DNA from: Streptomyces sp. NBC_00704
GTDB lineage: Bacteria; Actinomycetota; Actinomycetes; Streptomycetales; Streptomycetaceae
Length of the DNA: 64,000 nt
Direction of reading: 5' to 3'
NCBI RefSeq assembly: GCF_036226605.1
Contig: NZ_CP109000.1
Span: 6,196,501-6,260,500 of the forward strand
Position 1 is the first letter of the stretch. Every line of letters begins with the position of its first letter. The position numbers and the translations under genes are program-made. This document shows positions 1 through 64,000 of the stretch, one piece after another. A model generated the notes under the pieces. It was not told the origin of the DNA. It saw nothing but the letters and a program-made list of their open reading frames with translations, and made no database searches.

Positions 1-216
1 GTCGCCCGTGGCGGTGAAGCCGGTGTCGTCGACGTAGTCGAGGTGGTCGCCGGTCACCGTGTACCGGCCGGTGTACGCGCTGCGCCGGTCTCCGCGGGCC
101 TCGTCGTAGCGCCCGTCCGGCAACAGCTCCTGACGGATGTGACCGTCCGCGGTCACCCACATGCCGACCACGTCGGCATGCCCGAAATCGCGGCCGCTCC
201 GCGCGTCGCCTGTCAT
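1..216 (-). CDS. Atu4866-domain protein, C-terminal end outside window
   Basis: The reading frame on the minus strand starts at ATG (216) and is open to the window edge, so the C-terminus is missing. The visible protein begins MTGDARSGRDFGHADVVGMW and continues with VTADGHIRQELLPDGRYDEA, then a YTGRYTVTGDHLDYVDDTGF stretch. This is the pattern I know from the small beta-barrel Atu4866 family (about 80 residues, function unknown), often found beside MmyB-type regulators and short-chain or aldo-keto reductases. It is divergent from the regulator at 354, and the two share a 138-base intergenic region carrying a large inverted repeat, so they are probably co-regulated. Family assignment is from memory of the motif; the biochemical role is unknown. 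Confidence 0.75.
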   Translation of the reverse strand, partial: MTGDARSGRDFGHADVVGMWVTADGHIRQELLPDGRYDEARGDRRSAYTGRYTVTGDHLDYVDDTGFTATGD

Positions 217-291
217 CACATGGCCTTCCTCGGTGGGTGCGGGTGTCTTGCCCGACCGAGTCTGCGCAGGTCATCGTGGGTGTACCAGGGT

Positions 292-328
292 GCTCTCCGC
301 CTGGGTGCGGCACACCCAGGCAGAGAGC
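292..328. promoter_or_regulatory. inverted repeat, likely operator of the MmyB-type regulator
   Basis: A 16-base arm GCTCTCCGCCTGGGTG (292-307) is matched by CACCCAGGCAGAGAGC (313-328), 15 of 16 bases pairing across a 5-base spacer. It lies between the divergent Atu4866 gene and the regulator, 25 bases upstream of the regulator start. Position and symmetry suggest the binding site of that regulator; the binding itself is inference. Confidence 0.6.
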
Positions 329-353
329 GGATCCACTGCCTAGCCTGGAGGCC

Positions 354-1205
354 ATGGACGACAACCATCTCGGGGACTTCCTCCGCGCGCGCCGTGCCCA
401 CCTGCGGCCACAGGACGTCAACATGGCGAGTCACGGCGTACGCAGGGTCACCGGACTGCGCCGCGAGGAGGTCGCCGTCCTGGCCGGCGTGAACGCCGAC
501 TACTACACCCGGCTGGAGCAGGGCCGCGAGCGTCATCCCTCGCCACAGGTGCTGGACGCGCTCAGCCGTGCCCTCCTGCTCGACGGGGACGCCCGCGGCC
601 ACCTGCGCCGCCTGGCTGGAGTGTCACCGGACGGCCAGGGCTCCCTCCACACCACCGAGCACGTCAGTCCCGCACTGCGTCAGCTGATGGACGGCTACCC
701 GCACACCCCGGCGTTCGTGATGAGCCGCACCCTCGACCTCCTGGCCGCCAACGCTCTGGCCGACGCGCTCTACGCCCCCTTCACCCCCGCGGACAACCTG
801 GCCCGCATGACCTTCCTCGACCCAGCCGGACGGGAGTTCTACCGAGACTGGGAGCGGGCCGCCCAGGCCGCCGTCGCCAACCTGCGCCAGGCGAGCGGCT
901 TCGACCCCGAGCACCCGCGTCTGCGAGACCTGGTGGGCACACTGACCGAACACAGTGCCGCATTCCGGCGGCTGTGGGCGCAGCACACCGTGCGCGGAAA
1001 GACGCAGGACGCCAAGCAGCTTCTCCACCCGGATGTCGGTCCTCTCGCCCTCACCTACCAGTCCTTCGACGTCCGGGACGCCCCGGGCCAGCAACTCGTC
1101 ATCTATCACGCCGAACCGGGCAGCCCCTCGGCGCAGGCCCTGGCCCTTCTCGGCTTCCTGTACGCCGACGGCAGGCGGAACCCGTCCCGTTCCGCCGGAC
1201 AGTGA
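354..1205 (+). CDS. MmyB-family helix-turn-helix transcriptional regulator
   Basis: A 283-residue DNA-binding regulator. The N-terminus (about residues 5-75) is an XRE-type helix-turn-helix with the family signature LGDFLRARRA, VRRVTGLRREEVAVLAGVN and DYYTRLEQGRE. Residues from about 95 onward form the MmyB-like ligand-binding domain, recognisable in PAFVMSRTLDLLAANALADAL and in the FYRDWE stretch. The start was taken at ATG 354, preceded by a CTGGAGGCC ribosome site, because the frame upstream of it has no family similarity and would run over the inverted repeat. Members of this family usually regulate a divergent gene; here that is the Atu4866 gene. The natural ligand (fatty acid in the MmyB structure) is not inferable here. 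Confidence 0.9.
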   Translation: MDDNHLGDFLRARRAHLRPQDVNMASHGVRRVTGLRREEVAVLAGVNADYYTRLEQGRERHPSPQVLDALSRALLLDGDARGHLRRLAGVSPDGQGSLHTTEHVSPALRQLMDGYPHTPAFVMSRTLDLLAANALADALYAPFTPADNLARMTFLDPAGREFYRDWERAAQAAVANLRQASGFDPEHPRLRDLVGTLTEHSAAFRRLWAQHTVRGKTQDAKQLLHPDVGPLALTYQSFDVRDAPGQQLVIYHAEPGSPSAQALALLGFLYADGRRNPSRSAGQ

Positions 1206-1384
1206 GGCCCGTGGCGCGCCCCCGAGCAGGAGGGTCCGTGCTGGCGGGTGTCTTCGGTCGGGTGGGTGGCGCCCGGGACTGTCGAACGAGTGGCTCTGGC
1301 CCGTAGTCCGTGGTGACGCAAGTAGCGAGATTCTGGCTGGCGTCGCCCTCGCCTTCTGCTTGAGGGCGACGCACAGGAGGGGCT

Positions 1385-2278
1385 TCAGACGACCAGAACC
1401 CGGCGTCCGCGTGTGTGACCGGCCTGGCTGTCGATGTGCGCCGCCGCGGCCTCGGCGAGCGTGTACGACTTCTCGACCGGGATGTGGAGCTTTCCCCGCG
1501 AGATGAGGCCGACGGCCTCGGCGAGCGCTTCCGGCACGCTCCCCGCCACGCCGGAGAACCGGACACCGAACTGCGGCGCGTCGAGATCGGCGATGGAGAC
1601 CACCTTGTGCGCATCCCCGGTCAGCTCGACGAGCTCGGGGATCACGCCCGAGCCGGCCAGGTCGAGAGCCGCGTCGACAGGGCCGAGGTCCCGCACCCGC
1701 CCGACCCAGCCCTCGCCGTACGTCGTGGCGACGGCACCCAGGCTCCGCAGGTAGTCCTGGTTCGCGGCCCCAGCCGTGCCGATGACCGTGATGCCGCGGT
1801 CACGGGCGATCTGCAGGACCGCCGATCCGACTCCTCCGGACGCACCGCTGACCAGGAGTGTCTGCCCGGACTGCACACCGGCCTCGCGGATGACGCGCAA
1901 CGCGGTCTCCACCACGGAGGGATACCCGGCCGCCTCTTCGAACGTCAGCGCCTCGGGCATACGGGCCCAGGCCGACAGCACGGCGAACTCGGCATACGTG
2001 CTCGACCCTTCGCCGAACACGCGGTCGCCGACCTTGACTCCTCCGACGCCCTCACCCACCTCGTCAACCACCCCGGAGGCGTCCAGCCCGACTCCGGAGG
2101 GCAACTCGATCGGATGGGCGCCCAGGACCTGGCCTTCACGGATCCTCCAGTCGACGGGGTTCACGCCCGCCGCCCGCACAGCGATGCGTATCTGGCCGGG
2201 GCCTGCGTGGGGCTCCTCGGCATCTATGAGTTGCAGGACGTCCGGACCGCCGAACTCGGCGAAGCTCACCTTCTTCAT
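1385..2278 (-). CDS. NADP-dependent zinc-less alcohol dehydrogenase / quinone oxidoreductase
   Basis: A 297-residue medium-chain dehydrogenase/reductase. Residues 1-120 form the GroES-like domain (begins MKKVSFAEFGGPDVLQL, then VRAAGVNPVDW), and about 125-250 the Rossmann domain with the nucleotide motif SGASGGVGSAVLQIA. The cysteines that bind catalytic or structural zinc in alcohol dehydrogenases are absent, which fits the quinone oxidoreductase group that reduces quinones or enones with NADPH. It is divergent from the TetR gene at 2348 with only 69 bases between start codons, and those hold a perfect inverted repeat, so it is the likely target of that repressor. Probably cytosolic. The substrate is unknown. 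Confidence 0.9.
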   Translation of the reverse strand: MKKVSFAEFGGPDVLQLIDAEEPHAGPGQIRIAVRAAGVNPVDWRIREGQVLGAHPIELPSGVGLDASGVVDEVGEGVGGVKVGDRVFGEGSSTYAEFAVLSAWARMPEALTFEEAAGYPSVVETALRVIREAGVQSGQTLLVSGASGGVGSAVLQIARDRGITVIGTAGAANQDYLRSLGAVATTYGEGWVGRVRDLGPVDAALDLAGSGVIPELVELTGDAHKVVSIADLDAPQFGVRFSGVAGSVPEALAEAVGLISRGKLHIPVEKSYTLAEAAAAHIDSQAGHTRGRRVLVV

Positions 2279-2285
2279 GCGGCGA

Positions 2286-2323
2286 CCGTAACACTAACGG
2301 ATAGGGTTTTGGAGTTGTTACGG
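2286..2323. promoter_or_regulatory. palindromic operator between divergent oxidoreductase and TetR genes
   Basis: CCGTAACA (2286-2293) and TGTTACGG (2316-2323) form a perfect 8-base inverted repeat with a 22-base AT-richer spacer. The left arm continues as CCGTAACACTAACGG, itself partly symmetric, so two overlapping half-site pairs are possible. The element fills most of the 69-base divergent promoter region and is the obvious candidate TetR operator. Confidence 0.6.
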
Positions 2324-2347
2324 ATTCGCACCTGATAGCGTGAGGAT

Positions 2348-2968
2348 ATGACCGTGCCGACCGGACGCCGTGAGCGCAAGAAGGCCGCGACCCGCCAGAA
2401 GATCGCTGACGCCGCCCTCCAGCTCTTCCTGGAACGCGGGTACGACGCCGTAGGCATTCGTGACGTGGCTGCAGAGGCCGACGTGGCCGTCACCACGCTC
2501 TTCTCTCACTTCGCCTCGAAAGAGGCCCTGGTGTTCGAGCGGGACGACGACTTCCAGCAACGCCTCACGCGGGCGGTCAGCGAACGGGCGCCGCACGAGC
2601 CGCTCGTCCCCGCACTGCGCCGCGAGGTCCAGGCCCTGGTGCGCCACTGCACGGCGGACAGCGCCGCCCCGATCTGGCGCATGATCGACGAGTCGCCCGC
2701 CCTGCGGAAGTACGAGGAGTCGATGAGACTGCGCCACGCGGAGTCGCTGGCAACGGCCATCGCCGCCGACCCCGACCTGTCCCGGACCACAACGGCCTGC
2801 CGGGCGATCGCGAGGTTCGTGATCGACGCCTATTCGCTGGCCCGAGAGGCGGCCGACCCGAAGGCCGCGGTGGACGAGATCTTCCGGATGATCGAGGCAG
2901 CCTGGGAGGCCAACTGCCCCTCGGCTGAGTGCAGGGCCGTCCGGGCAGTGGGGGGAAGCGGAGGGTGA
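2348..2968 (+). CDS. TetR/AcrR-family transcriptional regulator
   Basis: A 206-residue repressor-type protein. The N-terminal DNA-binding domain (residues about 12-60) reads ATRQKIADAALQLFLERGYD, VGIRDVAAEADVAVTTLFSH and FASKEALVFE, a textbook TetR helix-turn-helix. The remainder is a helical ligand-binding and dimerisation domain of normal length. It is transcribed away from the oxidoreductase at 1385-2278 and shares its short palindromic promoter, so it most likely represses itself and that gene and is released by a small-molecule substrate of the enzyme. That regulatory link is inference from layout. Confidence 0.92.
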   Translation: MTVPTGRRERKKAATRQKIADAALQLFLERGYDAVGIRDVAAEADVAVTTLFSHFASKEALVFERDDDFQQRLTRAVSERAPHEPLVPALRREVQALVRHCTADSAAPIWRMIDESPALRKYEESMRLRHAESLATAIAADPDLSRTTTACRAIARFVIDAYSLAREAADPKAAVDEIFRMIEAAWEANCPSAECRAVRAVGGSGG

Positions 2969-3414
2969 GAAGGGCTCGGTCTCGGGGAAAGCCGCTTCGG
3001 GCTGGTGGTGCAGGAAGCGGTCGCACAGGTCGGCGATGTCCAGGCCGCTGGTGGTGCGGGCGAACTCGGTCCACGGCCTGTTCTCCCTCACCTGGTCAGC
3101 GGCGACCGGTGCCCTGGCGCTGCTCGTCCTCCACACCCACCGATCTTCCCGCTCACCGAGGTCCCGCAGAACGAGAGTCCAGGCAGGATGATCATGGTGC
3201 GGACGGTCCTCCTGCGGGTGGGACTCCGCTTGGCCCGAGGACTCCAATCAGCGGTGTGAGCGGGTTGCCGGTGGCAGCTCACCCTCTTGTCTGCGACCAG
3301 TGCGCGCGACGTTTCGCGTCGTTACTCCTGTGCCGCAGGGGGTGTGCACAGGGCGATCACGGCGCGCCTCCCCTCGCCCCCTACGACGCAGTGTTGGTCA
3401 TGACGCTCGTTTGA
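2969..3414. other. intergenic stretch without a convincing gene
   Basis: About 450 bases follow the TetR gene. Short open frames exist on both strands, but none has a ribosome site, a family motif or Streptomyces-type codon use along its whole length. On the minus strand, WTEFARTTSGLDIADLCDRF (around 3020-3080) has a protein-like composition and could be a decayed remnant; I cannot name it. Confidence 0.4.
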
Positions 3415-3561
3415 CGCTCCGGGTGCCCACAGGCGGTGCAGCAGGCCGCAAAAGGGGCCCTGAACTGCACCTTTCAGGACCTCGCCGAAGCCGACATCCT
3501 TCCGATGACGCATCACGTGGAGTGCGTGGCGATTCTGGAGCCTGCCGAGAAGGGGATCTGA
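3415..3561 (+). pseudogene. C-terminal remnant of a TrmA/RumA-type RNA methyltransferase
   Basis: This short open frame ends with DILPMTHHVECVAILEP followed by AEKGI and a stop. Class I SAM-dependent RNA (uracil-C5) methyltransferases of actinomycetes end in a very similar FPMTHHVE.VA.L stretch that contains the catalytic-base glutamate. Only about 40 codons are open: a stop lies just upstream and there is no start codon with a ribosome site, so it cannot be a functional enzyme. It is most simply a leftover of a partial duplication or recombination event. The assignment rests on one motif, and the first 20 or so codons do not clearly belong to the family. Confidence 0.4.
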
Positions 3562-3704
3562 CCTGCGGTTTTGTATGTCGGATGGTCAGCTCGGCCTGAT
3601 TTCGCCCGCGCGTGTGCTGCTGTCTCGTCGCGCGCACCTCGCGACCGAGACCGCGGCCCGGGCGGGCTACGAAGGACGGCGTCGTGGGCCGAGGTCTTGA
3701 GCGG

Positions 3705-3743
3705 CTGGTATCACCTCGCCACCTAGATACCAGCCCGGTATCA
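3705..3743. promoter_or_regulatory. three GGTATC half-sites, probable toxin-antitoxin operator
   Basis: CTGGTATC (3705-3712) and GATACCAG (3726-3733) form a perfect 8-base inverted repeat, and a third half-site GGTATCA follows at 3737-3743, pairing again with GATACC. The set lies immediately upstream of the antitoxin start at 3752, where ribbon-helix-helix antitoxins normally bind to autorepress their operon. Confidence 0.6.
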
Positions 3744-3751
3744 TTTCCTCT

Positions 3752-3946
3752 ATGGCGATGACACTCCGACTCCCCGACGACCTGGACGCGAAGCTCACCG
3801 AGCGGGCTCGTCGGGAGGGGCGCAGCAAGCAGGAACTTGCCATCGAGGCCATCCGCGACGCCCAGAATCGGGCCGAGCTGAAGGTCGATGACGTCCTCGC
3901 CGAACTGATGGACAGCGATGCGGAGATCCTGGACTACCTGAAGTGA
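3752..3946 (+). CDS. ribbon-helix-helix antitoxin of a Doc-type toxin
   Basis: A 64-residue protein. The first part, MTLRLPDDLDAKLTERARR and EGRSKQELAIEAIRD, is a ribbon-helix-helix DNA-binding fold (beta strand then two helices). The acidic C-terminal tail (DDVLAELMDSDAEILDYLK) is the part expected to wrap round and neutralise the toxin. The stop overlaps the start of the doc-like gene (GTGA), the usual arrangement for translationally coupled toxin-antitoxin pairs with the antitoxin first. There is no obvious Shine-Dalgarno sequence in front of ATG 3752, so the message may be leaderless or start at the Met two codons on. It probably autorepresses through the repeats at 3705-3743. Confidence 0.8.
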   Translation: MAMTLRLPDDLDAKLTERARREGRSKQELAIEAIRDAQNRAELKVDDVLAELMDSDAEILDYLK

Positions 3947-4335
3947 CCGAAGTGCGCTACGTCCAGCTCGACGAGATCCTGGCCATCGCCCGCACGGTCA
4001 ACGGTACCGAGCACAGCGTGCGTGACATGGGACTTCTGGTGTCGGCGATCGAACGGCCCCGGACGAACGTGTTCGGGGCCGAGCTGTATCCCACGCCGCA
4101 CGAGAAGGCTGCGGCACTGTTGCACTCCGTTGCCCGCAATCACGCGCTGATCGACGGCAACAAGCGCACCGCCTGGCTTGCCATGCGTGTCTTCCTGCGG
4201 TTCAACGGCGTCAGCGCCAGTACCGTCCCGCCACCCGTCTCCCTGGCCGGCCCGTTCGTCGAGGAAGTCGCGCAGGACAACATCGATGTACCGGCCATCG
4301 CCAAGCGCCTGTCGGCCTGGTTCCCCGTTTCCTGA
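3943..4335 (+). CDS. Fic/Doc-family toxin (Doc-like)
   Basis: A 130-residue protein with the Doc form of the Fido active site, HALIDGNKRTAW (residues 67-78). In phage P1 Doc this motif phosphorylates elongation factor Tu and stops translation; AMP transfer is the activity of longer Fic proteins. The N-terminal LDEILAIARTVNG and the AAALLHSVARNH helix also match the Doc family, and length is typical. The start is GTG 3943, overlapping the antitoxin stop by four bases. Paired with the antitoxin at 3752 it forms a type II module; a role in plasmid-style maintenance, phage defence or stress response cannot be decided from sequence. Next to a gene scrap and an empty 400-base stretch, it may have arrived by transfer. 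Confidence 0.88.
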   Translation: MTEVRYVQLDEILAIARTVNGTEHSVRDMGLLVSAIERPRTNVFGAELYPTPHEKAAALLHSVARNHALIDGNKRTAWLAMRVFLRFNGVSASTVPPPVSLAGPFVEEVAQDNIDVPAIAKRLSAWFPVS

Positions 4336-4744
4336 CGTTCGACGCCATGGGCACGGGACGGTACGGGACGGAACTGAGGCGTACGTCGGCTACGGAGGGC
4401 TCTTCCCGGCCGACGCCCGCGCCTGCCTCTCCAGGTCGCCCGCGCCATCCGTCTCCGGCCGGAGAGAGCGCGCGCCGGCCGCGCCGCAGCCCTTCGTTAC
4501 GGCGCTGACGGACGGGTCGGAACCGGTCCCCGCGGCGTCGGTCCCGGGGGCGGGCCGCGCGGCCCCGTCGGAGACTGGAACAGCTCCGGCATGGCCTGGC
4601 ATGACGTGGCATGACATCGCCTGGCCTGGCCCGTCCAGGGATGGACCGGGTCGCCGACGCGGTCACCTGCCGGGTGGCGCATGCGAATGCTTCTCGGGGT
4701 TACTCAGATCGACAGGCACCGAACGCGAGAACGAGGTGAGCCGG
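4336..4744. other. gene-free stretch between the toxin module and the epimerase
   Basis: About 400 bases. A frame open through the region into the epimerase gives an Arg/Ser/Pro-rich product unlike any family, so I do not call it coding. A short direct repeat (TGGCATGACG, TGGCATGACA with flanking CCTGGC units) lies at about 4590-4625. No terminator or tRNA was recognised. Confidence 0.4.
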
Positions 4745-5707
<963 letters not shown>

Positions 5708-5941
5708 GTGCGACGCGTCGCGCCGGACGCGGACACGCGGGACGGACGCCACAGGCCCGTCCCGCCAGAGCAGCCCGCCTCCGACGACTGATGCGCCCTG
5801 ACGTCCGGGGGCAGTGACCGGGCGGTCCGCGGCGGCGCCAGCGGTTGCCCGCGGGCGTGCTGTCTCCAAGTGTTGGAGACAACCCCAGGCTGGCCTCGCG
5901 GCCCAGGCAGCACTTCCTTCCCAGGGGCGGAGCTACTGTCC

Positions 5942-7567
5942 ATGCGCATCCTCGGCATCAACGCCCTGTTTCACGACCCGGCCGCCGCTCTCGTCCTCGA
6001 CGGCCGCACGGTAGCGGCCGCGGAGGAGGAGCGCTTCAGCCGCCGAAAACACGGCAAACGGCCGGTGCCGTTCTCCGCCTGGGAGCTGCCCGAACTCTCC
6101 GCCCGCTGGTGCCTGGAGCACGCGGGCGTACGGCCGGAGGAACTCGACGCGGTCGCCTACTCGTTCGATCCGCAGCTCGCGCGCCCGGCCCGTGACATGG
6201 GGCTGAACGACCCCTGGGACCCCCTGCGGCTGGACTACGCGCGCCGCGCTCCCGAGTTCCTCGCCGAGGCCCTGCCCGGCCTGGACCCGGACCGGGTCGT
6301 CTTCGTCCCCCACCACGTGGCGCACGCCGCCTCCGCCGCACTCGCCTCGCCTCACCCGGACAGCGCCGTCCTGGTCCTCGACGGGCGCGGCGAGGCCGCC
6401 TCCCACCTGGCCGGACGCTATCGCGACGGCAGGCTCGACACCCTGGCCGCGCAGGCGCTGCCCCACTCCCTGGGCCTGTTCTACGAGGAGCTGACCGAGC
6501 ACCTGGGCTTCCTGCGCAGCAGCGACGAGTACAAGGTGATGGCCCTCGCCTCCTACGGCAAGCCCCGCTTCCTGCCCCAGTTGCGGCAGCAGGTGCATCC
6601 GACCGGCGACGGCGGCTTCCGCGCCCACGGCGTCGACTGGGCCGCCTTCTGCCCGCCCCGCCCGAGGGCTGAGGAATGGGCGCGCGTGCACGCCGACCTC
6701 GCCGCCAGTGCTCAGGCGGTGCTGGAGGAGCTGCTGCTCGAACTCGTCCACTGGCTGCACCGCGAGGCCGGGGGAGAGGCGCTGACGATGGCCGGCGGTG
6801 TGGCTCTCAACTGCGTCGCCAACTCCAGGATCGCCGAGCGCGGCCCGTACCGGCACGTGTGGGTGCAGCCCGCGGCCGGGGACGCCGGGACCGCGCTCGG
6901 CGGGGCCCTCCACCTCGCGGACAACCCCCGGGCGATGCCCGGCGCGGACCTCGGCCGCGGCTGGAGCGACGAGGAGCTGCGTGCCTGGCTCGACCAGGCC
7001 GCGATCCCCTACGAGAAGCCCGACGACATCGCGGAGGCGGTCGCCGAGGAGCTGGCCCGGGACGGGATCGTGGCCTGGTTCCAGGGCCGCAGCGAGTACG
7101 GGCCACGCGCTCTCGGACACCGCTCCCTGCTGGCCCACCCCGGCCGGGCGGAGAATCTGGAGCGGCTCAACCACGTGAAGGGGCGTGAGGAGTTCCGCCC
7201 CGTGGCGCCCATGGTCCTCGCCGACCGGGCCGACGAGCTGTTCACCGGGCCGCTGCCCAGTCCGTACATGCTGTTCGTGCACGACGTGGCAGTGCAGTGG
7301 CGCGAGCGCATCCCGGCTGTCGTGCACGTCGACGGGACCGCCCGCATCCAGACCGTCGACGAGCGGCAGGAACCCCTGGTGGCCCGGATGCTGCGCGGCT
7401 TCGAACGGCGCACCGGGCTGCCCGTCGTCGTCAACACCAGTCTCAACACCGCGGGCCGCCCCATGGTGGACGATCCCCGCGACGCCCTGGAGTGCTTCGG
7501 CTCGGCGCCCGTGGACCTGCTGGCGATCGGACCGTACGCGGTGCGCCGGGGGAAGGCGTTCTCGTGA
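5942..7567 (+). CDS. O-carbamoyltransferase (NodU/CmcH/TobZ family)
   Basis: A 541-residue enzyme that makes carbamoyladenylate from carbamoyl phosphate and ATP and transfers the carbamoyl group to a hydroxyl. The N-terminal Kae1-like domain starts MRILGINALFHDPAAAL and contains the metal-binding HHVAHAASA and the VLDGRGE nucleotide loop. MAGGVALNCVANS marks the second half of the ATPase-like fold. The C-terminal domain carries FQGRSEYGPRALGHRS and NTSLNTAGRPMV, all hallmarks of the family. The start is ATG 5942, after AGGGGCGGAG; an upstream in-frame ATG gives no family-like residues. The stop overlaps the glycosyltransferase start (GTGA). In antibiotic and Nod-factor pathways such enzymes decorate sugars, consistent with its neighbours here; the acceptor is unknown. 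Confidence 0.93.
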   Translation: MRILGINALFHDPAAALVLDGRTVAAAEEERFSRRKHGKRPVPFSAWELPELSARWCLEHAGVRPEELDAVAYSFDPQLARPARDMGLNDPWDPLRLDYARRAPEFLAEALPGLDPDRVVFVPHHVAHAASAALASPHPDSAVLVLDGRGEAASHLAGRYRDGRLDTLAAQALPHSLGLFYEELTEHLGFLRSSDEYKVMALASYGKPRFLPQLRQQVHPTGDGGFRAHGVDWAAFCPPRPRAEEWARVHADLAASAQAVLEELLLELVHWLHREAGGEALTMAGGVALNCVANSRIAERGPYRHVWVQPAAGDAGTALGGALHLADNPRAMPGADLGRGWSDEELRAWLDQAAIPYEKPDDIAEAVAEELARDGIVAWFQGRSEYGPRALGHRSLLAHPGRAENLERLNHVKGREEFRPVAPMVLADRADELFTGPLPSPYMLFVHDVAVQWRERIPAVVHVDGTARIQTVDERQEPLVARMLRGFERRTGLPVVVNTSLNTAGRPMVDDPRDALECFGSAPVDLLAIGPYAVRRGKAFS

Positions 7568-8874
7568 CCGGCATGGATACGGCGTACGCCGTCGTGATTC
7601 CCACGCTCGTGCGGGACACCCTCACGGACTGCCTGACGGCGCTCGCCGCCGCGAGCGGCCCGAAGCCGCAGGAGATCGTCCTCGTGGACGACCGGCCCGA
7701 CTCCGCGTCCGACCCCGGTGCGCTGGAGCGCGCGCTGAGCGTCCTCGGTGACCTGCGCGGGCGCACGTTCGTCGTGGCGAGCGGCGGGCGCGGTCCCGCG
7801 GCCGCCCGCAACACCGGACGGCACGCGGTCGCCGCCCCGTGGGTGGCGTTCCTCGACGACGACGTCCAGGTGGGCCCGCACTGGTGCGAGCAGCTGGCGC
7901 GGGACCTGGCCGACGCGTCCCCCGACACCGCCGGCGTCCAGGGCGTCATCGCCGTCCCGCTGCCCGGTGAGCGCCGCCCCACCGACTGGGAGCGGGGGAC
8001 GGCCGGCCTCGCCCGGGCCCGCTGGATCACCGCCGACATGGTCTACCGCGCCGACGCGCTCAAGCAGGTCGGGGGCTTCGACGAGCGTTTCCGCCGGGCC
8101 TTCCGCGAGGACGCCGACCTCGCACTGCGGATACTGGACGCCGGGTGGAGCATCCGGCAGGGCTGCCGCACCACGCGCCATCCCGTGCGCTCCGCCGACC
8201 GCTGGGCGTCCCTGCGGGCCCAGCGCGGCAACGCCGACGACGCCCTGATGCGCTACCTGCACGGCCCCCACTGGTGGGCGAGGGCCGGCGCGCCGCGCGG
8301 ACGCCTGCGCCGCCATCTGGCGATCACCGCGGCCGGCGCCGCGGCGTGCGCACTCGCCCTCGCCGGCCGTCGCGGGGCCGCGGCCGCCGCCGCGGTCGGC
8401 TGGGCGGCCGCGACGGCGGAGTTCGCGTGGGCGCGGCGAAAGGGAGTCAGCGTGCGTGGACGAGGCCGGCGTCTCACCAGGGCTCGGGCCCTGTCGCTCT
8501 GCGTGTTCCTGTTGCTCCTGGCCGCCTGCGGCGGCACCGGGCAGCGCCGGGCGCAAGTCTCCACGGCGGCCGCGGCTTTCGAGGAGGCACTGAGCGAAGG
8601 CGACGGGGCGGCACTGTGCACGGCTCTCGCCCCGCAGACACGCCAGGAGGTGGAGAGTGCGGCGAAGAAGGCATGCGCCGACGCCATTGAAACCCAAGGC
8701 CTCCCTGCCGGGGGACCGGTTCGTGGCGTGGACGTCCATGGCCGTCAGGCACGCGCCGTGCTGGCTTCGGACACGTTGTTCCTCTCGCAGTTCCCGGGCG
8801 GCTGGAAGATCGTCGCCGCCGGGTGCGAGCCCCGCCCCGGTCGGCCCTATGAGTGCTCGGTCAAAGGGAGCTGA
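7564..8874 (+). CDS. family 2 glycosyltransferase, in-frame with a downstream lipoprotein
   Basis: The first about 250 residues are a GT-A glycosyltransferase: AVVIPTLVRDTLTDCL, EIVLVDDRPD, RGPAAARNTGRHA, the metal-binding FLDDDVQVG, and VGGFDERFRRAFREDADLAL. Two hydrophobic segments follow (about residues 258-292). Instead of a stop, the frame continues into a sequence with its own signal peptide and lipobox, so the 436-residue product would be two unrelated proteins joined. A GTG at 8452 with AAAGGGAG before it sits exactly at the junction (listed separately). Either the stop codon was lost or the second part is translated independently from the internal start. The gene is coupled to the carbamoyltransferase by GTGA overlap and probably acts on the same product at the membrane. 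Confidence 0.85.
   Translation: MTGMDTAYAVVIPTLVRDTLTDCLTALAAASGPKPQEIVLVDDRPDSASDPGALERALSVLGDLRGRTFVVASGGRGPAAARNTGRHAVAAPWVAFLDDDVQVGPHWCEQLARDLADASPDTAGVQGVIAVPLPGERRPTDWERGTAGLARARWITADMVYRADALKQVGGFDERFRRAFREDADLALRILDAGWSIRQGCRTTRHPVRSADRWASLRAQRGNADDALMRYLHGPHWWARAGAPRGRLRRHLAITAAGAAACALALAGRRGAAAAAAVGWAAATAEFAWARRKGVSVRGRGRRLTRARALSLCVFLLLLAACGGTGQRRAQVSTAAAAFEEALSEGDGAALCTALAPQTRQEVESAAKKACADAIETQGLPAGGPVRGVDVHGRQARAVLASDTLFLSQFPGGWKIVAAGCEPRPGRPYECSVKGS
8452..8874 (+). CDS. candidate small lipoprotein translated from an internal start
   Basis: From GTG 8452 the frame encodes about 140 residues: a basic N-region (RGRGRRLTRARA), a hydrophobic core LSLCVFLLLLAAC with a lipobox ending in Cys, then a small domain with the FEEALSEGDGAALCTALAP and VLASDTLFLSQFPGGWKIVA stretches, which resembles DUF4878 / nuclear-transport-factor-like lipoprotein domains. 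AAAGGGAG lies five bases upstream. It is in the same frame as the glycosyltransferase with no stop between them. An exported lipoprotein needs the signal peptide at its N-terminus, so I believe this internal start is used, but the sequence alone cannot prove it. Confidence 0.6.
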   Translation: MRGRGRRLTRARALSLCVFLLLLAACGGTGQRRAQVSTAAAAFEEALSEGDGAALCTALAPQTRQEVESAAKKACADAIETQGLPAGGPVRGVDVHGRQARAVLASDTLFLSQFPGGWKIVAAGCEPRPGRPYECSVKGS

Positions 8875-8877
8875 CGC

Positions 8878-8961
8878 ATGCGCACCATGTTCACCCTCTG
8901 CCTGACCGTCGTCCTGGGAGGCCTGGCCTACTTCATCGCGGTGGGACTGATGCAGCGATGA
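8878..8961 (+). CDS. 27-residue single-span membrane peptide
   Basis: ATG 8878 is preceded by AAAGGGAG (8862-8869) and the frame reads MRTMFTLCLTVVLGGLAYFI followed by AVGLMQR and a stop: one transmembrane helix with short polar ends. Its TGA overlaps the ATG of the DUF6766 gene (ATGA), so it is translationally coupled. The good ribosome site, the coupling and the clean hydrophobic composition support a real gene despite its size. Function unknown; a small regulator or partner of the neighbouring membrane protein is possible. Confidence 0.6.
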   Translation: MRTMFTLCLTVVLGGLAYFIAVGLMQR

Positions 8962-9704
8962 CCGCCCCCACGTCGCCGCCCCCGTCCGGCCCCTCGGAGC
9001 AGAACAAGGCCGACACCGTGGGAAGCCGCATGCGCCGCTTCGTCCGGGACAACGGCATGACTCTGAGCTTCGGATGCGCGTTCCTGCTCGCACTCGCCGG
9101 GCAGGCGATCGCGGGCTGGACGGAGTTCGACAACCAGCTCGCCACCGACGGCCTCGCGCAGATCGGCTTCCTCGACTACCTGACGTCCTCGGACTTCGCC
9201 GTGGACGTGACGGAGAACTGGCAGTCGGAGTACCTGCAGTTCTTCCTGTACATCTTCGCCACCGTCTGGCTGCTCCAACGCGGCTCACCGGAGTCCAAGG
9301 AGATGCACAAGGCCGGTCCGGAATCGGACGAGGACCAGCGCGTCGGCGAGCACGCGGGCCCGGACTCCCCGCGCTGGGCGAAGAGCGGCGGAGTGCGTCA
9401 GGCGGTGTTCTCCCGGTCCCTCGGCCTGGTGATGGGCGCGCTGTTCCTCCTGTCCTGGCTGGCTCAGTCCGTCGCGGGCGTCGCCGCCTACAACGAGCAG
9501 CAGCTGAGGCAGCTGCAAGCCCCGGTCAGCTGGACGCAGTACATCGCCTCCGCCGACTTCTGGAGCCGCAGCCTTCAGAACTGGCAGTCCGAGCTGCTGG
9601 CCGTCGCGTCCATGGCCATCCTCTCCGTGTACCTGCGCCAGCGTGGCTCCCCGGAGTCGAAACCCGTCGGCGCCCCCCACACCTCCACCGGCGTCGAAGG
9701 ATGA
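8958..9704 (+). CDS. DUF6766-type membrane protein
   Basis: A 248-residue protein of unknown function. After a polar Pro/Ser-rich head, the family-type RFVRDNGMTLSFGCAFLLALA marks the first membrane helix. Four helices are predictable by eye (about 37-57, 92-107, 152-172 and 213-227). The two halves are internally similar: each has a membrane helix followed by a Q.W/E loop, an ENWQSEYLQF or QNWQSELLAV segment and a LRQRGSPESK or LLQRGSPESK end, indicating an ancient internal duplication. The start is ATG 8958, overlapping the stop of the small peptide. No enzymatic residues are evident. Confidence 0.8.
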   Translation: MTAPTSPPPSGPSEQNKADTVGSRMRRFVRDNGMTLSFGCAFLLALAGQAIAGWTEFDNQLATDGLAQIGFLDYLTSSDFAVDVTENWQSEYLQFFLYIFATVWLLQRGSPESKEMHKAGPESDEDQRVGEHAGPDSPRWAKSGGVRQAVFSRSLGLVMGALFLLSWLAQSVAGVAAYNEQQLRQLQAPVSWTQYIASADFWSRSLQNWQSELLAVASMAILSVYLRQRGSPESKPVGAPHTSTGVEG

Positions 9705-9789
9705 GCGGAAGTGGCGCCCGGCTCGACCGCTGACCCACGGCGTCGGCCTTTGCGGCCACGGGCCTTGCGGCTCAGGTCCGTGTACCGGC

Positions 9790-9900
9790 TCACTTGTTCT
9801 GTTCGGTGCTGTCGTGCTTGCCGGCGCCGGGGCGGTCGTCGCGGTGGCGGCTGCCGGGGAGCTTTTCCTGGACCTTGGCCTTGAGCCCCTGTTTCACCAT
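9790..9900 (-). CDS. 36-residue basic hypothetical protein
   Basis: From ATG 9900 the minus strand encodes MVKQGLKAKVQEKLPGSRHR followed by DDRPGAGKHDSTEQNK and a stop. The composition (lysine- and charge-rich, amphipathic first half) resembles short conserved Streptomyces proteins, and codon third positions are G/C. There is no strong ribosome site, and the frame is open upstream, so the start could lie further out. Function unknown; listed with modest confidence. Confidence 0.4.
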   Translation of the reverse strand: MVKQGLKAKVQEKLPGSRHRDDRPGAGKHDSTEQNK

Positions 9901-10041
9901 GGAGCCGGGACGAAACGTCGCTCCCACGTAGTCCGCCCGGTCGCCCGAGCGTCGGCCCGGGGCCTTCTTGGTCCGGTGGCTTCCTGGTCCGGTCGGGTGG
10001 CCCGGCGGAGTCGTCCGCCCGCGGCGGGGTACGGCTGTGTC

Positions 10042-10653
10042 ATGAAGGCACTGGTGATCAACTGCACGCTCAAGAAGTCCCCCGAGCCGTCCAACACCGC
10101 CGCACTGGCCCAGGTCGTCGGCGACTGGCTGGCGGAGAACGCGGGCGTCGAGGTCGAGTACGTCCGGGCCGTGGATCTCGACATCCACCCCGGCGTGGTC
10201 AGCGAAGCCGTCGCCGCCGGTGACGACTGGCCCGCGGTGCACGCCGCGCTGCTGCGGGCGCAGATCCTCGTCATCGCGTCCCCGACCTGGCTCGGCCGCC
10301 CGTCCTCGGTCGCCCAGCGGGTGCTGGAACGCATGGACGCCATGCTCTCCGAGACGGACGACGAGGACCGCCCCGTCGCCTACAACCGCGTCGCGGGAGT
10401 CGTCGTCACCGGGAACGAGGACGGGGCCCACCACGTGATCAGCGAGATCAACGGCGCCCTGTGCGACATCGGCTACACCGTGCCCGGCCAGTCGTGGACC
10501 TACTGGCACCTGGGCCCCGGGCCGGGTCCGGACTACCTCGACGACCGACGCGGTCACGACTGGGCGCACAAGACCGGCCGCGCGATGGCCGCCAATCTGC
10601 ACGGCACCGCGCGTGCGCTGGCCGCGAGCCCGCTGGGCGCTCCGCCTCAGTGA
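10042..10653 (+). CDS. flavodoxin-like NAD(P)H-dependent FMN reductase family protein
   Basis: A 203-residue flavodoxin-fold protein. It begins MKALVINCTLKKSPEPSNTA, the first beta strand and the phosphate-binding loop for FMN, and continues with VIASPTWLGRPSSVAQRVLE, the second flavin-contacting loop of NAD(P)H:quinone or FMN reductases (the PTYWG.PS. motif in related proteins). VVVTGNEDGAHHVISEI and the WTYWHLGPGPGPDY segment complete the family pattern. The start ATG 10042 was chosen because the open frame upstream is Arg/Pro-rich and unrelated. It stands alone between oppositely oriented genes; substrate unknown. Confidence 0.88.
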   Translation: MKALVINCTLKKSPEPSNTAALAQVVGDWLAENAGVEVEYVRAVDLDIHPGVVSEAVAAGDDWPAVHAALLRAQILVIASPTWLGRPSSVAQRVLERMDAMLSETDDEDRPVAYNRVAGVVVTGNEDGAHHVISEINGALCDIGYTVPGQSWTYWHLGPGPGPDYLDDRRGHDWAHKTGRAMAANLHGTARALAASPLGAPPQ

Positions 10654-10803
10654 GCCGTGCCCGGTGGCGCGGGAAGACCCGCGCGGGAAGACAGGGCCGT
10701 CCACCGTCGCGGGCGGCATGCGCAGTGACTTCCGGCGCCTCGCCCGCGAGGAGCCCTGCCGTCCTTGACCAGACGACAGGGCTCACGCTTTCGCGTACGG
10801 CCG

Positions 10804-11001
10804 TCAGGCCTCCCCGACGAACCCGGCCCACGCCTCACGCGACACACGGACGACGGGTCCGGCGACGGCCTTGGAGTCACGGATGTGCACGGTTCCCCTG
10901 TCGGCCGCGACCTCGATGCACTGTCCGCCTTCGGTTCCGCTGTAGCTGCTCTTGAACCAGGTGAGGTCGGAGGCGGAGGTTGAGGACTCAGCGTTGCTCA
11001 T
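10804..11001 (-). CDS. DUF397-domain protein
   Basis: A 65-residue protein with the DUF397 pattern LTWFKSSYSGTEGGQCIEVA, VHIRDSK and a C-terminal WAGFV. DUF397 proteins occur in Streptomyces almost always beside an XRE-type regulator with a DUF5753 domain, and in the characterised WhiJ/BldB-like sets they control development and antibiotic production. Here ATG 11001 overlaps the stop of the regulator (ATGA), so the two are one coupled unit. The DUF397 protein is thought to modulate its partner regulator; a toxin-antitoxin-like relation has been proposed for the family. Confidence 0.92.
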   Translation of the reverse strand: MSNAESSTSASDLTWFKSSYSGTEGGQCIEVAADRGTVHIRDSKAVAGPVVRVSREAWAGFVGEA

Positions 11002-11867
11002 AGCGATCCCAACAACCCTTCGATCGACTTCAGTGACTCTCGCGGAGTGAGAGCCTGCGATCGGATGATCCCATAGCGGGCGGCGGCGAGAACCGTCTGC
11101 TCCGAGTCGGTCTCGAGGGTGCTGGTCGCATAACCCTCCGAGTACGCGAACCTCTTGCCGTCTTTGTGTGTGAGGACCGTGAACGGTCCATTCACCCCCG
11201 CGTTGTCCTCGCACTCGACCGGCATGACCTGAATCTCCACGTTCCGCTTGTCGCCGGCCAGCAGAAGGTGTTCCAACTGCCCGCGTAGGACGTCCTTGCC
11301 GCCGTAGCGGTGCCGCAACACCGCCTCGTCGATGACGAAGCTCAGCAGTGGTGCGGGCCGACGGTCGAAGATGTCCTGCCGGGCCAGCCGGGCGGTCACC
11401 CGTTGCTCGATCGTCTCCTGATCAAGGGGAGGACATCGCATGGCGAGCAGGGCCCTCATGTACTCCTCGGTCTGGAGCAGGCCGTTGACGACATGGGTGT
11501 CGTACATGAGCAGCTCCAGAGCCCCCTTCTCAAGCGTCGCCATCCCCTGGAAGAACACCGGATACTGCGCCCGCTCCACCTGCTCCTTCCACACCGTCAG
11601 CAGTCCGCCCGCGTCCAGAACCTCGTCCGCCCGCTCGATGGTTCGGGGCGCCGGGATGCGTCGTCCCTGCTCGTACGACGCGACCGTGGACGCCGAGTAT
11701 CCGATGCGCCGTCCGAACTCCTCGCGCTCCAGGCCCGCCCGCATCCGCAGCGTCTTCAGCGTGTGCCCGAACGCGACGACCACGGCCTGGCCGGACGTGT
11801 CCGCCGTCGCCTGCCCCGAGTCGTCCGCCACCACGGTCTCGGCCCTTTCGTCCGTGCCCTCGGTCAT
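10998..11867 (-). CDS. XRE-family regulator with C-terminal DUF5753 domain
   Basis: A 289-residue regulator. An XRE helix-turn-helix occupies about residues 28-85: FGHTLKTLRMRAGLEREEFG then RRIGYSASTVASYEQGRRIP. From about residue 100, the DUF5753 domain reads YDTHVVNGLLQTEEYMRALL, RLARQDIFDRRPAPLLSFV, VLRHRYGGKDVLRGQLEHLL and a C-terminal FAYSEGYATSTLE. I prefer ATG 11867 (GGGAGGC about nine bases upstream) to the GTG at 11873, which is too close to that ribosome site. It forms the standard pair with the DUF397 gene and is divergent from the HATPase gene at 12013; that trio is a recurrent Streptomyces arrangement. Confidence 0.92.
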   Translation of the reverse strand: MTEGTDERAETVVADDSGQATADTSGQAVVVAFGHTLKTLRMRAGLEREEFGRRIGYSASTVASYEQGRRIPAPRTIERADEVLDAGGLLTVWKEQVERAQYPVFFQGMATLEKGALELLMYDTHVVNGLLQTEEYMRALLAMRCPPLDQETIEQRVTARLARQDIFDRRPAPLLSFVIDEAVLRHRYGGKDVLRGQLEHLLLAGDKRNVEIQVMPVECEDNAGVNGPFTVLTHKDGKRFAYSEGYATSTLETDSEQTVLAAARYGIIRSQALTPRESLKSIEGLLGSL

Positions 11868-12012
11868 CGCCACCGCCTCCCTGGCCCAACGCCGTCACGG
11901 CCGCCTCCGTCACGCCGCCCGGCTCGTACCCGTACCGCCTCCACGCGTACAACGTTCCGCGTCGGTGTGTCACCACTGGTCACGCTACGCGACCGGGGAC
12001 ACCGTTGGCGGC

Positions 12013-12501
12013 ATGACGAGCCAACTCCCCAGCCTCATCAGCACCTCGCAACCCGTGGGACCCGGCGGTGACTTGAGCCGCACCTTCGACATGTGCTTCA
12101 CCTCCACCCCGCGGGGCGCCCGCCTCGCCCGCCGACTGGCCGCGCACCGGCTGGACGCCTGGGGCGTCCCCTACGGCACCGGCCCGCACGAATCGATCGC
12201 GCTGGTGGTCGGCGAGCTGACCGCCAACGCCGTACGGCACGGCCACGTCCCGAGCCGGGACTTCCACCTGCTCCTGCGCGTGAGCGAACCCGCCCGCACG
12301 GTCAGGATCGAGGTCACCGACACCCGTACCGAACGCACGCCGCCCGAACCGGCGATGCTGCCCGCTCCCGGCTCGCAGGACACCGGCGGCCGGGGGCTGC
12401 TCCTGGTCGCGGCGCTCGCCACCCGCTGGGGCTGGCACCTCAGGCCCACAGGTCCGGGCAAGACCGTCTGGGCGGAGTGCGTGTTCGCGACTCCCGCGTG
12501 A
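12013..12501 (+). CDS. ATP-binding anti-sigma/RsbW-like serine kinase (HATPase_c)
   Basis: A 162-residue protein with one GHKL ATPase domain. The N box reads VVGELTANAVRHG (residues about 68-80), and the G1/G2 region is GGRGLLLVAALATRWGW. No sigma-factor or receiver domain is attached. Such orphan HATPase proteins are frequent in Streptomyces beside XRE/DUF397 pairs and resemble RsbW/SpoIIAB kinases that phosphorylate anti-anti-sigma factors; no target is encoded nearby. The start is ATG 12013. It is divergent from the XRE gene, with about 145 bases between starts. Confidence 0.88.
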   Translation: MTSQLPSLISTSQPVGPGGDLSRTFDMCFTSTPRGARLARRLAAHRLDAWGVPYGTGPHESIALVVGELTANAVRHGHVPSRDFHLLLRVSEPARTVRIEVTDTRTERTPPEPAMLPAPGSQDTGGRGLLLVAALATRWGWHLRPTGPGKTVWAECVFATPA

Positions 12502-12536
12502 GCCCGTGACCGGGGTGGAAGAGAGTGGTGCCCGCC

Positions 12537-15368
12537 TCAGTCGGTGGCGAGCAGATGGGCGGGGGCGATGCGGGACAGCCGCCGGATCGGCACCGCCAGG
12601 GCCGCCACCACCAGGGCGGTCGCCGCGAGCGTGGCCAGCAGTGCGGCGCCGGCGACCGGGAACAGGTGTCCGTGCAGCACGCCCCGGCCGAGGGCCAGCA
12701 CCCCGGCCAGGCCGGCCACCGCTCCGGACAGGCCGCCCAGCAGAGCCAGGCCGATTCCCTCGTAGAGGGTCAGCCTGGCCAGCTCGCGATCGGTCCAGCC
12801 CGTCGCGCGCAGCACCGCGAGATCGGCGGCGCGTTCGCGCTGCGAGAGGACCAGGACGTCGATGGCGCCGGCGGCGCCCAGCAGCAGGGACAGGGCGACG
12901 CTGAAGTAGTCCGCCTCGCGCGCCTGCGCCACCACGGCACTGCCGAGCAGCGACCCGGCCACCTCGCCCCGGAAGGCCAGTGTCAGGGCGAGCAGCACCG
13001 TGAAGGCGGCCACCCCCAGCGCCAGCCCGGCCGCGCCCAGCAGCGTGCGGCCCCGTACCCGCAGCAGGTTGAGCACGGCCAGTCCGGCCACCGAACGCAC
13101 CGGGTGCGTGCGGCGGACCGCCGTCGCCGGGGGCCGGACGGCTTCCATCGGGCCCAGCCGGGTGGCGAGCCAGGCGGGGATCAGGCCCGCCGCGGTGGCC
13201 AGGAGGAGCGCCACCGGGAGGACGAGGAGTGACTTGGCGCCGGCTTCGGGCTGACCCAGCATGCGGCCCAGCACGTACGCGAGCACCGTGCCCACGGCTC
13301 CTGCGGCGAGGCCGATCAGCGCCAGTTCGGCGAGGACCAGGCGGAGCACTTCGCCGCCGCTCCAGCCGAGGCAGCGCAGCGTGCCGATCTCGGTGCGACG
13401 TGAGCGCACCGAGGCCAGCGCGGCCTGGCCGAGGAAGAGCGCGCACACGACGAGGACCAGGACGAAGAGCACCGCGCTCTTGGTGTCCACCGCCCGGAGG
13501 ATGCGCAGTGCCACGCCCTTGGCGACCCAACGCTCAGTCACCTGTGCCGAGTCGCCCAGGGCCACCGTCTGCGGCGCGGGCGAGCTGCCGACGGTGACGT
13601 CGACCTGGAGCCGGGGGTAGGTGGCCCGGATCTTCCCGGCCACCGCGTTCACCCGCGCCCGGGAGGCCGTGTCGACGCCGGTCACTCCTGCCACCCGGAT
13701 CCTGATCGCGCTGACCGGCGCCTTGTCCTGGAGGCTCGGGATCCGACGGCTCTTGGTGAGCGCGGTGATGGAGTCCATCGTCGTCAGCATGGTGGGCGGC
13801 GGGCTGACGTAGCCGCCGAGGTTGCGGTCGGGCTGGAGGGGCTTGCCGTGGAGCTTCGCTCGGGTCGCGCTGTCCGCACCGGTGACCTGCGGCGTCTGGT
13901 AGGTCTCCAGGGGGGTGTCGGACAGGGGTGAGAAGCCGGGCAGTCTGCCGGTGTCGTAGCGGCCGACCAGGTGGACGAAGGGATTGGGCAGGCGTCCGGA
14001 GTCGACGCCGTCGCACGTGCCCAGTCCGATGCAGTTCGTGGCGGCGTGACTGGTCACCTTCCGGTACTGGGTGCCCTGGTGGTTCTCCTCGGGGACGTTG
14101 GGGAACGGCTGCCGGTTGGAGTTGGTGATCCACAGGCCGGGCTTCTGCGGGGGCTGCGACTGCGCGGCGAGGCCGCCGTCGGGCGTCCGGAGGTAGGTGA
14201 CCGGGCCGACCGTCCAGTAGCTGCCGGTGTCGAACGAGTCCTCGGTCAGTGCCTTCCGGTAGCCCTTGCTCAGGTCGACGCGGGTTCTGCCCACCGTGGT
14301 GCCGGGCAGGTTCCGGACGAAGCCGGCGGCTGCCGGGTTGCCCAGTTTCGACGGCAGCCCGGCCGGGTCGCCGACGTCGAGCCGCTCGACGGTGGCGTCG
14401 AGAATGCCGGTGGTCAGGGGGGTGTCGCTGAGCAGCCCCGGGATGTAGCGGTCGTGGCTTCCGTGGACGCTCTTGGCGCCCGACACCCTCCACGGCTTGT
14501 CCCGCTCGGTGAGCATCCGGCCCGAGGCGATGGTGTCGCCCAGGCCCACCAGCCGGTCCTCGGCCACCGGGTCGACGGCGGCCAGCAGCACGGGGTAGCT
14601 GACCGGAACGTCGATGGTGGCCTTGTCCTGGCCGGACTGGCAGTTCATGTGCGAACTCAGGTCCGGGTCGAACGGCGACCGGTCCCTGAGGTCCTCGGCG
14701 ATGATGTTCGGCTTCAGCGGCAGATCCAGGTTGAACTGGGTCTGCTCGGTCTTGTCCCGGTTGAAGTAGAAGCAGACGTCGTACTTCCCCTTGATGCGGT
14801 ACCGCCGGGTGCTCTTGTCGGCCGCACCCGCCTCCAGGGTGTCGGACTCGAAGAGGCCGTCCGACTCCGAGGCCGACGTCAGGGGGGAGCGGGTGAGGTA
14901 GACGTACTCGTCCGAGGTGCGGTAACTGCCCAGTCCGGAGGTGAGCGTGGGGCGGATGCGCAGGATCTGCCGGGACGCCTCGCCGTCCAGGAAGCGGGAC
15001 ACGTCCACGGTGACGGTGCTCGCCACCATGAGATAGCCGATGTTGGCGACCGGTGCGGCCACGTCGATCCCGGCCATGCCGCGGATGCGCCGGTACTGGT
15101 CGACGGTGATGCCGCCGAACGTGCCGGACAGGAAGTTCGGCGTGACCAGACCGCTGCGCCGCTCCACGTCCGTCTGCGCGTCGGGCGGGCGCACCAGGAC
15201 GTCGTACGCGGAGCGTGCGTTCTTCCGTACCGTGCCCACGGTGGTCGCCTGGCTCGTGCTCACGGTCGCGGTCAGCAGGGTGAAGCTGGTCGCCGCCACC
15301 AGGATGCCGGCGGCCAGGGCCAGCGCGCGCCCGCGCCGCCGCCGTAGCTGGTCGAGGATCATCGCCAT
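12537..15368 (-). CDS. MacB/FtsX-type ABC transporter permease with large extracytoplasmic domain
   Basis: A 943-residue membrane protein. One helix near the N-terminus (residues about 14-38) precedes an extracytoplasmic region of more than 500 residues. Three helices of an FtsX domain follow (from LFVLVLVVCALFLGQAALAS through RSRRTEIGTLRCLGWSGGEV), and a second FtsX-like unit starts near AVLNLLRVRGRTLLG and ends VPIRRLSRIAPAHLLATD. Ten-helix permeases of this kind with one ATPase form type VII (MacB-like) machines that move substrates or transmit force outside the membrane rather than importing. The start ATG 15368 overlaps the ATPase stop (ATGA). The open frame continues upstream through the ATPase gene, but only this start gives a membrane protein. 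Substrate unknown. Confidence 0.88.
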   Translation of the reverse strand: MAMILDQLRRRRGRALALAAGILVAATSFTLLTATVSTSQATTVGTVRKNARSAYDVLVRPPDAQTDVERRSGLVTPNFLSGTFGGITVDQYRRIRGMAGIDVAAPVANIGYLMVASTVTVDVSRFLDGEASRQILRIRPTLTSGLGSYRTSDEYVYLTRSPLTSASESDGLFESDTLEAGAADKSTRRYRIKGKYDVCFYFNRDKTEQTQFNLDLPLKPNIIAEDLRDRSPFDPDLSSHMNCQSGQDKATIDVPVSYPVLLAAVDPVAEDRLVGLGDTIASGRMLTERDKPWRVSGAKSVHGSHDRYIPGLLSDTPLTTGILDATVERLDVGDPAGLPSKLGNPAAAGFVRNLPGTTVGRTRVDLSKGYRKALTEDSFDTGSYWTVGPVTYLRTPDGGLAAQSQPPQKPGLWITNSNRQPFPNVPEENHQGTQYRKVTSHAATNCIGLGTCDGVDSGRLPNPFVHLVGRYDTGRLPGFSPLSDTPLETYQTPQVTGADSATRAKLHGKPLQPDRNLGGYVSPPPTMLTTMDSITALTKSRRIPSLQDKAPVSAIRIRVAGVTGVDTASRARVNAVAGKIRATYPRLQVDVTVGSSPAPQTVALGDSAQVTERWVAKGVALRILRAVDTKSAVLFVLVLVVCALFLGQAALASVRSRRTEIGTLRCLGWSGGEVLRLVLAELALIGLAAGAVGTVLAYVLGRMLGQPEAGAKSLLVLPVALLLATAAGLIPAWLATRLGPMEAVRPPATAVRRTHPVRSVAGLAVLNLLRVRGRTLLGAAGLALGVAAFTVLLALTLAFRGEVAGSLLGSAVVAQAREADYFSVALSLLLGAAGAIDVLVLSQRERAADLAVLRATGWTDRELARLTLYEGIGLALLGGLSGAVAGLAGVLALGRGVLHGHLFPVAGAALLATLAATALVVAALAVPIRRLSRIAPAHLLATD

Positions 15369-16072
15369 CACGGGCGCAGGCCCCCCAGCCGGTGCAGCAC
15401 GTCGCCGGAGGGTGTGATCCGCTGGTCCGAGGTGATCCTGCCGTCCTGGAGCCGCACCACCCGGTCGCCGCCGGCGGCGACCTCCGCGTCGTGCGTGGCG
15501 ATCAGCATCGTCATCCCGTAGCGCTCGCGCAGCGACATCAGCAGGTCGATGATCTCCCGCCCGATGACGCTGTCCAGGTTGCCCGTGGGCTCGTCGGCCA
15601 GTAACAGTCCCGGCCGGTTGATCAACGCCCGTGCCACGGCGACGCGTTGCTGCTGGCCGCCCGACAACTGCGAGGGCAGGGCGTCGGCCCGCTGGTTCAG
15701 GCCGACGGCCTCGAGCAGCTCCATGCCGCGCGCACGCCGGTCGAAGTCCACTCTGCGCGGCAGGACGGGGGCGAGCACGTTGTCCAGCGCGGTCAGCGCG
15801 GGCAGCAGGTGGAAGCGCTGGAAGACGAAGCCGACACGCCGCCGGTGACGGTCCAGATCCCGGGGTATCAGTCGTGCGCCGTCGATCTCGACGTGCCCCT
15901 CGTCGGGCTGGTCCATGCCGCCCGTCACGTGCAGGACGGTGGACTTGCCGGCGCCGGACGGCCCGGTCAGCATCACCACCTCGCCGGCCGCGACCTCCAG
16001 GTCGATCTCGTCCAGGGCGGTCAGGCCGGGATACCGGCGGCTCACCCCGCGCAACGCCACGCTCACAGCCAT
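15368..16072 (-). CDS. ABC transporter ATP-binding protein (LolD/MacB type)
   Basis: A 234-residue ATPase with every motif intact: Walker [11 protein letters not shown]-loop [17 protein letters not shown], signature [15 protein letters not shown], Walker [13 protein letters not shown] and switch THD. The [10 protein letters not shown] form is characteristic of LolD/MacB/FtsE-type ATPases that work with FtsX-fold permeases, as encoded immediately downstream with an ATGA overlap. ATG 16072 was chosen because it follows GCGAGGTTG and starts the conserved [20 protein letters not shown]; a longer frame from 16132 would cross the palindrome. It is divergent from the PadR gene. Confidence 0.93.
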
Positions 16073-16121
16073 GGATGCAACCTCGCCCTCGTACCGCGCG
16101 GCACCTGCGCCGCCGCCCCTG

Positions 16122-16155
16122 CATTGCGACAATTCAGGGGTATGTTGTCACAATG
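16122..16155. promoter_or_regulatory. palindromic PadR operator
   Basis: CATTGCGACAA (16122-16132) and TTGTCACAATG (16145-16155) form an 11-base inverted repeat with one mismatch and a 12-base spacer, directly between the ABC transporter and the PadR gene, 14 bases upstream of the PadR start. Symmetry and position match operators of PadR-type repressors that control a divergent ABC exporter. Confidence 0.65.
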
Positions 16156-16169
16156 TAGAAGGGATATGT

Positions 16170-16775
16170 ATGCCGCTCCATCACGCCGTGCTCGCGCTGC
16201 TGACCCGGCGACCGAATCACGGATACGAACTCAAGGCCCGGTTCGAGGAGGCCGTCGGCCCGCAGTGGGGCGGCCTGAACATCGGTCACCTCTACCAGAT
16301 CCTCGAACGGCTGGTCCGTGACGGCTATGTCTCGCGCTCGCAGGTCACACAGACCGACCGGCCCGACAAGAACCTCTACACGCTCACCGAGGCGGGCGAG
16401 GCCGAGCTGCGCTCCTGGGCGACCACCGCCTGGGTGCGCGTCGGCGGCTTCCGCGACGAGCTGTTCCTGAAGCTCCTCGGCGCTGTCGCGCTGGGCCCGC
16501 AGGCCCTGGACACGCTGATCGAGGCGCAGCGGCAGACATATATGTCCGAGCTCGCGGGCCTGGGCCGGCAGCGCCGCGCTCACGCCGACGAGCCGCTGGT
16601 AGCCGTCCTGATCGACGCCGCCATCGCGCACACCAAGGCCGACCTCGGACTGCTGGACAGCGCCGCACAGCACCTGGGCCCCCTCGCCACGGCACAGGGC
16701 GCGCAGGCGGCGGAGCACTCACCCCCACAGGTGCGGACCGACTCCGACGAGGCTCCGAGGGGCAGGACGGGATGA
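16170..16775 (+). CDS. PadR-family transcriptional regulator
   Basis: A 201-residue regulator. The winged-helix domain (residues 1-85) reads MPLHHAVLALLTRRPNHGYE, LKARFEEAVG, NIGHLYQILERLVRDGYVS and NLYTLTEAGEAELRSW, the PadR signature. The C-terminal helical part (about 90-180) mediates dimerisation in the family. ATG 16170 follows AGAAGGGA. It is divergent from the MacB-like ABC operon and flanked by a palindrome (16122-16155), the classic arrangement of a PadR repressor that senses a drug or peptide and controls its exporter, as LmrR does. The inducer is not predictable. Confidence 0.92.
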   Translation: MPLHHAVLALLTRRPNHGYELKARFEEAVGPQWGGLNIGHLYQILERLVRDGYVSRSQVTQTDRPDKNLYTLTEAGEAELRSWATTAWVRVGGFRDELFLKLLGAVALGPQALDTLIEAQRQTYMSELAGLGRQRRAHADEPLVAVLIDAAIAHTKADLGLLDSAAQHLGPLATAQGAQAAEHSPPQVRTDSDEAPRGRTG

Positions 16776-16998
16776 GAGGGGCCGTACTTCAGGAAGGCGA
16801 ACGGCAGGGGCGACTGCCTGACAGGGTCACGCGCACCTACTGGTAGGCGCCCCGCCACCCTCCGAGGGGCTGTGCTCTCCCGTCACTCCGGGGGGCTGCG
16901 CCCTCCCGTCGGTTCGAGGGCTGGAACGCCACTGGTCTACCGCCCATTCCGGGCAGCGGTCCGGGGCCGCCGCGGACCCCGCGCGTCCGCCCGGACGC

Positions 16999-18153
16999 TC
17001 AGGCCGGGTACGCGTGCGTCTGGGCCGCCTTGACCGTCGCCCACACCGCGACACCGCGATGCAGGCCGAGTTCGGCCGCCGCCACCGTCGTGAGATCGGC
17101 GGCGAGGGGGAGTTCGCCGGTGAGGTCGGCGCGGATCCGGTCGCCGCGGGTGTCCAGGCCGGCGATCTCGCACCGCCAGAGGTTGCGTGCGCTGGAGCCG
17201 GTGGGGCGGTCCCGGTGCAGGGTGACCGCGCTGGGCGGGAAGGCGACGAAGACCGGGCCGGTGAGGTCCTCGGTGGTCGTGATGGTGGTCCTGGTCCCGG
17301 TCCCGGTGGTGATCCCGGTCGTGGTCGCGGGGCCGCTCCCGACGTGGACCGTGTGGCCCTGCGCCTCGCCCTGGTAGAGGTTGAGCCCGACGAGGTGGGC
17401 GATGTAGTCGGTGCGCGGGTGGCGGGCGATGTCGGCCGGGCCGCCCTGCTGGACGATGCGGCCGTCCTCGATGACGACGAGGTGGTCGGCCAGGACCATC
17501 GCGTCCAGCGGGTCGTGCGTGACGAGCACGGCCACCGCTTCGAACTCGGCCAGATGGTGCCGCAGTTGCGCGCGGACGTCGAGGCGGGTGCGGGCGTCGA
17601 GGGCGGCGAGCGGCTCGTCGAGGAGCAGCAGGCGCGGGTGGGTGGCCAGGGCCCGTGCGAGGGCGACGCGCTGTGCCTGGCCGCCGGAGAGCTTGCGGGG
17701 CTTGCTGCCGGCGTGGCCGGCGAGGCCCATCCGCTCCAGCCACTTCGCGGCCCGCGCGCGTGCCTGCGCCTTGGTCGCGCCGTGGCAGCGCGGCCCGAAG
17801 GCCACGTTGTCCAGCGCGGTGAGGTGGGGGAAGAGCAGGTAGTCCTGGAAGACGACGCCGACCGGGCGGGACTCCGGCGGCGTGCGGTGCAACTCGGCCC
17901 CGTCCAGGCGGAGGTGGCCGTCCGTGAGCGGGACGAGGCCGGCGAGGGCGCGCAGCGCGGTCGTCTTGCCTGCGCCGTTGGGGCCGAGGAGCGCGACGAC
18001 GTCACCCGGCGCCGCGGTCAGCGCCACGTCGAGGCGGAAGGAGCCGCGCTCGACCAGCAGCCGGGCGTCGAGCCCTTCCCCGGCCGCGTCGGGCGCGTCG
18101 GCCGGTCCCGGTGCGGGGCGCGCGTCCTGCGTGGTCTTCCCGGTGTCGCTCAT
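16999..18153 (-). CDS. modC: molybdate ABC transporter ATP-binding protein ModC
   Basis: A 384-residue ATPase, last gene of modABC. Walker A is GPNGAGKTT, the Q-loop lies in VGVVFQDYLLFPHLTALDN, the signature is LSGGQAQRVALARAL, Walker B LLLLDEPLAALD, and the switch histidine is in LVTHD. A C-terminal MOP/TOBE oxyanion-binding domain follows from about residue 315 (CEIAGLDTRGDRIRADLTGE to VAVWATVKAAQTHAYPA). Between the two sits an odd Thr/Gly-rich linker (about residues 284-304, TTTGITTGTGTRTTITTT). The start is ATG 18153, overlapping the ModB stop (ATGA). Cytoplasmic face of the membrane; energises molybdate or tungstate uptake. Confidence 0.92.
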   Translation of the reverse strand: MSDTGKTTQDARPAPGPADAPDAAGEGLDARLLVERGSFRLDVALTAAPGDVVALLGPNGAGKTTALRALAGLVPLTDGHLRLDGAELHRTPPESRPVGVVFQDYLLFPHLTALDNVAFGPRCHGATKAQARARAAKWLERMGLAGHAGSKPRKLSGGQAQRVALARALATHPRLLLLDEPLAALDARTRLDVRAQLRHHLAEFEAVAVLVTHDPLDAMVLADHLVVIEDGRIVQQGGPADIARHPRTDYIAHLVGLNLYQGEAQGHTVHVGSGPATTTGITTGTGTRTTITTTEDLTGPVFVAFPPSAVTLHRDRPTGSSARNLWRCEIAGLDTRGDRIRADLTGELPLAADLTTVAAAELGLHRGVAVWATVKAAQTHAYPA

Positions 18154-19025
18154 GAGGCGGTCATCCATCGGTCGCGCAGCCCGGCCAGCACCGCGATCGA
18201 GACGGCCAGCAGGACGAGGCTGAGGGCGATCGCGGCCTGCGGGTCGCTCTGCAGCGCCAGGTACACGGCGAGCGGCATGGTCTGGGTGCGGCCGGGGAAG
18301 TTGCCGGCGAAGGTGATCGTCGCGCCGAACTCGCCGAGCGCCCGGGCCCACGCCAGCACGGCGCCGGCCGCGATGCCGGGGGCGACGAGCGGCAGCGTGA
18401 CCCGGCGGAACGCGGTGAAGCGCGAGGCGCCGAGCGTCGTGGCCGCCTCCTCGTAGCGCGGGTCGGCGGCGCGCAGAGCGCCCTCGACGCTGATGACGAG
18501 GAACGGCATCGCCACGAAGGCTTCCGCGACGACGACCCCGGCGGTGGTGAACGGCAGCGTGATCCCGAACCAGGAGTCCAGCCACCGGCCCAGGACCCCG
18601 TTGCGGCCGAGCGCCATCAGCAGGGCGACGCCGCCGACCACCGGCGGCAGCACCAGCGGAAGGGTGACCAGCGCCCGGAGAAGACCGCGTCCCGGGAACT
18701 CGACCCGTGCCAGCAGCCAGGCCAGCGGCACCCCGAACACCAGGCTCACCGCGGTCGCCGCCGTCGCGCAGACCAGGGACAGCCGGAGCGCCTGCCACAC
18801 CTCGGTGCTCGTCAGCAGGTCGGGCATGCTCCGCCAGGGGGCCCGGACCAGCAGGGCGACGAGGGGGAGGACCAGGAACGCCAGCCCGAGCAGCGCGGGC
18901 AGGAGAAGGGGCAGCGGGGCGCCGCCGAGGCCGCGGCCCGCCGGGGCTCCGCGGACGCGGCGTCGGCGCGGGCCACCGGTCACGGTGTCCGCGGCGCCGG
19001 CCTTGTCGGGGGGCGGGGAGGTCAC
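18150..19025 (-). CDS. modB: molybdate ABC transporter permease ModB
   Basis: A 291-residue inner-membrane permease. After a polar, Arg-rich head there are about six membrane helices. The EAA loop that docks with ModC is visible as EEAATTLGASRFTAFRRVTLPLVAPGI, and the ModB/CysT-type ALGEFGATITFAGNFPGRTQTMPLAVY follows. The start is GTG 19025, overlapping the ModA stop (GTGA); the stop overlaps the ModC start. Size, EAA loop and neighbours agree with molybdate transport rather than sulfate, for which a second permease gene would be expected. Confidence 0.93.
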   Translation of the reverse strand: MTSPPPDKAGAADTVTGGPRRRRVRGAPAGRGLGGAPLPLLLPALLGLAFLVLPLVALLVRAPWRSMPDLLTSTEVWQALRLSLVCATAATAVSLVFGVPLAWLLARVEFPGRGLLRALVTLPLVLPPVVGGVALLMALGRNGVLGRWLDSWFGITLPFTTAGVVVAEAFVAMPFLVISVEGALRAADPRYEEAATTLGASRFTAFRRVTLPLVAPGIAAGAVLAWARALGEFGATITFAGNFPGRTQTMPLAVYLALQSDPQAAIALSLVLLAVSIAVLAGLRDRWMTAS

Positions 19026-19849
19026 GGCCGGAGGAACCCGGCGTCGGTCAGGACCTTCTGGCCGACGGCGGACCGCACCAGCGCGATGAACGCCTTGGCG
19101 GTCCCGGTGTTCTCCGAGCCCTTGAGCAGCGTGATCGGGTATGCGTTGACGGCCTGGGCCGACTCGGGGAAGTCCACGCCCTCCACCTTGTCACCCGCGG
19201 CCTTCACGTCGGTCCTGTAGACCACCGCGGCGTCGGCCTCTTTCAGGACCACCTTGTTCAGGGCCGACTTGACGTCCTCCTCGTAGGAGACCGGAGTGAG
19301 CTCGAGCCCGCTCGCGTCCAGGGCCTTGTGGGCGGCGGCCCCGCACGGCACCGCCTTGTCGCACAGCACGACCTTCAGCGAGGACTTCGTGAGGTCCTTC
19401 AGGGAGGCGATCTCGTCGGGATTGCCGGGCAGGGTGGCGATCTCCAGCCGGTTGCGCACGAAGGTGGCGGGCGTGCCCTCCGCGTCGCCGCCGTCCGTCA
19501 CGATCGCCATGGTCTTCGGGCTGGCCGAGGCGAAGACGTCGGCGGGGGCGCCGGCGGTGATGCTGGCGGCGAGCGTGTCGCTGCCGCCGAAGCTGAAGGC
19601 GACCTTCGTGCCCGGGTGCGCCTTCTCGAACTCCTCGCCCAGCGTCGTGAAGCTCTCCTCCAGCGAGGCGGCGGCGAAGACCGTGACCGTGCCGGACAGC
19701 TTGTCCGAAGCGGAGGCCGCAGCTGAGTCGCCCGACGTCCCGGACGAGCCGGAGCCGGACGACGAGCAGGCGCTCAGTGCCAGCAGGGCCGCGGCGCCCG
19801 CACCGACCGCCCGCAGCGTCCGACGGCTCCGGCGCGCGGAACGGGTCAT
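19022..19849 (-). CDS. modA: molybdate-binding lipoprotein ModA
   Basis: A 275-residue periplasmic-type binding protein anchored as a lipoprotein. The signal is RRSRRTLRAVGAGAAALLAL with lipobox LSAC, followed by a Ser/Gly-rich linker. The mature part has the ModA pattern VTVFAAASLEESFTTLGEEF, FSFGGSDTLAASITAGAPAD (anion-contacting serines), VFASASPKTM, and the AAVVYRTDVKAAG hinge near the end. ATG 19849 was chosen, with GGGAGCACCCGTG ahead; a GTG just before it could also serve. First gene of modABC. The 445 bases upstream hold its promoter; molybdate repression is likely but no ModE site was recognised. Confidence 0.93.
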   Translation of the reverse strand: MTRSARRSRRTLRAVGAGAAALLALSACSSSGSGSSGTSGDSAAASASDKLSGTVTVFAAASLEESFTTLGEEFEKAHPGTKVAFSFGGSDTLAASITAGAPADVFASASPKTMAIVTDGGDAEGTPATFVRNRLEIATLPGNPDEIASLKDLTKSSLKVVLCDKAVPCGAAAHKALDASGLELTPVSYEEDVKSALNKVVLKEADAAVVYRTDVKAAGDKVEGVDFPESAQAVNAYPITLLKGSENTGTAKAFIALVRSAVGQKVLTDAGFLRP

Positions 19850-20294
19850 CACGGGTGCTCCCTCTCTCTGGTCCTGACGGACGCGTCTGCTGTCTCCCGA
19901 GCCGAGCGACGTCCGCGTCTTCGATCCGGTGAGTATGCGTGCGCTGACCATGATGCCGCAGGTGCGAGGTGAGAGTCTCTTGTGGCTTGGCATGATCCGG
20001 GTCAAGGGTTCTCTGGCATGGCATGTGCGTTTGCACGGAAGCAGGGGTCCGGGTGCGGTCGTCCCCGATGTGGCAGCCCGTGGGTTCGTCCCTTCGCGGG
20101 CGCCTCCCTCCGCTTCCACGGCTTTTCCCCGAGTCGGGGAACCCTTCGGCCTTCTCGGTCATTGGAGAAGGAGAGGGCGCCGTCGTAGGGCGGTGTGACG
20201 TCAGGGGGTCGTGGGTGGGGAGTGGGCGCCGGCGGATGCCGGTCTGCCGCGGTGTGCGCGCGGCGTGTTCCGTCCGGCCGGATGCGGTGGGCCG
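19850..20294. other. intergenic region holding the divergent modA and phosphatase promoters
   Basis: About 445 bases without a convincing gene. TTGACC on the minus strand near 20003-20008 could be a modA -35 element, but the -10 partner is poor. The short direct repeat GGCATG recurs at about 19988, 20018 and 20023. Frames open here encode Arg/Ser/Gly-rich peptides with no ribosome site. Confidence 0.35.
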
Positions 20295-21077
20295 GTGACC
20301 GGCCGGTCGGCGCACCCGGTGCTGCCTCCGGTGCTTCGCGGGTGGCTCGGGACGGTCGCGGGACTCGCGGGGCTGTCCGTCGCCCTGCTCGGGATCCTGT
20401 ACGCCGGCGGCAGCGAGCCCGGCGGGGTGGACAGGCGGATCAGCAGCCCGGAAGCGGACGGCGTGGGTCCGCCGTGGCGGCGTCTCGCGCTCGCCCTGGA
20501 CTTCCTGGGGGAGCCCGTGGGGTCGGTGCTGCTGGTGGCGGTCCTCGTGGCGGGCTGTCTGCTGCTGCGGCGTCCTCGTGCGGCGGTGCTGACCGTGGCC
20601 GGGGCCGGAGCGGGCGTGGCGGTCGCGACGCTGCTCAAGCACCTGGTGGGGCGCACCATCCACGGTGACGGCAACCTCTCCTACCCGAGCGGCCACACCA
20701 CGTTCGCCACCGCGCTGGCCCTGGCGGTGGCGCTGCTCGCGACCGGCCTTCTCGGCCTCGGCAGAACGGCCGGCATGGCACTCGTGCTCGGCTTCGCGCT
20801 GGTCGCCGGCGCCGCGATGGGCTGGGCGCAGGTGGCCCTGGGCGCGCATTACCCGACCGACGCCCTGGGCGGCTTCTTCACCGCGCTGGCGGTGGTACCG
20901 GCGACCGGATGGCTCGTCGACCGCGCGGCCCGCCGACCGGAAGGCGGGCCGGATGACAGACCGGACGTGAGCCTGGACGACAGACCGGACGCGAGCCTGC
21001 ACGGCGGGCCGGACGACAGGCCGGACGCGAGCCTGCACGGGGGGCCGGACGACATGTCAGGCCGGACGTCAGGCTGA
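20295..21077 (+). CDS. PAP2-family membrane phosphatase with repeat-derived tail
   Basis: A 260-residue lipid phosphatase-type protein with about six hydrophobic segments. The PAP2 catalytic motifs are present: KHLVGRTI (degenerate K-x6-R first motif), PSGHTTFATA (second, with the catalytic His) and LGAHYPTDALGGF (third, with the nucleophilic His). It probably dephosphorylates undecaprenyl or phosphatidyl phosphates at the outer face; an undecaprenyl pyrophosphate phosphatase role would suit the neighbouring polysaccharide operon, but that is inference. After about residue 213 the protein becomes GGPDDRPDASLHGGPDD repeats encoded by tandem DNA repeats that run past the stop. The start is uncertain: GTG 20295 or an upstream in-frame ATG at 20211. 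Confidence 0.85.
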   Translation: MTGRSAHPVLPPVLRGWLGTVAGLAGLSVALLGILYAGGSEPGGVDRRISSPEADGVGPPWRRLALALDFLGEPVGSVLLVAVLVAGCLLLRRPRAAVLTVAGAGAGVAVATLLKHLVGRTIHGDGNLSYPSGHTTFATALALAVALLATGLLGLGRTAGMALVLGFALVAGAAMGWAQVALGAHYPTDALGGFFTALAVVPATGWLVDRAARRPEGGPDDRPDVSLDDRPDASLHGGPDDRPDASLHGGPDDMSGRTSG

Positions 21078-21640
21078 CCGGCGGTTCCGAAAGCAGGCCG
21101 GACGGTAGGCCGAACGGCGCGGCGGACGGTGGGCCCGACGGCGCGGCAGGCGGTAGGCGGGACGGCGGGGCAGACGGCAGGCCGGACGCGAGCCTGCACG
21201 GCGGGCCGGACGACATGTCAGGCCGGACGTCAGGCTGACCGGCGGTTCCGAAAGCAGGCCGGACGGTAGGCCGAACGGCGCGGCGGACGGTGGGCCCGAC
21301 GGCGCGGCAGGCGGTAGGCGGGACGGCGGGGCAGACGGCAGGCCGGACGCGAGCCTGCACGGCGGGCCGGACGACATGTCAGGCCGGACGTCAGGCTGAC
21401 CGGCGGTTCCGAAAGCAGGCCGGACGGTAGGCCGAACGGCGCGGCGGACGGTAGGCCCGACGGTGCGGCATGCGGTAGACGGGACGGCGGGGCGGCGGTA
21501 GGCCGGACGGTGTGGCGGGCCGTAGGTCGGACGGTGCGGCAGGCGGTAGGCGGGACGGCGGGGCAGGCGGCAGGCCGGACGGCGCGGCGGGCGGTGGATC
21601 GGACGGCGTGGCGGGCGGTGGATGGGACGGTCAGGGAGTG
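20940..21640. repeat. tandem repeat array between phosphatase and aminotransferase genes
   Basis: Three scales of repetition are visible. The phosphatase tail is built on an approximately 33-base unit (GACCGGACGCGAGCCTGCAC core). A 161-base unit then occurs in two perfect tandem copies (21051-21211, 21212-21372) plus about 77 bases of a third, each starting GACATGTCAGGCCGG. Beyond that, degenerate units of the type GGTAGGCSGGACGGC continue to about 21640. The array separates two convergent genes, has no start-codon signal on either strand, and may fold into strong hairpins that block read-through. Confidence 0.85.
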
Positions 21641-21733
21641 AGCGAGACGGCCCGCCACCGCGCTCGCCGTACGCCGTGCCGCGGCGGCGGCTGCCGGGTG
21701 CCGCCCCCGCTCGTGCCGGGGCGGCGGTGCGGT

Positions 21734-23236
21734 TCACGCTGTGCGGCGGAAGACCGGTTTCACCGGGCGGCCGCCCAGCCAGGGGGTGGGGTCGGCGGTG
21801 TCCAGCGCCTTGCGGTAGACCGCGCACGCCTGGGCCACCGCGTCGACGGTGTGGTCGATGTCGGCGTCCGTGAGCGCGCTGCTCACCACGAACGACGGGG
21901 CGAGCACGCCGCCCGCCAGCAGTCGGCGCAGGAACAGGGTGCGGTACTCCTGCGACGGCCGGAGGTTCTCGTCGAGGGTGGCGAAGACCAGGTTGCTGGC
22001 GCGGCCCCGGACCACGACGTGGTCGCCGACGCCCATGGCGGACGCGGCCCCGCGGACTCCCGCGGCCAGCCGTTCGCCGAGGGCGTGCAGCCGTGCGGTG
22101 ACGCCCTCCTCGGAGTAGGTGGCCAGCACCGCCATCGACGCGGCCAGGGAGTGTGTCTCCGCGCCGTGGGTGGTGGACAGCAGGAACACCCGCTCGCCGG
22201 AGTGGCGCAGTCCGCCCCGCTCCATCAGGTCGCGGCGTCCGGCGAGCGCGGAGACGGCGAACCCGTTGCCCAGGGCCTTGCCGAACGTGGAGAGGTCCGG
22301 GACGACGCCGTACAGGCCCTGGGCGCCCGCCTCGGACCAGCGCAGGCCGGTGATCATCTCGTCGAAGATCAGGACGCAGCCGTGCCGGTCGGCGAGGTCG
22401 CGCAGGCCGGCGAGGTAGCCGGGGGGCGGTTCGGTGTGGGTGGCGGGTTCGAGGATCAGGCAGGCGATATCACCCGGGTGACGGGTGAGCAGTTCTTCCG
22501 CGGCGGCCAGGTCCCCGTAGGGGAACGAGAGGTTCAGGTCGGTGGTGGCCGCCGGGATGCCGGCGGCCATCGGGGTGGTGCCGATGAACCAGTCGTCGGT
22601 GGAGAAGAAGGGGTGGTCGGCGCAGAGGGCCACGCGTGGACGTCCGGTGGCGGCGCGGGCGAGGCGGACCGCTGCGGTGGTGGCGTCGGAGCCGTTCTTG
22701 GCGAACTTCACCATCTCGGCGGTCGGCACCGTGGCCAGGAAGCGTTCGGCGGCCTCGACCTCCACGATGGACGGCCGGACGAAGTTGCTGCCGCGGTCGA
22801 GTTCGCGTCGCACCGCCTCGGTCACCCGCGGGTGCGCGTGGCCGAGGCTGACCGACCGCAGGCCCGAGCCGTACTCGATGTAGCGGTTCCCGTCGACGTC
22901 CCACACGTGGGCGCCGCGGCCGTGGCTGATGACCGGGGCCAGGTTCTCCGGGTACTGGTCGTCGCCCTTGGCGTAGGTGTGCGCGCCTCCGGGGACCATG
23001 GCGTGCAGCCGCTCGTTGGCCTGCCGCGACCGGGGCAGGCGGAGTTCTCCCGAGTCGGCGTCGGCAGCGCTGCCCGCGATGTCTGCGGCGCCCGCGGTGT
23101 CTGCGGCGCCGGCGTCCGCGAGGGCTTCAGCGGTCGCGGCGGATTCAGGGCCTGTGACGGCCTCGGTGTCCGCGGTTGCCGCGGTGTCGGCGGCGGACGT
23201 GGCCGCCGTGGCGGCCGGGGTGTGTGTGGTGTCCAC
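21734..23236 (-). CDS. PLP-dependent class III aminotransferase (glutamate-1-semialdehyde aminomutase-like)
   Basis: A 500-residue enzyme, last gene of the exopolysaccharide operon. After an approximately 60-residue Ala/Thr/Asp-rich head that looks disordered, the class III fold runs from NERLHAMVPGGAHTYAKGDD through DVDGNRYIEYGSGLRSVSLG, FAKNGSDATTAAVRLARAAT and LIFDEMITGLRWSEAGAQG to the PLP lysine in STFGKALGNG. Free-standing GSA-like aminotransferases in sugar clusters transfer amino groups to nucleotide-linked keto sugars or small precursors; HemL itself is usually in a heme cluster and lacks the head. The start is GTG 23236 (GGCTGAGG upstream); a start nearer the conserved part is possible. 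Confidence 0.85.
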   Translation of the reverse strand: MDTTHTPAATAATSAADTAATADTEAVTGPESAATAEALADAGAADTAGAADIAGSAADADSGELRLPRSRQANERLHAMVPGGAHTYAKGDDQYPENLAPVISHGRGAHVWDVDGNRYIEYGSGLRSVSLGHAHPRVTEAVRRELDRGSNFVRPSIVEVEAAERFLATVPTAEMVKFAKNGSDATTAAVRLARAATGRPRVALCADHPFFSTDDWFIGTTPMAAGIPAATTDLNLSFPYGDLAAAEELLTRHPGDIACLILEPATHTEPPPGYLAGLRDLADRHGCVLIFDEMITGLRWSEAGAQGLYGVVPDLSTFGKALGNGFAVSALAGRRDLMERGGLRHSGERVFLLSTTHGAETHSLAASMAVLATYSEEGVTARLHALGERLAAGVRGAASAMGVGDHVVVRGRASNLVFATLDENLRPSQEYRTLFLRRLLAGGVLAPSFVVSSALTDADIDHTVDAVAQACAVYRKALDTADPTPWLGGRPVKPVFRRTA

Positions 23237-23243
23237 GGTGGCC

Positions 23244-23804
23244 TCAGCCTTCCTTCTGGTGCAGGTGCTTCAGGACCTCGGCGAGGCTCGGCGCCTCCCG
23301 GTCCCGCCGGGACATGGAGGTGACCGGCAGCGGCCAGGGCACGGCGATCTCCGGGTCGGCGAAGGCGATCGTCACGTCCTCGGCCGGGTCGTGCCGGCGG
23401 TCGATCCGGTAGGAGACGTCGGCGGTGTCGGTCAGCGCCTGGAAGCCGTGCGCGCAGCCCGCCGGGACGTACAGGGTCAGCTGCGTGTCGTCGGAGAGGT
23501 CGAAGGTGGCGAGGTTGCGGTAGGTCGGCGAGTCCGGGCGCAGGTCCACGACGGCGTCGAAGACCCGCCCGTAGGAGCACCGCACCAGCTTGGCCTCGCC
23601 CGCGCCGGAGCGCAGGTGCAGGCCGCGCAGCACGCCCTTCACCGAGCGGGACAGGCTGTCCTGGACGAAGGCGTCCGGGTCGAGGCCCGCCGAGCGGACG
23701 ACGTCGGCGTCGAAGGTGCGGCTGAAGAAGCCGCGTTCGTCGGCGTACGGCGTCGGCTCGAACAGGTACGCGCCGGCGATGGCCGGGACCTCGGTGGCTT
23801 TCAT
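23244..23804 (-). CDS. rfbC: dTDP-4-dehydrorhamnose 3,5-epimerase-like protein
   Basis: A 186-residue cupin epimerase. FEPTPYADERGFFSRTFDAD carries the substrate arginine region, VLRGLHLRSGAGEAKLVRC the HxR-type active site with the catalytic His, and LYVPAGCAHGFQAL the conserved VP.G.AHGF turn. The YR-type tyrosine is in DVSYRID. It would epimerise C3 and C5 of a dTDP-4-keto-6-deoxyhexose. rmlA, rmlB and rmlD are not in this window, so it may act on a precursor made elsewhere or on another NDP sugar made by this operon. Eight bases separate it from the aminotransferase and its start overlaps the pyruvyltransferase stop (ATGA). Confidence 0.88.
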   Translation of the reverse strand: MKATEVPAIAGAYLFEPTPYADERGFFSRTFDADVVRSAGLDPDAFVQDSLSRSVKGVLRGLHLRSGAGEAKLVRCSYGRVFDAVVDLRPDSPTYRNLATFDLSDDTQLTLYVPAGCAHGFQALTDTADVSYRIDRRHDPAEDVTIAFADPEIAVPWPLPVTSMSRRDREAPSLAEVLKHLHQKEG

Positions 23805-25048
23805 GCGCTCTCCCGGGCGGGGTGGGCGGGCTGGGCGTGATGGGGGTCGGGCGGCGGGAACAGGGCCGCCGTCAGGACGGCGAACTGGTGGTGCAGGCGT
23901 TCGGTGGCGACCAGGTTGCGTTCGGCGAGGGTCCGCCGGACGTCCGCCGCGTTCTTCTCCAGCGTCCGGAACTGCTCCAGCAGCCGGTCGGCGTCGACCT
24001 CGCGGGCCGGGTGGCAGAACGCGCCCTGCCCCATCTCGGCCATGAGGGCGTCGCTCTTGGCCGCGTAGCTGACCGCGAGGGTCGGCGTGCCGGCCTTCAG
24101 CGCGCAGATCAGGTTGTGGTAGCGGGTCGCCACCACGGCGTCGGCGGCGGCCGTCTCCCGCATCAGGTCGGCGAGCGACGCCGTTTCGGGGGCGGTGACG
24201 AGGGGCGAGTCCACGGCGTCGAGGATCGCGGCGACCACCGGCGCGTCGCAGGCGTCGCCGGTGAGCAGCCGGACCTGCCTGCCCTCCTGGGCCAGCGCGC
24301 GCACGAAGCGGATCGTGCCGTCGAGGTAGCGCCGGTGGATCTCCTCGGCCCGCGCGCGGTCGTCGTCGCCGCCGTGGAAGGCCATGACGCCCACGCAGAC
24401 CCGGCCCGGCGGTTCGGTGGGCGCGCCCGCCGGCGGCGCCGGCAGGGCGAAGGCGAGGTCGGGGTGGACCTCGTCGTGCGAGGTGTCCACGCCCATCGCG
24501 CGCAGCGCCTCGCGGGACGGGGCGTCGCGGTAGGACCGGTAGGCGGCGAGCCGCGCGGACCAGCGCACCAGTGTGCGGGTCGCCCGGTTGCCGATCCCGG
24601 CGGCGCCGACGCCGACCAGCGCGACCCTGGCGCCCGACAGCCGGCCGCTCGCGCAGAGCAGGAACAGGGAGTAGGGGAAGCCCCAGGGCCGCAGTGGAAG
24701 GGTGGCCTCCAGGACGCCCATGCCGGGCACGATCACCACGTCATGGCGGCGCACCCAGGCGGCGGTGCGGAAGACGTCGGCGAGTTTGCCCAGGCCCTTG
24801 CCGGCGATCGCGCCCGCCCGCGAGGCGGTCCGGTACTCGCCGCGGTACCAGTGCAGCCGCGTCGCGGGGATGCCGTACCGGGCGGTGACGGCCTCCGGTC
24901 CGCCGCACAGCGCGTCCACGACGGCCTCCGGGTGCTCGGCGCGGAGGTATCCGAGGACGGCCTCCAGCGATCCGTCGTTGCCGAGGTTGCCCGAGCCGAG
25001 CAGGCCGAACACCCCGACGCGCACGGGCGCGGCGTCCGCCGGTGTCAT
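23801..25048 (-). CDS. polysaccharide pyruvyl transferase family protein
   Basis: A 415-residue enzyme with the PS_pyruv_trans fold. It begins VRVGVFGLLGSGNLGNDGSL, the family's GxxxxxGNLGDD-like opening, then DVVIVPGMGVLEATLPLRPW, VGVGAAGIGNRATRTLVRW, SYRDAPSREALRAMGVDT, PDLAFALP and the C-terminal ATRYHNLICALKAGTPTLAV, which is very typical (R.H..I.AL..G.P). Such enzymes add pyruvate ketals from phosphoenolpyruvate to sugars in exopolysaccharides, giving negative charge. The start ATG 25048 overlaps the upstream glycosyltransferase stop (ATGA). Cytosolic. Acceptor sugar unknown. Confidence 0.9.
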   Translation of the reverse strand: MTPADAAPVRVGVFGLLGSGNLGNDGSLEAVLGYLRAEHPEAVVDALCGGPEAVTARYGIPATRLHWYRGEYRTASRAGAIAGKGLGKLADVFRTAAWVRRHDVVIVPGMGVLEATLPLRPWGFPYSLFLLCASGRLSGARVALVGVGAAGIGNRATRTLVRWSARLAAYRSYRDAPSREALRAMGVDTSHDEVHPDLAFALPAPPAGAPTEPPGRVCVGVMAFHGGDDDRARAEEIHRRYLDGTIRFVRALAQEGRQVRLLTGDACDAPVVAAILDAVDSPLVTAPETASLADLMRETAAADAVVATRYHNLICALKAGTPTLAVSYAAKSDALMAEMGQGAFCHPAREVDADRLLEQFRTLEKNAADVRRTLAERNLVATERLHHQFAVLTAALFPPPDPHHAQPAHPARESA

Positions 25049-25992
25049 GTCCGCCTCCCCTCGCGGCCGGGGACGAGGGCGTCCACGGACACGGCGAGTC
25101 CCTCGGGGACGACCGGGGCGCGGTCCTCGACCCGTTCGCCGGCGCCCGGCCGGGAGCGACTGGTCAGCCATGCGGCCAGGTGGCGGTAGCAGGCGCGCCG
25201 GTCGGCGGGCGACAGCGGCGCCCGCCGGATCGCCGAGGCGAAGCCCCACACGTACTCGGCGAGCAGCCGGGGCGTCGGGTGCAGGGGGCCTGCCCGGCGC
25301 GGGTCCAGGTTGACGCAGCGGGAGCGCTTGGAGGGGTTCGCCCGCTCGGCGCGGGTGGGGTGGTCGCGGCGGAAGTACAGCAGCTCCGGGACCTGGTGGA
25401 AGGGGCCGTGCAGGGTGATCTCGGCGACGAACGTGCGGTCCGCGTGGTGGTAGCTGTCGTGCGGCTTCACCCGGCGCAGCACGTCGGCGCGCATCACCCC
25501 GTAGAAGTCGTCGCCGCCGGGTTCGAAGAGCAGGCTGCGGAAGCGCTCCGGCGCGTGCGGCGAGTCGGTGGCGAGGGTGTACTCGTAGGGGACCGTCACC
25601 CGGCCGTCGCCGTCGATGACCGCCTGGCCGCTGTGCGCGAGGATCACGTCGGGCCGTTCGTCCAGCGCCTCGACGCAGCGCAGCAGCAGGTCCCGGGCGT
25701 ACAGGTCGTCGTGCGAGGCCCATTTGAACAGTTCGCCCCGGCATTCGGCGAACACGTGGTTGTGGTTGGGGGCGGCGCCGATGTTGCGGGGCAGCCGGAG
25801 GTACCGGATGCGCGAGTCCTTCGCCGCGTACCGGCGGCAGATGTCCTCGGTGCCGTCGGTGGAGGCGTTGTCGGAGACGACCAGCTCGAAGTCCTCGTAG
25901 CTCTGGCCGAGCAGGGCGTCGAGGGACTCGGCCAGGTACTCCTCGCCGTTGTACACGGGCAGGCCGATGCTCAGCCTGGGACGGTCGCTCAT
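25045..25992 (-). CDS. family 2 glycosyltransferase
   Basis: A 315-residue GT-A glycosyltransferase. LSIGLPVYNGEEYLAESLDA, LLGQSYEDFELVVSDNASTD (nucleotide contact), then ASHDDLYARDLL in the DXD position and a C-terminal acceptor half with FYGVMRADVLRR and DRTFVAEITLHGPFHQVPE. It has no membrane segment, so it acts at the cytoplasmic face on the lipid-linked repeat unit. It overlaps the flippase upstream and the pyruvyltransferase downstream by four bases each. Confidence 0.92.
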   Translation of the reverse strand: MSDRPRLSIGLPVYNGEEYLAESLDALLGQSYEDFELVVSDNASTDGTEDICRRYAAKDSRIRYLRLPRNIGAAPNHNHVFAECRGELFKWASHDDLYARDLLLRCVEALDERPDVILAHSGQAVIDGDGRVTVPYEYTLATDSPHAPERFRSLLFEPGGDDFYGVMRADVLRRVKPHDSYHHADRTFVAEITLHGPFHQVPELLYFRRDHPTRAERANPSKRSRCVNLDPRRAGPLHPTPRLLAEYVWGFASAIRRAPLSPADRRACYRHLAAWLTSRSRPGAGERVEDRAPVVPEGLAVSVDALVPGREGRRT

Positions 25993-27296
25993 GTGGTCCT
26001 CACTTCGGGAACGGGGTGGTGGTGCCGCTCGCCCAGGGCGGACCGCAGTTGCAGCCACCAGACGGCCGAGCCGCTGACGGTCGCGGCGGCGACGCCCCAG
26101 GCCGAGCCGACCGCGCCGGCCAGGGCCGCCCCGCCCAGTCCGCCGCCGACGTAGCAGGCGGACGCGAACAGCTGGGAGCGCAGACTGCGCCGGGCCGCGC
26201 CGAGGGCGCGCAGCCCGGCGGCCGCGCCGGTGCCGAGCCCCGCGCCCGCGACGCCGAGGGTGATGGGCACGACGAGCTGGGCGGCGGAGTGCCAGACCGC
26301 GCCGAGCACGGCCGCGCCGAACCGGTCCGGCATCAGCAGCAGTGCCCCGCCCCAGCACAGCGCGCCGACGGCCTGGCCGCCGCCGAGGAGGAGGCAGAAC
26401 GCGCCGAGCCGGTGCGGGGCCCGCCGCAGCACCCGGGCCGCTTCCGGGACGGTGACCAGCGACAGCCCCATCAGGACGGCGAGGAAGGGGCCCAGGAGGA
26501 GTTCGGCGCCGCGCACCGCGCCGACCGCGCCGACGCCGACGATCGCGCCGAGCCCGTAGGCCCGCAGCTGGCTCGCGCCGCTGAGGCTGACGTTCTCGAC
26601 CAGGTAGCGGTATCCGAGGTCGCGTTGCTCGCGCTGCCAGCCGCGCGCCCCGCCCGGCCGGGGCCGGATGCCGGACTGGAGGCAGCCGTAGGCGGCGGCC
26701 GCGGCGGCGGACGCGCCCCAGGCGAGCACGAAGGCGGCCACGCTGCCCACGCGGGCCGCGACGACCATGGCCGGGACGAGGGCGACGCCCCACACGAGGT
26801 CGTTGAGGAACGCCTTGCGGCCGGCGCCGGCGGCGAAGAACGAGAACCGCCAGGCGTCCTGGAGCAGCAGCCCCGGCAGCATGACGCCGAGGCAGGCGAA
26901 CGCGGGCCCCACCCGGCCGCCCAGCGCGAGGCCGATCACCAGGCAGGCCGCGCCGAGGCCGGTGCCGACGCCGAGCGCGGTGCCCGTCGAGCGGGCCACC
27001 GCCCCCCGCCAGGACGCGTCCGGCGGTCCGCTGAAGCGCACCACGAGCGGGTCGGTGGCCAGTCCGCGGGAGACGTTGAGCACGACGCCGTAGGTCACCC
27101 AGGCCAGGCTGAACACGCCGAACGCGGTCACCCCCAGCGAGCGGGCCACGTAGATGCCCACCGCGAAGTTGGACATGCTGGAGGCGGCCTGGTCGGCGAG
27201 GCCCCAGGACAGCCGGCCGAGGAGGGCGCGCTTGGCGGATCCGGCCGGCGGCGCCGTCGTCCGCGGATTCTCCCCCTCGGCGGTCACCGGCTTCAC
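25989..27296 (-). CDS. Wzx-type oligosaccharide flippase
   Basis: A 435-residue membrane protein with about 12 hydrophobic segments. It begins (residues about 20-60) RALLGRLSWGLADQAASSMS and NFAVGIYVARSLGVTAFGVF, the pattern of MOP-superfamily polysaccharide exporters. Length and topology fit Wzx, which flips undecaprenyl-linked repeat units to the outer face. The gene starts at GTG 27296, overlapping the DUF4910 stop (GTGA). Its presence with a Wzy-like polymerase and Wzz-like proteins indicates a Wzx/Wzy pathway rather than an ABC-exported or synthase-made polymer. Confidence 0.88.
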   Translation of the reverse strand: MKPVTAEGENPRTTAPPAGSAKRALLGRLSWGLADQAASSMSNFAVGIYVARSLGVTAFGVFSLAWVTYGVVLNVSRGLATDPLVVRFSGPPDASWRGAVARSTGTALGVGTGLGAACLVIGLALGGRVGPAFACLGVMLPGLLLQDAWRFSFFAAGAGRKAFLNDLVWGVALVPAMVVAARVGSVAAFVLAWGASAAAAAAYGCLQSGIRPRPGGARGWQREQRDLGYRYLVENVSLSGASQLRAYGLGAIVGVGAVGAVRGAELLLGPFLAVLMGLSLVTVPEAARVLRRAPHRLGAFCLLLGGGQAVGALCWGGALLLMPDRFGAAVLGAVWHSAAQLVVPITLGVAGAGLGTGAAAGLRALGAARRSLRSQLFASACYVGGGLGGAALAGAVGSAWGVAAATVSGSAVWWLQLRSALGERHHHPVPEVRTT

Positions 27297-28567
27297 GCCT
27301 TGATCAGCTCGGCGTCGCGCAGCGCGTCGGCCGCGGCGGCGACGGCGTCGAACGGCAGCCCGGACCGTTCGGCGACGTCCAGCAGCGTGTGCTCGCCGTC
27401 GGAGAGGCTGAGCACCCACAGCATGGCCAGCTGGGCCTGCTTGGCGTCGCTGCGGCCGCCGAGCGAGTCGTAGAGCCCGCGCCGGCCCAGCTGCGGTTCG
27501 CCGTAGGGGCTGAGGTTGACGTACCTGCGGTTGCGGTCGAGGACGGCGAACGCCTCGCGGCACACGGCCAGGGTGTCCGCCATCGCCTCGGGCGTGACGA
27601 AGTCCGGGTCGTCGGCCGAGGTGTGGTACTCGGGGTAGCCGGCGTAGGGGGTCCGGCTGAGCGAGCCCACGCCGAGGTCGAACCCGGGGGAGCAGTACTG
27701 CCGCTCGTCGTAGCCGTAGGGGGTGAACTCCTTGATGTCGTGGGGGCGTTCGGAGGAGGCCAGCACATGGCGCAGCACCCGGTCGATCTCCGCGTCGCCG
27801 CGCCTGCTCTGCTTGTACGTCAGACGCCCCCGGTCGCCGGCGCAGGCCAGCACGAGGCCGTGCCTGACCCGCTCCACCCGCTCCGCGTTGCGGGCCAGCC
27901 AGGTGACCGCGCCGATGGTGCCGGGCGCGAAGATGAACCGGTAGGTGTAGTGCGGCCTCCGCTCGGCCAGCGCCCGTGCGAGGAACACCGCCACCGCGAC
28001 GCCGGCCAGGTTGTCGTTGGCCAGCGACGGGTGGCAGACGTGGCAGGAGACGATCACCTCGTCGGTGACCTCGCCGGGGACCACGTGCTCGGCGTAGGTG
28101 AGGTGGCCGTCGGCGAGCGTGGAGTCGACGCACACCTCGTACTCGCCGTCCGGCATCGCGTCCAGGGTCTCCTGGGACAGGCAGAACCCCCACTGCGGCT
28201 GGTAGTAGCTGGTGCGGTAGGGCACCCAGGACGGGTGCTCCGGCAGGGTGTGCAGGTGCTCGCGCAGCTCGGCGAGCGGCATCCTCGCCGACACCGGCAC
28301 GCTGTAGCCGAGCACGTGCAGGCTGGACGCGGCGAAGTCGACGACGCGCCTCCCGGCGGCGTCGGCGATGTACGCGTCGCGGATGTTCCACTCCTGCGGC
28401 ACCGTCCAGTCGAGGACCCGGGTTCCGGTCGGCACCTCGTGCACCGTCAGCGGCAGGTACTCGCCGACGATGTCCAGGGTGGCGCGCACCCCGTCGCCGG
28501 TGATGCTGCGGCACAGCGGGTACATCCGCCGCACCAGCGCGTGCATCTCGTCGCCGGGCGCGGTCAT
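27293..28567 (-). CDS. DUF4910-domain aminopeptidase-like protein
   Basis: A 424-residue protein that opens MHALVRRMYPLCRSITGDGV and has the DUF4910/M28-like layout: WTVPQEWNIRDAYIADAAG, YYQPQWGFCLSQ, a metal-site-like VIVSCHVCHPSLANDNLAGV (H, D and N positions of a zinc aminopeptidase), RFIFAPGTIGAVTWLARN, and YPEYHTSADD with the late His and Asp. A short winged-helix-like tail (about 360-424) ends it. These proteins recur in O-antigen and exopolysaccharide clusters; a role in hydrolysing or amidating an amino-sugar substituent is suspected but not established. ATG 28567 overlaps the stop of the epimerase gene (ATGA). Confidence 0.88.
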   Translation of the reverse strand: MTAPGDEMHALVRRMYPLCRSITGDGVRATLDIVGEYLPLTVHEVPTGTRVLDWTVPQEWNIRDAYIADAAGRRVVDFAASSLHVLGYSVPVSARMPLAELREHLHTLPEHPSWVPYRTSYYQPQWGFCLSQETLDAMPDGEYEVCVDSTLADGHLTYAEHVVPGEVTDEVIVSCHVCHPSLANDNLAGVAVAVFLARALAERRPHYTYRFIFAPGTIGAVTWLARNAERVERVRHGLVLACAGDRGRLTYKQSRRGDAEIDRVLRHVLASSERPHDIKEFTPYGYDERQYCSPGFDLGVGSLSRTPYAGYPEYHTSADDPDFVTPEAMADTLAVCREAFAVLDRNRRYVNLSPYGEPQLGRRGLYDSLGGRSDAKQAQLAMLWVLSLSDGEHTLLDVAERSGLPFDAVAAAADALRDAELIKA

Positions 28568-29589
28568 CGGCGCCACCGCAGGGTGTCGTCGACAGAGCCG
28601 GCCTCGGACGCCGTGCGCAGCACGGCCAGCCGGGTGAAGCGCTGCTCGAAGGCCTCCCGGGTCAGTCCGTGGGTGCGGTAGGCGTCGGCGAGTTCGAGCG
28701 CGCCGCGCTTGACCGTCCACTCGCAGTCGAAGCCGGGGACGGCGGCGCGGAACCGGGAGAAGTCCACCCGGTAGGACCGCGGATCGGCGCCGTTCTCCCC
28801 GGTGATCACCACCTCGGAGCCGGGCACCGCCTCGGCGACCTGCCCGGCGATCTCGGCGACGGTGACGTTGTTGACCTCGCTGCCGATGTTGAACGCCCGG
28901 TCGTGCACCGCCTCGCGGGGCGCGGTCAGCGCGGCCGCGAAGGCGCGCGCGATGTCGGCGGCGTGCACGAGCGGGCGCCAGGGCGTGCCGTCGGAGAGGA
29001 CCAGGACCTCGCCGGACAGCAGGGCGTGCCCCACCAGGTTGTTGAGCACGATGTCGGCGCGCAGCCGGGGCGAGTACCCGAAGGCGGTGGCGTTGCGCAT
29101 GTACACCGGGCTGAAGTCGCCGTCGGCGAGGGCGTGCACGTCGTCCTCCACCCGCACCTTCGACTCCGCGTACGGGGTCACCGGGCGCAACGGGGCGTCC
29201 TCGGCCACGAGTTCGTCGCCGCCGGCGGCGCCGTACACCGAGCAGGTCGACGCGTACAGGAAGCGCCGCGCCCCGGCGTCGCGGGCCAGCCGGGCCAGCC
29301 GCACCGACGCCCGGTGGTTGATGTCGTAGGTCAGCTCCGGCGCCAGCGATCCCAGCGGGTCGTTGGAGAGCGCGGCCAGGTGGATCACGGCGTCCACGCC
29401 GGCCACGTGTTCGGCCGTGACGTCGCGCAGGTCCACCCGGTGGCCGTCGGGGTCGGCGGGCTCCGGCCCCAGGACGCAGTCGGCGAACAGGCCGGCGTCG
29501 AGACCGACGACCTCGTGTCCCGCGGCGGCGAGCACGGGGGCCATCACGGTGCCCAGGTAGCCCTGGTGTCCCGTCAGCAGTACGCGCAC
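28564..29589 (-). CDS. NAD-dependent epimerase/dehydratase (nucleotide-sugar)
   Basis: A 341-residue extended short-chain dehydrogenase. The N-terminal VLLTGHQGYLGTVMAPVLAA is a TGxxGYxG nucleotide-binding loop; YASTCSVYGAAG carries the catalytic Ser/Thr and YAESK the Tyr and Lys. RNATAFGYSPRLRADIVLNN and FNIGSEVNNVTVAEIA continue the family pattern. Proteins of this subtype often follow a cytidylyltransferase and a C-methyltransferase and reduce or epimerise a 4-keto sugar late in deoxysugar synthesis. The start is GTG 29589 (GGGGGAATGACC ahead), three bases after the PIG-L stop. Confidence 0.9.
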   Translation of the reverse strand: MRVLLTGHQGYLGTVMAPVLAAAGHEVVGLDAGLFADCVLGPEPADPDGHRVDLRDVTAEHVAGVDAVIHLAALSNDPLGSLAPELTYDINHRASVRLARLARDAGARRFLYASTCSVYGAAGGDELVAEDAPLRPVTPYAESKVRVEDDVHALADGDFSPVYMRNATAFGYSPRLRADIVLNNLVGHALLSGEVLVLSDGTPWRPLVHAADIARAFAAALTAPREAVHDRAFNIGSEVNNVTVAEIAGQVAEAVPGSEVVITGENGADPRSYRVDFSRFRAAVPGFDCEWTVKRGALELADAYRTHGLTREAFEQRFTRLAVLRTASEAGSVDDTLRWRR

Positions 29590-29592
29590 AGG

Positions 29593-30240
29593 TCATTCCC
29601 CCAGATCGAGAGTGAGTTTGGTGACGGCGAACGCCTCGGCGTAGCGCGCGTGGCATTCGATGCCGCGGATCCGGGCCAGCCCGAGGAAGGCCTCCCGGTC
29701 GTACCAGGGCCGGTGCCGCTGCGAGGGGTAGTGCTCCTGAAGCAGCCGCACCTTCTGCTCGGCGACCCCGTCCGGGAGCGGCTGGTAGGCCGTGGGGCGC
29801 CCGAGGTCGCCGTCCCACTTGACGATCTCGTAGCCGAGCACGAGGTGGTCGCGGAACGCGGTGGGAACGAGCTGGGCCAGGCCGCGGTGGTCCTGGTGCG
29901 CGTCGTCGGTGCGCGGGGCGAGGATCAGGTCCGGCTCGGTCCGGGCGCGCAGTTCCTCGACGGCGGCCTTGGCCTCGTCCCAGTGCACGGGCAGCCGGCC
30001 GTCGGGCAGCTTGTGCACGGTCAGGCGCAGGTCGGCGCCGGGGCAGAACGCGGCGAGCGCGGCCTGTTCCTCCTGCTCGCGCTCGGTTCCGCCACCGGAG
30101 AGCACCAGCGCGTCGACGCGGACGCCCGGCCGGGCCCGGCACAGTGTCAGCAGCGTGCCGCCGGCGCCGATGGCGATGTCGTCGCAGTGCGCGCCCACGG
30201 CGACGATCCGGTCGGGGCGCCCGGCCCCGAGACGTATCAC
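29593..30240 (-). CDS. PIG-L family deacetylase
   Basis: A 215-residue LmbE-type zinc hydrolase. IVAVGAHCDDIAIGAGGTLL contains the AHxDD metal motif, and the second-site RTDDAHQDHRGLAQLVPTAF gives the H.DH pair that completes zinc binding. Family members deacetylate GlcNAc-linked substrates such as mycothiol and lipid precursors. In a polysaccharide operon it may deacetylate an amino sugar so that another group can be attached, or process a nucleotide sugar. GTG 30240 overlaps the nucleotidyltransferase stop (GTGA). Confidence 0.9.
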   Translation of the reverse strand: MIRLGAGRPDRIVAVGAHCDDIAIGAGGTLLTLCRARPGVRVDALVLSGGGTEREQEEQAALAAFCPGADLRLTVHKLPDGRLPVHWDEAKAAVEELRARTEPDLILAPRTDDAHQDHRGLAQLVPTAFRDHLVLGYEIVKWDGDLGRPTAYQPLPDGVAEQKVRLLQEHYPSQRHRPWYDREAFLGLARIRGIECHARYAEAFAVTKLTLDLGE

Positions 30241-31046
30241 GCGGTCCTCGCCGGGGCGGGCGCCGGGGCGCCGTCGTGTTCCCACACGGCCCACGGCCGG
30301 TCGCCCCGGGCGTACGCCTCGTCGAGCGCGGCCCGTTCCTTGACGGTGTCGGTCGGCTTCCAGAACCCGCGGTGCCGGTGCGCCACCAGCCGTCCGCGCT
30401 TGGCGAGCTGGGCGCAGCCGTCGGCGACCAGGTCGCCGCCCTCCGGGATGTGGTCGAAGACCTCCTGGCGCAGGACGAAGTAGCCGCCGTTCTCCCACAG
30501 GGGCAGTTCGCTCACCGCGGTGATGCCGCCCACCAGGCCGTCCTCGCCCAGGTCCACGCAGTGGAACGAGGACTGCGGCGGCACCACCATCATCGACGCG
30601 CCGGCGTCGCGCCGCGCGAAGGAGTCGATCATCTGCGGCAGCGGGGCGTCGGTGAGGACGTCGGCGTAGTTGGCGAGGAACATGTCGTCGCCGTCCAGGT
30701 GTTCGCGCACCCGGCGCAGCCGTTCCCCGATCGGCGACTCGATGCCGGTCTGCGCGAACGTGATCGTCCAGTCCGAGATGTCGGTGGACAGCAGCTCGGT
30801 CCGTCCGCCCCGCAGCACGAAGTCGTTGGACGTCGTCTCCTCGTAGGTGAGGAAGAAGTTCTTGATGTGGTGGGCCCCGTAGCCCAGGCACAGGATGAAC
30901 TCCGTGTGCCCGTAGTACGCGTAGTAGCGCATGACGTGCCAGATCAGCGGCCGGGGGCCGACCATCGCCATCGGCTTGGGGACGTCGTCGGCGGCGCCGC
31001 TGCGCATCCGCATCCCGTAACCGCCGCAGAACAGGACGACCTTCAT
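30237..31046 (-). CDS. sugar-phosphate nucleotidyltransferase, glucose-1-phosphate cytidylyltransferase-like
   Basis: A 269-residue enzyme. MKVVLFCGGYGMRMRSGAAD, then VPKPMAMVGPRPLIWHVMRY give the GGxGxR and PKPM signature of NDP-sugar pyrophosphorylases. FILCLGYGAHHIKNFF, FLANYADVLTDAP and GGYFVLRQEVFDHIPEG, along with FWKPTDTVKERAALDE, resemble RfbF, which makes CDP-glucose for CDP-3,6-dideoxyhexoses or methylated branched sugars. A C-methyltransferase is adjacent, as in such pathways. The downstream 4,6-dehydratase could be the epimerase at 28564, but that fit is imperfect. ATG 31046 overlaps the methyltransferase stop. Confidence 0.88.
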   Translation of the reverse strand: MKVVLFCGGYGMRMRSGAADDVPKPMAMVGPRPLIWHVMRYYAYYGHTEFILCLGYGAHHIKNFFLTYEETTSNDFVLRGGRTELLSTDISDWTITFAQTGIESPIGERLRRVREHLDGDDMFLANYADVLTDAPLPQMIDSFARRDAGASMMVVPPQSSFHCVDLGEDGLVGGITAVSELPLWENGGYFVLRQEVFDHIPEGGDLVADGCAQLAKRGRLVAHRHRGFWKPTDTVKERAALDEAYARGDRPWAVWEHDGAPAPAPARTA

Positions 31047-32278
31047 CGCGTGACCTCGACAATGCTCAGTTCCGGGATGGGAAAGACCAGCCGGCCGCCC
31101 CACTCGTGCACGTAGGACAGCTGCTCGACCAGTTCGGTGCGCAGGTTCCAGGGCAGGACGAGGACGTAGTCCGGCTTGTCGGCGGCGATCTGCTCGGGCG
31201 CCAGGACCGGGATGCGGGTGCCCGGGGTGAACCTGCCGTGCTTGTAGGGGTTGCGGTCCACGGTGTACGCGAGCAGGTCGGGCCGGATGCCGCAGTGGTT
31301 GAGCAGGGTGTTGCCCTTGCCGGGGGCGCCGTAGCCGACGACCGTCTCGCCGCGCTCGGCCGCCTCGACGAGGAACTTCAGCAGGTCCCGGCGCACCTTG
31401 GCGACCCGGGCGGAGAACTCGGCGTACCCGGACAGCTCCTGGAGTCCGGCGGCCTTCTCGCGGGCCAGCACGTCGGCCACCCGCGCGGTGGGCTCGCCGG
31501 CCGCCTCGGCCGGCCGGGCCCACAGCCGGATCGAGCCGCCGTGCGTGGGCAGCAGCTCGACGTCCACGAGCGCGAGTCCGCCGCTGTCCAGCGCCCGGAT
31601 CGCGGAGGCGACCGTGTAGTACTGGAAGTGCTCGTGGTAGATCGTGTCGTACTGGTTCTCCTCGATCAGGGTCAGCAGGTGCTGCACCTCGACGGAGACC
31701 CAGCCGTCGTCGGCGACCAGCGCCCGCAGCCCCCGCGTGAAGCCGGTCACGTCGGGGATGTGCGCGTACACGTTGTTGGCCACGACCAGGTCCGCCGGGC
31801 CGTGCTCGGCGCGCACGGCGGCGCCGGTGTCCGGGTCCAGGAACGCCGTGAGCGTGGGCACGCCCGCCTCCCGCGCCGCCGCGCCGACGTTCACCGAGGG
31901 CTCGACGCCCAGGCAGCGGATCCCGCGGTCCACCACGTGCCGCAGCAGATAGCCGTCGTTGCTCGCGACCTCGACGACGAACGCGTCGGGCCCCAGGCCC
32001 GCCTTCTCCACGGCGTCGGCGACGAACGTGCGCGCGTGCTCCACCCACGAGGTCGAGAAGGAGGAGAAGTAGGCGTACTCCTCGAACGTCTCCCGCGGCG
32101 AGATCAGCGGCGGGATCTGCGCGAGCCAGCAGTCGGTGCAGACCCGCAGGTGCAGCGGGTACGCCGGCTCGGGATCGTCCAGTCGGTCCGCGGCGAGAAA
32201 GCTCTCGCACGGCGGCGTCGCCCCGAGGTCGACGACGCTCGCCATCGCCTCCGAGCCGCACAGTCGGCATCGTGTCAT
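31043..32278 (-). CDS. NDP-hexose C-methyltransferase-type SAM-dependent methyltransferase
   Basis: A 411-residue three-part enzyme. The N-terminal zinc domain reads CRLCGSEAMASVVDLG with a second Cys pair in RVCTDCWLAQ. The SAM domain has FVVEVASNDGYLLRHVVDRG, then VVANNVYAHIPDVTGF and the VEVQHLLTLIEENQYDTIYH HEHF segment that forms the active site of TylC3/TcaB9-like enzymes. The C-terminal domain starts near GYGAPGKGNTLLNHCGI. Family members methylate C3 of a 4-keto-2,6-dideoxyhexose nucleotide. The gene is coupled on both sides by ATGA overlaps; the branched sugar it makes is not known. Confidence 0.92.
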   Translation of the reverse strand: MTRCRLCGSEAMASVVDLGATPPCESFLAADRLDDPEPAYPLHLRVCTDCWLAQIPPLISPRETFEEYAYFSSFSTSWVEHARTFVADAVEKAGLGPDAFVVEVASNDGYLLRHVVDRGIRCLGVEPSVNVGAAAREAGVPTLTAFLDPDTGAAVRAEHGPADLVVANNVYAHIPDVTGFTRGLRALVADDGWVSVEVQHLLTLIEENQYDTIYHEHFQYYTVASAIRALDSGGLALVDVELLPTHGGSIRLWARPAEAAGEPTARVADVLAREKAAGLQELSGYAEFSARVAKVRRDLLKFLVEAAERGETVVGYGAPGKGNTLLNHCGIRPDLLAYTVDRNPYKHGRFTPGTRIPVLAPEQIAADKPDYVLVLPWNLRTELVEQLSYVHEWGGRLVFPIPELSIVEVTR

Positions 32279-33525
32279 GTGCTGTCCCCATCCCCCCTGC
32301 TCACGCGGGTGTCCCCGCCGTGAGCCGGTACTGACCGACCCGCGATCGCGGAGCGGTACCCCTCCTCCAGGCGCTCCAGCCCGACGGCCGGACTGAAGCC
32401 CTGCTCGTACCGGCGCCGGGCCGCCCGTCCCATCTCCCGGTCGAGCGCCGGGTCGGCGGTGATCCGGCGCAGCGCGGCCGCCAGCGAGGCGGTGTCGCCC
32501 GGCCGGTGCAGCAGCCCGGTCACCCCGTCCTCGACGAGTTCGGTGAACGCGCCGTGACCGGCGGCGACGACCGGGACCCCGGCCGCCATCGCCTCCACGA
32601 CCACCAGGCCGAACGCCTCCAGCCACGTCGAGGGCGCCACCACGGCCGTCGCCCGCGCGATCGCCTCGCGGCACCGCGCCGTGTCGTACAGGCCGACGTA
32701 GCGCACGTCGTCGCGGCCCGCCGCCCACGCGGTCACCTCCGGCTCCAGCGGCCCGGTGCCGGCGATCACCAGCGGCACGCCCGGCCCGCCGCCCGCGGCG
32801 AGTTCGTCCCACGCGGCCATCAGCAGCCGTACGCCCTTGGCCTCCGCGAGCCGGCCCAGGAAGAGCACGTGCTCGCCGGGGCCCGTGCGCCGCACGCCCG
32901 GCTCGGGCACGAAGTTGTGCTTGACCGCCAGCCGTCCGGCCGGCATCCCGGCCCCGGCCAGGACGTCGCGCTGCGCCGCGGAGATGCAGAAGAACCGCTC
33001 CACGCCCGACCACCACCGCCGCCGGTTGACGGCCAGACCGATCGCGAGCGGCACGGTCGCCAGCCGGGAGCCCCGGTAGCAGCCGTGCCGCACGGCGGGC
33101 AGCGGCGAGGACCCCACGCACTCCGCGCACGGCCGGCCGTCCCGCTGGAGGGTGCCGGGCGGACAGACCTGCGTGTAGTTGTGCAGGGTGGCCACGACGG
33201 GCACGCCGGCGTCCGCGCACGCCGCCAGCACCGCCGGCGACAGCAGCGGGAAGACGTTGTGGACGTGCACCACGTCCGGCCGCCCGGCGCGCAGCCTCGC
33301 GGCCAGCTCCGAGCGGACCGCCGGGTTCCACGGCACCAGCAGCGGCACCGCGACCTTGCCCGGCAGCGACCGGGCGGCGATGTCGTCGCTGCGCCGCTCG
33401 AACACGTCGACCCGGTGGCCGGCCGCGCGCAGCAGCGCGACCTCCTGGTCGACGACCTTGTTCTCGCCGCTCGGCTGGGCCGAGCCGTAGCGGTTGTGCA
33501 CCACCAGCACGTGAAGGGCGTCCAC
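32275..33525 (-). CDS. family 4 glycosyltransferase
   Basis: A 416-residue GT-B glycosyltransferase. VLVVHNRYGSAQPSGENKVV begins the N-terminal domain, with VVHVHNVFPLLSPAVL and TLHNYTQVCPPGTLQRDGRP. A Cys-containing segment, CAECVGSSPLPAVRHGCY, occurs in a subgroup of actinobacterial enzymes. The C-terminal domain has HVLFLGRLAEAKGVRLLMAA and the donor-phosphate motif STWLEAFGLVVVEAMAAGVP (E-x7-E). GTG 33525 was chosen because GGAGGTGA lies six bases upstream; earlier in-frame starts would overlap the polymerase gene. Cytoplasmic face, adds one sugar to the repeat unit. Confidence 0.92.
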   Translation of the reverse strand: MDALHVLVVHNRYGSAQPSGENKVVDQEVALLRAAGHRVDVFERRSDDIAARSLPGKVAVPLLVPWNPAVRSELAARLRAGRPDVVHVHNVFPLLSPAVLAACADAGVPVVATLHNYTQVCPPGTLQRDGRPCAECVGSSPLPAVRHGCYRGSRLATVPLAIGLAVNRRRWWSGVERFFCISAAQRDVLAGAGMPAGRLAVKHNFVPEPGVRRTGPGEHVLFLGRLAEAKGVRLLMAAWDELAAGGGPGVPLVIAGTGPLEPEVTAWAAGRDDVRYVGLYDTARCREAIARATAVVAPSTWLEAFGLVVVEAMAAGVPVVAAGHGAFTELVEDGVTGLLHRPGDTASLAAALRRITADPALDREMGRAARRRYEQGFSPAVGLERLEEGYRSAIAGRSVPAHGGDTRVSRGDGDST

Positions 33526-33527
33526 GC

Positions 33528-34778
33528 TCAGGTCACCTCCGTTGTCCGGGCCCATCGCGGGACGTGTCGTCGAGGGGTTTCGGGCACCGCCACAGCGGCC
33601 TCGGCCTCGGCGGGGACCGCCAGCAGCGAGGCGGCCACGGCCAGGTGCAGCAGATACGGCGAGGCGTCGCCCAGCCCGGCCTCGGTGTACGACGCGATCG
33701 CGCAGTAGCTGATCAGGAAGATCGCGCAGGCCCTCGACAGCGACGGCGGCCGCAGCAGCGCGACGCCGCCCAGCACGACGACGATCGCCGCCACCAGGGC
33801 GATGCCGGTCACGCCCTGCTCGTTGTAGACGGCCAGCCAGCTGTTGTCGATGGGGAGCCCGCCGAACGACTTGTCGCCCAGACCGGTGCCGAACAGGTGC
33901 TGGGACGTCGTGCGGGGCGCCGCCAGGAGGGCGTGCCAGACCTTGGCCCGGCCGGTGAGGCTGGCGAAGTTCTCCTGGCTCTGCCCGCGCAGGAACCACG
34001 CCTGGAGCGCGGAGCTGAACCCCACCGCCGCCACCGCCGAGCACAGCACGCCCCAGGAGAAGACCCGGCGGGCGGCGGCGCTGGTCAGGACGAGGGAGGT
34101 GATCGCCAGCACCAGCGCGACGATCAGGCCGAGCGTGGCCGTGCGGGTGTGGGTCAGCGCGAGCAGGCCGAGAGAGGGCACGACGACCACGGCGGCGCTC
34201 CTGCCGTCGGTGCGGCGGCCCAGGAGCAGCAGCACGGTCAGCCCGGTGATGACGGCGGCGTACTGTCCGATCTGCGGCGGGGTGAGCGGCCACAGCGCGC
34301 CGACCAGCCGCCCGCCGTACAGGTCGGGCAGGGCGGCGCCCGGGGAGACGACCAGGCCGGCCGCGACCGACCCGAGCACCGCGAAGTACATCCGGATGTG
34401 GTGCCGCACGAACGTCGTGCCGCCGTCCCACCAGCGGCTGAGCAGCCACAGCGTGGCGACGAACAGGGCCAGCCGGCCGCAGCGGAACAGCGCGCCGAAC
34501 CCGGCCCCCTGGTGCACGCTGGAGATCAGGCTTGGCACCAGCAGCAGGGTCAGCAGGAACACGTAGGAGCTGGCCCGCAGGCGCACCCGGGGGTTGGCCA
34601 GGAGCGCCAGCGCGAACGCGGCGGCCAGCGAGCCCATGGTGACCATCTGGATGAGCGAGCGCGGCAGCGGGACGATGGTCACGGCCCCGGCGGAGCCGAG
34701 GGTGTTGAGGACGAGCAGGCCCCAGACCGCCCCGACGATCTTCGGCGTGCGGTCCGTGCCGGTGTTCGCGGGCGTCAT
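33528..34778 (-). CDS. O-antigen polymerase/ligase-like membrane protein (Wzy candidate)
   Basis: A 416-residue membrane protein with about 11 hydrophobic segments. HTRTATLGLIVALVLAITSL with a large outer loop after it and FGTGLGDKSFGGLPIDNSWL followed by EQGVTGIALVAAI are the Wzy/WaaL pattern (the R and late H/D loop positions vary). As the only such protein in the operon and next to flippase and Wzz-like genes, it is the likely repeat-unit polymerase. The start is taken at ATG 34778; a GTG at 34787 with eight bases of overlap is the alternative. Confidence 0.85.
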   Translation of the reverse strand: MTPANTGTDRTPKIVGAVWGLLVLNTLGSAGAVTIVPLPRSLIQMVTMGSLAAAFALALLANPRVRLRASSYVFLLTLLLVPSLISSVHQGAGFGALFRCGRLALFVATLWLLSRWWDGGTTFVRHHIRMYFAVLGSVAAGLVVSPGAALPDLYGGRLVGALWPLTPPQIGQYAAVITGLTVLLLLGRRTDGRSAAVVVVPSLGLLALTHTRTATLGLIVALVLAITSLVLTSAAARRVFSWGVLCSAVAAVGFSSALQAWFLRGQSQENFASLTGRAKVWHALLAAPRTTSQHLFGTGLGDKSFGGLPIDNSWLAVYNEQGVTGIALVAAIVVVLGGVALLRPPSLSRACAIFLISYCAIASYTEAGLGDASPYLLHLAVAASLLAVPAEAEAAVAVPETPRRHVPRWARTTEVT

Positions 34779-34779
34779 C

Positions 34780-36339
34780 TCAGCCACCGTCCTTCGCGCG
34801 CAGGGTGCTGCCCGCGTCCTGCCGGTAGGGGGCTTCGCGCCACTGCTCGAAGCCGACCGCGCGGCTCGCGTCGTGGACGACGAAGGTCCACGGGCCGACG
34901 TAGACGTTGTCGTGCCAGCTGTTGTGCTGGTCCTGGGTGATCGCCCGGGCGACCCGCTCGCCCTGGTACGGCGACCAGTCCGGATAGGTGCCGTAGTTGG
35001 ACAGCACCCCCATCCGGGCGCACCTGCCCGCGCACGCGGGGACGGACCCGTCCAGCACGAAGCGGTTGCCGTGGACGTCCACCCGCTGGGTCTTCCACCG
35101 GCAGTCGGAGTACAGCGGCGGGCCGGCGATCGCGGGCTGCGCGCAGCGACGGATGTCCTTCACCAGCAGTGTGCAGTCGCCGGACGAGGTGTTGGCCGGG
35201 CTGTTGCAGAACCGGTCGGCGTTCTCCCACAGGGTGATCCCCGACCAGTTGTTCTCCAGGACGTTGCCGGAGACGTCGATGCGGTCCGTGCGGGCCCGCA
35301 CGCGCGGCTCGCCGCCGGACTCGGAGAGGTAGACGGTCGCGAAGGGGAAGGTGTCGCCGGAGGCCGCGTAGGCGCGGCCCTCGACCCAGTTGTTGCGCCG
35401 GATCGTGTTCTTGCGAATGACCGCGTTGTAGCTGATCTCGTAGATCAGCGCGGCGCCGTCGTTGTCCTCGATCAGGTTGCCCTCGATGAGGAAGTCGTTG
35501 TTGTTGGTGTCCGCCCACAGCCCGGTCCCGCGGTTGCCGTGCACCCAGTTGCCGCGCACGTCCGCGCCGTCGACGGCCCAGAACTTGACGCCTCCGCTGC
35601 ATCCGCAGTCCGGCCGCTGCCGCTCCCAGTCGTCCTTGTTGTTGCCGGTGATCTCGTTGCCCTCGACCACCAGGCCGCGGACGCCGCCCTCCTTGTACGC
35701 GTTCATCCCGTACTGGCCGTTGTCGCGCAGGCAGTTGGCGCGGACCCGCTGACGGGAGCCGGCCATCAGCCCGGCGCCGGAGTTGTCGCGGATCGTGGAG
35801 TGCTCGACGACCCATCCGTCGGCCGAGTCGTGGTTGACCACGCCCTCGTCGCGGGGCGCGACGAACCCGCGCACGGTCAGATAGCGGATGGCGACGCCGG
35901 GCGCGGAGCCGCCGAACGCGTAGTGGTTGCTGCGGCGGCCGTCGAGGACCGCGCCCGGCGCGCCGAGGTAGACGTCCCCTTCCTTGGGGATCACCTGGTC
36001 GTAGCGGTTCGACGGGAGGGTGTGCCGGCCCGGCCGGAGCCAGAAGGTGGTGTGCGGCGGGCTGCTCTCGCTCTTCGCGGCCAGGTCGCCGGGGACGGCG
36101 GGGTCGACCGTCACCGCGCCCGCCGGCGCCTTCGCGGGCCCGGCGGCGGGCTCGGCGCACAGGCGGGCCGCGGACGCCGGGGGAGCGGAGGGCGCGGCGG
36201 TCGGTCCGGGCGTCGCGTCCGTCGTGCCGCCGTCGTCACAGCCGGTCGCCGCCGCCAGCGCCAGTGCCAGCGCCGCCGCCGGCAGCGCCCGCCGCCGTGC
36301 GGCCCTCATGCGCCCTGTCCCCACGCGCCCTGTTCCCAT
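34780..36339 (-). CDS. secreted right-handed parallel beta-helix lipoprotein
   Basis: A 519-residue exported protein. The signal peptide RRRALPAAALALALAAATGC ends in a lipobox Cys, followed by a Thr/Pro/Ala linker. The rest is a series of about 20-residue coils of the parallel beta-helix type with recurring N-x-I/V and G-x-G-L elements, for example HSTIRDNSGAGLMAGS, GNEITGNN, GNLIEDNDGAALIYE and GNVLENNWSGITLWE. This fold is common in polysaccharide lyases and epimerases (AlgG/pectin-lyase type), so it probably acts on the polymer outside the cell. The start ATG 36339 is preceded by GGAGGGAGGACG. Catalytic residues could not be assigned. Confidence 0.85.
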   Translation of the reverse strand: MGTGRVGTGRMRAARRRALPAAALALALAAATGCDDGGTTDATPGPTAAPSAPPASAARLCAEPAAGPAKAPAGAVTVDPAVPGDLAAKSESSPPHTTFWLRPGRHTLPSNRYDQVIPKEGDVYLGAPGAVLDGRRSNHYAFGGSAPGVAIRYLTVRGFVAPRDEGVVNHDSADGWVVEHSTIRDNSGAGLMAGSRQRVRANCLRDNGQYGMNAYKEGGVRGLVVEGNEITGNNKDDWERQRPDCGCSGGVKFWAVDGADVRGNWVHGNRGTGLWADTNNNDFLIEGNLIEDNDGAALIYEISYNAVIRKNTIRRNNWVEGRAYAASGDTFPFATVYLSESGGEPRVRARTDRIDVSGNVLENNWSGITLWENADRFCNSPANTSSGDCTLLVKDIRRCAQPAIAGPPLYSDCRWKTQRVDVHGNRFVLDGSVPACAGRCARMGVLSNYGTYPDWSPYQGERVARAITQDQHNSWHDNVYVGPWTFVVHDASRAVGFEQWREAPYRQDAGSTLRAKDGG

Positions 36340-36355
36340 GCGTCCTCCCTCCTCC

Positions 36356-38338
36356 CTAACCCTGGAACCCGAGCACGGTGGTGAAGCCCTCCGTGCCGTC
36401 GGTGAAGCCCGTGCCGACCAGCGTGGTGGCGGGCTCTCTGCGCCCGAACCCGGCGGAGTACCAGCCCAGCGGCGGTTCGCTCTCCCCGCGGTGCGCCGTC
36501 CAGGACAGCGCGCCGGGCAGGTCGAGCACCGCGGAGCGGTCCTCGCCGTCCCGCGTCCAGGTGAGCAGCGCGCGGTTCCCGGTCAGCTCGGCCGTGATCC
36601 GCGGGCCGAGGTGGAACGCCAGGCGCACGGCCCGGCGCGGGCCGCCGCGCACCTCGTCGACCACCCTCAGCTCCCGGCCCGCGGGCGCCAGTTCCACCCG
36701 CCGCCGGTGCACCGAGGGCCGGTAGCCGTCGTGTTCGGCGGCCCAGCGGACCGTCCCCCCGCCCGGCGCGCCGGACGTGTCCACGGCCAGGACCCGGCTG
36801 CGGGCCTGCCGCGTCCACAGGAACGGGCCGCCGGACACGGACTGGTCGGCGCCGTCCAGCTCCAGGGTGTTGTGGCCGAGCGTCGAGCGGAAGTAGCGCC
36901 GCCACCCGGGCTGGCCGTGGTAGCAGAACGTCCCCGGGTCGGCGAGCACGTCGACCCCGTCGTGGCGGACCTCCACGGACAGCGCGTCCGCGTGGGCGTG
37001 CGCGGCGATCGACAGGAACCCGTGCGGACCGCCGTCGCAGCGGCACCACATCCCGTCCGGACCGCGCAGGATCGTCAGGCCGGCGTCGGCGAAGTGCGCC
37101 GGGCGGCTCGCCGGACGCGGCACCGCCGACGCCGCCGCGCCCCTGGCGTACGGGCGGACGAGGGCGGCCAGCAGCGGGGTGCGCACATCGGCGCCGCTCA
37201 CCGCGGGCCACCAGTCGAGCCGGCCGAACACGGCGTCCCCGGTGGCCAGCAGCGAGGCCCAGCGGTCGGTGCCGGGGCCGTCCACGACCAGACCGTGCCC
37301 GTCGTCCGCGTCCCCCTGGCGCGGCGGCCGCAGCCGGTCGTCCACGACGGCGGCGAGCGCGTCGGTCATCCGCAGCAGCACCAGCCGCACCGCCGAGGGC
37401 ACCGCGACGCCCGCGGCGTCGGCCTCGGCCAGCGCGGCCAGGCCCAGCTCCAGCACCAGCCCGTGGTACTCGGTGGCCAGCTCGCGATTGAGGCCGGAGC
37501 CGAACGTGTTGGCGCGCAGGTGCCGTTCCAGCGAGCGCAGGGCGTCGGCCCGCCTGCGCGCCGAGGACGGGAACCACCCGAACGCGCAGGCCGCGGCGAA
37601 CTGCCCGGCGGCCTCGGCGACGGCGTGGTTGTTCGCCGACGAACCCCGGCTGGGGAACGCGGCCAGCCAGCGCTGGTGGTGCCAGATCTGGTTCAGCGCC
37701 GCCGGGTTGTGCTCGAACAGGGCGGCCGCGCCCGGCCAGCCGTCGAGCAGCCGGCGGATCCACACCCAGGACAGCAGCCGGATGCCCAGCTCGATGCCGC
37801 TGGTCCAGTGCACCCCGCGCAGCGGCGTGTTGGCCGCCCACCAGGACCGCAGGTGCGCGGCCACCCGCTCCGCGTACCGCTCGTCGCCGGTGAGCGCGTA
37901 GGCGGCGGCGAGGACGGTGAGGTACTGGTGGCGCGACGGCTCCCAGATCTGCTTGACGTCGCCGACGGCGTCCTCGTCGCGGTACGGCACGTCGAAGGCG
38001 TAGCCCCAGGGGGCGCGGCGCCCGGTCTTCGGGTCGTGGCACCAGTCGGGGTCGGCCATGTCGTCGCGCCGCACCCCGAAGAACACGGCGTGCCCGGACA
38101 TCAGCCGGTCCGCCTCCGCGACGAGGCGTTTCACGGCGTCCGGCTCCACCGCGTCGAGCGCGCCCGCGGGCAGCACCGCGGTGAACCGTGCGCCGCTCAC
38201 GGCCGGCGCGTCCGGCGGCGCGGACCGCCGCCACCGCCGCCTGCGCACGGTGTCGCCCACCCGGCCGCCGATCTCGCGCGGACCCATCCGGGACAGCCGG
38301 CGCAGGTACCAGCCGGGGCTTCCCGAGGCGACCGTCAT
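36356..38338 (-). CDS. heparinase II/III-family (alginate lyase-like) protein
   Basis: A 660-residue protein. The N-terminal alpha toroid (residues about 60-330) has WEPSRHQYLTVLAAAYALTG, SGIELGIRLLSWVWIRRLLD, SSANNHAVAEAAGQFAAACA and LATEYHGLVLELGLAALAEA, typical of heparinase II/III and alginate lyases. The C-terminal beta sandwich has SIAAHAHADALSVEVRHDG and VLADPGTFCYHGQPGWRRYFRS T.GHNT, with the histidines and tyrosine expected at the site. No signal peptide is visible, which is normal for the versions found in EPS operons beside a fused Gfo/Idh oxidoreductase. It may trim or edit intracellular precursor or the polymer. Coupled to that oxidoreductase by ATGA overlap. Confidence 0.9.
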   Translation of the reverse strand: MTVASGSPGWYLRRLSRMGPREIGGRVGDTVRRRRWRRSAPPDAPAVSGARFTAVLPAGALDAVEPDAVKRLVAEADRLMSGHAVFFGVRRDDMADPDWCHDPKTGRRAPWGYAFDVPYRDEDAVGDVKQIWEPSRHQYLTVLAAAYALTGDERYAERVAAHLRSWWAANTPLRGVHWTSGIELGIRLLSWVWIRRLLDGWPGAAALFEHNPAALNQIWHHQRWLAAFPSRGSSANNHAVAEAAGQFAAACAFGWFPSSARRRADALRSLERHLRANTFGSGLNRELATEYHGLVLELGLAALAEADAAGVAVPSAVRLVLLRMTDALAAVVDDRLRPPRQGDADDGHGLVVDGPGTDRWASLLATGDAVFGRLDWWPAVSGADVRTPLLAALVRPYARGAAASAVPRPASRPAHFADAGLTILRGPDGMWCRCDGGPHGFLSIAAHAHADALSVEVRHDGVDVLADPGTFCYHGQPGWRRYFRSTLGHNTLELDGADQSVSGGPFLWTRQARSRVLAVDTSGAPGGGTVRWAAEHDGYRPSVHRRRVELAPAGRELRVVDEVRGGPRRAVRLAFHLGPRITAELTGNRALLTWTRDGEDRSAVLDLPGALSWTAHRGESEPPLGWYSAGFGRREPATTLVGTGFTDGTEGFTTVLGFQG

Positions 38339-40527
38339 CGCGGCCGCGCCAGCGTCACGGGCGCGCCGGCGGCCAGCGCCGTCCGCACGGCGAGGGTGGC
38401 CGCCGTGGTGGCGACCAGCGACTCCAGCGGCACCGGCATCGGGCCACCGGTCCGCACCGCTCGCACGAACGCGGCGAGTTCGGCCGACTGACCCTTGTCG
38501 CGGGCCTTGGGCAGCCGCGAGCTGACCCACCGCTTGCGGCTGTGGACCGACGCGCGGACGAAATCGTCGAGCCGCAGCACCTTGCCGTCCGCGACGAGGT
38601 CCAGCGTCTCCTTGGGGAAGCCGGACGCGCCGGTGGTGACGTAGCTGATCGTGGCGGTCGAGCCGTCCGGGTAGCGCAGCACGACCTGGAGGTCCTCGTC
38701 GCCGGGCGTGGCGACCGCGTACACCGACACCGGATCGGCCCCCAGCAGCCAGCTCGCCGTGTCGACGAAGTGGCCGCCCTCGCCCGCGAACCGCGAGCCC
38801 TCGGTGCCCTGCCGCAGATACCAGCTGCCGTGGTCCAGGCGGCCCGCGTTGACCAGGTAGCGCAGGCTCGCCGGGCCGGTCCGCACGCCGAACCGCTTCC
38901 CGGCCTCCTGGAGGAGGGGCGCGAACCGGCGGTTGAAGCCCACCTGGATCCGGTCGTTGCCGGACTCCTCCACCGCCGCCAGCACACCGGCCAGTTCGTC
39001 CTCGTCGAGCGCGAGCGGCTTCTCCACGAACACCGTCTTGCCGGCCAGCAGCGCCCTGCGGGTCAGCTCGGCGTGCGAGCTGTGCCGGGTCACGACGAAC
39101 ACGGCGTCGACCGCGTCGTCGCCGAGCACGGCGTCCAGGTCGGTGGTCGCCCGCCCGAAGCCGAACTTGCGCTGCGCGTTGGCCGCGGACAGCGCCGTCG
39201 TGGTGACGACCGTGGACAGCTCCACGCCCTCGCGCTGCGCCAGGTGCGGCAGCAGCATCGACGACGCGTAGTTGCCCGCGCCGACGAACGCGAGCCGCAC
39301 CGGCGACCTGACGGCGCGGGCCGCGGCGGGCCGCGCGCCGCCGGGGCGCACGACCGCGGGCACGGTCACCGCCGGGGCCCGCGCCCCGGCAGCCGCCCCC
39401 GGCCGCCCGGGGTACTCGAACAGCACGGCCACGGCCTTGAGTTCGCCGTCCTTCAGGCTCCGGTACGTCTCGACGGCGTCGTCGAAGCCGGCCACATGGG
39501 AGATCAGGGGCTCCACGTCGACGCGGCCGCGGGCGGCCAGGTCGAGGAAGCACGCCAGGTTGCGGCGCTCGGTCCAGCGCACATAGCCGATCGGGTAGTC
39601 CCGCCCCTCCAGCTCGTACGCCGGGTCGTAGCGCCCGGGGCCGTAGCTGCGGGAGAACCGTACGTCCAGCTCCTTCTCGTAGTACGCGTTCCACGGCAGG
39701 TCCAGCCGGCACTTGCCGATGTCGACGACCCGGCCGCGGTCCCGGCTCAGCCGGGCGGCCAGCTCGACGGGCTGGTTGCTGCCGCCGCCCGCCGCCAGGT
39801 ACACCTGGTCCACGCCGTGCCCGCCGGTGAGTTCGGCGACCGCCCCCTCCACGGCCGCGGAGCCGGGATCGCCGCACGCCGCCGCGCCCAGCCGCTCGGC
39901 CAGCTCGCAGCGCGCCGGGTCGGGATCGGCTCCGACGACGCGCACCCCGGACGCCGTCAGCAACTGCACCACCAGCTGCCCGATCAGCCCGAGCCCGACG
40001 ACCAGCGCCACCTCGCCGAGCCGCGACTCGCCCTGGCGCACGCCCTGCAACGCGATCGACCCGACGGTGCCGAACGCCGCGTGCCGGGGCGCGAGCCCGT
40101 CCGGCACCGGGGCGTACAGGTTCTTCGGCACCCAGTTCAGCTCGGCGTGCAGCGCGTGCTCGTTGCCGGCGCAGGCCACCAGGTCGCCGGCCTTCACGTC
40201 GTCGACGCCGGCGCCGACCTGCTCGACCACCCCGCACAGCGAGTAGCCCAGCGGCGTGTAGGAGTCCAGCTTGCCCATCACCTTGCGGTAGGTGGCGGGC
40301 ACCCCGTTGGCGGCGACGCTCTGCACGACCTTGGCCACCTGGTCGGGCCGGGAGCGGGCCTTGCCCACCATCGACATGCCCGCCTCGGACACCTTCATCA
40401 GCTCGGTGCCCGTCGAGATCAGCGAGAAGGCGCTCCGGACCAGCACACCGCCCGGCTTGCACCCCGGCTCGGGCACGTCGAGCAGGGCCAGCTCGCCGCT
40501 CTTGTAGTTCTGCACAACCTGTTTCAC
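38335..40527 (-). CDS. bi-domain oxidoreductase: alcohol dehydrogenase fused to Gfo/Idh/MocA
   Basis: A 730-residue fusion. Residues about 1-365 are a medium-chain dehydrogenase: KPGGVLVRSAFSLISTGTEL, SLCGVVEQVGAGVDDVKAGD, then ALVVGLGLIGQLVVQLLTAS as the Rossmann loop. After an Ala/Pro-rich linker (about 375-400), a second Rossmann domain starts VRLAFVGAGNYASSMLLPHL and carries the Gfo/Idh signature VFVEKPLALDEDEL. Such fusions are recurrent partners of heparinase-like genes and asnB in EPS clusters, where they are thought to oxidise or epimerise a nucleotide-sugar uronate or carbamoyl sugar. GTG 40527 has AGAGGACTTCGG ahead. Confidence 0.92.
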   Translation of the reverse strand: MKQVVQNYKSGELALLDVPEPGCKPGGVLVRSAFSLISTGTELMKVSEAGMSMVGKARSRPDQVAKVVQSVAANGVPATYRKVMGKLDSYTPLGYSLCGVVEQVGAGVDDVKAGDLVACAGNEHALHAELNWVPKNLYAPVPDGLAPRHAAFGTVGSIALQGVRQGESRLGEVALVVGLGLIGQLVVQLLTASGVRVVGADPDPARCELAERLGAAACGDPGSAAVEGAVAELTGGHGVDQVYLAAGGGSNQPVELAARLSRDRGRVVDIGKCRLDLPWNAYYEKELDVRFSRSYGPGRYDPAYELEGRDYPIGYVRWTERRNLACFLDLAARGRVDVEPLISHVAGFDDAVETYRSLKDGELKAVAVLFEYPGRPGAAAGARAPAVTVPAVVRPGGARPAAARAVRSPVRLAFVGAGNYASSMLLPHLAQREGVELSTVVTTTALSAANAQRKFGFGRATTDLDAVLGDDAVDAVFVVTRHSSHAELTRRALLAGKTVFVEKPLALDEDELAGVLAAVEESGNDRIQVGFNRRFAPLLQEAGKRFGVRTGPASLRYLVNAGRLDHGSWYLRQGTEGSRFAGEGGHFVDTASWLLGADPVSVYAVATPGDEDLQVVLRYPDGSTATISYVTTGASGFPKETLDLVADGKVLRLDDFVRASVHSRKRWVSSRLPKARDKGQSAELAAFVRAVRTGGPMPVPLESLVATTAATLAVRTALAAGAPVTLARPR

Positions 40528-40552
40528 CCGAAGTCCTCTTGTCTCTACGCCG

Positions 40553-42478
40553 TCAGGGTGCGGTCCGGGCCGACCCGGAGGTCGCGCCGCGGTACCAGTA
40601 CTCGAGGGTCAGCACATGCCACAGATGCTTGGAGTGGTCCCGGTGTCCGGCGGCGTCCTCGGCGACGAGCCGCTGAAGCGCCTCACGGCGCAGGAACCCG
40701 GAGCGGACGAGCACGCCGTCGTTGACGACCTCCCGCACCAGCGGCGCCAGATCACGGCTCATCCAGGCCCGCAGCGGGGCGCTGAACAGGCCCTTGGGCC
40801 GGTACACGATCTCCCGCGGCAGGATCGAGCAGGCCGCCTCCTTCAGGACCGCCTTGCCCTGCCGCCCGGCGATCTTGCGGTCGCCGGGCACCGCGAACGC
40901 CGCCCGCACCACGTCGACGTCCACGTACGGCACCCGCACCTCCGTCGACGCGGCCATGCTCGACCGGTCGGTGTAGGCGAGGTTCAGGCCCGGCAGGAAC
41001 ATCCGGGAGTCGCCCAGGCACATGCGGTTGACGAAGTCGTCCAGTTCGTTGTCGAGGTAGACGTCCGCGTGCTCGGTGAGCACGTCGTCGACCGTCCCGG
41101 CCAGGTCCGGGTCGATCAGGCCGATCAGCTCGTCCCGGTCGTACATGGTGTAGCTGCGCCGGAACGCCGCCTCCTCCGGCAGGTCGGCGAAGGACAGGAA
41201 CCGCTTGGCGAAGCGCACCGACCGGTACCCGCGGCGGGCCGAGGCGACCGGCAGCCGGTCCACCGCCGCGGACAGGCCGCGCCGCAGCGGCCGCGGGACG
41301 CGCCGGTAGCGCACCGCCAGCAGGTTGGCCAGGTGCTTGCGGTACCCGGCGAACAGCTCGTCGGCGCCCATCCCCGACAGCATCACCTTCACCCCGGCCT
41401 CCCGGGCGGCCGAACAGATCAGGAACGTGTTGATCGCGGCCGGGTCGCCGATCGGCTCGTCCAGGTGGTACGTCATCCGCGGCAGCAGGTCGAGGACGTC
41501 CGGGGCGATCTCGATCTCGTGCAGGTCGACGCCGAACCGCTCGGCCACCTGCCGGGCGTAGCGCAGGTCGTCCGGCATCGCCTCGAAGCGGGCGTCCTCG
41601 GCGCGGAACCCGATCGTGTAGGCGGAGATCCCGGGCCGGTCGCGGGCCGCCAGCGCGGTCAGATAGCTGGAGTCGAGACCGCCCGACAGGAACGTCGCCA
41701 CGGGAACGTCGGAGAGCAGGTGGCGCCGCGTCGACTCCTCGACGACGGCCGCGATGTCCGGCCGCTCACCGGCGCGGGCGCGCTCCGCGCCCTCGGCCGC
41801 GACGTCGCGCAGGTTCCAGAACCGGCCGCGCTCCACCCGGCCGTCGGGCCGGCACCGCAGCCAGGTCCCCGGCGGCAGCTTCTCCGCCTCGCGCAGCGCG
41901 CACCGCGAGTCGGGCACCCAGTAGTACAGCAGCGACGCCACCAGCGCCGCGTGGTCCACCTCCAGCGAGCCGCCGGTCACGGCGGCCAGCGCCTTCAGCT
42001 CGGACGCGAACACCAGCCCCTCGCCGCGCCGGACCAGGAAAAGCGGCTTGATGCCGAGCTGGTCGCGGACGAGGACCAGCTCGCCCGTGCGCTCGTCGAA
42101 GACGCCGAACGCGAACATGCCGCGCAGCCGGGGGAGGCAGTCCGTGCCCCAGCGCCGCCAGGCCTCCAGCAGCACCTCGGTGTCGGAGGTGCCGCGGAAG
42201 CGCACCCCGGCGGCCGCCAGCTCCTTGCGCAGCTCGGGCGCGTTGTACAGCTCGCCGTTGTACGTCAGGACGAGGCCGTCCGAGACCATCGGCTGGGCGC
42301 CCGTCGCGGACAGGTCGACGATGGCCAGCCGTCGGTGCCCGAGCTGCACCTCGCCGTCGCCGAGGGAGTGGCCGTAACGGCCCGCCCCGTCCGGGCCTCG
42401 GTGGGCGAGGGTCTCGGTGAGCCGGTCCGTCACGGCCTTCCCGTCCGGCCACCGGTATGTGCCTGCGATGCCACACAT
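40553..42478 (-). CDS. asnB: asparagine synthase (glutamine-hydrolysing) family amidotransferase
   Basis: A 641-residue enzyme. MCGIAGTYRWPDGKAV gives the N-terminal nucleophile Cys2 of a class II glutamine amidotransferase, with LAHRGPDGAGRYG, LGHRRLAIVDLS and YNGELYNAPELRKELA. The synthetase half contains the ATP-pyrophosphatase loop VPVATFLSGGLDSSYLTALA and the MLSGMGADELFAGYRKH motif. In EPS clusters such enzymes usually amidate the carboxyl of a uronic acid rather than make free asparagine, and a sugar-nucleotide dehydrogenase is encoded in the same operon. That substrate assignment is inference. Twenty-five bases separate it from the next gene downstream. Confidence 0.93.
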   Translation of the reverse strand: MCGIAGTYRWPDGKAVTDRLTETLAHRGPDGAGRYGHSLGDGEVQLGHRRLAIVDLSATGAQPMVSDGLVLTYNGELYNAPELRKELAAAGVRFRGTSDTEVLLEAWRRWGTDCLPRLRGMFAFGVFDERTGELVLVRDQLGIKPLFLVRRGEGLVFASELKALAAVTGGSLEVDHAALVASLLYYWVPDSRCALREAEKLPPGTWLRCRPDGRVERGRFWNLRDVAAEGAERARAGERPDIAAVVEESTRRHLLSDVPVATFLSGGLDSSYLTALAARDRPGISAYTIGFRAEDARFEAMPDDLRYARQVAERFGVDLHEIEIAPDVLDLLPRMTYHLDEPIGDPAAINTFLICSAAREAGVKVMLSGMGADELFAGYRKHLANLLAVRYRRVPRPLRRGLSAAVDRLPVASARRGYRSVRFAKRFLSFADLPEEAAFRRSYTMYDRDELIGLIDPDLAGTVDDVLTEHADVYLDNELDDFVNRMCLGDSRMFLPGLNLAYTDRSSMAASTEVRVPYVDVDVVRAAFAVPGDRKIAGRQGKAVLKEAACSILPREIVYRPKGLFSAPLRAWMSRDLAPLVREVVNDGVLVRSGFLRREALQRLVAEDAAGHRDHSKHLWHVLTLEYWYRGATSGSARTAP

Positions 42479-42481
42479 GTG

Positions 42482-44035
42482 CTACCGCGCCTCCTGGTCG
42501 CTGTCCGGGACCCGGGCCGCCCACGTCGGCGACCGCTCCGTCCCCCGCCGTCCCTCGCCCACCGCCTGGACGGCGGGGGAGACACCCCCGCCGCTCTGCC
42601 GTGTCGGCCGCTCGCCGTGGCCGCGCAGCGCGGTGTGCGGCCCGTTCCACAGCGTGCCGTCGGTCCGGTCCCGCGGGTCGGGGTCGATCAGCACCACCCC
42701 GGCCACCGCGACGCGCTGGTCCGCGAGCTGCCGTGCCACGGTGTGCAGCCACGCGGCGCTGCCGTGCCCGGCCCGCACGACGAGCACGGTCCGCGTGCCG
42801 AGGTGGCGCAGGTCGGTCCACGCCGTGCCCGGCGTCACGGAGCCCACGCCCAGCCGGCGTTCCTCGGGCGGCAGGGCCGCGGCCCGCTCGCCGCCGACCA
42901 CCGCCGGGTCGCCCGGCTTCGGGCGGCGGCCGGAGAGCTGCGGGCCGGGCAGCCCGTCGACGACGGTCACCGGCCCGTCCGCCGCCAGCGCCCCGGCGAG
43001 AGCGAGCGCGATCACGCCCGTCTCGCGCGCACAGCCCAGTTCCAGCAGCGACACGGGCTCCGCGGAGCCGCGCACGATGCGGGTCAGGGACGTGACGAGC
43101 CGTTCGCGCGCCGCCCCGGCCCGGCGGCGCCGCCACCGCCCGCCCAGCCGGTGGGGCAGCTCGGCGATCACCGAGGCGCCCAGGTTCGCGGCGATGTCCC
43201 GGCGCAGTACCGGGCGGTCCGCCACGACCGCGCCGACCGCGGCCGCCGCGAGCCCGAGGAAGAGCCCGAGGAACAGCCCGATCGCGGCGTCCGCGGCGGC
43301 GGTCCTGGGCAGCGAGGTGTGCACCGCGAACGGGGCGTCCACGATCTGCGTGCCGACGACGAGCCGCGGGGCGCCGATGCCGGCCTCCCCGGCGCGCTGG
43401 CTGAAGTCGGTGATCTGCGAGGTGAGTTCGGCCCGGCGGGCGTACAGGGACTCCAGGTCCGCCGACGACTCCGGCCCGCTCTGCCCCGTTCCGTCCCCGA
43501 TCGCCTTGTTGACCTGGGCCAGTTGTGCCTTCAGCTGGTCGCGCTGGTCGAGCAGGGCCTTCGACTCGGCCTTCGAGGACTCCCGGATCCGCTGCACGTG
43601 GTCCGCGACGAACGCGTCGGCCAACGCCTGGGCACGGGCCACCGCTTCCGCGTCGCTGTCGCCGGTCACGGTGATCTGCAGCACGTTGTTGGTCAGCCCC
43701 GTCCCGCTGTAGTCCCGCATGAAGTCCTCTGCCTTCTCCGGGGACTTGAGGGCCTTCAGTGCCTGCCCGGCGATCCGCGTGGTCTGCAACAGGGCCACGT
43801 CGGTGCGGATCAGCGTGCCGGGGTCGTTCGGCTGGTCCTCCTCGTGCGCGACCAGGATCTTGGTCACCGCGGTCGGCGGCCGCGGCATCAGCAGACCCGC
43901 CGCCGCGCCGGCGAGCAGCCCCAGCAGCGCGAGCGACGACCACAGACGGCGCCGTCTGCGCACCGCCGCCACCAGCACCTGCAGATCCAGCAGCGGCGTG
44001 GCGGCCGACGACTGCGCGGTCGTACTCGTCGTCAC
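42482..44035 (-). CDS. Wzz-like chain-length / tyrosine-kinase-type membrane protein
   Basis: A 517-residue protein. Short N-terminal cytoplasmic part, helix WSSLALLGLLAGAAAGLL, an extracytoplasmic coiled coil (about 60-225, with ARAQALADAFVADHVQRIRE and RDQLKAQLAQVNKAI), second helix IGLFLGLFLGLAAAAVGAVV, then about 240 cytoplasmic residues. This is the Wzz/polysaccharide co-polymerase layout. The cytoplasmic half resembles the P-loop region of BY-kinases but lacks a clear Walker A, so kinase activity is doubtful. It probably sets polymer length together with the next gene. GTG 44035 overlaps the stop of that gene (GTGA). Confidence 0.85.
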   Translation of the reverse strand: MTTSTTAQSSAATPLLDLQVLVAAVRRRRRLWSSLALLGLLAGAAAGLLMPRPPTAVTKILVAHEEDQPNDPGTLIRTDVALLQTTRIAGQALKALKSPEKAEDFMRDYSGTGLTNNVLQITVTGDSDAEAVARAQALADAFVADHVQRIRESSKAESKALLDQRDQLKAQLAQVNKAIGDGTGQSGPESSADLESLYARRAELTSQITDFSQRAGEAGIGAPRLVVGTQIVDAPFAVHTSLPRTAAADAAIGLFLGLFLGLAAAAVGAVVADRPVLRRDIAANLGASVIAELPHRLGGRWRRRRAGAARERLVTSLTRIVRGSAEPVSLLELGCARETGVIALALAGALAADGPVTVVDGLPGPQLSGRRPKPGDPAVVGGERAAALPPEERRLGVGSVTPGTAWTDLRHLGTRTVLVVRAGHGSAAWLHTVARQLADQRVAVAGVVLIDPDPRDRTDGTLWNGPHTALRGHGERPTRQSGGGVSPAVQAVGEGRRGTERSPTWAARVPDSDQEAR

Positions 44036-45408
44036 CCTGTGACTCCCGTCGCTTCGTCCCGTTCGCCGTCGAGGCTCTCCAGCGCAGGCGCGGCGGCCCC
44101 CCGCGAGCGGCCGGCCGGCCGCACCGCGCGCACCGGACCGGCCAGGACGACCCCGACGACGGCGTGCTTGGCGTCCGCACACGCCTCGGCGAGGCCGGCG
44201 AGTTCCGCCGCCGTCCAGTGGCCGGCGCTCACCACGACGAGGGCCCCGGCCTCATGGCCGCGGTCCGGCACCATCGGCCGGGACACCGGGACCGCGACCG
44301 CGCGCAGCCCCGGGTCCTTCCCGGCCTCCGCGACGAGCTGCCCGGCGGCCCGGCGCGCGATCTCGTCACCGTCGGGGAAGACGGCCAGCAGCCGCTGCGG
44401 GGCCGGCAACCGCTCCCGCAGGCGCGAGCACACCCGCCGGTAGCGGATCCGCCGGCTGGCCTCGTCGCCGGACGTCTGCGGAGCCGGGATGTCCCACCGG
44501 ACGTCCGTGCCCAGCAGCCTGCGCAGCAGCACCGCCGGACCACGGCCCGGCGTCCGGAGCGCGCCCCGCTCGACGGGGACGTCGACCGTGCCCAGCAGCG
44601 CCGAGCCCAGCGCCGCGGTGATCTCCGCCTCGCCGCGCAGCCGGCGGCTCATCCGCGCGGCGGTGAGATGGCCGAGCACCGCGACCAGGAAGAACAGCAG
44701 CGCCCCGCCCGCGACGAGCTGCGTCCTCGTCGGGGGCGCCTCGCCCGCCGGCCGGGCCGCCGCCCCCATGACGACCATGTTCTTCGCCTCGTCGTCGGCC
44801 GGGTCGGCCTGCTTGATGGTGGTGATGGCCTCCCGCAGCGCGGTGCGCAGCTTCTCCAGCTCGGTGCGGGTCTGCACGCTCTCCACGGTGTCGCCGGGAT
44901 CGGTCGAGTCGGCCAGCTCGCTGATGCGCCGGCTGGTGTCGCGCACCGACTTCTGGAGCGCGGCCAGCTCCTCCGCCGCCCCCGGATCGGCGGTGTCCTT
45001 CGCGATCCGGGTGGCGTACGAGACGAACTCCCCGGCCACCTGGTCGGAGAGCCGCTGCGCACGCTCCGGGGACTCGGCCGTGCCGGAGATCTTGATGATG
45101 TTGCCGTCGGTGGCCTTGGCGCCCACCCGGTCCCGCAGGTCGCTGCCGCTCACCCCGGCCCAGCCGAGCTTGGCGGCCGCCCGGTCGACCACCACCGAAC
45201 TGGTCGCCACCTCGGTCTGGGTCAGCAGCTCGCGCTCCTCCCACGTGCCCGGGAGCAGCACCGACGCCGACGTCGTGTAGCGCGGCGGGAACAGCGCGGA
45301 GACGCCGTATCCGGCGAGCGCGCCCACCAGGGCGACCAGGGCGAGCAGCCTCAGACGCCGGCGGACGATCCGCCCGATGGTGACCAGACGTATCGTGTCA
45401 TCGCTCAA
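44032..45408 (-). CDS. second Wzz-like polysaccharide co-polymerase
   Basis: A 458-residue protein with the same plan as its downstream neighbour: MSDDTIRLVTIGRIVRRRLR then helix LLALVALVGALAGYGVSALF, a coiled coil (about 85-200, including RAQRLSDQVAGEFVSYATRI), second helix LVAGGALLFFLVAVLGHLTA and a cytoplasmic tail with a degenerate nucleotide-binding-like region. Two such genes in a row suggest hetero-oligomer formation. The start is a TTG at 45408 with GGGAAGG upstream, overlapping the glycosyltransferase stop by 11 bases; no ATG or GTG in frame fits better. The TTG may lower expression relative to neighbours. Confidence 0.83.
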   Translation of the reverse strand: MSDDTIRLVTIGRIVRRRLRLLALVALVGALAGYGVSALFPPRYTTSASVLLPGTWEERELLTQTEVATSSVVVDRAAAKLGWAGVSGSDLRDRVGAKATDGNIIKISGTAESPERAQRLSDQVAGEFVSYATRIAKDTADPGAAEELAALQKSVRDTSRRISELADSTDPGDTVESVQTRTELEKLRTALREAITTIKQADPADDEAKNMVVMGAAARPAGEAPPTRTQLVAGGALLFFLVAVLGHLTAARMSRRLRGEAEITAALGSALLGTVDVPVERGALRTPGRGPAVLLRRLLGTDVRWDIPAPQTSGDEASRRIRYRRVCSRLRERLPAPQRLLAVFPDGDEIARRAAGQLVAEAGKDPGLRAVAVPVSRPMVPDRGHEAGALVVVSAGHWTAAELAGLAEACADAKHAVVGVVLAGPVRAVRPAGRSRGAAAPALESLDGERDEATGVTG

Positions 45409-46678
45409 TGGTGCGGCCTTCCCCTGCCGGGTCCGGGTCCCGGGCCGCCCCCGCGGACCGGTCGCGGACGGCTGCGGCGTAGGCGGCCAGCAGCGCGCGC
45501 TGGGAGTTCCGCCACGACAGCGCGCCGCCGATCCGCTCCTGACCGGTCTTGCCCATCAGGGCCCGCTTCTCCGGATCGTCCAGCAGCACGGAGACCAGCC
45601 GGGCGAACTCGCTCTCGTCGTCGGCCGGCGCGTACAGCGCGGCCTCGCCCGCGGAGACGCGCGCCTCCCGCAGCTCGAACGAGACCATCGGCCGGCCCAT
45701 CACCATGTACTCCAGGACCTTGTTCATGGTGGAGACGTCGTTGAGCGGGTTGTGCGGGTCGGGGGAGAGGCACACGTCCGCGGTGGACAGGTAGCGCACC
45801 AGGTCGGCGTCCGGGATGCGCCCGGTGAACTGCACCTGCTCCGACAGCCCGAGCCGACCGGCCAGTTCCACCATCGCGTCGAAGGTGTCGCCGCCGCCGA
45901 CGAACACCGCGTGCCAGTCGCTGCGCCCGACCTCGTCGCGCAGCTTCGCCAGGGCCCGCAGTGCGTAGTCGACCCCGTCCTGCGGGCCCATCACGCCGAG
46001 ATAGCACAGCAGATGAGGCTTGCCCCGCTTCAGCTCCGGCTCGGGCGGCACGGGGTGGAAGCGGTCGACGTCGGGCGCGCTGCGCACCACGAAGACGTCC
46101 GCGGGACGCTTGCCGCCGCGGCGCACCGCGACGTCCCGGTAGCTCTCGTTGGTGGCGATCACCACGTCCGCGGCCCGGTAGGTGCGCCGCTCCAGCGCGC
46201 ACACGGCGCGGTAGAGCAGGTCCTTGCCGCGGCCGAACCGGGACAGGTACAGCTCGGGCACCAGGTCGTGCTGGTCGAAGACGAACCGCGCCCCGCGCCG
46301 CTTGAGCCACAGGGCGGGCAGGAACAGCAGGTCGGGCGGGTTGCAGGCGTGCACCACGTCCACGGGTCCGACCTTGCGGGCCAGCCGGACCGTGTGCCAC
46401 AACGCCGTCCCGTACTCCCGCAGATAGCCGGCCGGACCCCCGGTGGCCGCGCGCAGCGGGTAGCGGTGGATCCGCACCCCGTCGATCACGGCCTCCGGCT
46501 CCGTGTCCCGCTTGCCGCCCTGCGGACAGATGACGTGCACCGTCCAGCCCGCGTCGCGCAGCGTCGTGCACTCCTGCCACACCCGCCGGTCGAACGGCAC
46601 CGACAGGTTCTCCACCAGAATCAGCGCGCGCCGGCCCGGCCGGCCGCCGCTTCCCGCGTCACCAGGCAAGGCCCACAT
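45398..46678 (-). CDS. family 4 glycosyltransferase
   Basis: A 426-residue GT-B enzyme. ALILVENLSVPFDRRVWQEC opens the N-terminal domain, with VVHACNPPDLLFLPALWLK and FVFDQHDLVPELYLSRFG. The C-terminal donor domain has LCYLGVMGPQDGVDYALRAL, VCLSPDPHNPLNDVSTMNKV and EYMVMGRPMVSFELREAR. The VENLSVPFDRRVW and F.QHDLVPE motifs mark a subgroup that often adds the second sugar of capsule units to the lipid-linked first sugar. ATG 46678 overlaps the end of the dehydrogenase gene by 20 bases. Confidence 0.92.
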   Translation of the reverse strand: MWALPGDAGSGGRPGRRALILVENLSVPFDRRVWQECTTLRDAGWTVHVICPQGGKRDTEPEAVIDGVRIHRYPLRAATGGPAGYLREYGTALWHTVRLARKVGPVDVVHACNPPDLLFLPALWLKRRGARFVFDQHDLVPELYLSRFGRGKDLLYRAVCALERRTYRAADVVIATNESYRDVAVRRGGKRPADVFVVRSAPDVDRFHPVPPEPELKRGKPHLLCYLGVMGPQDGVDYALRALAKLRDEVGRSDWHAVFVGGGDTFDAMVELAGRLGLSEQVQFTGRIPDADLVRYLSTADVCLSPDPHNPLNDVSTMNKVLEYMVMGRPMVSFELREARVSAGEAALYAPADDESEFARLVSVLLDDPEKRALMGKTGQERIGGALSWRNSQRALLAAYAAAVRDRSAGAARDPDPAGEGRTIER

Positions 46679-47975
46679 ACCCCTGTTCGGCCCGGCGCGC
46701 GTCGGCGTCGGGAAGGTGGACGAGATCGATGATCACCGGGGCGTCGCCGTGCGGCAGCGCCGACAGCACGGCCGGATCCTTCGTCCCGACCAGGCACACC
46801 TCGGCATGGTCGAGCACCTCCTCGACGGAGTCCGCGAGCAGTTGCGCGAGATGCGGCAGCCGCGTCTCGATGTACTCGCGGTTCGCGCCGAGCAGCCGGG
46901 ACATGCTCACGTTCGCGTCGTAGATCTTCAGGTCGTACCCCTTGCCGAAGAGCCGCTCCGCCAGCTCGACCAGCGGACTCTCGCGGAGGTCGTCGGTGCC
47001 GGGCTTGAAGGACAGCCCGAACAGGCCCGCCCGCCGTTTCCCGGTCCGCTCGACCAGCTCCACCGCGCGCTGGAGATGGTCGGAGTTGGAGGGCAGCACA
47101 TGGGACAGGATCGGCACCGACACGTCGGCCCGCTGCGCGGCGTGGACCAGGCTGCGCAGGTCCTTGGGCAGGCAGGAGCCGCCGAAGGCGAAGCCGGGCC
47201 GCAGATAGGCGGCACTGATGTTCAGCTTGCGGTCGGCGAGGAAGACGTCCATCACCTGATGTGAGTCCACCCCGAGCGCCTGGCACACCGCGCCCAGCTC
47301 GTTCGCGAAGCCGATCTTTAGACCGTGGAAGGCGTTGTCCGCGTACTTGATGGCCTCGGCGGTCGGCACCGGCACCCGGAACACCTCGCCGGGCAGCCCC
47401 TCGTACAGCGCGAGCACCGCGTCGCCGCTCGCCGGGTCCAGCTCGCCGACGACCGTCTTCGGCGGGTCGAAGAAGTCCCGCACGCTCGTGCCCTCGCGCA
47501 GGAACTCCGGGTTGACCGCGACCCCGACGTCCACCCCGGCCGTGCCGCCGACGTACTTCTCCAGGATCGGCACCAGCAGGTTCAGGCAGGTGCCCGGAAG
47601 CATGGTGCTGCGGAACACCACGGTGTGCCGGCCGCCGCGCTCGGCCAGGGCCGCGCCGATCTCCTCGGTGACCCGCTCCAGATACGTCGTGCACAGGCTG
47701 CCGTTGGGCTCCGACGGCGTGCCCACGCAGACCAGCGAGATCTCGCTGTTCATGATCGCCTCGCGGACGTCGGCGGTGGCGCGCAGCGCTCCGGCGCCCA
47801 CGACCTCGGCGATCAGCTCGCCGATCCGCTCCTCGACCACCGGAGCCTTGCCGTCGTTGACCAGGTCGACCTTCACCTGGTTCACGTCGACGCCGACGAC
47901 CTCGTGCCCCATGCCGGCCAGGCACGCGGCCGACACGCAGCCCACGTAGCCGAGCCCGAAAACGCTGACCCTCAT
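46659..47975 (-). CDS. nucleotide-sugar dehydrogenase, GDP-mannose 6-dehydrogenase (AlgD)-like
   Basis: A 438-residue UDP-glucose/GDP-mannose dehydrogenase. MRVSVFGLGYVGCVSAACLA is the NAD-binding loop; VAVNPEFLREGTSVRDFFDP and PKTVVGELD follow. The catalytic cysteine is in FAFGGSCLPKDLRSLVHAAQ, and ILSHVLPSNSDHLQRAVELV comes next. These details (PEFLRE.T...DF..PP.TV.GE and GGSCLPKD.R.L followed by an S.SNS.Q-like stretch) match AlgD of alginate synthesis better than UDP-glucose dehydrogenase. Either way it makes a uronic acid by two NAD-dependent oxidations. GDP-mannuronate would be the donor if the call is right. ATG 47975 is preceded by GGAGGAACGG. Confidence 0.9.
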   Translation of the reverse strand: MRVSVFGLGYVGCVSAACLAGMGHEVVGVDVNQVKVDLVNDGKAPVVEERIGELIAEVVGAGALRATADVREAIMNSEISLVCVGTPSEPNGSLCTTYLERVTEEIGAALAERGGRHTVVFRSTMLPGTCLNLLVPILEKYVGGTAGVDVGVAVNPEFLREGTSVRDFFDPPKTVVGELDPASGDAVLALYEGLPGEVFRVPVPTAEAIKYADNAFHGLKIGFANELGAVCQALGVDSHQVMDVFLADRKLNISAAYLRPGFAFGGSCLPKDLRSLVHAAQRADVSVPILSHVLPSNSDHLQRAVELVERTGKRRAGLFGLSFKPGTDDLRESPLVELAERLFGKGYDLKIYDANVSMSRLLGANREYIETRLPHLAQLLADSVEEVLDHAEVCLVGTKDPAVLSALPHGDAPVIIDLVHLPDADARRAEQGYVGLAW

Positions 47976-48057
47976 GACCCGTTCCTCCCCCGGGCAGACC
48001 CGCTCGGGCCTGCCGTCCGCGCACCGGCGGAAACGTCGAGTTGCCGCTTCCGGCCCA

Positions 48058-49536
48058 TCAGTAGGCCCCCTGCCCGTAGAGCACCGCACGCAGCGTCTTC
48101 CACAAGATCACCGTGTCCAGAGCGAGCGACCAGTCCTCCACGTACCGCAGGTCCAGCCGGACCGCCTCCTCCCACGACAGGTCGCTGCGCCCGCTGATCT
48201 GCCACAGCCCGGTGAGCCCCGGCTTGACCAGCAACCGCCGCCGGATGTCCGGGCCGTACGAGGCGGACTCCTCCGGCAGCGGGGGCCGCGGACCGACCAG
48301 CGACATCGATCCCGTGAGCACGTTGAACAGTTGCGGCAGCTCGTCGACGGAGTACCGGCGCAGCACCGCTCCCACCCGGGTCACCCGGGGATCGCGGCGC
48401 AGCTTGAACAGCGGGCCGGCCCCCTCGTTGAGGGCGGCCAGCCGGTCCCGCGCCCGGTCCGCGTCGGCGACCATGGTGCGGAACTTGAGAATGGTGAACT
48501 CGCCGCCGTCCTTGCCGACTCTGCGCTGCCGGTAGAAGACCCCGCCGCGGCTGTCCAGCAGCACGAGCAGCGCGACGAACGCCATCAGCGGAGCGAACAC
48601 GACGAGCAGGACCGCGGCGCCCAGCCGGTCGACAACGCCCTTGACCGCCCGGCGGCCCCCGGTGAACGTCGGCATGCTGACCCGCAGGAGCGGGATGCCG
48701 AGCACCGCGTCGATATGCAGCCGCGGGCCGGCCACCTCCATCAGCACGGGCGCCACGACCATCTCGGCGTCGCTGCCCTCCAGGTTCCAGGCCAGCCGCT
48801 GCAACCGGTGCGGCGACCAGTGCGGGTCCGGGGTGACCGCGACGACGCGGTAGCCGTCGGCGTGCACGTGCTTGGCGACGTCCGTGAGCCGGCCGACGAC
48901 CGGCACCCCGTCCAGCAGGTCGCCGTCGAGTACACCGCCGTCCGTCGTGCACACCGCGTCCACCCGCCACCCGAGGTGCGGGAACTTGCGGGTACGGGTG
49001 ATCAGATCGCGGACGGTGTCCGGGCTGCCGGCGGCGAGCACCGGCCGCAGGCACCGCCCCTCCTTGCGCTGCTTGTGCAGCCCGAGACGCAGCACGTACC
49101 TGGCCGTCATGGTGACGAGCGCGATCGCCGGGATCGCGACGAAGATCCAGAGCTTGATGTTGCGCGAGGTGAGGGCGATCCCGCCGAGCGCCAGGACGAC
49201 GGTCGCCGCGAACAGCGAGCGCCCCAGCCGGCGGAACTCCTCCGCGCCCTGGCCCAGCACGGCCGGGGTCCAGGCCCGGCTCACCGCGAGCGACCCCAGC
49301 ACCAGCAGTTCGGTGCCGAACGCGAGAATCCCCCACTTCTCGTGCCAGTTGGCCGCGTCGCGGGCCCCGAAGAAGTTGCCTATCCCCGCCACCACGAACG
49401 CGGTGGTCACGGTGTCGCTGGTGATCACGGTACGGCGGTACCGCTGCTCCCAGTCGCTCGCGGGCCGGCTGACCGCCCCGTCCGCCAGACGACCGCCGCG
49501 CGCCGGAAACGGGCTGACCAATTCCCCTTGCCGCAC
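48058..49536 (-). CDS. exopolysaccharide polyprenyl glycosylphosphotransferase (initiating enzyme)
   Basis: A 492-residue membrane enzyme and first gene of the operon. Four N-terminal helices, a cytoplasmic Rossmann-like CoA-binding region with PVLAAGSPDTVRDLITRTRK and LDGVPVVGRLTDVAKHVHAD, then a helix and the catalytic bacterial sugar transferase domain: FYRQRRVGKDGGEFTILKFR, VGAVLRRYSVDELPQLFNVL, GSMSLVGPRPPLPEESA and VKPGLTGLWQISGRSDLSWE. It transfers hexose-1-phosphate from UDP-sugar to undecaprenyl phosphate and so starts repeat-unit assembly. GTG 49536 has GGGGGG six bases upstream; the longer frame runs through the hairpin array and is rejected. There are 82 bases to the next gene, which may carry its own ribosome site only. 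Confidence 0.92.
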   Translation of the reverse strand: MRQGELVSPFPARGGRLADGAVSRPASDWEQRYRRTVITSDTVTTAFVVAGIGNFFGARDAANWHEKWGILAFGTELLVLGSLAVSRAWTPAVLGQGAEEFRRLGRSLFAATVVLALGGIALTSRNIKLWIFVAIPAIALVTMTARYVLRLGLHKQRKEGRCLRPVLAAGSPDTVRDLITRTRKFPHLGWRVDAVCTTDGGVLDGDLLDGVPVVGRLTDVAKHVHADGYRVVAVTPDPHWSPHRLQRLAWNLEGSDAEMVVAPVLMEVAGPRLHIDAVLGIPLLRVSMPTFTGGRRAVKGVVDRLGAAVLLVVFAPLMAFVALLVLLDSRGGVFYRQRRVGKDGGEFTILKFRTMVADADRARDRLAALNEGAGPLFKLRRDPRVTRVGAVLRRYSVDELPQLFNVLTGSMSLVGPRPPLPEESASYGPDIRRRLLVKPGLTGLWQISGRSDLSWEEAVRLDLRYVEDWSLALDTVILWKTLRAVLYGQGAY

Positions 49537-49578
49537 AGAACCCCCCAGGTTCCCAGTGATGTCGACGTGTTCGCCGCC

Positions 49579-49703
49579 GGGAGGCCCCCGCCTCCCGCAC
49601 TGTGCCTCCCCTCGGGAGGCCCCCGCCTCCCGCACTGTCGCTCCGCGGGAGGCCCCCGCCTCCCGCGCCGCGCTGTCCCTCCCCCGGGAGGCCCCCGCCT
49701 CCC
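49579..49703. repeat. four identical 18-base palindromic hairpins in the EPS operon leader
   Basis: The sequence GGGAGGCCCCCGCCTCCC occurs perfectly four times, at 49579-49596, 49614-49631, 49647-49664 and 49686-49703. Each is a 7-base stem GGGAGGC/GCCTCCC with a 4-base C loop. Spacing is 35, 33 and 39 bases. They lie 43-167 bases upstream of the start of the first EPS gene and would be in its transcript if the promoter lies in the AT-richer stretch beyond 49865. Confidence 0.85.
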
Positions 49704-49864
49704 GTGCACGACAAACCGGATACCGGCCGGTGCGGAGCCACTCGGGCAAGCCCCTCCCACGGCAACGGGCATGCCTGTGCCGTCCGAGTCCCGAGATGCG
49801 CGGAACCCCTTCACGGCCTCGCGTGCTCCCCGCACTCAAGGCCGCCTCGGGTCCCGTGAAGTGA

Positions 49865-50050
49865 CTCCCCCTGGTGTCTGACGCCGGAAAAGCGACTAAG
49901 GGCTTTCCCCGGTGCCGGACCTATTGATCATTTACGCGTCGCCTCATGTCCGAACGGCTGAAGCAAGGTCAATCTAGACCATCGCGGCCAGTATGAAGAG
50001 AGGATGTGTGTAATTTGTGCTTAAGCTTTGATTCTTGATCCATCGTCGGT
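49865..50050 (-). promoter_or_regulatory. AT-rich island, likely promoter region of the EPS operon
   Basis: This is the most A+T-rich stretch in the window (for example TAATTTGTGCTTAAGC near 50010-50027 and TTGATCATTTACGC near 49924-49937), in sharp contrast to the flanks. It sits directly upstream of the 21-gene minus-strand operon, with no other gene to serve. I could not pick a confident -35/-10 pair, so it is listed as a region rather than a mapped promoter. Confidence 0.4.
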
Positions 50051-50691
50051 GACCGCATGTGGCCACCTCGTCGTCACCACGCGTTCCAGCAGTCCGCCGG
50101 GCCCCGGTGCGACGGCCCCACGCGGTCACGCGCGACCGCGTCCACCGCCCGGTGCGGCCCGGTGCCGCCGGGCATCGTCCGGCCCAAGACGCCTGCCGCG
50201 ACGCCGCGTTGGGAACCTGGCCCGAACGCATCGTGATCCTGGCCGAAAAGCCGCCGAATGCGGTCTGATCCGCGGATTCACCCCGTGGAATGCGCGGCCA
50301 TTTCGCGCGCGGACGCCATTTCTGGATATGTATGCGTCATATTCCATAACGCTGTGGACGTCGCCTCGACGAGCCCGAATTCAAGATCGTCTCTTTGGCC
50401 GGCCCAAGCCTGTGACCGGCGGAAAGAGGGTGGGAAGAAGGCGGGAGGGAGGGGAAAGGAGCGGAAGGAGGCGCCAGGCAGACGAGACGCAAGGCGACGG
50501 GCGGGCGCGGACGTTTCTTCCCGGGGGTCGCGCGGACGCCCCGGTGCCGAGCGTCCGCACGTCGGCGAGACGAGGGGCGCGAGCGCCAACAGACCCGCGC
50601 ACGCTCGACGGTGGCGCGCCGCCACCCGTTGGCGGTGACGCGGCGGCTGACGTCCGCCGACCTGCATGGCGACCGGCGACCGGCGACTGTC

Positions 50692-50731
50692 GGCGAGACG
50701 GCGAGACGGCGAGACGGCGAGACGGCGAGAC
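50692..50731. repeat. five tandem copies of an 8-base unit
   Basis: GGCGAGAC is repeated perfectly five times in a row (50692-50731) and followed by a partial unit. Such short perfect arrays slip during replication, so copy number probably differs between strains. Confidence 0.85.
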
Positions 50732-50933
50732 GGCGGTCGTCGGCGGGACCGTGGCCGAGGGGCGTCGGGCGCGCCGCAGGGGACGGTCCTCGGTGGGGTC
50801 GGCGTCCGGCCTGTGGGCGCCCGTCGTGGGCGCTGGTCATGGGCGGCGCGGCCCGACGCCGTGACCGACGGCGGTGCGGGTCCGGCCCGCGCGCGCCTGT
50901 CGGAGCCCGCCGCGACGGACGCCGAACCGCGCC

Positions 50934-50978
50934 GTGCCGGGCCGCGCCGCGCCGGGCCGCGCCGTGCCGGGCCGCGGG
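50934..50978. repeat. three tandem copies of a 15-base GC-only unit
   Basis: GTGCCGGGCCGCGCC (50934-50948), GCGCCGGGCCGCGCC (50949-50963) and GTGCCGGGCCGCGGG (50964-50978) are adjacent near-identical units. They end about 40 bases before the stop of the GvpU-like gene, on the opposite side of it, and could act as a crude transcription block. Confidence 0.75.
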
Positions 50979-51017
50979 GAGGGTGTCGGCCGCGTCGCGG
51001 GCGCGGCCGACGGCCGT

Positions 51018-51392
51018 TCAGCGGTCGGAGTAGCTGAAGTCGCCCACCGTCCAGGCGCTCACGTCCTCGATCGCGACGCGGTACATGCCGCCCGTCTCCG
51101 GAATCCCCACCGTGCCCTGGAGGATCCGGGCGACGTGGAAGTGCAGATGCGTCGGCGGCCCCTTCGGTCCGGGAGGGGCGAAGACGGCGGAGAACTCGCC
51201 CAGGCGGGCCGAATCCGTCAGCACTTCGGACACCCGCTGTCTCCACACCGCCTCGGGAGCCAAGCGACCGGTGATGACAGCGCCACCGGTGACCACGGTC
51301 AGGGACATCTGGTTGCTCTGCTCGGACTCCACCAGGGCGGCGACGGCGACCAGCAGTTCGTCAGGCTTCGACACGGGACAGATTGTATTCAC
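51018..51392 (-). CDS. small hypothetical protein, GvpU-like
   Basis: A protein of about 120 residues. After a short head it reads ELLVAVAALVESEQSNQMSL, TVVTGGAVITGRLAPEAVW, THLHFHVARILQGTVGIPET and VAIEDVSAWTVGDFSYSD. The pattern (beta-rich, L.V.GG..I.G.L opening, late VAIEDVSAWT) resembles the gas vesicle accessory protein GvpU as I remember it. No other gas vesicle gene is in the window, so it is either an orphan or a different small beta protein. The start is GTG 51392 or the internal GTG at 51374; neither has a strong ribosome site. Third-position G/C use supports a real gene. Confidence 0.6.
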   Translation of the reverse strand: MNTICPVSKPDELLVAVAALVESEQSNQMSLTVVTGGAVITGRLAPEAVWRQRVSEVLTDSARLGEFSAVFAPPGPKGPPTHLHFHVARILQGTVGIPETGGMYRVAIEDVSAWTVGDFSYSDR

Positions 51393-51549
51393 CGTGCGTC
51401 CGCGCGGTCGGCCGGTGGCCCCCGCCGGGGCGCAGGGGTCGTCGAAGGGGCCGTCGAGGGGGCCGTCGGCCCGGGACGCGGAGGAGCCGGCCGCGACGGT
51501 TTACCTCATCCTCCAGCGCGCGGAAATCTGTAGCCGTCGTAGTAGACAT

Positions 51550-52122
51550 TGTGCAGGGCGGTGGTTATGGTTTCACTCGTAGCCGAGAGATCGAGCAGGG
51601 CCCGGCAGTGACGAAGCGCCGGGGAGGCAGTACCTGCGTTCGGTAGTCAGCAAGGCGGTGCGGTGGTGGAGTTCCGAAGCCAGGGTTCTCGCAGGACGGC
51701 GACGGGACTGACGACCGCACCGGGCGGCCCGCGGTGATCAGGGGCCGCCGACAGCGGTACAGGCAAGTGATCGGTTCAGAGGGAAGAGCGGAGGACGTCA
51801 GCGCCATCAGGATCGCCCGGGCGGCAGTGTCGGCCCGGGTACCGCAGGACATCGACAGTGAGGTGGTCTCCGGTCAGGCAACAGCAGCGATCCCCGCGCC
51901 CCCGACAGCGTCTCGGTCGGGCCCGCGGACACAACAGGCCGGTGCGTGAGCAAGGCCGGCAGATGGTGTAACAGCTCCTTCGGGGCCCCGGTGTCAGCAC
52001 GACGCCGGGGCCCCTCGACCGTGCGGCGGGCCCGGCACGCTGGCATCCCGGACCGGCGGCCGACGTCCCGTCCTGTGGCGGACCGTGTCGCTGTTGGGCC
52101 GAACGGGTGACTTGGCGTAAGA
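51550..52122. other. gene-free leader-like region upstream of sepF, possible small RNA
   Basis: About 570 bases with no persuasive protein. A frame that is open from 51644 to 51949, preceded by TAG, gives an Arg/Ala-rich peptide without a ribosome site. The sequence is less repetitive than its flanks and ends in a strong hairpin (51982-52014). That combination (non-coding, ordinary complexity, terminator at the end) is what a structured RNA gene would look like, but I recognise no known RNA family in it. Confidence 0.35.
51982..52014 (+). terminator. strong GC hairpin, probable terminator
   Basis: GGGGCCCCGG (51982-51991) pairs perfectly with CCGGGGCCCC (52005-52014) over a 13-base loop. There is no T-run, which is normal for Streptomyces terminators. 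It stands 150 bases upstream of sepF and would end a transcript coming from the 51.6-51.95 kb region. Confidence 0.65.
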
Positions 52123-52167
52123 ATGACTGGTGCATGCATTGAAGGCGAGTCAGTCCGGGGGGTGCCG

Positions 52168-52557
52168 GTGAACCGTTACGACGTCACCGATGAACAGTGG
52201 GAAGGGCTCGCTCAGGTCGTTCCGTTGCGCGGGCGGGACGCGTGGCCGTCGGCGGTGGACCACCGCTCGCTCCCGGACGCCGAGACGGAGACCAGGCGGC
52301 GCTTCGTCGTGTTGCGGGTCAACGTCTTCGCGGACGCCCGCGAGGTCGCCGAGACGCTGATGTCGGGCATACCCGTGCTGCTCGACCTGACGGGAGCCGA
52401 GACCGACACCGCCAAACGCGTCCTGGACTTCTCCACCGGGGTGGTGTTCGGCCTGGCCAGCGGTATGCACCGGGTCGACCGCAACGTCTTCCTCCTCACC
52501 CCGCCGGGCACCGAGGTGAGCGGACTCATGGAGGGGGCCGGAGCACCGGGCATCTGA
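52168..52557 (+). CDS. sepF: SepF-family cell division protein (paralogue)
   Basis: A 129-residue protein. The C-terminal two thirds is a SepF core: FVVLRVNVFADAREVAETLM, IPVLLDLTGAETDTAKRVLD and VVFGLASGMHRVDRNVFLLT. SepF links FtsZ to the membrane in actinobacteria. The N-terminus (NRYDVTDEQWEGLAQVVPLR) has no amphipathic membrane-targeting helix, and matches the shorter Streptomyces SepF paralogues (SCO5967 type) rather than the sepF in the ftsZ cluster. So it is probably an accessory SepF that works in sporulation septation. The start is GTG 52168 (GGGGGGTG upstream); an ATG at 52123 would add 15 unrelated residues. Confidence 0.88.
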   Translation: MNRYDVTDEQWEGLAQVVPLRGRDAWPSAVDHRSLPDAETETRRRFVVLRVNVFADAREVAETLMSGIPVLLDLTGAETDTAKRVLDFSTGVVFGLASGMHRVDRNVFLLTPPGTEVSGLMEGAGAPGI

Positions 52558-53115
52558 GCCGCGGACGACCCACCGCCCTCGGCGGACCGTCCGCCGCGCC
52601 GCCGGACCACCGCGCCGCGCCGCGTGCCCTGCCGCGGGCGACGCGGCCGCGCGGCGGCTCTGCGGTCCGCCCGCGCGGACGCCCGGCGACTTCGGGGGCA
52701 GGGGCCCGGCGGTCCAGTTGCGATGAGGTCCGGCGATTCGGCGGTCCGGGGTCCGGCGGTCCGGTCGCGTTGAGGTCCGGCGATGTGGCGGTCCGGGGTC
52801 CGGCGATCAGGAGGTCCGGCGACTCCGCGGGCCGACCGGAGGGGCCCGGCGGTCCGGTCGCGTTGAGGTCCGGCGATGTGGCGGTCCGGGGTCCGGCGAT
52901 CAGAAGGTCCGGCGACTCCGCGGGCCGACCGGAGGGGCCCGGCGGTCCGGTCGCCCGGCGGACGGCGCGCCGTCGGCACCGTGCATCGTCGTCGGACTCA
53001 CGCGTCGTCGCGCCGCTGCCGTGTGGGGGTCGGCGCGGCTCGCGTGATCCCCCGATCGTAGGAAGCTTGTCCGGGCGGAACGGTTCGCCCGGCGGCGGAG
53101 TCCTACCGTCCGCAT
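52558..53115. repeat. gene-free region with 93/94-base tandem repeats
   Basis: A unit starting GGTCCGGTCGCGTTGAGGTC is present at 52757 (94 bases) and 52851 (93 bases) and restarts at 52944, where it breaks off. The copies differ by one inserted C and one G/A change. Within each unit GGTCCGGCGA recurs as a sub-repeat, and related partial copies extend back to about 52720. Forward frames are Arg/Gly-rich with no ribosome site. The 558 bases separate sepF from the ATPase gene. Confidence 0.8.
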
Positions 53116-54867
53116 ATGCCCTCGCCCCCCTCCTCCACTCCGTCGCAGACCGCTCCCTCCACTCCGTCGCAGGCTGCTCCTTCCACGTCGCCGCCGACCC
53201 CCGCGCCCTCGACTCCCTCGGCCCCGCTCCTTCCGTTCCCCTCCGACGCCCCCGCGGCTCCACCAACTCCCGCGACTCCCGCGGGCCCTGCGGTCCCTGC
53301 GGTTTCCGCCCCGGCGTCCTCCGCCGTTTCTCCGTCCCGCTCGTCCGCGTCCGACGGTCGTCGTGCGCCCGTGCACTCCGCTCCCACCGTGCCCGCTCAG
53401 GCGTCGCCGCCGGAGGACCGGCCCGGCCGTCCGTCCGCGGGTCCCCTCGGCACGACGGCGACCGGTGGGGCGCCGTCCTCCCCGGTGCGCTGCGCCTCGT
53501 GCGGCGCCGATCCACGTGGAGCGTCCGGCCCGGAGCCGCACCGGGTGCCGGCACCCGTCGTGCCGGCACCCGTCCCGCCGGGCTCCGCGGGGAATGCCGG
53601 CTCGCCGTCGGCGGCGGGTCGTGCCGCGGCCCGCACTCCGGCGCCTTCGTCGGACGTCGAGCCGCCCCCCGGCGCGACGCGATCCGACGCAACGCGGTCA
53701 GGCGCGACGCGGTCGGGCGCCGGGCAGGAGCCCCGTGCCACCGCCGTCCCCGCACGTCATGTGCGGCCGTGCGTCACCGAGTTGCGGCTGTCGGCGTTCG
53801 CGGGACACCGCCGGGCCCGGTTCTCGCTGGGGGCCGTCACGGTGTTCGCCGGGCCCAGCGGCAGCGGCAAGAGCAGTGCGCTGCGCGCCTACGAAGCGCT
53901 GGCGCGGCTCGGCGGCGGGGCTCTGCTGGGGGAGGTGTTCCCCGATCCGGTCGCGTGCGTGCCGCAGGGCGCGCGGCCCGATGCCCAGCGCCGCCGGGGA
54001 TTTCGCATCGGATGCACGGCCGACGGACCCGGCGGCCCGGTCCGCCTGGACGTCGCCGTACAGGCCGAGCCCGAACTGCGCATCGTGGGGGAGCGGTTGA
54101 GCGCGGGAGGCGTCGTCCTGCTGGAGACGGCCCTGCGCGACCCCGGGCGTCGCACGGTGCAGGCCGCCTGGCACACCGGCGGCCCCGCGCCCGTCACGCG
54201 CGCGCCGCTGCCCGACGACCGGCTCGGCACCGCGCTGCTGCCGCTGCGCGTCGCCGGGAAGACCGACGGCCAGCGTCAGGTGCTGGCGGCGGCCGAGCAG
54301 ATGGTCGTCGCGCTGCGGTCGGTGTTCCCCTGCGACCCCCAGCCCGACTGGATGGGCGCCCCCGTGCCCACGGGCACCGGCCGGCTGCTCACCGGATGCG
54401 ACAACCTCGCCGACGTCCTGTGGCGCACCCGGGAGGAGTGCGGCAGGCGGCACGCGCAACTGGTCGCCGCGCTGTCCGCCGGGTCCCGCGCACCGGTCGT
54501 CGACCTGCGCGCCGAACCGCTCGCCGACGGCACGGTCCGGGCGGTCCTCGACCGCGCCGACGGCCGCACCGAACTGGCCCGGCTGGGATACGGCGAACTG
54601 CGCTACGTCGCCCTCGCGCTGGTGCTGCTCACCGGACCGGGCGTCCTCGACGTGGACCCGGCCGGCGAGGTGCCGGCCGCGATGCAGACCCTCACCCTGC
54701 TCGCCGACGGCCTCGACCGCGGCCTCGACGAGCGCCAGGCGGGCGAACTCCTGAGGCTGGCCGTGCGGATGGCCGGGCGCGGGCACATCCGCTGCGTCGG
54801 CGCGGTCGGCGACGGCAGCGGGGCCGCCCGGACCGACGGCGTGACGGTGGTACACCTGGGGCCGTGA
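53116..54867 (+). CDS. AAA/ABC-type ATPase with long Pro/Ser/Ala-rich N-terminal part
   Basis: A 583-residue frame. The C-terminal 370 residues are an AAA_15/RecF-like ATPase: CVTELRLSAFAGHRRARFSL, Walker A FAGPSGSGKSSALRAYEAL (residues about 246-254), then LARLGYGELRYVALALVLL as a degenerate signature and GVLDVDPAGEVPA at the Walker B position. The first 215 residues are Pro/Ser/Thr/Ala repeats with one Cys-x-x-Cys (VRCASCGADPRG), apparently disordered. Their codon use (many ACT, GCT, TCC) is unlike the ATPase part, so the true start may be later, for example GTG 53761. The stop overlaps the MazG-like gene (GTGA). Function unknown. Confidence 0.75.
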   Translation: MPSPPSSTPSQTAPSTPSQAAPSTSPPTPAPSTPSAPLLPFPSDAPAAPPTPATPAGPAVPAVSAPASSAVSPSRSSASDGRRAPVHSAPTVPAQASPPEDRPGRPSAGPLGTTATGGAPSSPVRCASCGADPRGASGPEPHRVPAPVVPAPVPPGSAGNAGSPSAAGRAAARTPAPSSDVEPPPGATRSDATRSGATRSGAGQEPRATAVPARHVRPCVTELRLSAFAGHRRARFSLGAVTVFAGPSGSGKSSALRAYEALARLGGGALLGEVFPDPVACVPQGARPDAQRRRGFRIGCTADGPGGPVRLDVAVQAEPELRIVGERLSAGGVVLLETALRDPGRRTVQAAWHTGGPAPVTRAPLPDDRLGTALLPLRVAGKTDGQRQVLAAAEQMVVALRSVFPCDPQPDWMGAPVPTGTGRLLTGCDNLADVLWRTREECGRRHAQLVAALSAGSRAPVVDLRAEPLADGTVRAVLDRADGRTELARLGYGELRYVALALVLLTGPGVLDVDPAGEVPAAMQTLTLLADGLDRGLDERQAGELLRLAVRMAGRGHIRCVGAVGDGSGAARTDGVTVVHLGP

Positions 54868-55193
54868 CAGAACAACACCTCGATGTGGCGAAACTACAGC
54901 GCAGGCTGGCCGAGTTCGCGGCCGCGCGGAACTGGCAGCCCTTCCACACCCCCAAGAACCTCGTCGCCGCGCTCAGCGTGGAGGCGTCCGAACTGGTCGA
55001 GATCTTCCAGTGGCTGACGCCGGAGGAGTCCGCGCGCGTGATGGACGACCCGGACACCGCGCACCGGGTCACGGACGAGGTCGCCGACGTCCTCGCCTAC
55101 CTGCTGCAACTGTGCGAGGTGCTCGGCGTCGACCCGCTGACGGCACTGGCCGCGAAGATCGACCGCAACGAACTCAGGTTCCCGGCGCCCTGA
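54864..55193 (+). CDS. MazG-like nucleotide pyrophosphohydrolase
   Basis: A 109-residue all-alpha NTP pyrophosphatase. LQRRLAEFAAARNWQPFHTP KNL is followed by SVEASELVEIFQWLTPEES (the E-x-x-E metal ligands) and DEVADVLAYLLQLCEVLGVD (the E-x-x-D ligands). This is the MazG/RS21-C6 (DCTPP) type that destroys abnormal dNTPs such as modified dCTP. GTG 54864 overlaps the ATPase stop by four bases, so the ATPase and the pyrophosphohydrolase are made together, a link to nucleotide-pool policing or defence that is suggestive only. Confidence 0.92.
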   Translation: MTEQHLDVAKLQRRLAEFAAARNWQPFHTPKNLVAALSVEASELVEIFQWLTPEESARVMDDPDTAHRVTDEVADVLAYLLQLCEVLGVDPLTALAAKIDRNELRFPAP

Positions 55194-55274
55194 GGCCCGC
55201 GGTCCGCCGCTCGGCGGTGGGGACGGCAGGACAGGAGGGACTCGATCCGTTTTCACTCTCCGCAGTCGAGGAAC

Positions 55275-55311
55275 GGACCGAAATCGATTTGTTGTCCACA
55301 GATTTCGGTCC
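55275..55311. promoter_or_regulatory. perfect palindrome enclosing a DnaA-box-like sequence
   Basis: GGACCGAAATC (55275-55285) and GATTTCGGTCC (55301-55311) are perfect 11-base inverted arms. The 15-base loop contains TTGTCCACA (55292-55300), identical to the preferred Streptomyces DnaA box. The element lies between the MazG-like gene and the DUF6099-like gene, about 100 bases upstream of the latter. It may be a terminator of the MazG transcript, a DnaA-sensitive regulatory site, or both. Confidence 0.6.
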
Positions 55312-55408
55312 ACCTCTGGCTTTTCGCCCCGCAGGCCCTCACTCTGGGTAGTGAACAGTCATGTTCGGGTGGCGTGCCGGAAGCACGCCGGGCAGACGGG
55401 GGCGGCGC

Positions 55409-55888
55409 ATGGACGCGGTGCGGCTCATCCTGACGAGCAGGCGCGCGCTCGCCGGCAGCGGCGGACGCACGGAGATTCTCACGGAGGTCTGGCAGGCACA
55501 GGCCCTGGCACAGGCGATCGGCAGCCGGCTCGCGGTCTCGGGCCCGCCCGAACTGCGGGGCGAGGCGCTGGGGCTGACGGAGCTGGCGGGCCGGGGCTGC
55601 GGCGTCCTGGGCTCGCCGGACCTCGACCCGGGGGACCTGCTGGCCGCCCGGCTCACCGATCTGGACGACGCCCGTCGGGCCCTGCTCGACCTGGGCGGCC
55701 TGCTCGGCGAGGTGGGCATCGCCCTGGTCGGCCTGGCGTGCTCGGTCGACGACCAGGGCACCTACTGGCAGTGCATGGAGGCCATCGACGCGGCGGACGA
55801 GTCCAGGGACCGGGTCCTGGAGATGCTGCGCAAGCTGGCGGCGCGAGAGGAACGGGAGGAGCGGGAGGGCGCGTTGCCGGAGAGATGA
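55409..55888 (+). CDS. DUF6099-like hypothetical protein
   Basis: A 159-residue soluble protein, mostly helical. MDAVRLILTSRRALAGSGGR, then ILTEVWQAQALAQAIGSRLA, and DARRALLDLGGLLGEVGIAL VGLACSVDD then YWQCMEAIDAADESRDRVLE. I recall this arrangement as the actinobacterial DUF6099 family, of unknown function. The tail is very acidic/basic (REEREEREG). The start is ATG 55409; an ATG at 55361 would add 16 Arg/Gly-rich residues. The palindrome at 55275-55311 lies upstream. Confidence 0.75.
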   Translation: MDAVRLILTSRRALAGSGGRTEILTEVWQAQALAQAIGSRLAVSGPPELRGEALGLTELAGRGCGVLGSPDLDPGDLLAARLTDLDDARRALLDLGGLLGEVGIALVGLACSVDDQGTYWQCMEAIDAADESRDRVLEMLRKLAAREEREEREGALPER

Positions 55889-56061
55889 CCGGCGTCCTCA
55901 GCCCGCCCCGCCCGCTTCGCCCGCCCCGCCACCGTCGATCTCGACCATGACGGCCTCCTCGGCCTCCGGCCCCCGGCCTTCACGGCGAGGCCCGGGACGG
56001 GTGACGTCCCGGCGCAGGCCCGCCGGGACGGCCACCGGCTTCGGCGTGCAGGATGGAACGC

Positions 56062-56166
56062 ATGGATCTCCGCATCTTCACCGAGCCCCAGCAGGGCGCG
56101 ACCTACGACACCCTCCTCACCGTGGCGAAGGCCACCGAGGACCTCGGCTTCGACGCCTTCTTCAGA
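56062..56166 (+). pseudogene. 5' fragment of an LLM-class F420-dependent oxidoreductase
   Basis: ATG 56062 starts MDLRIFTEPQQGATYDTLLT followed by VAKATEDLGFDAFF, the first beta-alpha unit of a luciferase-like F420-dependent oxidoreductase of about 305 residues. Similarity stops abruptly after FDAFF at about 56166, and the next gene is a phage-type integrase. The 3' end of the same family of gene is found at 58518-58691. The two pieces are therefore one host gene that was interrupted; roughly 200 codons from its middle are absent from the window between them. Confidence 0.8.
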
Positions 56167-56185
56167 ACCGGTACCGTATCTACCC

Positions 56186-57961
56186 ATGGAGCTCATCTCC
56201 CTGGGGGACAGGGACCACGCGGACATGGTCAGGGCAGTCACGTACGGCCGGCAGAGCCATAAGAGCGAGACCGACAGTCAGGCGTCCCCAAAGATGCAGC
56301 GCGACAAGGGGATTGCGTACATCAACTCTCAGGACAACTGGACCCACGCCGGGCACTACGAGGACGTCGGCCTCTCCGGGTACGACCCTAACGTCTACCG
56401 GCCCGACTTCGAGCGGCTCATGGAAGACGCGCGCGCCCGGAAGTTCGACGTCGTAGTGATCTACATGCTGTCCCGGCTCACCCGTCAGGGAGCCGCGGAG
56501 GCGATGAGGATTCAACAAGAGTTGGCGAACCATGGAGTCGCCCTCGTCTCGACGCAAGAGCCGTTCATCAACACGTCCGATGACAACCCGTTCGGGGTGG
56601 CTTTCTTCGCGCTTATCGCGGGTCTCGCGCATCAGGAGTCCAAGAACAAATCGAAATTCATCCGCGACGCCTTCGCCGAACTCCAGTCGCGCGGCTCCCA
56701 CTCCGCCGGACCCGTACCGTTCGGATTCGACGTGGAGCCCGTCCAGGTTGACAAGATCACGATTCGGAAGCTGAAGCCGGGAGTGACGAGCGACGCGGAG
56801 ATCGGTCCCAAATCCACGCCGGCTGACGCAGTGATGTATATCGTCAAAGAGGCGGAGGGCGGAGCAACGGCCAACGCCATCGCGTCACAGCTCACTGACA
56901 AGCGTGTGAAGACTCCCCTCGGAAGCCTGGACGACGAAGCCGCGGAAGCACGCCGAAAGGCAGCGAAGCAGCGCAGGAAGGGCGGCGACGGGGACACCGC
57001 GGATTACGAGTGGTCGTCGACCGTCGTCCTTCGCATCCTCCGGGACCCTCGCCTTGCAGGCTTCGCCATCGGACCCGTCGACCAGAAGACGAAGCGCAGG
57101 GAGATCCTCCGCAACAGCGAGGGGCAACCTGTGCAGCCGCACGAGGGGTTCATCACGCCGAAGCGCTGGTATGACCTTCAAGCGCTCGTCGACGGCCGCA
57201 AGCGGACCCACAAGCGATCCCGTGGAGGCTCAATGACTTTCCTCGGTTCCTGGGGTGTCCTGCGTTGCGGAACATGCGCGTCCGGCATGACCGTCGCCAA
57301 CACTGACGGGGTGTACGTGTGCAACCTGCGCCGCAGCGTTGGCGACGCGCCGAAACACGTTCTGGGCATCAGCATGGCGGACACGGACGCCGTTGTCGCC
57401 GCACGCCTGTGGGCGAAGGTGGCAACGCTCGACCCGGAGGACGACAACGACGTAGCCCTACTGACTGCCGCCGCAGAACGCTTTGCCGTCCAGGGAGCGG
57501 ACCCGGAGGCGGCTGCGGAGCTCGCTGAGCAGGAAGCGCAATTTGAGCACGTGCAGAAGAGCATGAAAGAGCTCTACGCCGACCGTAAAGACGGCCTGTA
57601 TGAAGGGGCCACGGGGCGTCAGGCGTTCAAGGACACGATCCTCAAGTATCAGGCTCACGAGTCCGCCTGTGCGGCGCGCATCGACGAGCTGAGGGCCGCA
57701 GCCACCACCGCTACCCGCCTCCCCCTCGACGAGTGGGCGGCAGACTCCGACAACAGCGACCCGATGGAGCCGGGAGGCCTCTGGAGCCGATGGAGCATCG
57801 AGGACCGGCGCTCGTTCCTGGCCCTCTTCGTCGACCGTGTCACAGTCAATCCGAATACAACGCGACGCGGGACGGCGTGGGAGCGGGTGAACGGGCGGGT
57901 CGAAATCGAGTGGGCGACGCCCGCAGAGAGCGATTCCGATAACGAATCGGTAACAGGCTAG
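56186..57961 (+). CDS. large serine recombinase (phage integrase)
   Basis: A 591-residue integrase. The catalytic domain has AVTYGRQSHKSETD with the nucleophilic Ser24, then VVVIYMLSRLTRQGAAEAMR and GVALVSTQEPFINTSDDNPF. The recombinase domain has SKFIRDAFAELQSRGSHSAG and GVTSDAEIGPK to RILRDPRLAGFAIGP. The zinc ribbon follows (CGTC at residues 361-364 with a second Cys pair near CNL), then a long coiled coil (about 440-520) typical of phiC31-like integrases. Starting at the internal ATG (56225) would put the catalytic Ser at position 11, the usual place, so that start may be correct. Base composition is visibly less G+C-rich than the neighbours. It sits inside the LLM gene, about 20-60 bases from the junction. 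Confidence 0.93.
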   Translation: MELISLGDRDHADMVRAVTYGRQSHKSETDSQASPKMQRDKGIAYINSQDNWTHAGHYEDVGLSGYDPNVYRPDFERLMEDARARKFDVVVIYMLSRLTRQGAAEAMRIQQELANHGVALVSTQEPFINTSDDNPFGVAFFALIAGLAHQESKNKSKFIRDAFAELQSRGSHSAGPVPFGFDVEPVQVDKITIRKLKPGVTSDAEIGPKSTPADAVMYIVKEAEGGATANAIASQLTDKRVKTPLGSLDDEAAEARRKAAKQRRKGGDGDTADYEWSSTVVLRILRDPRLAGFAIGPVDQKTKRREILRNSEGQPVQPHEGFITPKRWYDLQALVDGRKRTHKRSRGGSMTFLGSWGVLRCGTCASGMTVANTDGVYVCNLRRSVGDAPKHVLGISMADTDAVVAARLWAKVATLDPEDDNDVALLTAAAERFAVQGADPEAAAELAEQEAQFEHVQKSMKELYADRKDGLYEGATGRQAFKDTILKYQAHESACAARIDELRAAATTATRLPLDEWAADSDNSDPMEPGGLWSRWSIEDRRSFLALFVDRVTVNPNTTRRGTAWERVNGRVEIEWATPAESDSDNESVTG

Positions 57962-58517
57962 CTAGCCTCCGCTCACCGCCAGGCCGCGCAGGGCGTAGCG
58001 CAGGCGAACCGTCAGGTAGAGGACGCGGAGCGGGCTCTCTCCGACGCTAAGCGAAGCGCCCGCCAGGCAGAGGCGGACCTCACGCAGGCGCGCAAGGACG
58101 CGACGCAGCAACTCAAGGATCTGAACGACCAACTCCTTGACGGCATGCTCGACGCGCGCGAAACGACTCTCCGCGTCAAGGAAGCGCGGGAGGAACTGAA
58201 CAAGACTCTCGCCGACCCGAAGGCTACGGAGCTGGAGCGGGAGCGCGCGAAGCTCTCCCTGGACGAGGCCCTTCGCAACGCTGACAAGCAGAAGGCCAAG
58301 AACCGCGAGCTGACACAGTCCGTCGCCGATGCCAGGAAGGCCGGCGTCGACGGCAACAAACAGGTTCAGCATGCCGTGGAGCGCGTCGCAGAGGCGAACG
58401 GAAGGTTGCCGACCAGTCCCGCGCCGTCGCCGACGCGCAGGCCAAGGTACGCGACGCACAGGTTCAGGGCGCACAGGCGATTGCCTCCGCGGAGCGGGGC
58501 CTACAGGCGCGTCCGGT
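57962..58517 (+). pseudogene. tape-measure-protein coiled-coil remnant
   Basis: Directly after the integrase stop, in the same frame, is a sequence with no start codon that reads as one long coiled coil: QAAQGVAQANRQVEDAERAL, KQKAKNRELTQSVADARKAG and so on, rich in Ala, Gln, Glu, Arg and Lys. This is typical of phage tail tape-measure proteins. A one-base deletion near 58401 shifts the frame: before it the frame gives ERVAEAN, after it another frame continues KVADQSRAVADAQAKVRDAQ to ASAERGLQAR. Similarity stops where the LLM gene resumes. It is a decayed piece of a much larger gene. Confidence 0.7.
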
Positions 58518-58691
58518 GAGGTCGACGAGCTGAGGACCAACGGGCTGGCGGGCTCCCCGGCCGAGGTCGTGGACAAGATCGGCCGCTACGCCGAGATCGG
58601 TGTGGAGCGGGTCTACCTCCAGCTCCTCGACCTGCACGACCTGGACCACCTGGAGCTGATCTCCGCCCAGGTACAGGCCCACCTGCCGTAG
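58518..58691 (+). pseudogene. 3' fragment of the LLM-class F420-dependent oxidoreductase
   Basis: The frame reads EVDELRTNGLAGSPAEVVDK, then IGRYAEIGVERVYLQLLDLH and DLDHLELISAQVQAHLP with a stop at 58689-58691. It is the last 57 residues of an F420-dependent LLM oxidoreductase and pairs with the 5' fragment at 56062-56166. It has no start codon and continues upstream into tape-measure sequence in another frame. The enzyme is therefore inactive in this strain. Confidence 0.8.
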
Positions 58692-58856
58692 CGCGACGCA
58701 GCGGACGGCGGACGGCGGACGGCGGACGGTGGAAGGTGGACGACAGACGGGGCGCCCCCCGGAGGACGTCCGCGTCACGGGCTCTGTGACACGGCTGTGA
58801 CCGGAACTATGGCTTCCGTCACAGTCGTGCGGCCGGGGCCCTGATGAGGTGGCCGG

Positions 58857-59870
58857 ATGCGCAGAACCGCCCCTCTCCTCCCGGCCCTCACCGCCGCCCT
58901 GCTGCTCACCGCGTGCGGAGCGGAACGTGCCGGCACCCACGACGGCGGCGTCGGCGCGAGCGGTTCGGCGCCGCGGACCGCTGTCTCCCAGCCCGCGGTG
59001 CACGGAGTGCGGATCACCTCGGTGACCATCCCGTCCGCCTCCGCCTCCGCCTCCGCCTCCGCCTCTCACTCCGTCTCCGCGAGCCCCGGTGCCGGGGGCG
59101 GCATGGTCCGGGCCGAGCCCCTGCCCACCGGAACCCCGGCCGGCTCGGCCGGCTCGGGCGTCTCGGCGGACTACGAGGTCGTCAACTCCACCGCCGGAGC
59201 CCTGACCTACACCGTGCTCTTCGTCTTCACCTCGGACGACGGCGGAGCCATGAGCAACCGCAAGGTGACCGTGGGCCCGGTCGGGCCGGGCCGGACGGTG
59301 CGCGGAACGGTGCGACCGGAACCCCTGCCGCCGGGAGCGCCGCCGGTGACCGGGGTGAAGGTCGCCGAGGTGACCAGCGTCCCCGCGGCCGAGGCGCCGG
59401 CCGAGGCGGACGCCTGCCCGCCCTCCGGAATCCGTGTCACGGCCGACGACGGCGACGCCGCCATGGGGCTGCGCGTGGTGGGACTGTTCCTGGAGAACTG
59501 CGGCGACCGGGACTACACCGTCAAGGGCTACCCGGGGCTGACCCTGCTGGACGACGACCGCCAGCCGGTCGACGGCGTCACGATCGTCCACGGCGGCGGG
59601 GGCATCGCCACCGTCACAGGGTTCGACGACCCGCCGCGCACCGTGACCCTGGCACCCGGCGAGCGGGCCACATCCGGCCTGATGTGGCGCAACACCACCG
59701 GCTTCGGCACGGCCGTGGGCGTCCCGTACGTCAGGGTGCGCGCCAGGCCGGACGCCGCGCCGGTGATGATCACCCCGCACCTCGACCTCGGCACCACCGG
59801 GAAGCTCGCCGTCAGCGCCTGGCGCGCGGCGGCGGAGCCGCAGGGGACCCGCGCCACCGCCTCCCCCTGA
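58857..59870 (+). CDS. DUF4232-domain lipoprotein
   Basis: A 337-residue exported protein. Signal peptide RTAPLLPALTAALLLTAC ends in a lipobox Cys. A linker follows with an SASASASASASHSVSAS tract encoded by TCC GCC repeats. Residues about 100-180 form one immunoglobulin-like domain (ADYEVVNSTAGALTYTVLFV). The DUF4232 domain begins around CPPSGIRVTADDGDAAMGLR and ends near WRAAAEPQ, with VGLFLENCGDRDYTVKGYPG and WRNTTGFG as landmarks. DUF4232 lipoproteins are numerous in Streptomyces and have no assigned function. The start is ATG 58857. Single gene, same strand as hen1 174 bases downstream. Confidence 0.88.
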   Translation: MRRTAPLLPALTAALLLTACGAERAGTHDGGVGASGSAPRTAVSQPAVHGVRITSVTIPSASASASASASHSVSASPGAGGGMVRAEPLPTGTPAGSAGSGVSADYEVVNSTAGALTYTVLFVFTSDDGGAMSNRKVTVGPVGPGRTVRGTVRPEPLPPGAPPVTGVKVAEVTSVPAAEAPAEADACPPSGIRVTADDGDAAMGLRVVGLFLENCGDRDYTVKGYPGLTLLDDDRQPVDGVTIVHGGGGIATVTGFDDPPRTVTLAPGERATSGLMWRNTTGFGTAVGVPYVRVRARPDAAPVMITPHLDLGTTGKLAVSAWRAAAEPQGTRATASP

Positions 59871-60044
59871 CGACCGTCCCCGTCCGCCCCCTCCCTCCGC
59901 CGCCCACACCGCGTCCGACCAGCCCGGACAGGCTCCCGGCGGCCGGAAATTCCCGGGTGCCGCAGGCCGGTTCTCGGTACGTTGTGCGGACGGGCGAGCG
60001 CGCTGCCGCTCCCGTTCCCATCCCACCTCTCCTAGGCGCCCACC

Positions 60045-61739
60045 GTGTTCCTGACCATCGGCACCACCGGCACCCCTGAACGCCCCGCGACCGATCTGGG
60101 CTTCCTGCTGCACAAGCATCCCGGCAAGTCCCAGGCGTTCTCCACCTCCTACGGAACGGCCCACGTCCTCTACCCCGAGGCCGACGCCGAGCGCTGCACG
60201 GCGGCGCTGCTGCTGGAGGTGGACGCCGTGGCGCTGGTCCGGCGCGGCAAGGGCAAGGGCCGCGGCGGCGCTCCCGACGCGGCTCTCGCCCAGTACGTCA
60301 ACGACCGCCCCTATGCGGCCTCCTCGCTGCTCGCGGTCGCGTTGAGCGGCGTGTTCTCCAGCGCGATGCGCGGTGTGTGCGCGGCGAGGCCCGAACTGCC
60401 GGCGCAACCGCGGCCGTTGCGGGTGGAGATACCGGCCCTGCCCGCGCGCGGCGGGCCCGCCCTGGTGCACGCCCTGTTCGAACCGCTCGGCTGGCGGGTG
60501 AGCGCCGAACCGGTGGCCCTCGACGCGCGGTTCCCGCAGTGGGGCGACTCGCGGTACGTGAGCCTGACGCTGGAGTCGGAGAAGCTCACCGTCGCCGAGA
60601 CCCTGCGTCAGCTGTACGTCCTGCTGCCGGTCCTCGACGACGCCAAGCACTACTGGGTGTCGGCCGACGAGGTCGACAAGCTGCTGCGCGCCGGTGAGGG
60701 CTGGCTGCCCGACCACCCCGAGCACAAGCTGATCACCAGCCGGTTCCTGTCCCGCCGCTGGTCGCTGACCCGGCAGGCGATGGAGCGGCTGGAGCTGGTC
60801 CGGCTCGCCGAGGCCGACGACAGCGAGGTCGAGGACATCGACAACGCCGTCGCGGCGGACGCCGAGACGCAGGAGAGGCCGACGCCGCTGGCCGAGCAGC
60901 GCCGCGAGGCGCTCGTCACGGCGCTGACCCGCGCCGGAGCCGCCCGCGTCCTCGACCTGGGCTGCGGGCAGGGCCAGTTGGTGCAGGCGCTGCTGAAGAA
61001 CCCGCGGTTCACCGAGATCGTCGGCGTCGACGTGTCGATGCGCGCGCTCACCGTCGCCGCGCGCCGGCTGAAGCTGGACCGCATGGGGGAGCGGCAGGCC
61101 TCCCGCGTCCAGCTGCTTCAGGGCTCGCTGGCGTACACGGACAGCCGGCTCAAGGGCTACGACGCGGCCGTGCTCAGCGAGGTGATCGAACACCTCGACC
61201 TGCCCCGGCTGCCCGCGCTGGAGTACGCCGTGTTCGGCTCGGCCCGTCCGCGCACGGTCCTGGTGACCACCCCGAACGTCGAGTACAACGTCCGCTGGGA
61301 GAGCCTCCCGGCCGGCCACGTCCGGCACGGCGACCACCGCTTCGAGTGGACCCGGCGGGAGTTCCGCGCCTGGGCGGCCGCGGTCGCCGGGCGGCACGGC
61401 TACGACGTCGCGTTCCTGCCCGTCGGACCGGACGAACCCGAGGTCGGCCCGCCCACCCAGATGGCCGTCTTCGAGAGGAAGGCGGCCGGCGCGGAGAACG
61501 AGGCCGCGCGGCGCGGGAACGCCGGGAACCGCGGCGGGACGACCGCGAAGACCGCGAAGACTGCGACGACCGGGACGACCGGGACGACCGGGAAGGCTGC
61601 GACGACCGGGATGAACGAGACGGGCGGGACCGACGAGACGAGCGGGACCGACGAGATGGGCGGGACGGACCAGATGGGCGAGACGGGCGAGACGGGCGAG
61701 ACGGGCGAGAAGGGCGAGAAGGAGGCGGAGGCGGCATGA
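60045..61739 (+). CDS. hen1: Hen1-type 3'-terminal RNA ribose 2'-O-methyltransferase
   Basis: A 564-residue enzyme of the bacterial RNA-repair operon. The N-terminal half (about 1-250), starting MFLTIGTTGTPERPATDLGF and LLHKHPGKSQAFSTSYGTAH, is the Hen1-specific domain that, in studied homologues, contacts Pnkp and activates its ligase. The methyltransferase has AARVLDLGCGQGQLVQALL (SAM loop, near 302-320), then the metal-binding E379, E382 and H383 in SEVIEHLD, and the fourth ligand H431 in GDHRFEWTRREFR. It 2'-O-methylates the 3' end of cleaved RNA so that repaired RNA resists a second cut. The last about 65 residues are a Thr/Gly/Glu/Lys repeat tail (TTGTTGTTG, GETGETGETGEK). ATG overlap (ATGA) with pnkp. 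The first ATG/GTG of this frame is at 60045 (GTG). Confidence 0.95.
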   Translation: MFLTIGTTGTPERPATDLGFLLHKHPGKSQAFSTSYGTAHVLYPEADAERCTAALLLEVDAVALVRRGKGKGRGGAPDAALAQYVNDRPYAASSLLAVALSGVFSSAMRGVCAARPELPAQPRPLRVEIPALPARGGPALVHALFEPLGWRVSAEPVALDARFPQWGDSRYVSLTLESEKLTVAETLRQLYVLLPVLDDAKHYWVSADEVDKLLRAGEGWLPDHPEHKLITSRFLSRRWSLTRQAMERLELVRLAEADDSEVEDIDNAVAADAETQERPTPLAEQRREALVTALTRAGAARVLDLGCGQGQLVQALLKNPRFTEIVGVDVSMRALTVAARRLKLDRMGERQASRVQLLQGSLAYTDSRLKGYDAAVLSEVIEHLDLPRLPALEYAVFGSARPRTVLVTTPNVEYNVRWESLPAGHVRHGDHRFEWTRREFRAWAAAVAGRHGYDVAFLPVGPDEPEVGPPTQMAVFERKAAGAENEAARRGNAGNRGGTTAKTAKTATTGTTGTTGKAATTGMNETGGTDETSGTDEMGGTDQMGETGETGETGEKGEKEAEAA

Positions 61740-64000
61740 ACGACATCCAGGTATCCGCGAAGGCGGGCCGCGTCCTGCCCGTCACCGATCTCTCCCTCGT
61801 CGTGCTCGTCGGCGCGTCCGGCTCCGGCAAGTCCACGTTCGCGCGGCGTCACTTCAAGCCCACCGAGGTCATCTCCTCCGACTTCTGCCGCGCTCTGGTC
61901 TCCGACGACGAGAACGACCAGAGCGCGACCCGGGACGCGTTCGACGTCCTGCACTACATCGCCGGCAAGCGGCTCGCCGCCGGCCGCCGCACGGTGGTCG
62001 ACGCCACGAGCGTGCAGTCCGACGCGCGCAAGCAGCTGATCGACCTGGCCAGGCAGCACGACGTGCTGCCCGTGGCCATCGTCCTGGACGTGCCGGAGGA
62101 GGTGTGCGCCGCACGCAACGCGGCACGCACCGACCGCGCCGACATGCCCCGCCGGGTCATCCAGCGCCACATCCGCGAACTGCGGCGCTCGCTGCGCCAC
62201 CTGGAGCGCGAGGGCTTCCGCAAGGTGCACGTCCTGCGGGGCGTCGAGGACGTCGAGAGCGCCTCGGTCGTCACCGAGAAGCGCTACAACGACCTGACCC
62301 ACCTCACCGGCCCCTTCGACATCATCGGCGACGTCCACGGCTGCTCCTCCGAACTGGAGTCGCTGCTGGGCAAGCTGGGCTATGCGGACGGCGTGCACCC
62401 CGAGGGCCGCCGGGCCGTCTTCGTCGGCGACCTCGTGGACCGGGGGCCCGACAGCCCCGGAGTGCTGCGGCGGGTGATGTCGATGGTCGCGTCCGGGAAC
62501 GCCCTGTGCGTCCCCGGCAACCACGAGAACAAGTACGGCCGGTACCTCAAGGGCCGCAACGTGCAGCACACCCACGGGCTCGCGGAGACCGTCGAGCAGA
62601 TGGAGGGCGAGAGCGAGGAGTTCCGCGCCGAGGTGCGCAGGTTCATCGACGCACTGGTCAGCCACTACGTCCTGGACGGCGGCCGACTCGTCGTCTGCCA
62701 CGCCGGCCTGCCGGAGAAGTACCACGGCCGCACCTCCGGCCGGGTCCGCTCCCACGCGCTCTACGGCGACACCACCGGCGAGACCGACGAGTTCGGCCTG
62801 CCGGTGCGCTACCCATGGGCGGAGGACTACCGGGGTCGCGCCGCCGTCGTCTACGGGCACACGCCGGTTCCCGAGGCGACCTGGCTGAACAACACGATCT
62901 GCCTGGACACCGGAGCCGTCTTCGGCGGCAGGCTGACCGCGCTGCGCTGGCCCGAACGCGAGCTGGTCGACGTGCCGGCCGAGCGGGTCTGGTACGAGCC
63001 GGCGAAGCCGCTGCGCTCCGAGGCGCCCGGCGGCCACGACGGCCGTCCGCTGGACCTGGCGGACGTGCACGGCAAGCGCGTCGTGGAGACCCGCTACGAG
63101 GGCCACAACCGGGTCTCCGTGCGCGAGGAGAACGCCGCGGCCGCCCTGGAGGTGATGAGCCGCTTCGCCGTCGACCCGCGCCTGCTGCCCTACCTGCCCC
63201 CGACGATGGCCCCCACGGCGACCAGCCGCGTGGACGGCTACCTGGAGCACCCGGCGGAGGCGTTCGCGCAGTACGCCGGCGACGGCGTCGCCCGGGTGGT
63301 GTGCGAGGAGAAGCACATGGGCTCCCGTGCGGTGGTCCTGGTCTGCCGCGACGCGGAGACGGCCCGCAGGCGCTTCGGCGTCGGCGGCGCCGGCGACGCG
63401 GGCGCGGCCGACGGCGGGGGAGGCCCCACCGGCTCCCTCTACACCCGTACCGGCCGCCCGTTCTTCGACGACGGGACGGTGACGGAGGAGGTCCTCGGCC
63501 GGGTGCGCACGGCGGTGGACGAGGCAGGCCTGTGGGCCGAACTGGACACCGACTGGCTGCTGCTGGACGCCGAGCTGATGCCGTGGTCGCTGAAGGCGTC
63601 GGGACTGCTGCGCTCGCAGTACGCGGCGGTCGGGGCCGCGTCGGGCGCGGTCCTCCCGGGTGCGCTGTCGGCCCTGGAGTCCGCCGCGGCCAGGGGCGTG
63701 GACGTCGGGGACCTGCTGTCGCGCCAGCGTGAACGCGCGTCGGACGCGGCCGCGTTCACCGAGGCCTACCGCCGCTACTGCTGGACGACCGACGGCCTGG
63801 ACGGCGTACGGCTGGCCCCGTTCCAGATCCTCGCCGTCCAGGGCCGCAGCCTCGCGGCGCTGCCGCACGACGAGCAGCTGTCGCTCCTGGACCGCCTGGT
63901 GGAGCACGACAACACGGGTCTGCTGCGGACCACCCGCCGCCTGTACGTCGACACGGGCGACGCCGGGTCGGTCGCGGCCGGCGTCGACTGGTGGCTGGAG
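61736..64000 (+). CDS. pnkp: polynucleotide kinase-phosphatase-ligase Pnkp, 3' end outside window
   Basis: 755 residues are visible; homologues have about 850, so only the last part of the ligase domain is missing. The 5'-OH kinase domain has Walker A GASGSGKST (residues 26-34) and the ARNAARTDRADMPRRVIQRH lid. The 2',3'-phosphatase is a binuclear metallophosphoesterase: GDVHG (198-202), GDLVDRGP, GNHENK and the late YGHTPVPE. The adenylyltransferase domain has motif I EEKHMGSRAV with nucleophile Lys526 and a SLYTRTGRPFF motif. Pnkp heals both ends of ribotoxin-cut RNA, and with Hen1 seals it. The start is ATG 61736, overlapping the hen1 stop. Confidence 0.95.
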   Translation, partial: MNDIQVSAKAGRVLPVTDLSLVVLVGASGSGKSTFARRHFKPTEVISSDFCRALVSDDENDQSATRDAFDVLHYIAGKRLAAGRRTVVDATSVQSDARKQLIDLARQHDVLPVAIVLDVPEEVCAARNAARTDRADMPRRVIQRHIRELRRSLRHLEREGFRKVHVLRGVEDVESASVVTEKRYNDLTHLTGPFDIIGDVHGCSSELESLLGKLGYADGVHPEGRRAVFVGDLVDRGPDSPGVLRRVMSMVASGNALCVPGNHENKYGRYLKGRNVQHTHGLAETVEQMEGESEEFRAEVRRFIDALVSHYVLDGGRLVVCHAGLPEKYHGRTSGRVRSHALYGDTTGETDEFGLPVRYPWAEDYRGRAAVVYGHTPVPEATWLNNTICLDTGAVFGGRLTALRWPERELVDVPAERVWYEPAKPLRSEAPGGHDGRPLDLADVHGKRVVETRYEGHNRVSVREENAAAALEVMSRFAVDPRLLPYLPPTMAPTATSRVDGYLEHPAEAFAQYAGDGVARVVCEEKHMGSRAVVLVCRDAETARRRFGVGGAGDAGAADGGGGPTGSLYTRTGRPFFDDGTVTEEVLGRVRTAVDEAGLWAELDTDWLLLDAELMPWSLKASGLLRSQYAAVGAASGAVLPGALSALESAAARGVDVGDLLSRQRERASDAAAFTEAYRRYCWTTDGLDGVRLAPFQILAVQGRSLAALPHDEQLSLLDRLVEHDNTGLLRTTRRLYVDTGDAGSVAAGVDWWLE

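Follow-up and report, generated by a model that had tools for sequence, protein, structure and literature searches.

The integrases of the Lomovskayavirus phages phiC31 and phiBT1 are large serine integrases with resolvase and recombinase domains, and the target of phiC31 is the pirin gene. Integration of phiBT1 takes place at SCO4848 (PMC7460540), and some of the elements located at the phiJoe attB have been reduced to their recombination genes (PMC5311408). Thousands of integrase sites have been predicted by Durrant et al. (PMC10083194), and cryptic prophages are reported to be highly prevalent in actinobacteria (PMC10023795). We analyzed a window of 64,000 nucleotides from the chromosome of Streptomyces sp. 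NBC_00704, in which an integrase of this type and a piece of a phage tape-measure gene lie between two pieces of an F420-dependent LLM oxidoreductase gene. All the pieces that a preliminary description had claimed for this locus (the LLM N-terminus, the integrase, the tape-measure piece, and the last 57 LLM codons) were found in their places, except that its count of 35 host codons at the N-terminus had to be lowered to 34. Codon 35 (AGA, 56164-56166) belongs to the phage arm and encodes Arg by coincidence, the codon being CGN in 28 intact relatives. The features of the locus are as follows.

55361..55888, + strand: DUF6099 gene, the left neighbour and a marker of the conserved LLM locus (Pfam PF19594, 2.1e-65)
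56062..56163, + strand: codons 1-34 of the host LLM oxidoreductase gene (TIGR03560/Rv1855c family), by match to intact orthologues
56138..56188, + strand: predicted attL, its outer limits estimated at about 50 bp from the alignment of seven attL sites, five attR sites, and a native attP
56186..57961, + strand: large serine integrase, complete, 591 aa, catalytic Ser24 in YGRQS (PF00239/PF07508)
57962..~58510, + strand: tape-measure gene fragment, frameshifted, by similarity to the SID5910 prophage, viral contigs, and phage Samy
58518..58691, + strand: codons 251-307 and the stop codon of the host LLM oxidoreductase gene, by orthologue matches
58857-59870: DUF4232 gene, between the LLM and Hen1 genes in the window
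60045..61739, + strand: Hen1 RNA methyltransferase gene, the right neighbour and a locus marker (TIGR04074, 6.5e-200)

The window integrase matched the Pfam families Resolvase (PF00239, 3.2e-23) and Recombinase (PF07508, 2.3e-08; 34.7 bits at a cut-off of 21.1). The zinc ribbon (PF13408) scored 21.2 bits (E 0.00039), short of the curated cut-off of 25.3, and the cysteines of the protein line up with those of phiBT1 in the alignment. The serine of the YGRQS motif (Ser24) was aligned with the catalytic serine of phiBT1 and phiC31, and the C-terminal end and the stop position are the same as in the relatives. When 50,697 phage records were searched, the best match was phiBT1 (34.0% identity; phiC31, 29.8%), and each of the 125 matching records was less than 60% identical. 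Among 395 related genomes, a close integrase (78%) was found, besides that of the window, in Streptomyces sp. SID5910 (G175) alone, the next nine being 33-46% identical. Scans of genome and viral contigs yielded SID5910 again, taken as the same genome as G175, and further members of the clade in Streptomyces sp. LBL (G395), DH12, and two IMG/VR contigs, IMGVR_3300018910 and IMGVR_UViG_3300047470_000200 (L052), and two more, in genomes G466 and G468, were found via a broken LLM gene and are thus not independent evidence for the target. The resulting clade of eight integrases shows 64-82% mutual identity and about 36% identity to phiBT1. In the alignment made with the tree set, the window integrase is 65-79% identical to its seven clade relatives, 35% to phiBT1, and 31% to phiC31, and a FastTree support of 1.000 sets the eight proteins apart as one group from the other eleven sequences of the tree. 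The window's own genome yielded no further copy of this integrase; the next best matches there, at 29-30%, were two more distant serine recombinases (C1:3703028-3703951 and C1:835368-835865).

Taken alone, the two LLM pieces of the window gave no match in a Pfam search, and the family was assigned from an intact orthologue (L005), which belongs to TIGR03560 (Rv1855c) at 303.3 bits in NCBIfam against a cut-off of 231.4. Identity to the orthologues is 80-100% for the N-terminal piece (28 relative loci with an intact gene) and 71-86% for the C-terminal piece (29 loci), which at the DNA level is 90% identical to the end of the LLM gene in SID5910. In 28 of the 29 relative loci (L005-L033), the LLM gene is a single open reading frame of 306-309 aa spanning both pieces, and the sole exception (L008) is genome G004, itself a relic. 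The neighbourhood is conserved as well. DUF6099 adjoins the LLM gene in 19 of the 29 loci (1.5-kb flanks, E < 1e-10), upstream and on the same strand in 18 of them and downstream on the other strand in L032, and Hen1 lies behind the LLM gene in SID5910 too. There, only about 160 bases separate the end of LLM from the start of Hen1, such that the DUF4232 gene of the window is absent at that place. Judged by these comparisons, the two pieces represent opposite ends of a single gene, as had been described, and codons 35-250 are absent from the locus. The large loss proposed earlier thus stands, the estimate of about 200 codons being refined to about 216.

We looked at the possibility that the two pieces belong to different paralogues, or that the family normally does without the middle of the protein. 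Both pieces match the same orthologue in a syntenic place, and the relatives' reading frames run the full 306-309 aa. Many LLM paralogues do exist in the genome (17 further matches), which would offer partners for gene conversion or other recombination between different paralogues, the alternative raised in the preliminary description. However, both ends are 78-88% identical to the same orthologue and at most 38% identical to any paralogue, and they lie in the syntenic place. This explanation is not supported, and we regard it as having practically no probability; conversion between paralogues is ruled out by identity and synteny. The missing middle was sought across the genome and not found, and relocation of it to another place was rejected, the 17 other LLM matches being paralogues of 26-38% identity.

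The integration site was then defined by the junctions of related elements. In all seven integrated members of the clade (the window, LBL, SID5910, DH12, IMGVR_3300018910, G466, and G468), LLM DNA runs through codon 34 and is followed directly by the phage arm; G468 reads TTCTCC at the junction and the other six read TTCTTC. Five of the seven copies, the window included, were found without selection on the LLM gene and two through it. The preliminary description had predicted that prophages carrying this integrase would have their attL in the same LLM codon, and this held for each of the four further integrated copies to which integrase similarity had led (SID5910, LBL, DH12, and IMGVR_3300018910); the attL sites of G466 and G468, found through the broken LLM gene, agree with codon 34. 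At the five attR junctions available (SID5910, LBL, G466, G004, and G012), LLM resumes at the next codon. The eighth integrase, on the viral contig IMGVR_UViG_3300047470_000200, is accompanied by an uninterrupted native attP, the right arm of which equals that of the window, with the left arm one base off that of SID5910, and this possibly fragmentary record of 36 kb gave no LLM match. As in phiC31-type systems, this attP lies beside int and forms an imperfect dyad around a two-base core.

In the native attP, 15 of 24 positions pair around TC. A dyad score at least as high was reached at 8 of the 16188 positions of this locus, attP included, and the score fell to 3-8 when the centre was moved by 1 to 4 bases. 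The attP sites rebuilt for SID5910, LBL, and G466 gave 16, 15, and 14 pairs of 24, respectively. Since the rebuilt and native sites share a dyad centred on TC, the crossover in the window is predicted to map to the dinucleotide TC at 56162-56163, within a predicted core TCTTC (56159-56163), with the phage arm starting at 56164. The preliminary description had expected attL near the left junction and pointed to an 8-base palindrome CGGTACCG there; the predicted crossover lies 5′ of this palindrome. The palindrome is attP-arm sequence that begins 5 bases past the crossover dinucleotide, and it is present in only five of the seven attL sites (DH12 carries CGGTATCG and G466 carries CGGTGTCG), and it was rejected as the core site. 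Together, these alignments predict that the integrases of this clade recombine attP with an attB in the LLM gene.

Between the attL and attR sites, the prophages of SID5910, LBL, and G466 measure 59,032 bp, 61,771 bp, and 58,952 bp, respectively, and all three split LLM at codon 34. Ten open reading frames of the SID5910 prophage were searched against PHROGs; one matched only a family of unknown function, and the matches identified terminase, portal, head protease, major head protein, tape measure, endolysin, tail fibre, primase, and polymerase genes. The tape-measure piece of the window is 44% identical to positions 18149-18709 of this prophage and 51% to 18836-18940, in the same order and orientation, 39-53% identical to 15 viral-contig loci, and 43% identical to Streptomyces phage Samy (3e-22). 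It is frameshifted near 58390 and, judged by eye, shorter inside than its relatives owing to internal gaps; many of the matches listed by BLAST for frames 2 and 3 of this stretch were of low complexity. An integrase of the clade and a tape-measure gene also occur together on the viral contig IMGVR_UViG_3300047470_000200. Both ends of the piece are deletion joints fixed within several bases, the right one approximate, and inspection of the two joints by eye revealed no clear microhomology.

Placed on the coordinates of SID5910, the window retains int (up to 3120) and the tape-measure stretches, and the host gene resumes at 61009. About 15 kb between int and the tape measure and about 42 kb from the tape measure through attR into LLM codon 250 would have been lost, sizes that are scaled on the SID5910 prophage, the window's tape measure being at most 53% identical to any found. 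A search of the window genome for the SID5910 portal gave no match, and for the primase it gave just two matches of 31-34%, both searches being weak evidence, as the phage that entered this genome may have differed. The primase-like matches lie on the small contig C3 (19997-30438) and were read as unrelated. Phage records and genome and viral contigs were searched for the whole phage of the window and yielded relatives only.

The integrase of the window is complete with its stop codon, and elements with recombination genes alone have been reported around the phiJoe attB (PMC5311408), so the insertion might be taken for an integrase-only satellite or other small mobile element that is still maintained, in place of a collapsed full prophage. 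However, its only cargo is a piece of a tape-measure gene with a frameshift, it lacks attR, and LLM resumes behind it at codon 251 rather than codon 35. Related integrases are, moreover, carried at this site by prophages of about 60 kb, and all of this makes such an element very unlikely. An assembly error joining distant sequences, weighed from the assembly context, is less probable again: the locus sits in an 8.04-Mb chromosome contig of a three-contig assembly, its neighbours DUF6099 and Hen1 are arranged as expected on either side, and neither a second integrase nor the LLM middle was found elsewhere in the genome.

A prophage that integrated in LLM codon 34 and later collapsed to attL, int, and a tape-measure scrap therefore accounts for this locus with high confidence. 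The proposal that a phage integrated in the LLM gene and that large deletions came afterwards is upheld by the SID5910, LBL, and G466 prophages in the same codon and by the collinear tape measure, and so is the loss of attR and the LLM middle, both being absent from the locus and the middle from the rest of the genome. The aligned junctions show the integration step, in which a temperate phage with a long tail and a serine integrase like that of phiBT1 would have recombined its attP with the attB at codon 34, splitting the gene. One deletion would have started right after the stop codon of int and ended within the tape-measure gene, and a second would have run from the tape-measure gene through attR to LLM codon 250; we infer the order of the two, and illegitimate recombination as their cause. 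What remains is attL, int with its reading frame intact, a scrap of the tape-measure gene with a frameshift, and the two ends of a dead host gene, and the locus was classified as a remnant prophage on the presence of int, the tape-measure scrap, and attL and the absence of attR and the LLM middle. Because attR is gone, the remnant should be unable to excise, and the strain would be left without attB at this locus.

Other relics were recognized at the same site. In G012 (L125 1894-3036), LLM is preserved over codons 1-27 and gives way to some 1.1 kb of debris that includes a tRNA-Trp gene; attR follows, and behind it LLM codons ~86-135 are missing through a further internal loss; a tRNA-Trp gene also lies behind int in SID5910. 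In G004 (L124 15298-19300), attR and LLM from about codon 34 on remain, the LLM N-terminus was sought and not found, and other genes and two tRNA genes lie between DUF6099 and attR. The right end of the G468 element is outside what its draft assembly shows. In the SID5910 prophage, four short palindromic units CCCCGCnnnnGCGGGG spaced 49-52 bases apart were observed behind int (L044 4451-4617), with two such units in L053 (5288-5352) and none in L049, L051, L052, L121, L122, L045, and L046. Tandem Repeats Finder reported no array for the SID5910 units; they resemble CRISPR repeats with a period shorter than that of type I-E arrays, and may be either hairpin repeats or a phage-borne mini-array.

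The LLM N-terminal stretch, the left half of attB, was detected in 372 of 392 genomes of the genus (E <= 1e-7), mostly as one match, and LLM is broken at codon 34 in at least six of the 392: the window genome, G175, G466, G468, G012 (counted for its attR, its N-terminal piece ending at codon 27), and G004. Candidate truncated genes were picked by weak E-values among the matches listed; besides the window and G175, the 12 genomes with E > 1e-20 and all 20 genomes without a match were re-examined. The whole LLM gene was then found in G256, G445, G548, G525, G221, G471, G489, and G114; the G203 match starts only at codon 75, and that of G534 runs in two overlapping frames. No orthologue was found at the thresholds used in G018, G022, G431, and 15 of the genomes without a match, and these hold, where any, only more distant LLM proteins of less than 45% identity.

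The nine more distant integrases, 31-42% identical in the tree-set comparison, gave a different picture. The LLM N-terminal piece was sought in their loci (L035-L043) without a match; none of them lies behind an LLM N-terminus, which speaks against LLM as the general target of the related integrases. The integrases of L035-L038 and L040 (~40% identical) all adjoin the start of one other gene, antibiotic-monooxygenase-like by eye from its translation (MVKINVLTVP...), and that of L039 adjoins a third gene. The shared neighbour of L035-L038 and L040 suggests a second common attB.

The use of a serine integrase and this kind of prophage decay are well known, and there is no new mechanism here. The LLM attB and its integrase clade look undescribed: the LLM gene was not seen to be named as an attB in the open-access literature searched, and the main text of PMC11530663 makes no mention of an oxidoreductase. 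The preliminary suggestion of a new attB locus for a serine integrase fits the seven of seven integrated clade members at this site. Codon 34 of the LLM gene is likely the unnamed, near-genus-wide attB of a distinct phiBT1-related clade, a site at which prophages repeatedly enter and decay, each costing the host the enzyme. The integrase, attP, and attB could together become another Streptomyces integration vector, because the left half-site is present in 372 of the 392 sampled genomes. Since the elements at this one base position range from prophages that have both ends to nearly erased remnants, their path of decay can be compared, and the dispensability of the F420-dependent LLM enzyme is open to comparative study at this site.

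In the described systems, phiBT1 has its attP annotated directly upstream of int, as in the window clade, and the integrases of phiBT1 and phiC31 share with that of the window the domain set and the aligned catalytic serine; unlike these two (35% and 31% identical), the clade targets the LLM gene. Phage Samy (OR263580; record of 61,068 bp), with the 43% identical tape measure, also uses a serine integrase, but integrates in an Rv2578c-family radical-SAM gene (PMC12924846). The phiJoe attB at SCO2603 resembles the LLM site in that elements of differing size occupy it in many strains (PMC5311408). The distance from the phiJoe attB to the end of a radical-SAM gene is 74 bp (PMC5311408), whereas the LLM attB is near the gene start, which is why integration destroys the LLM gene.
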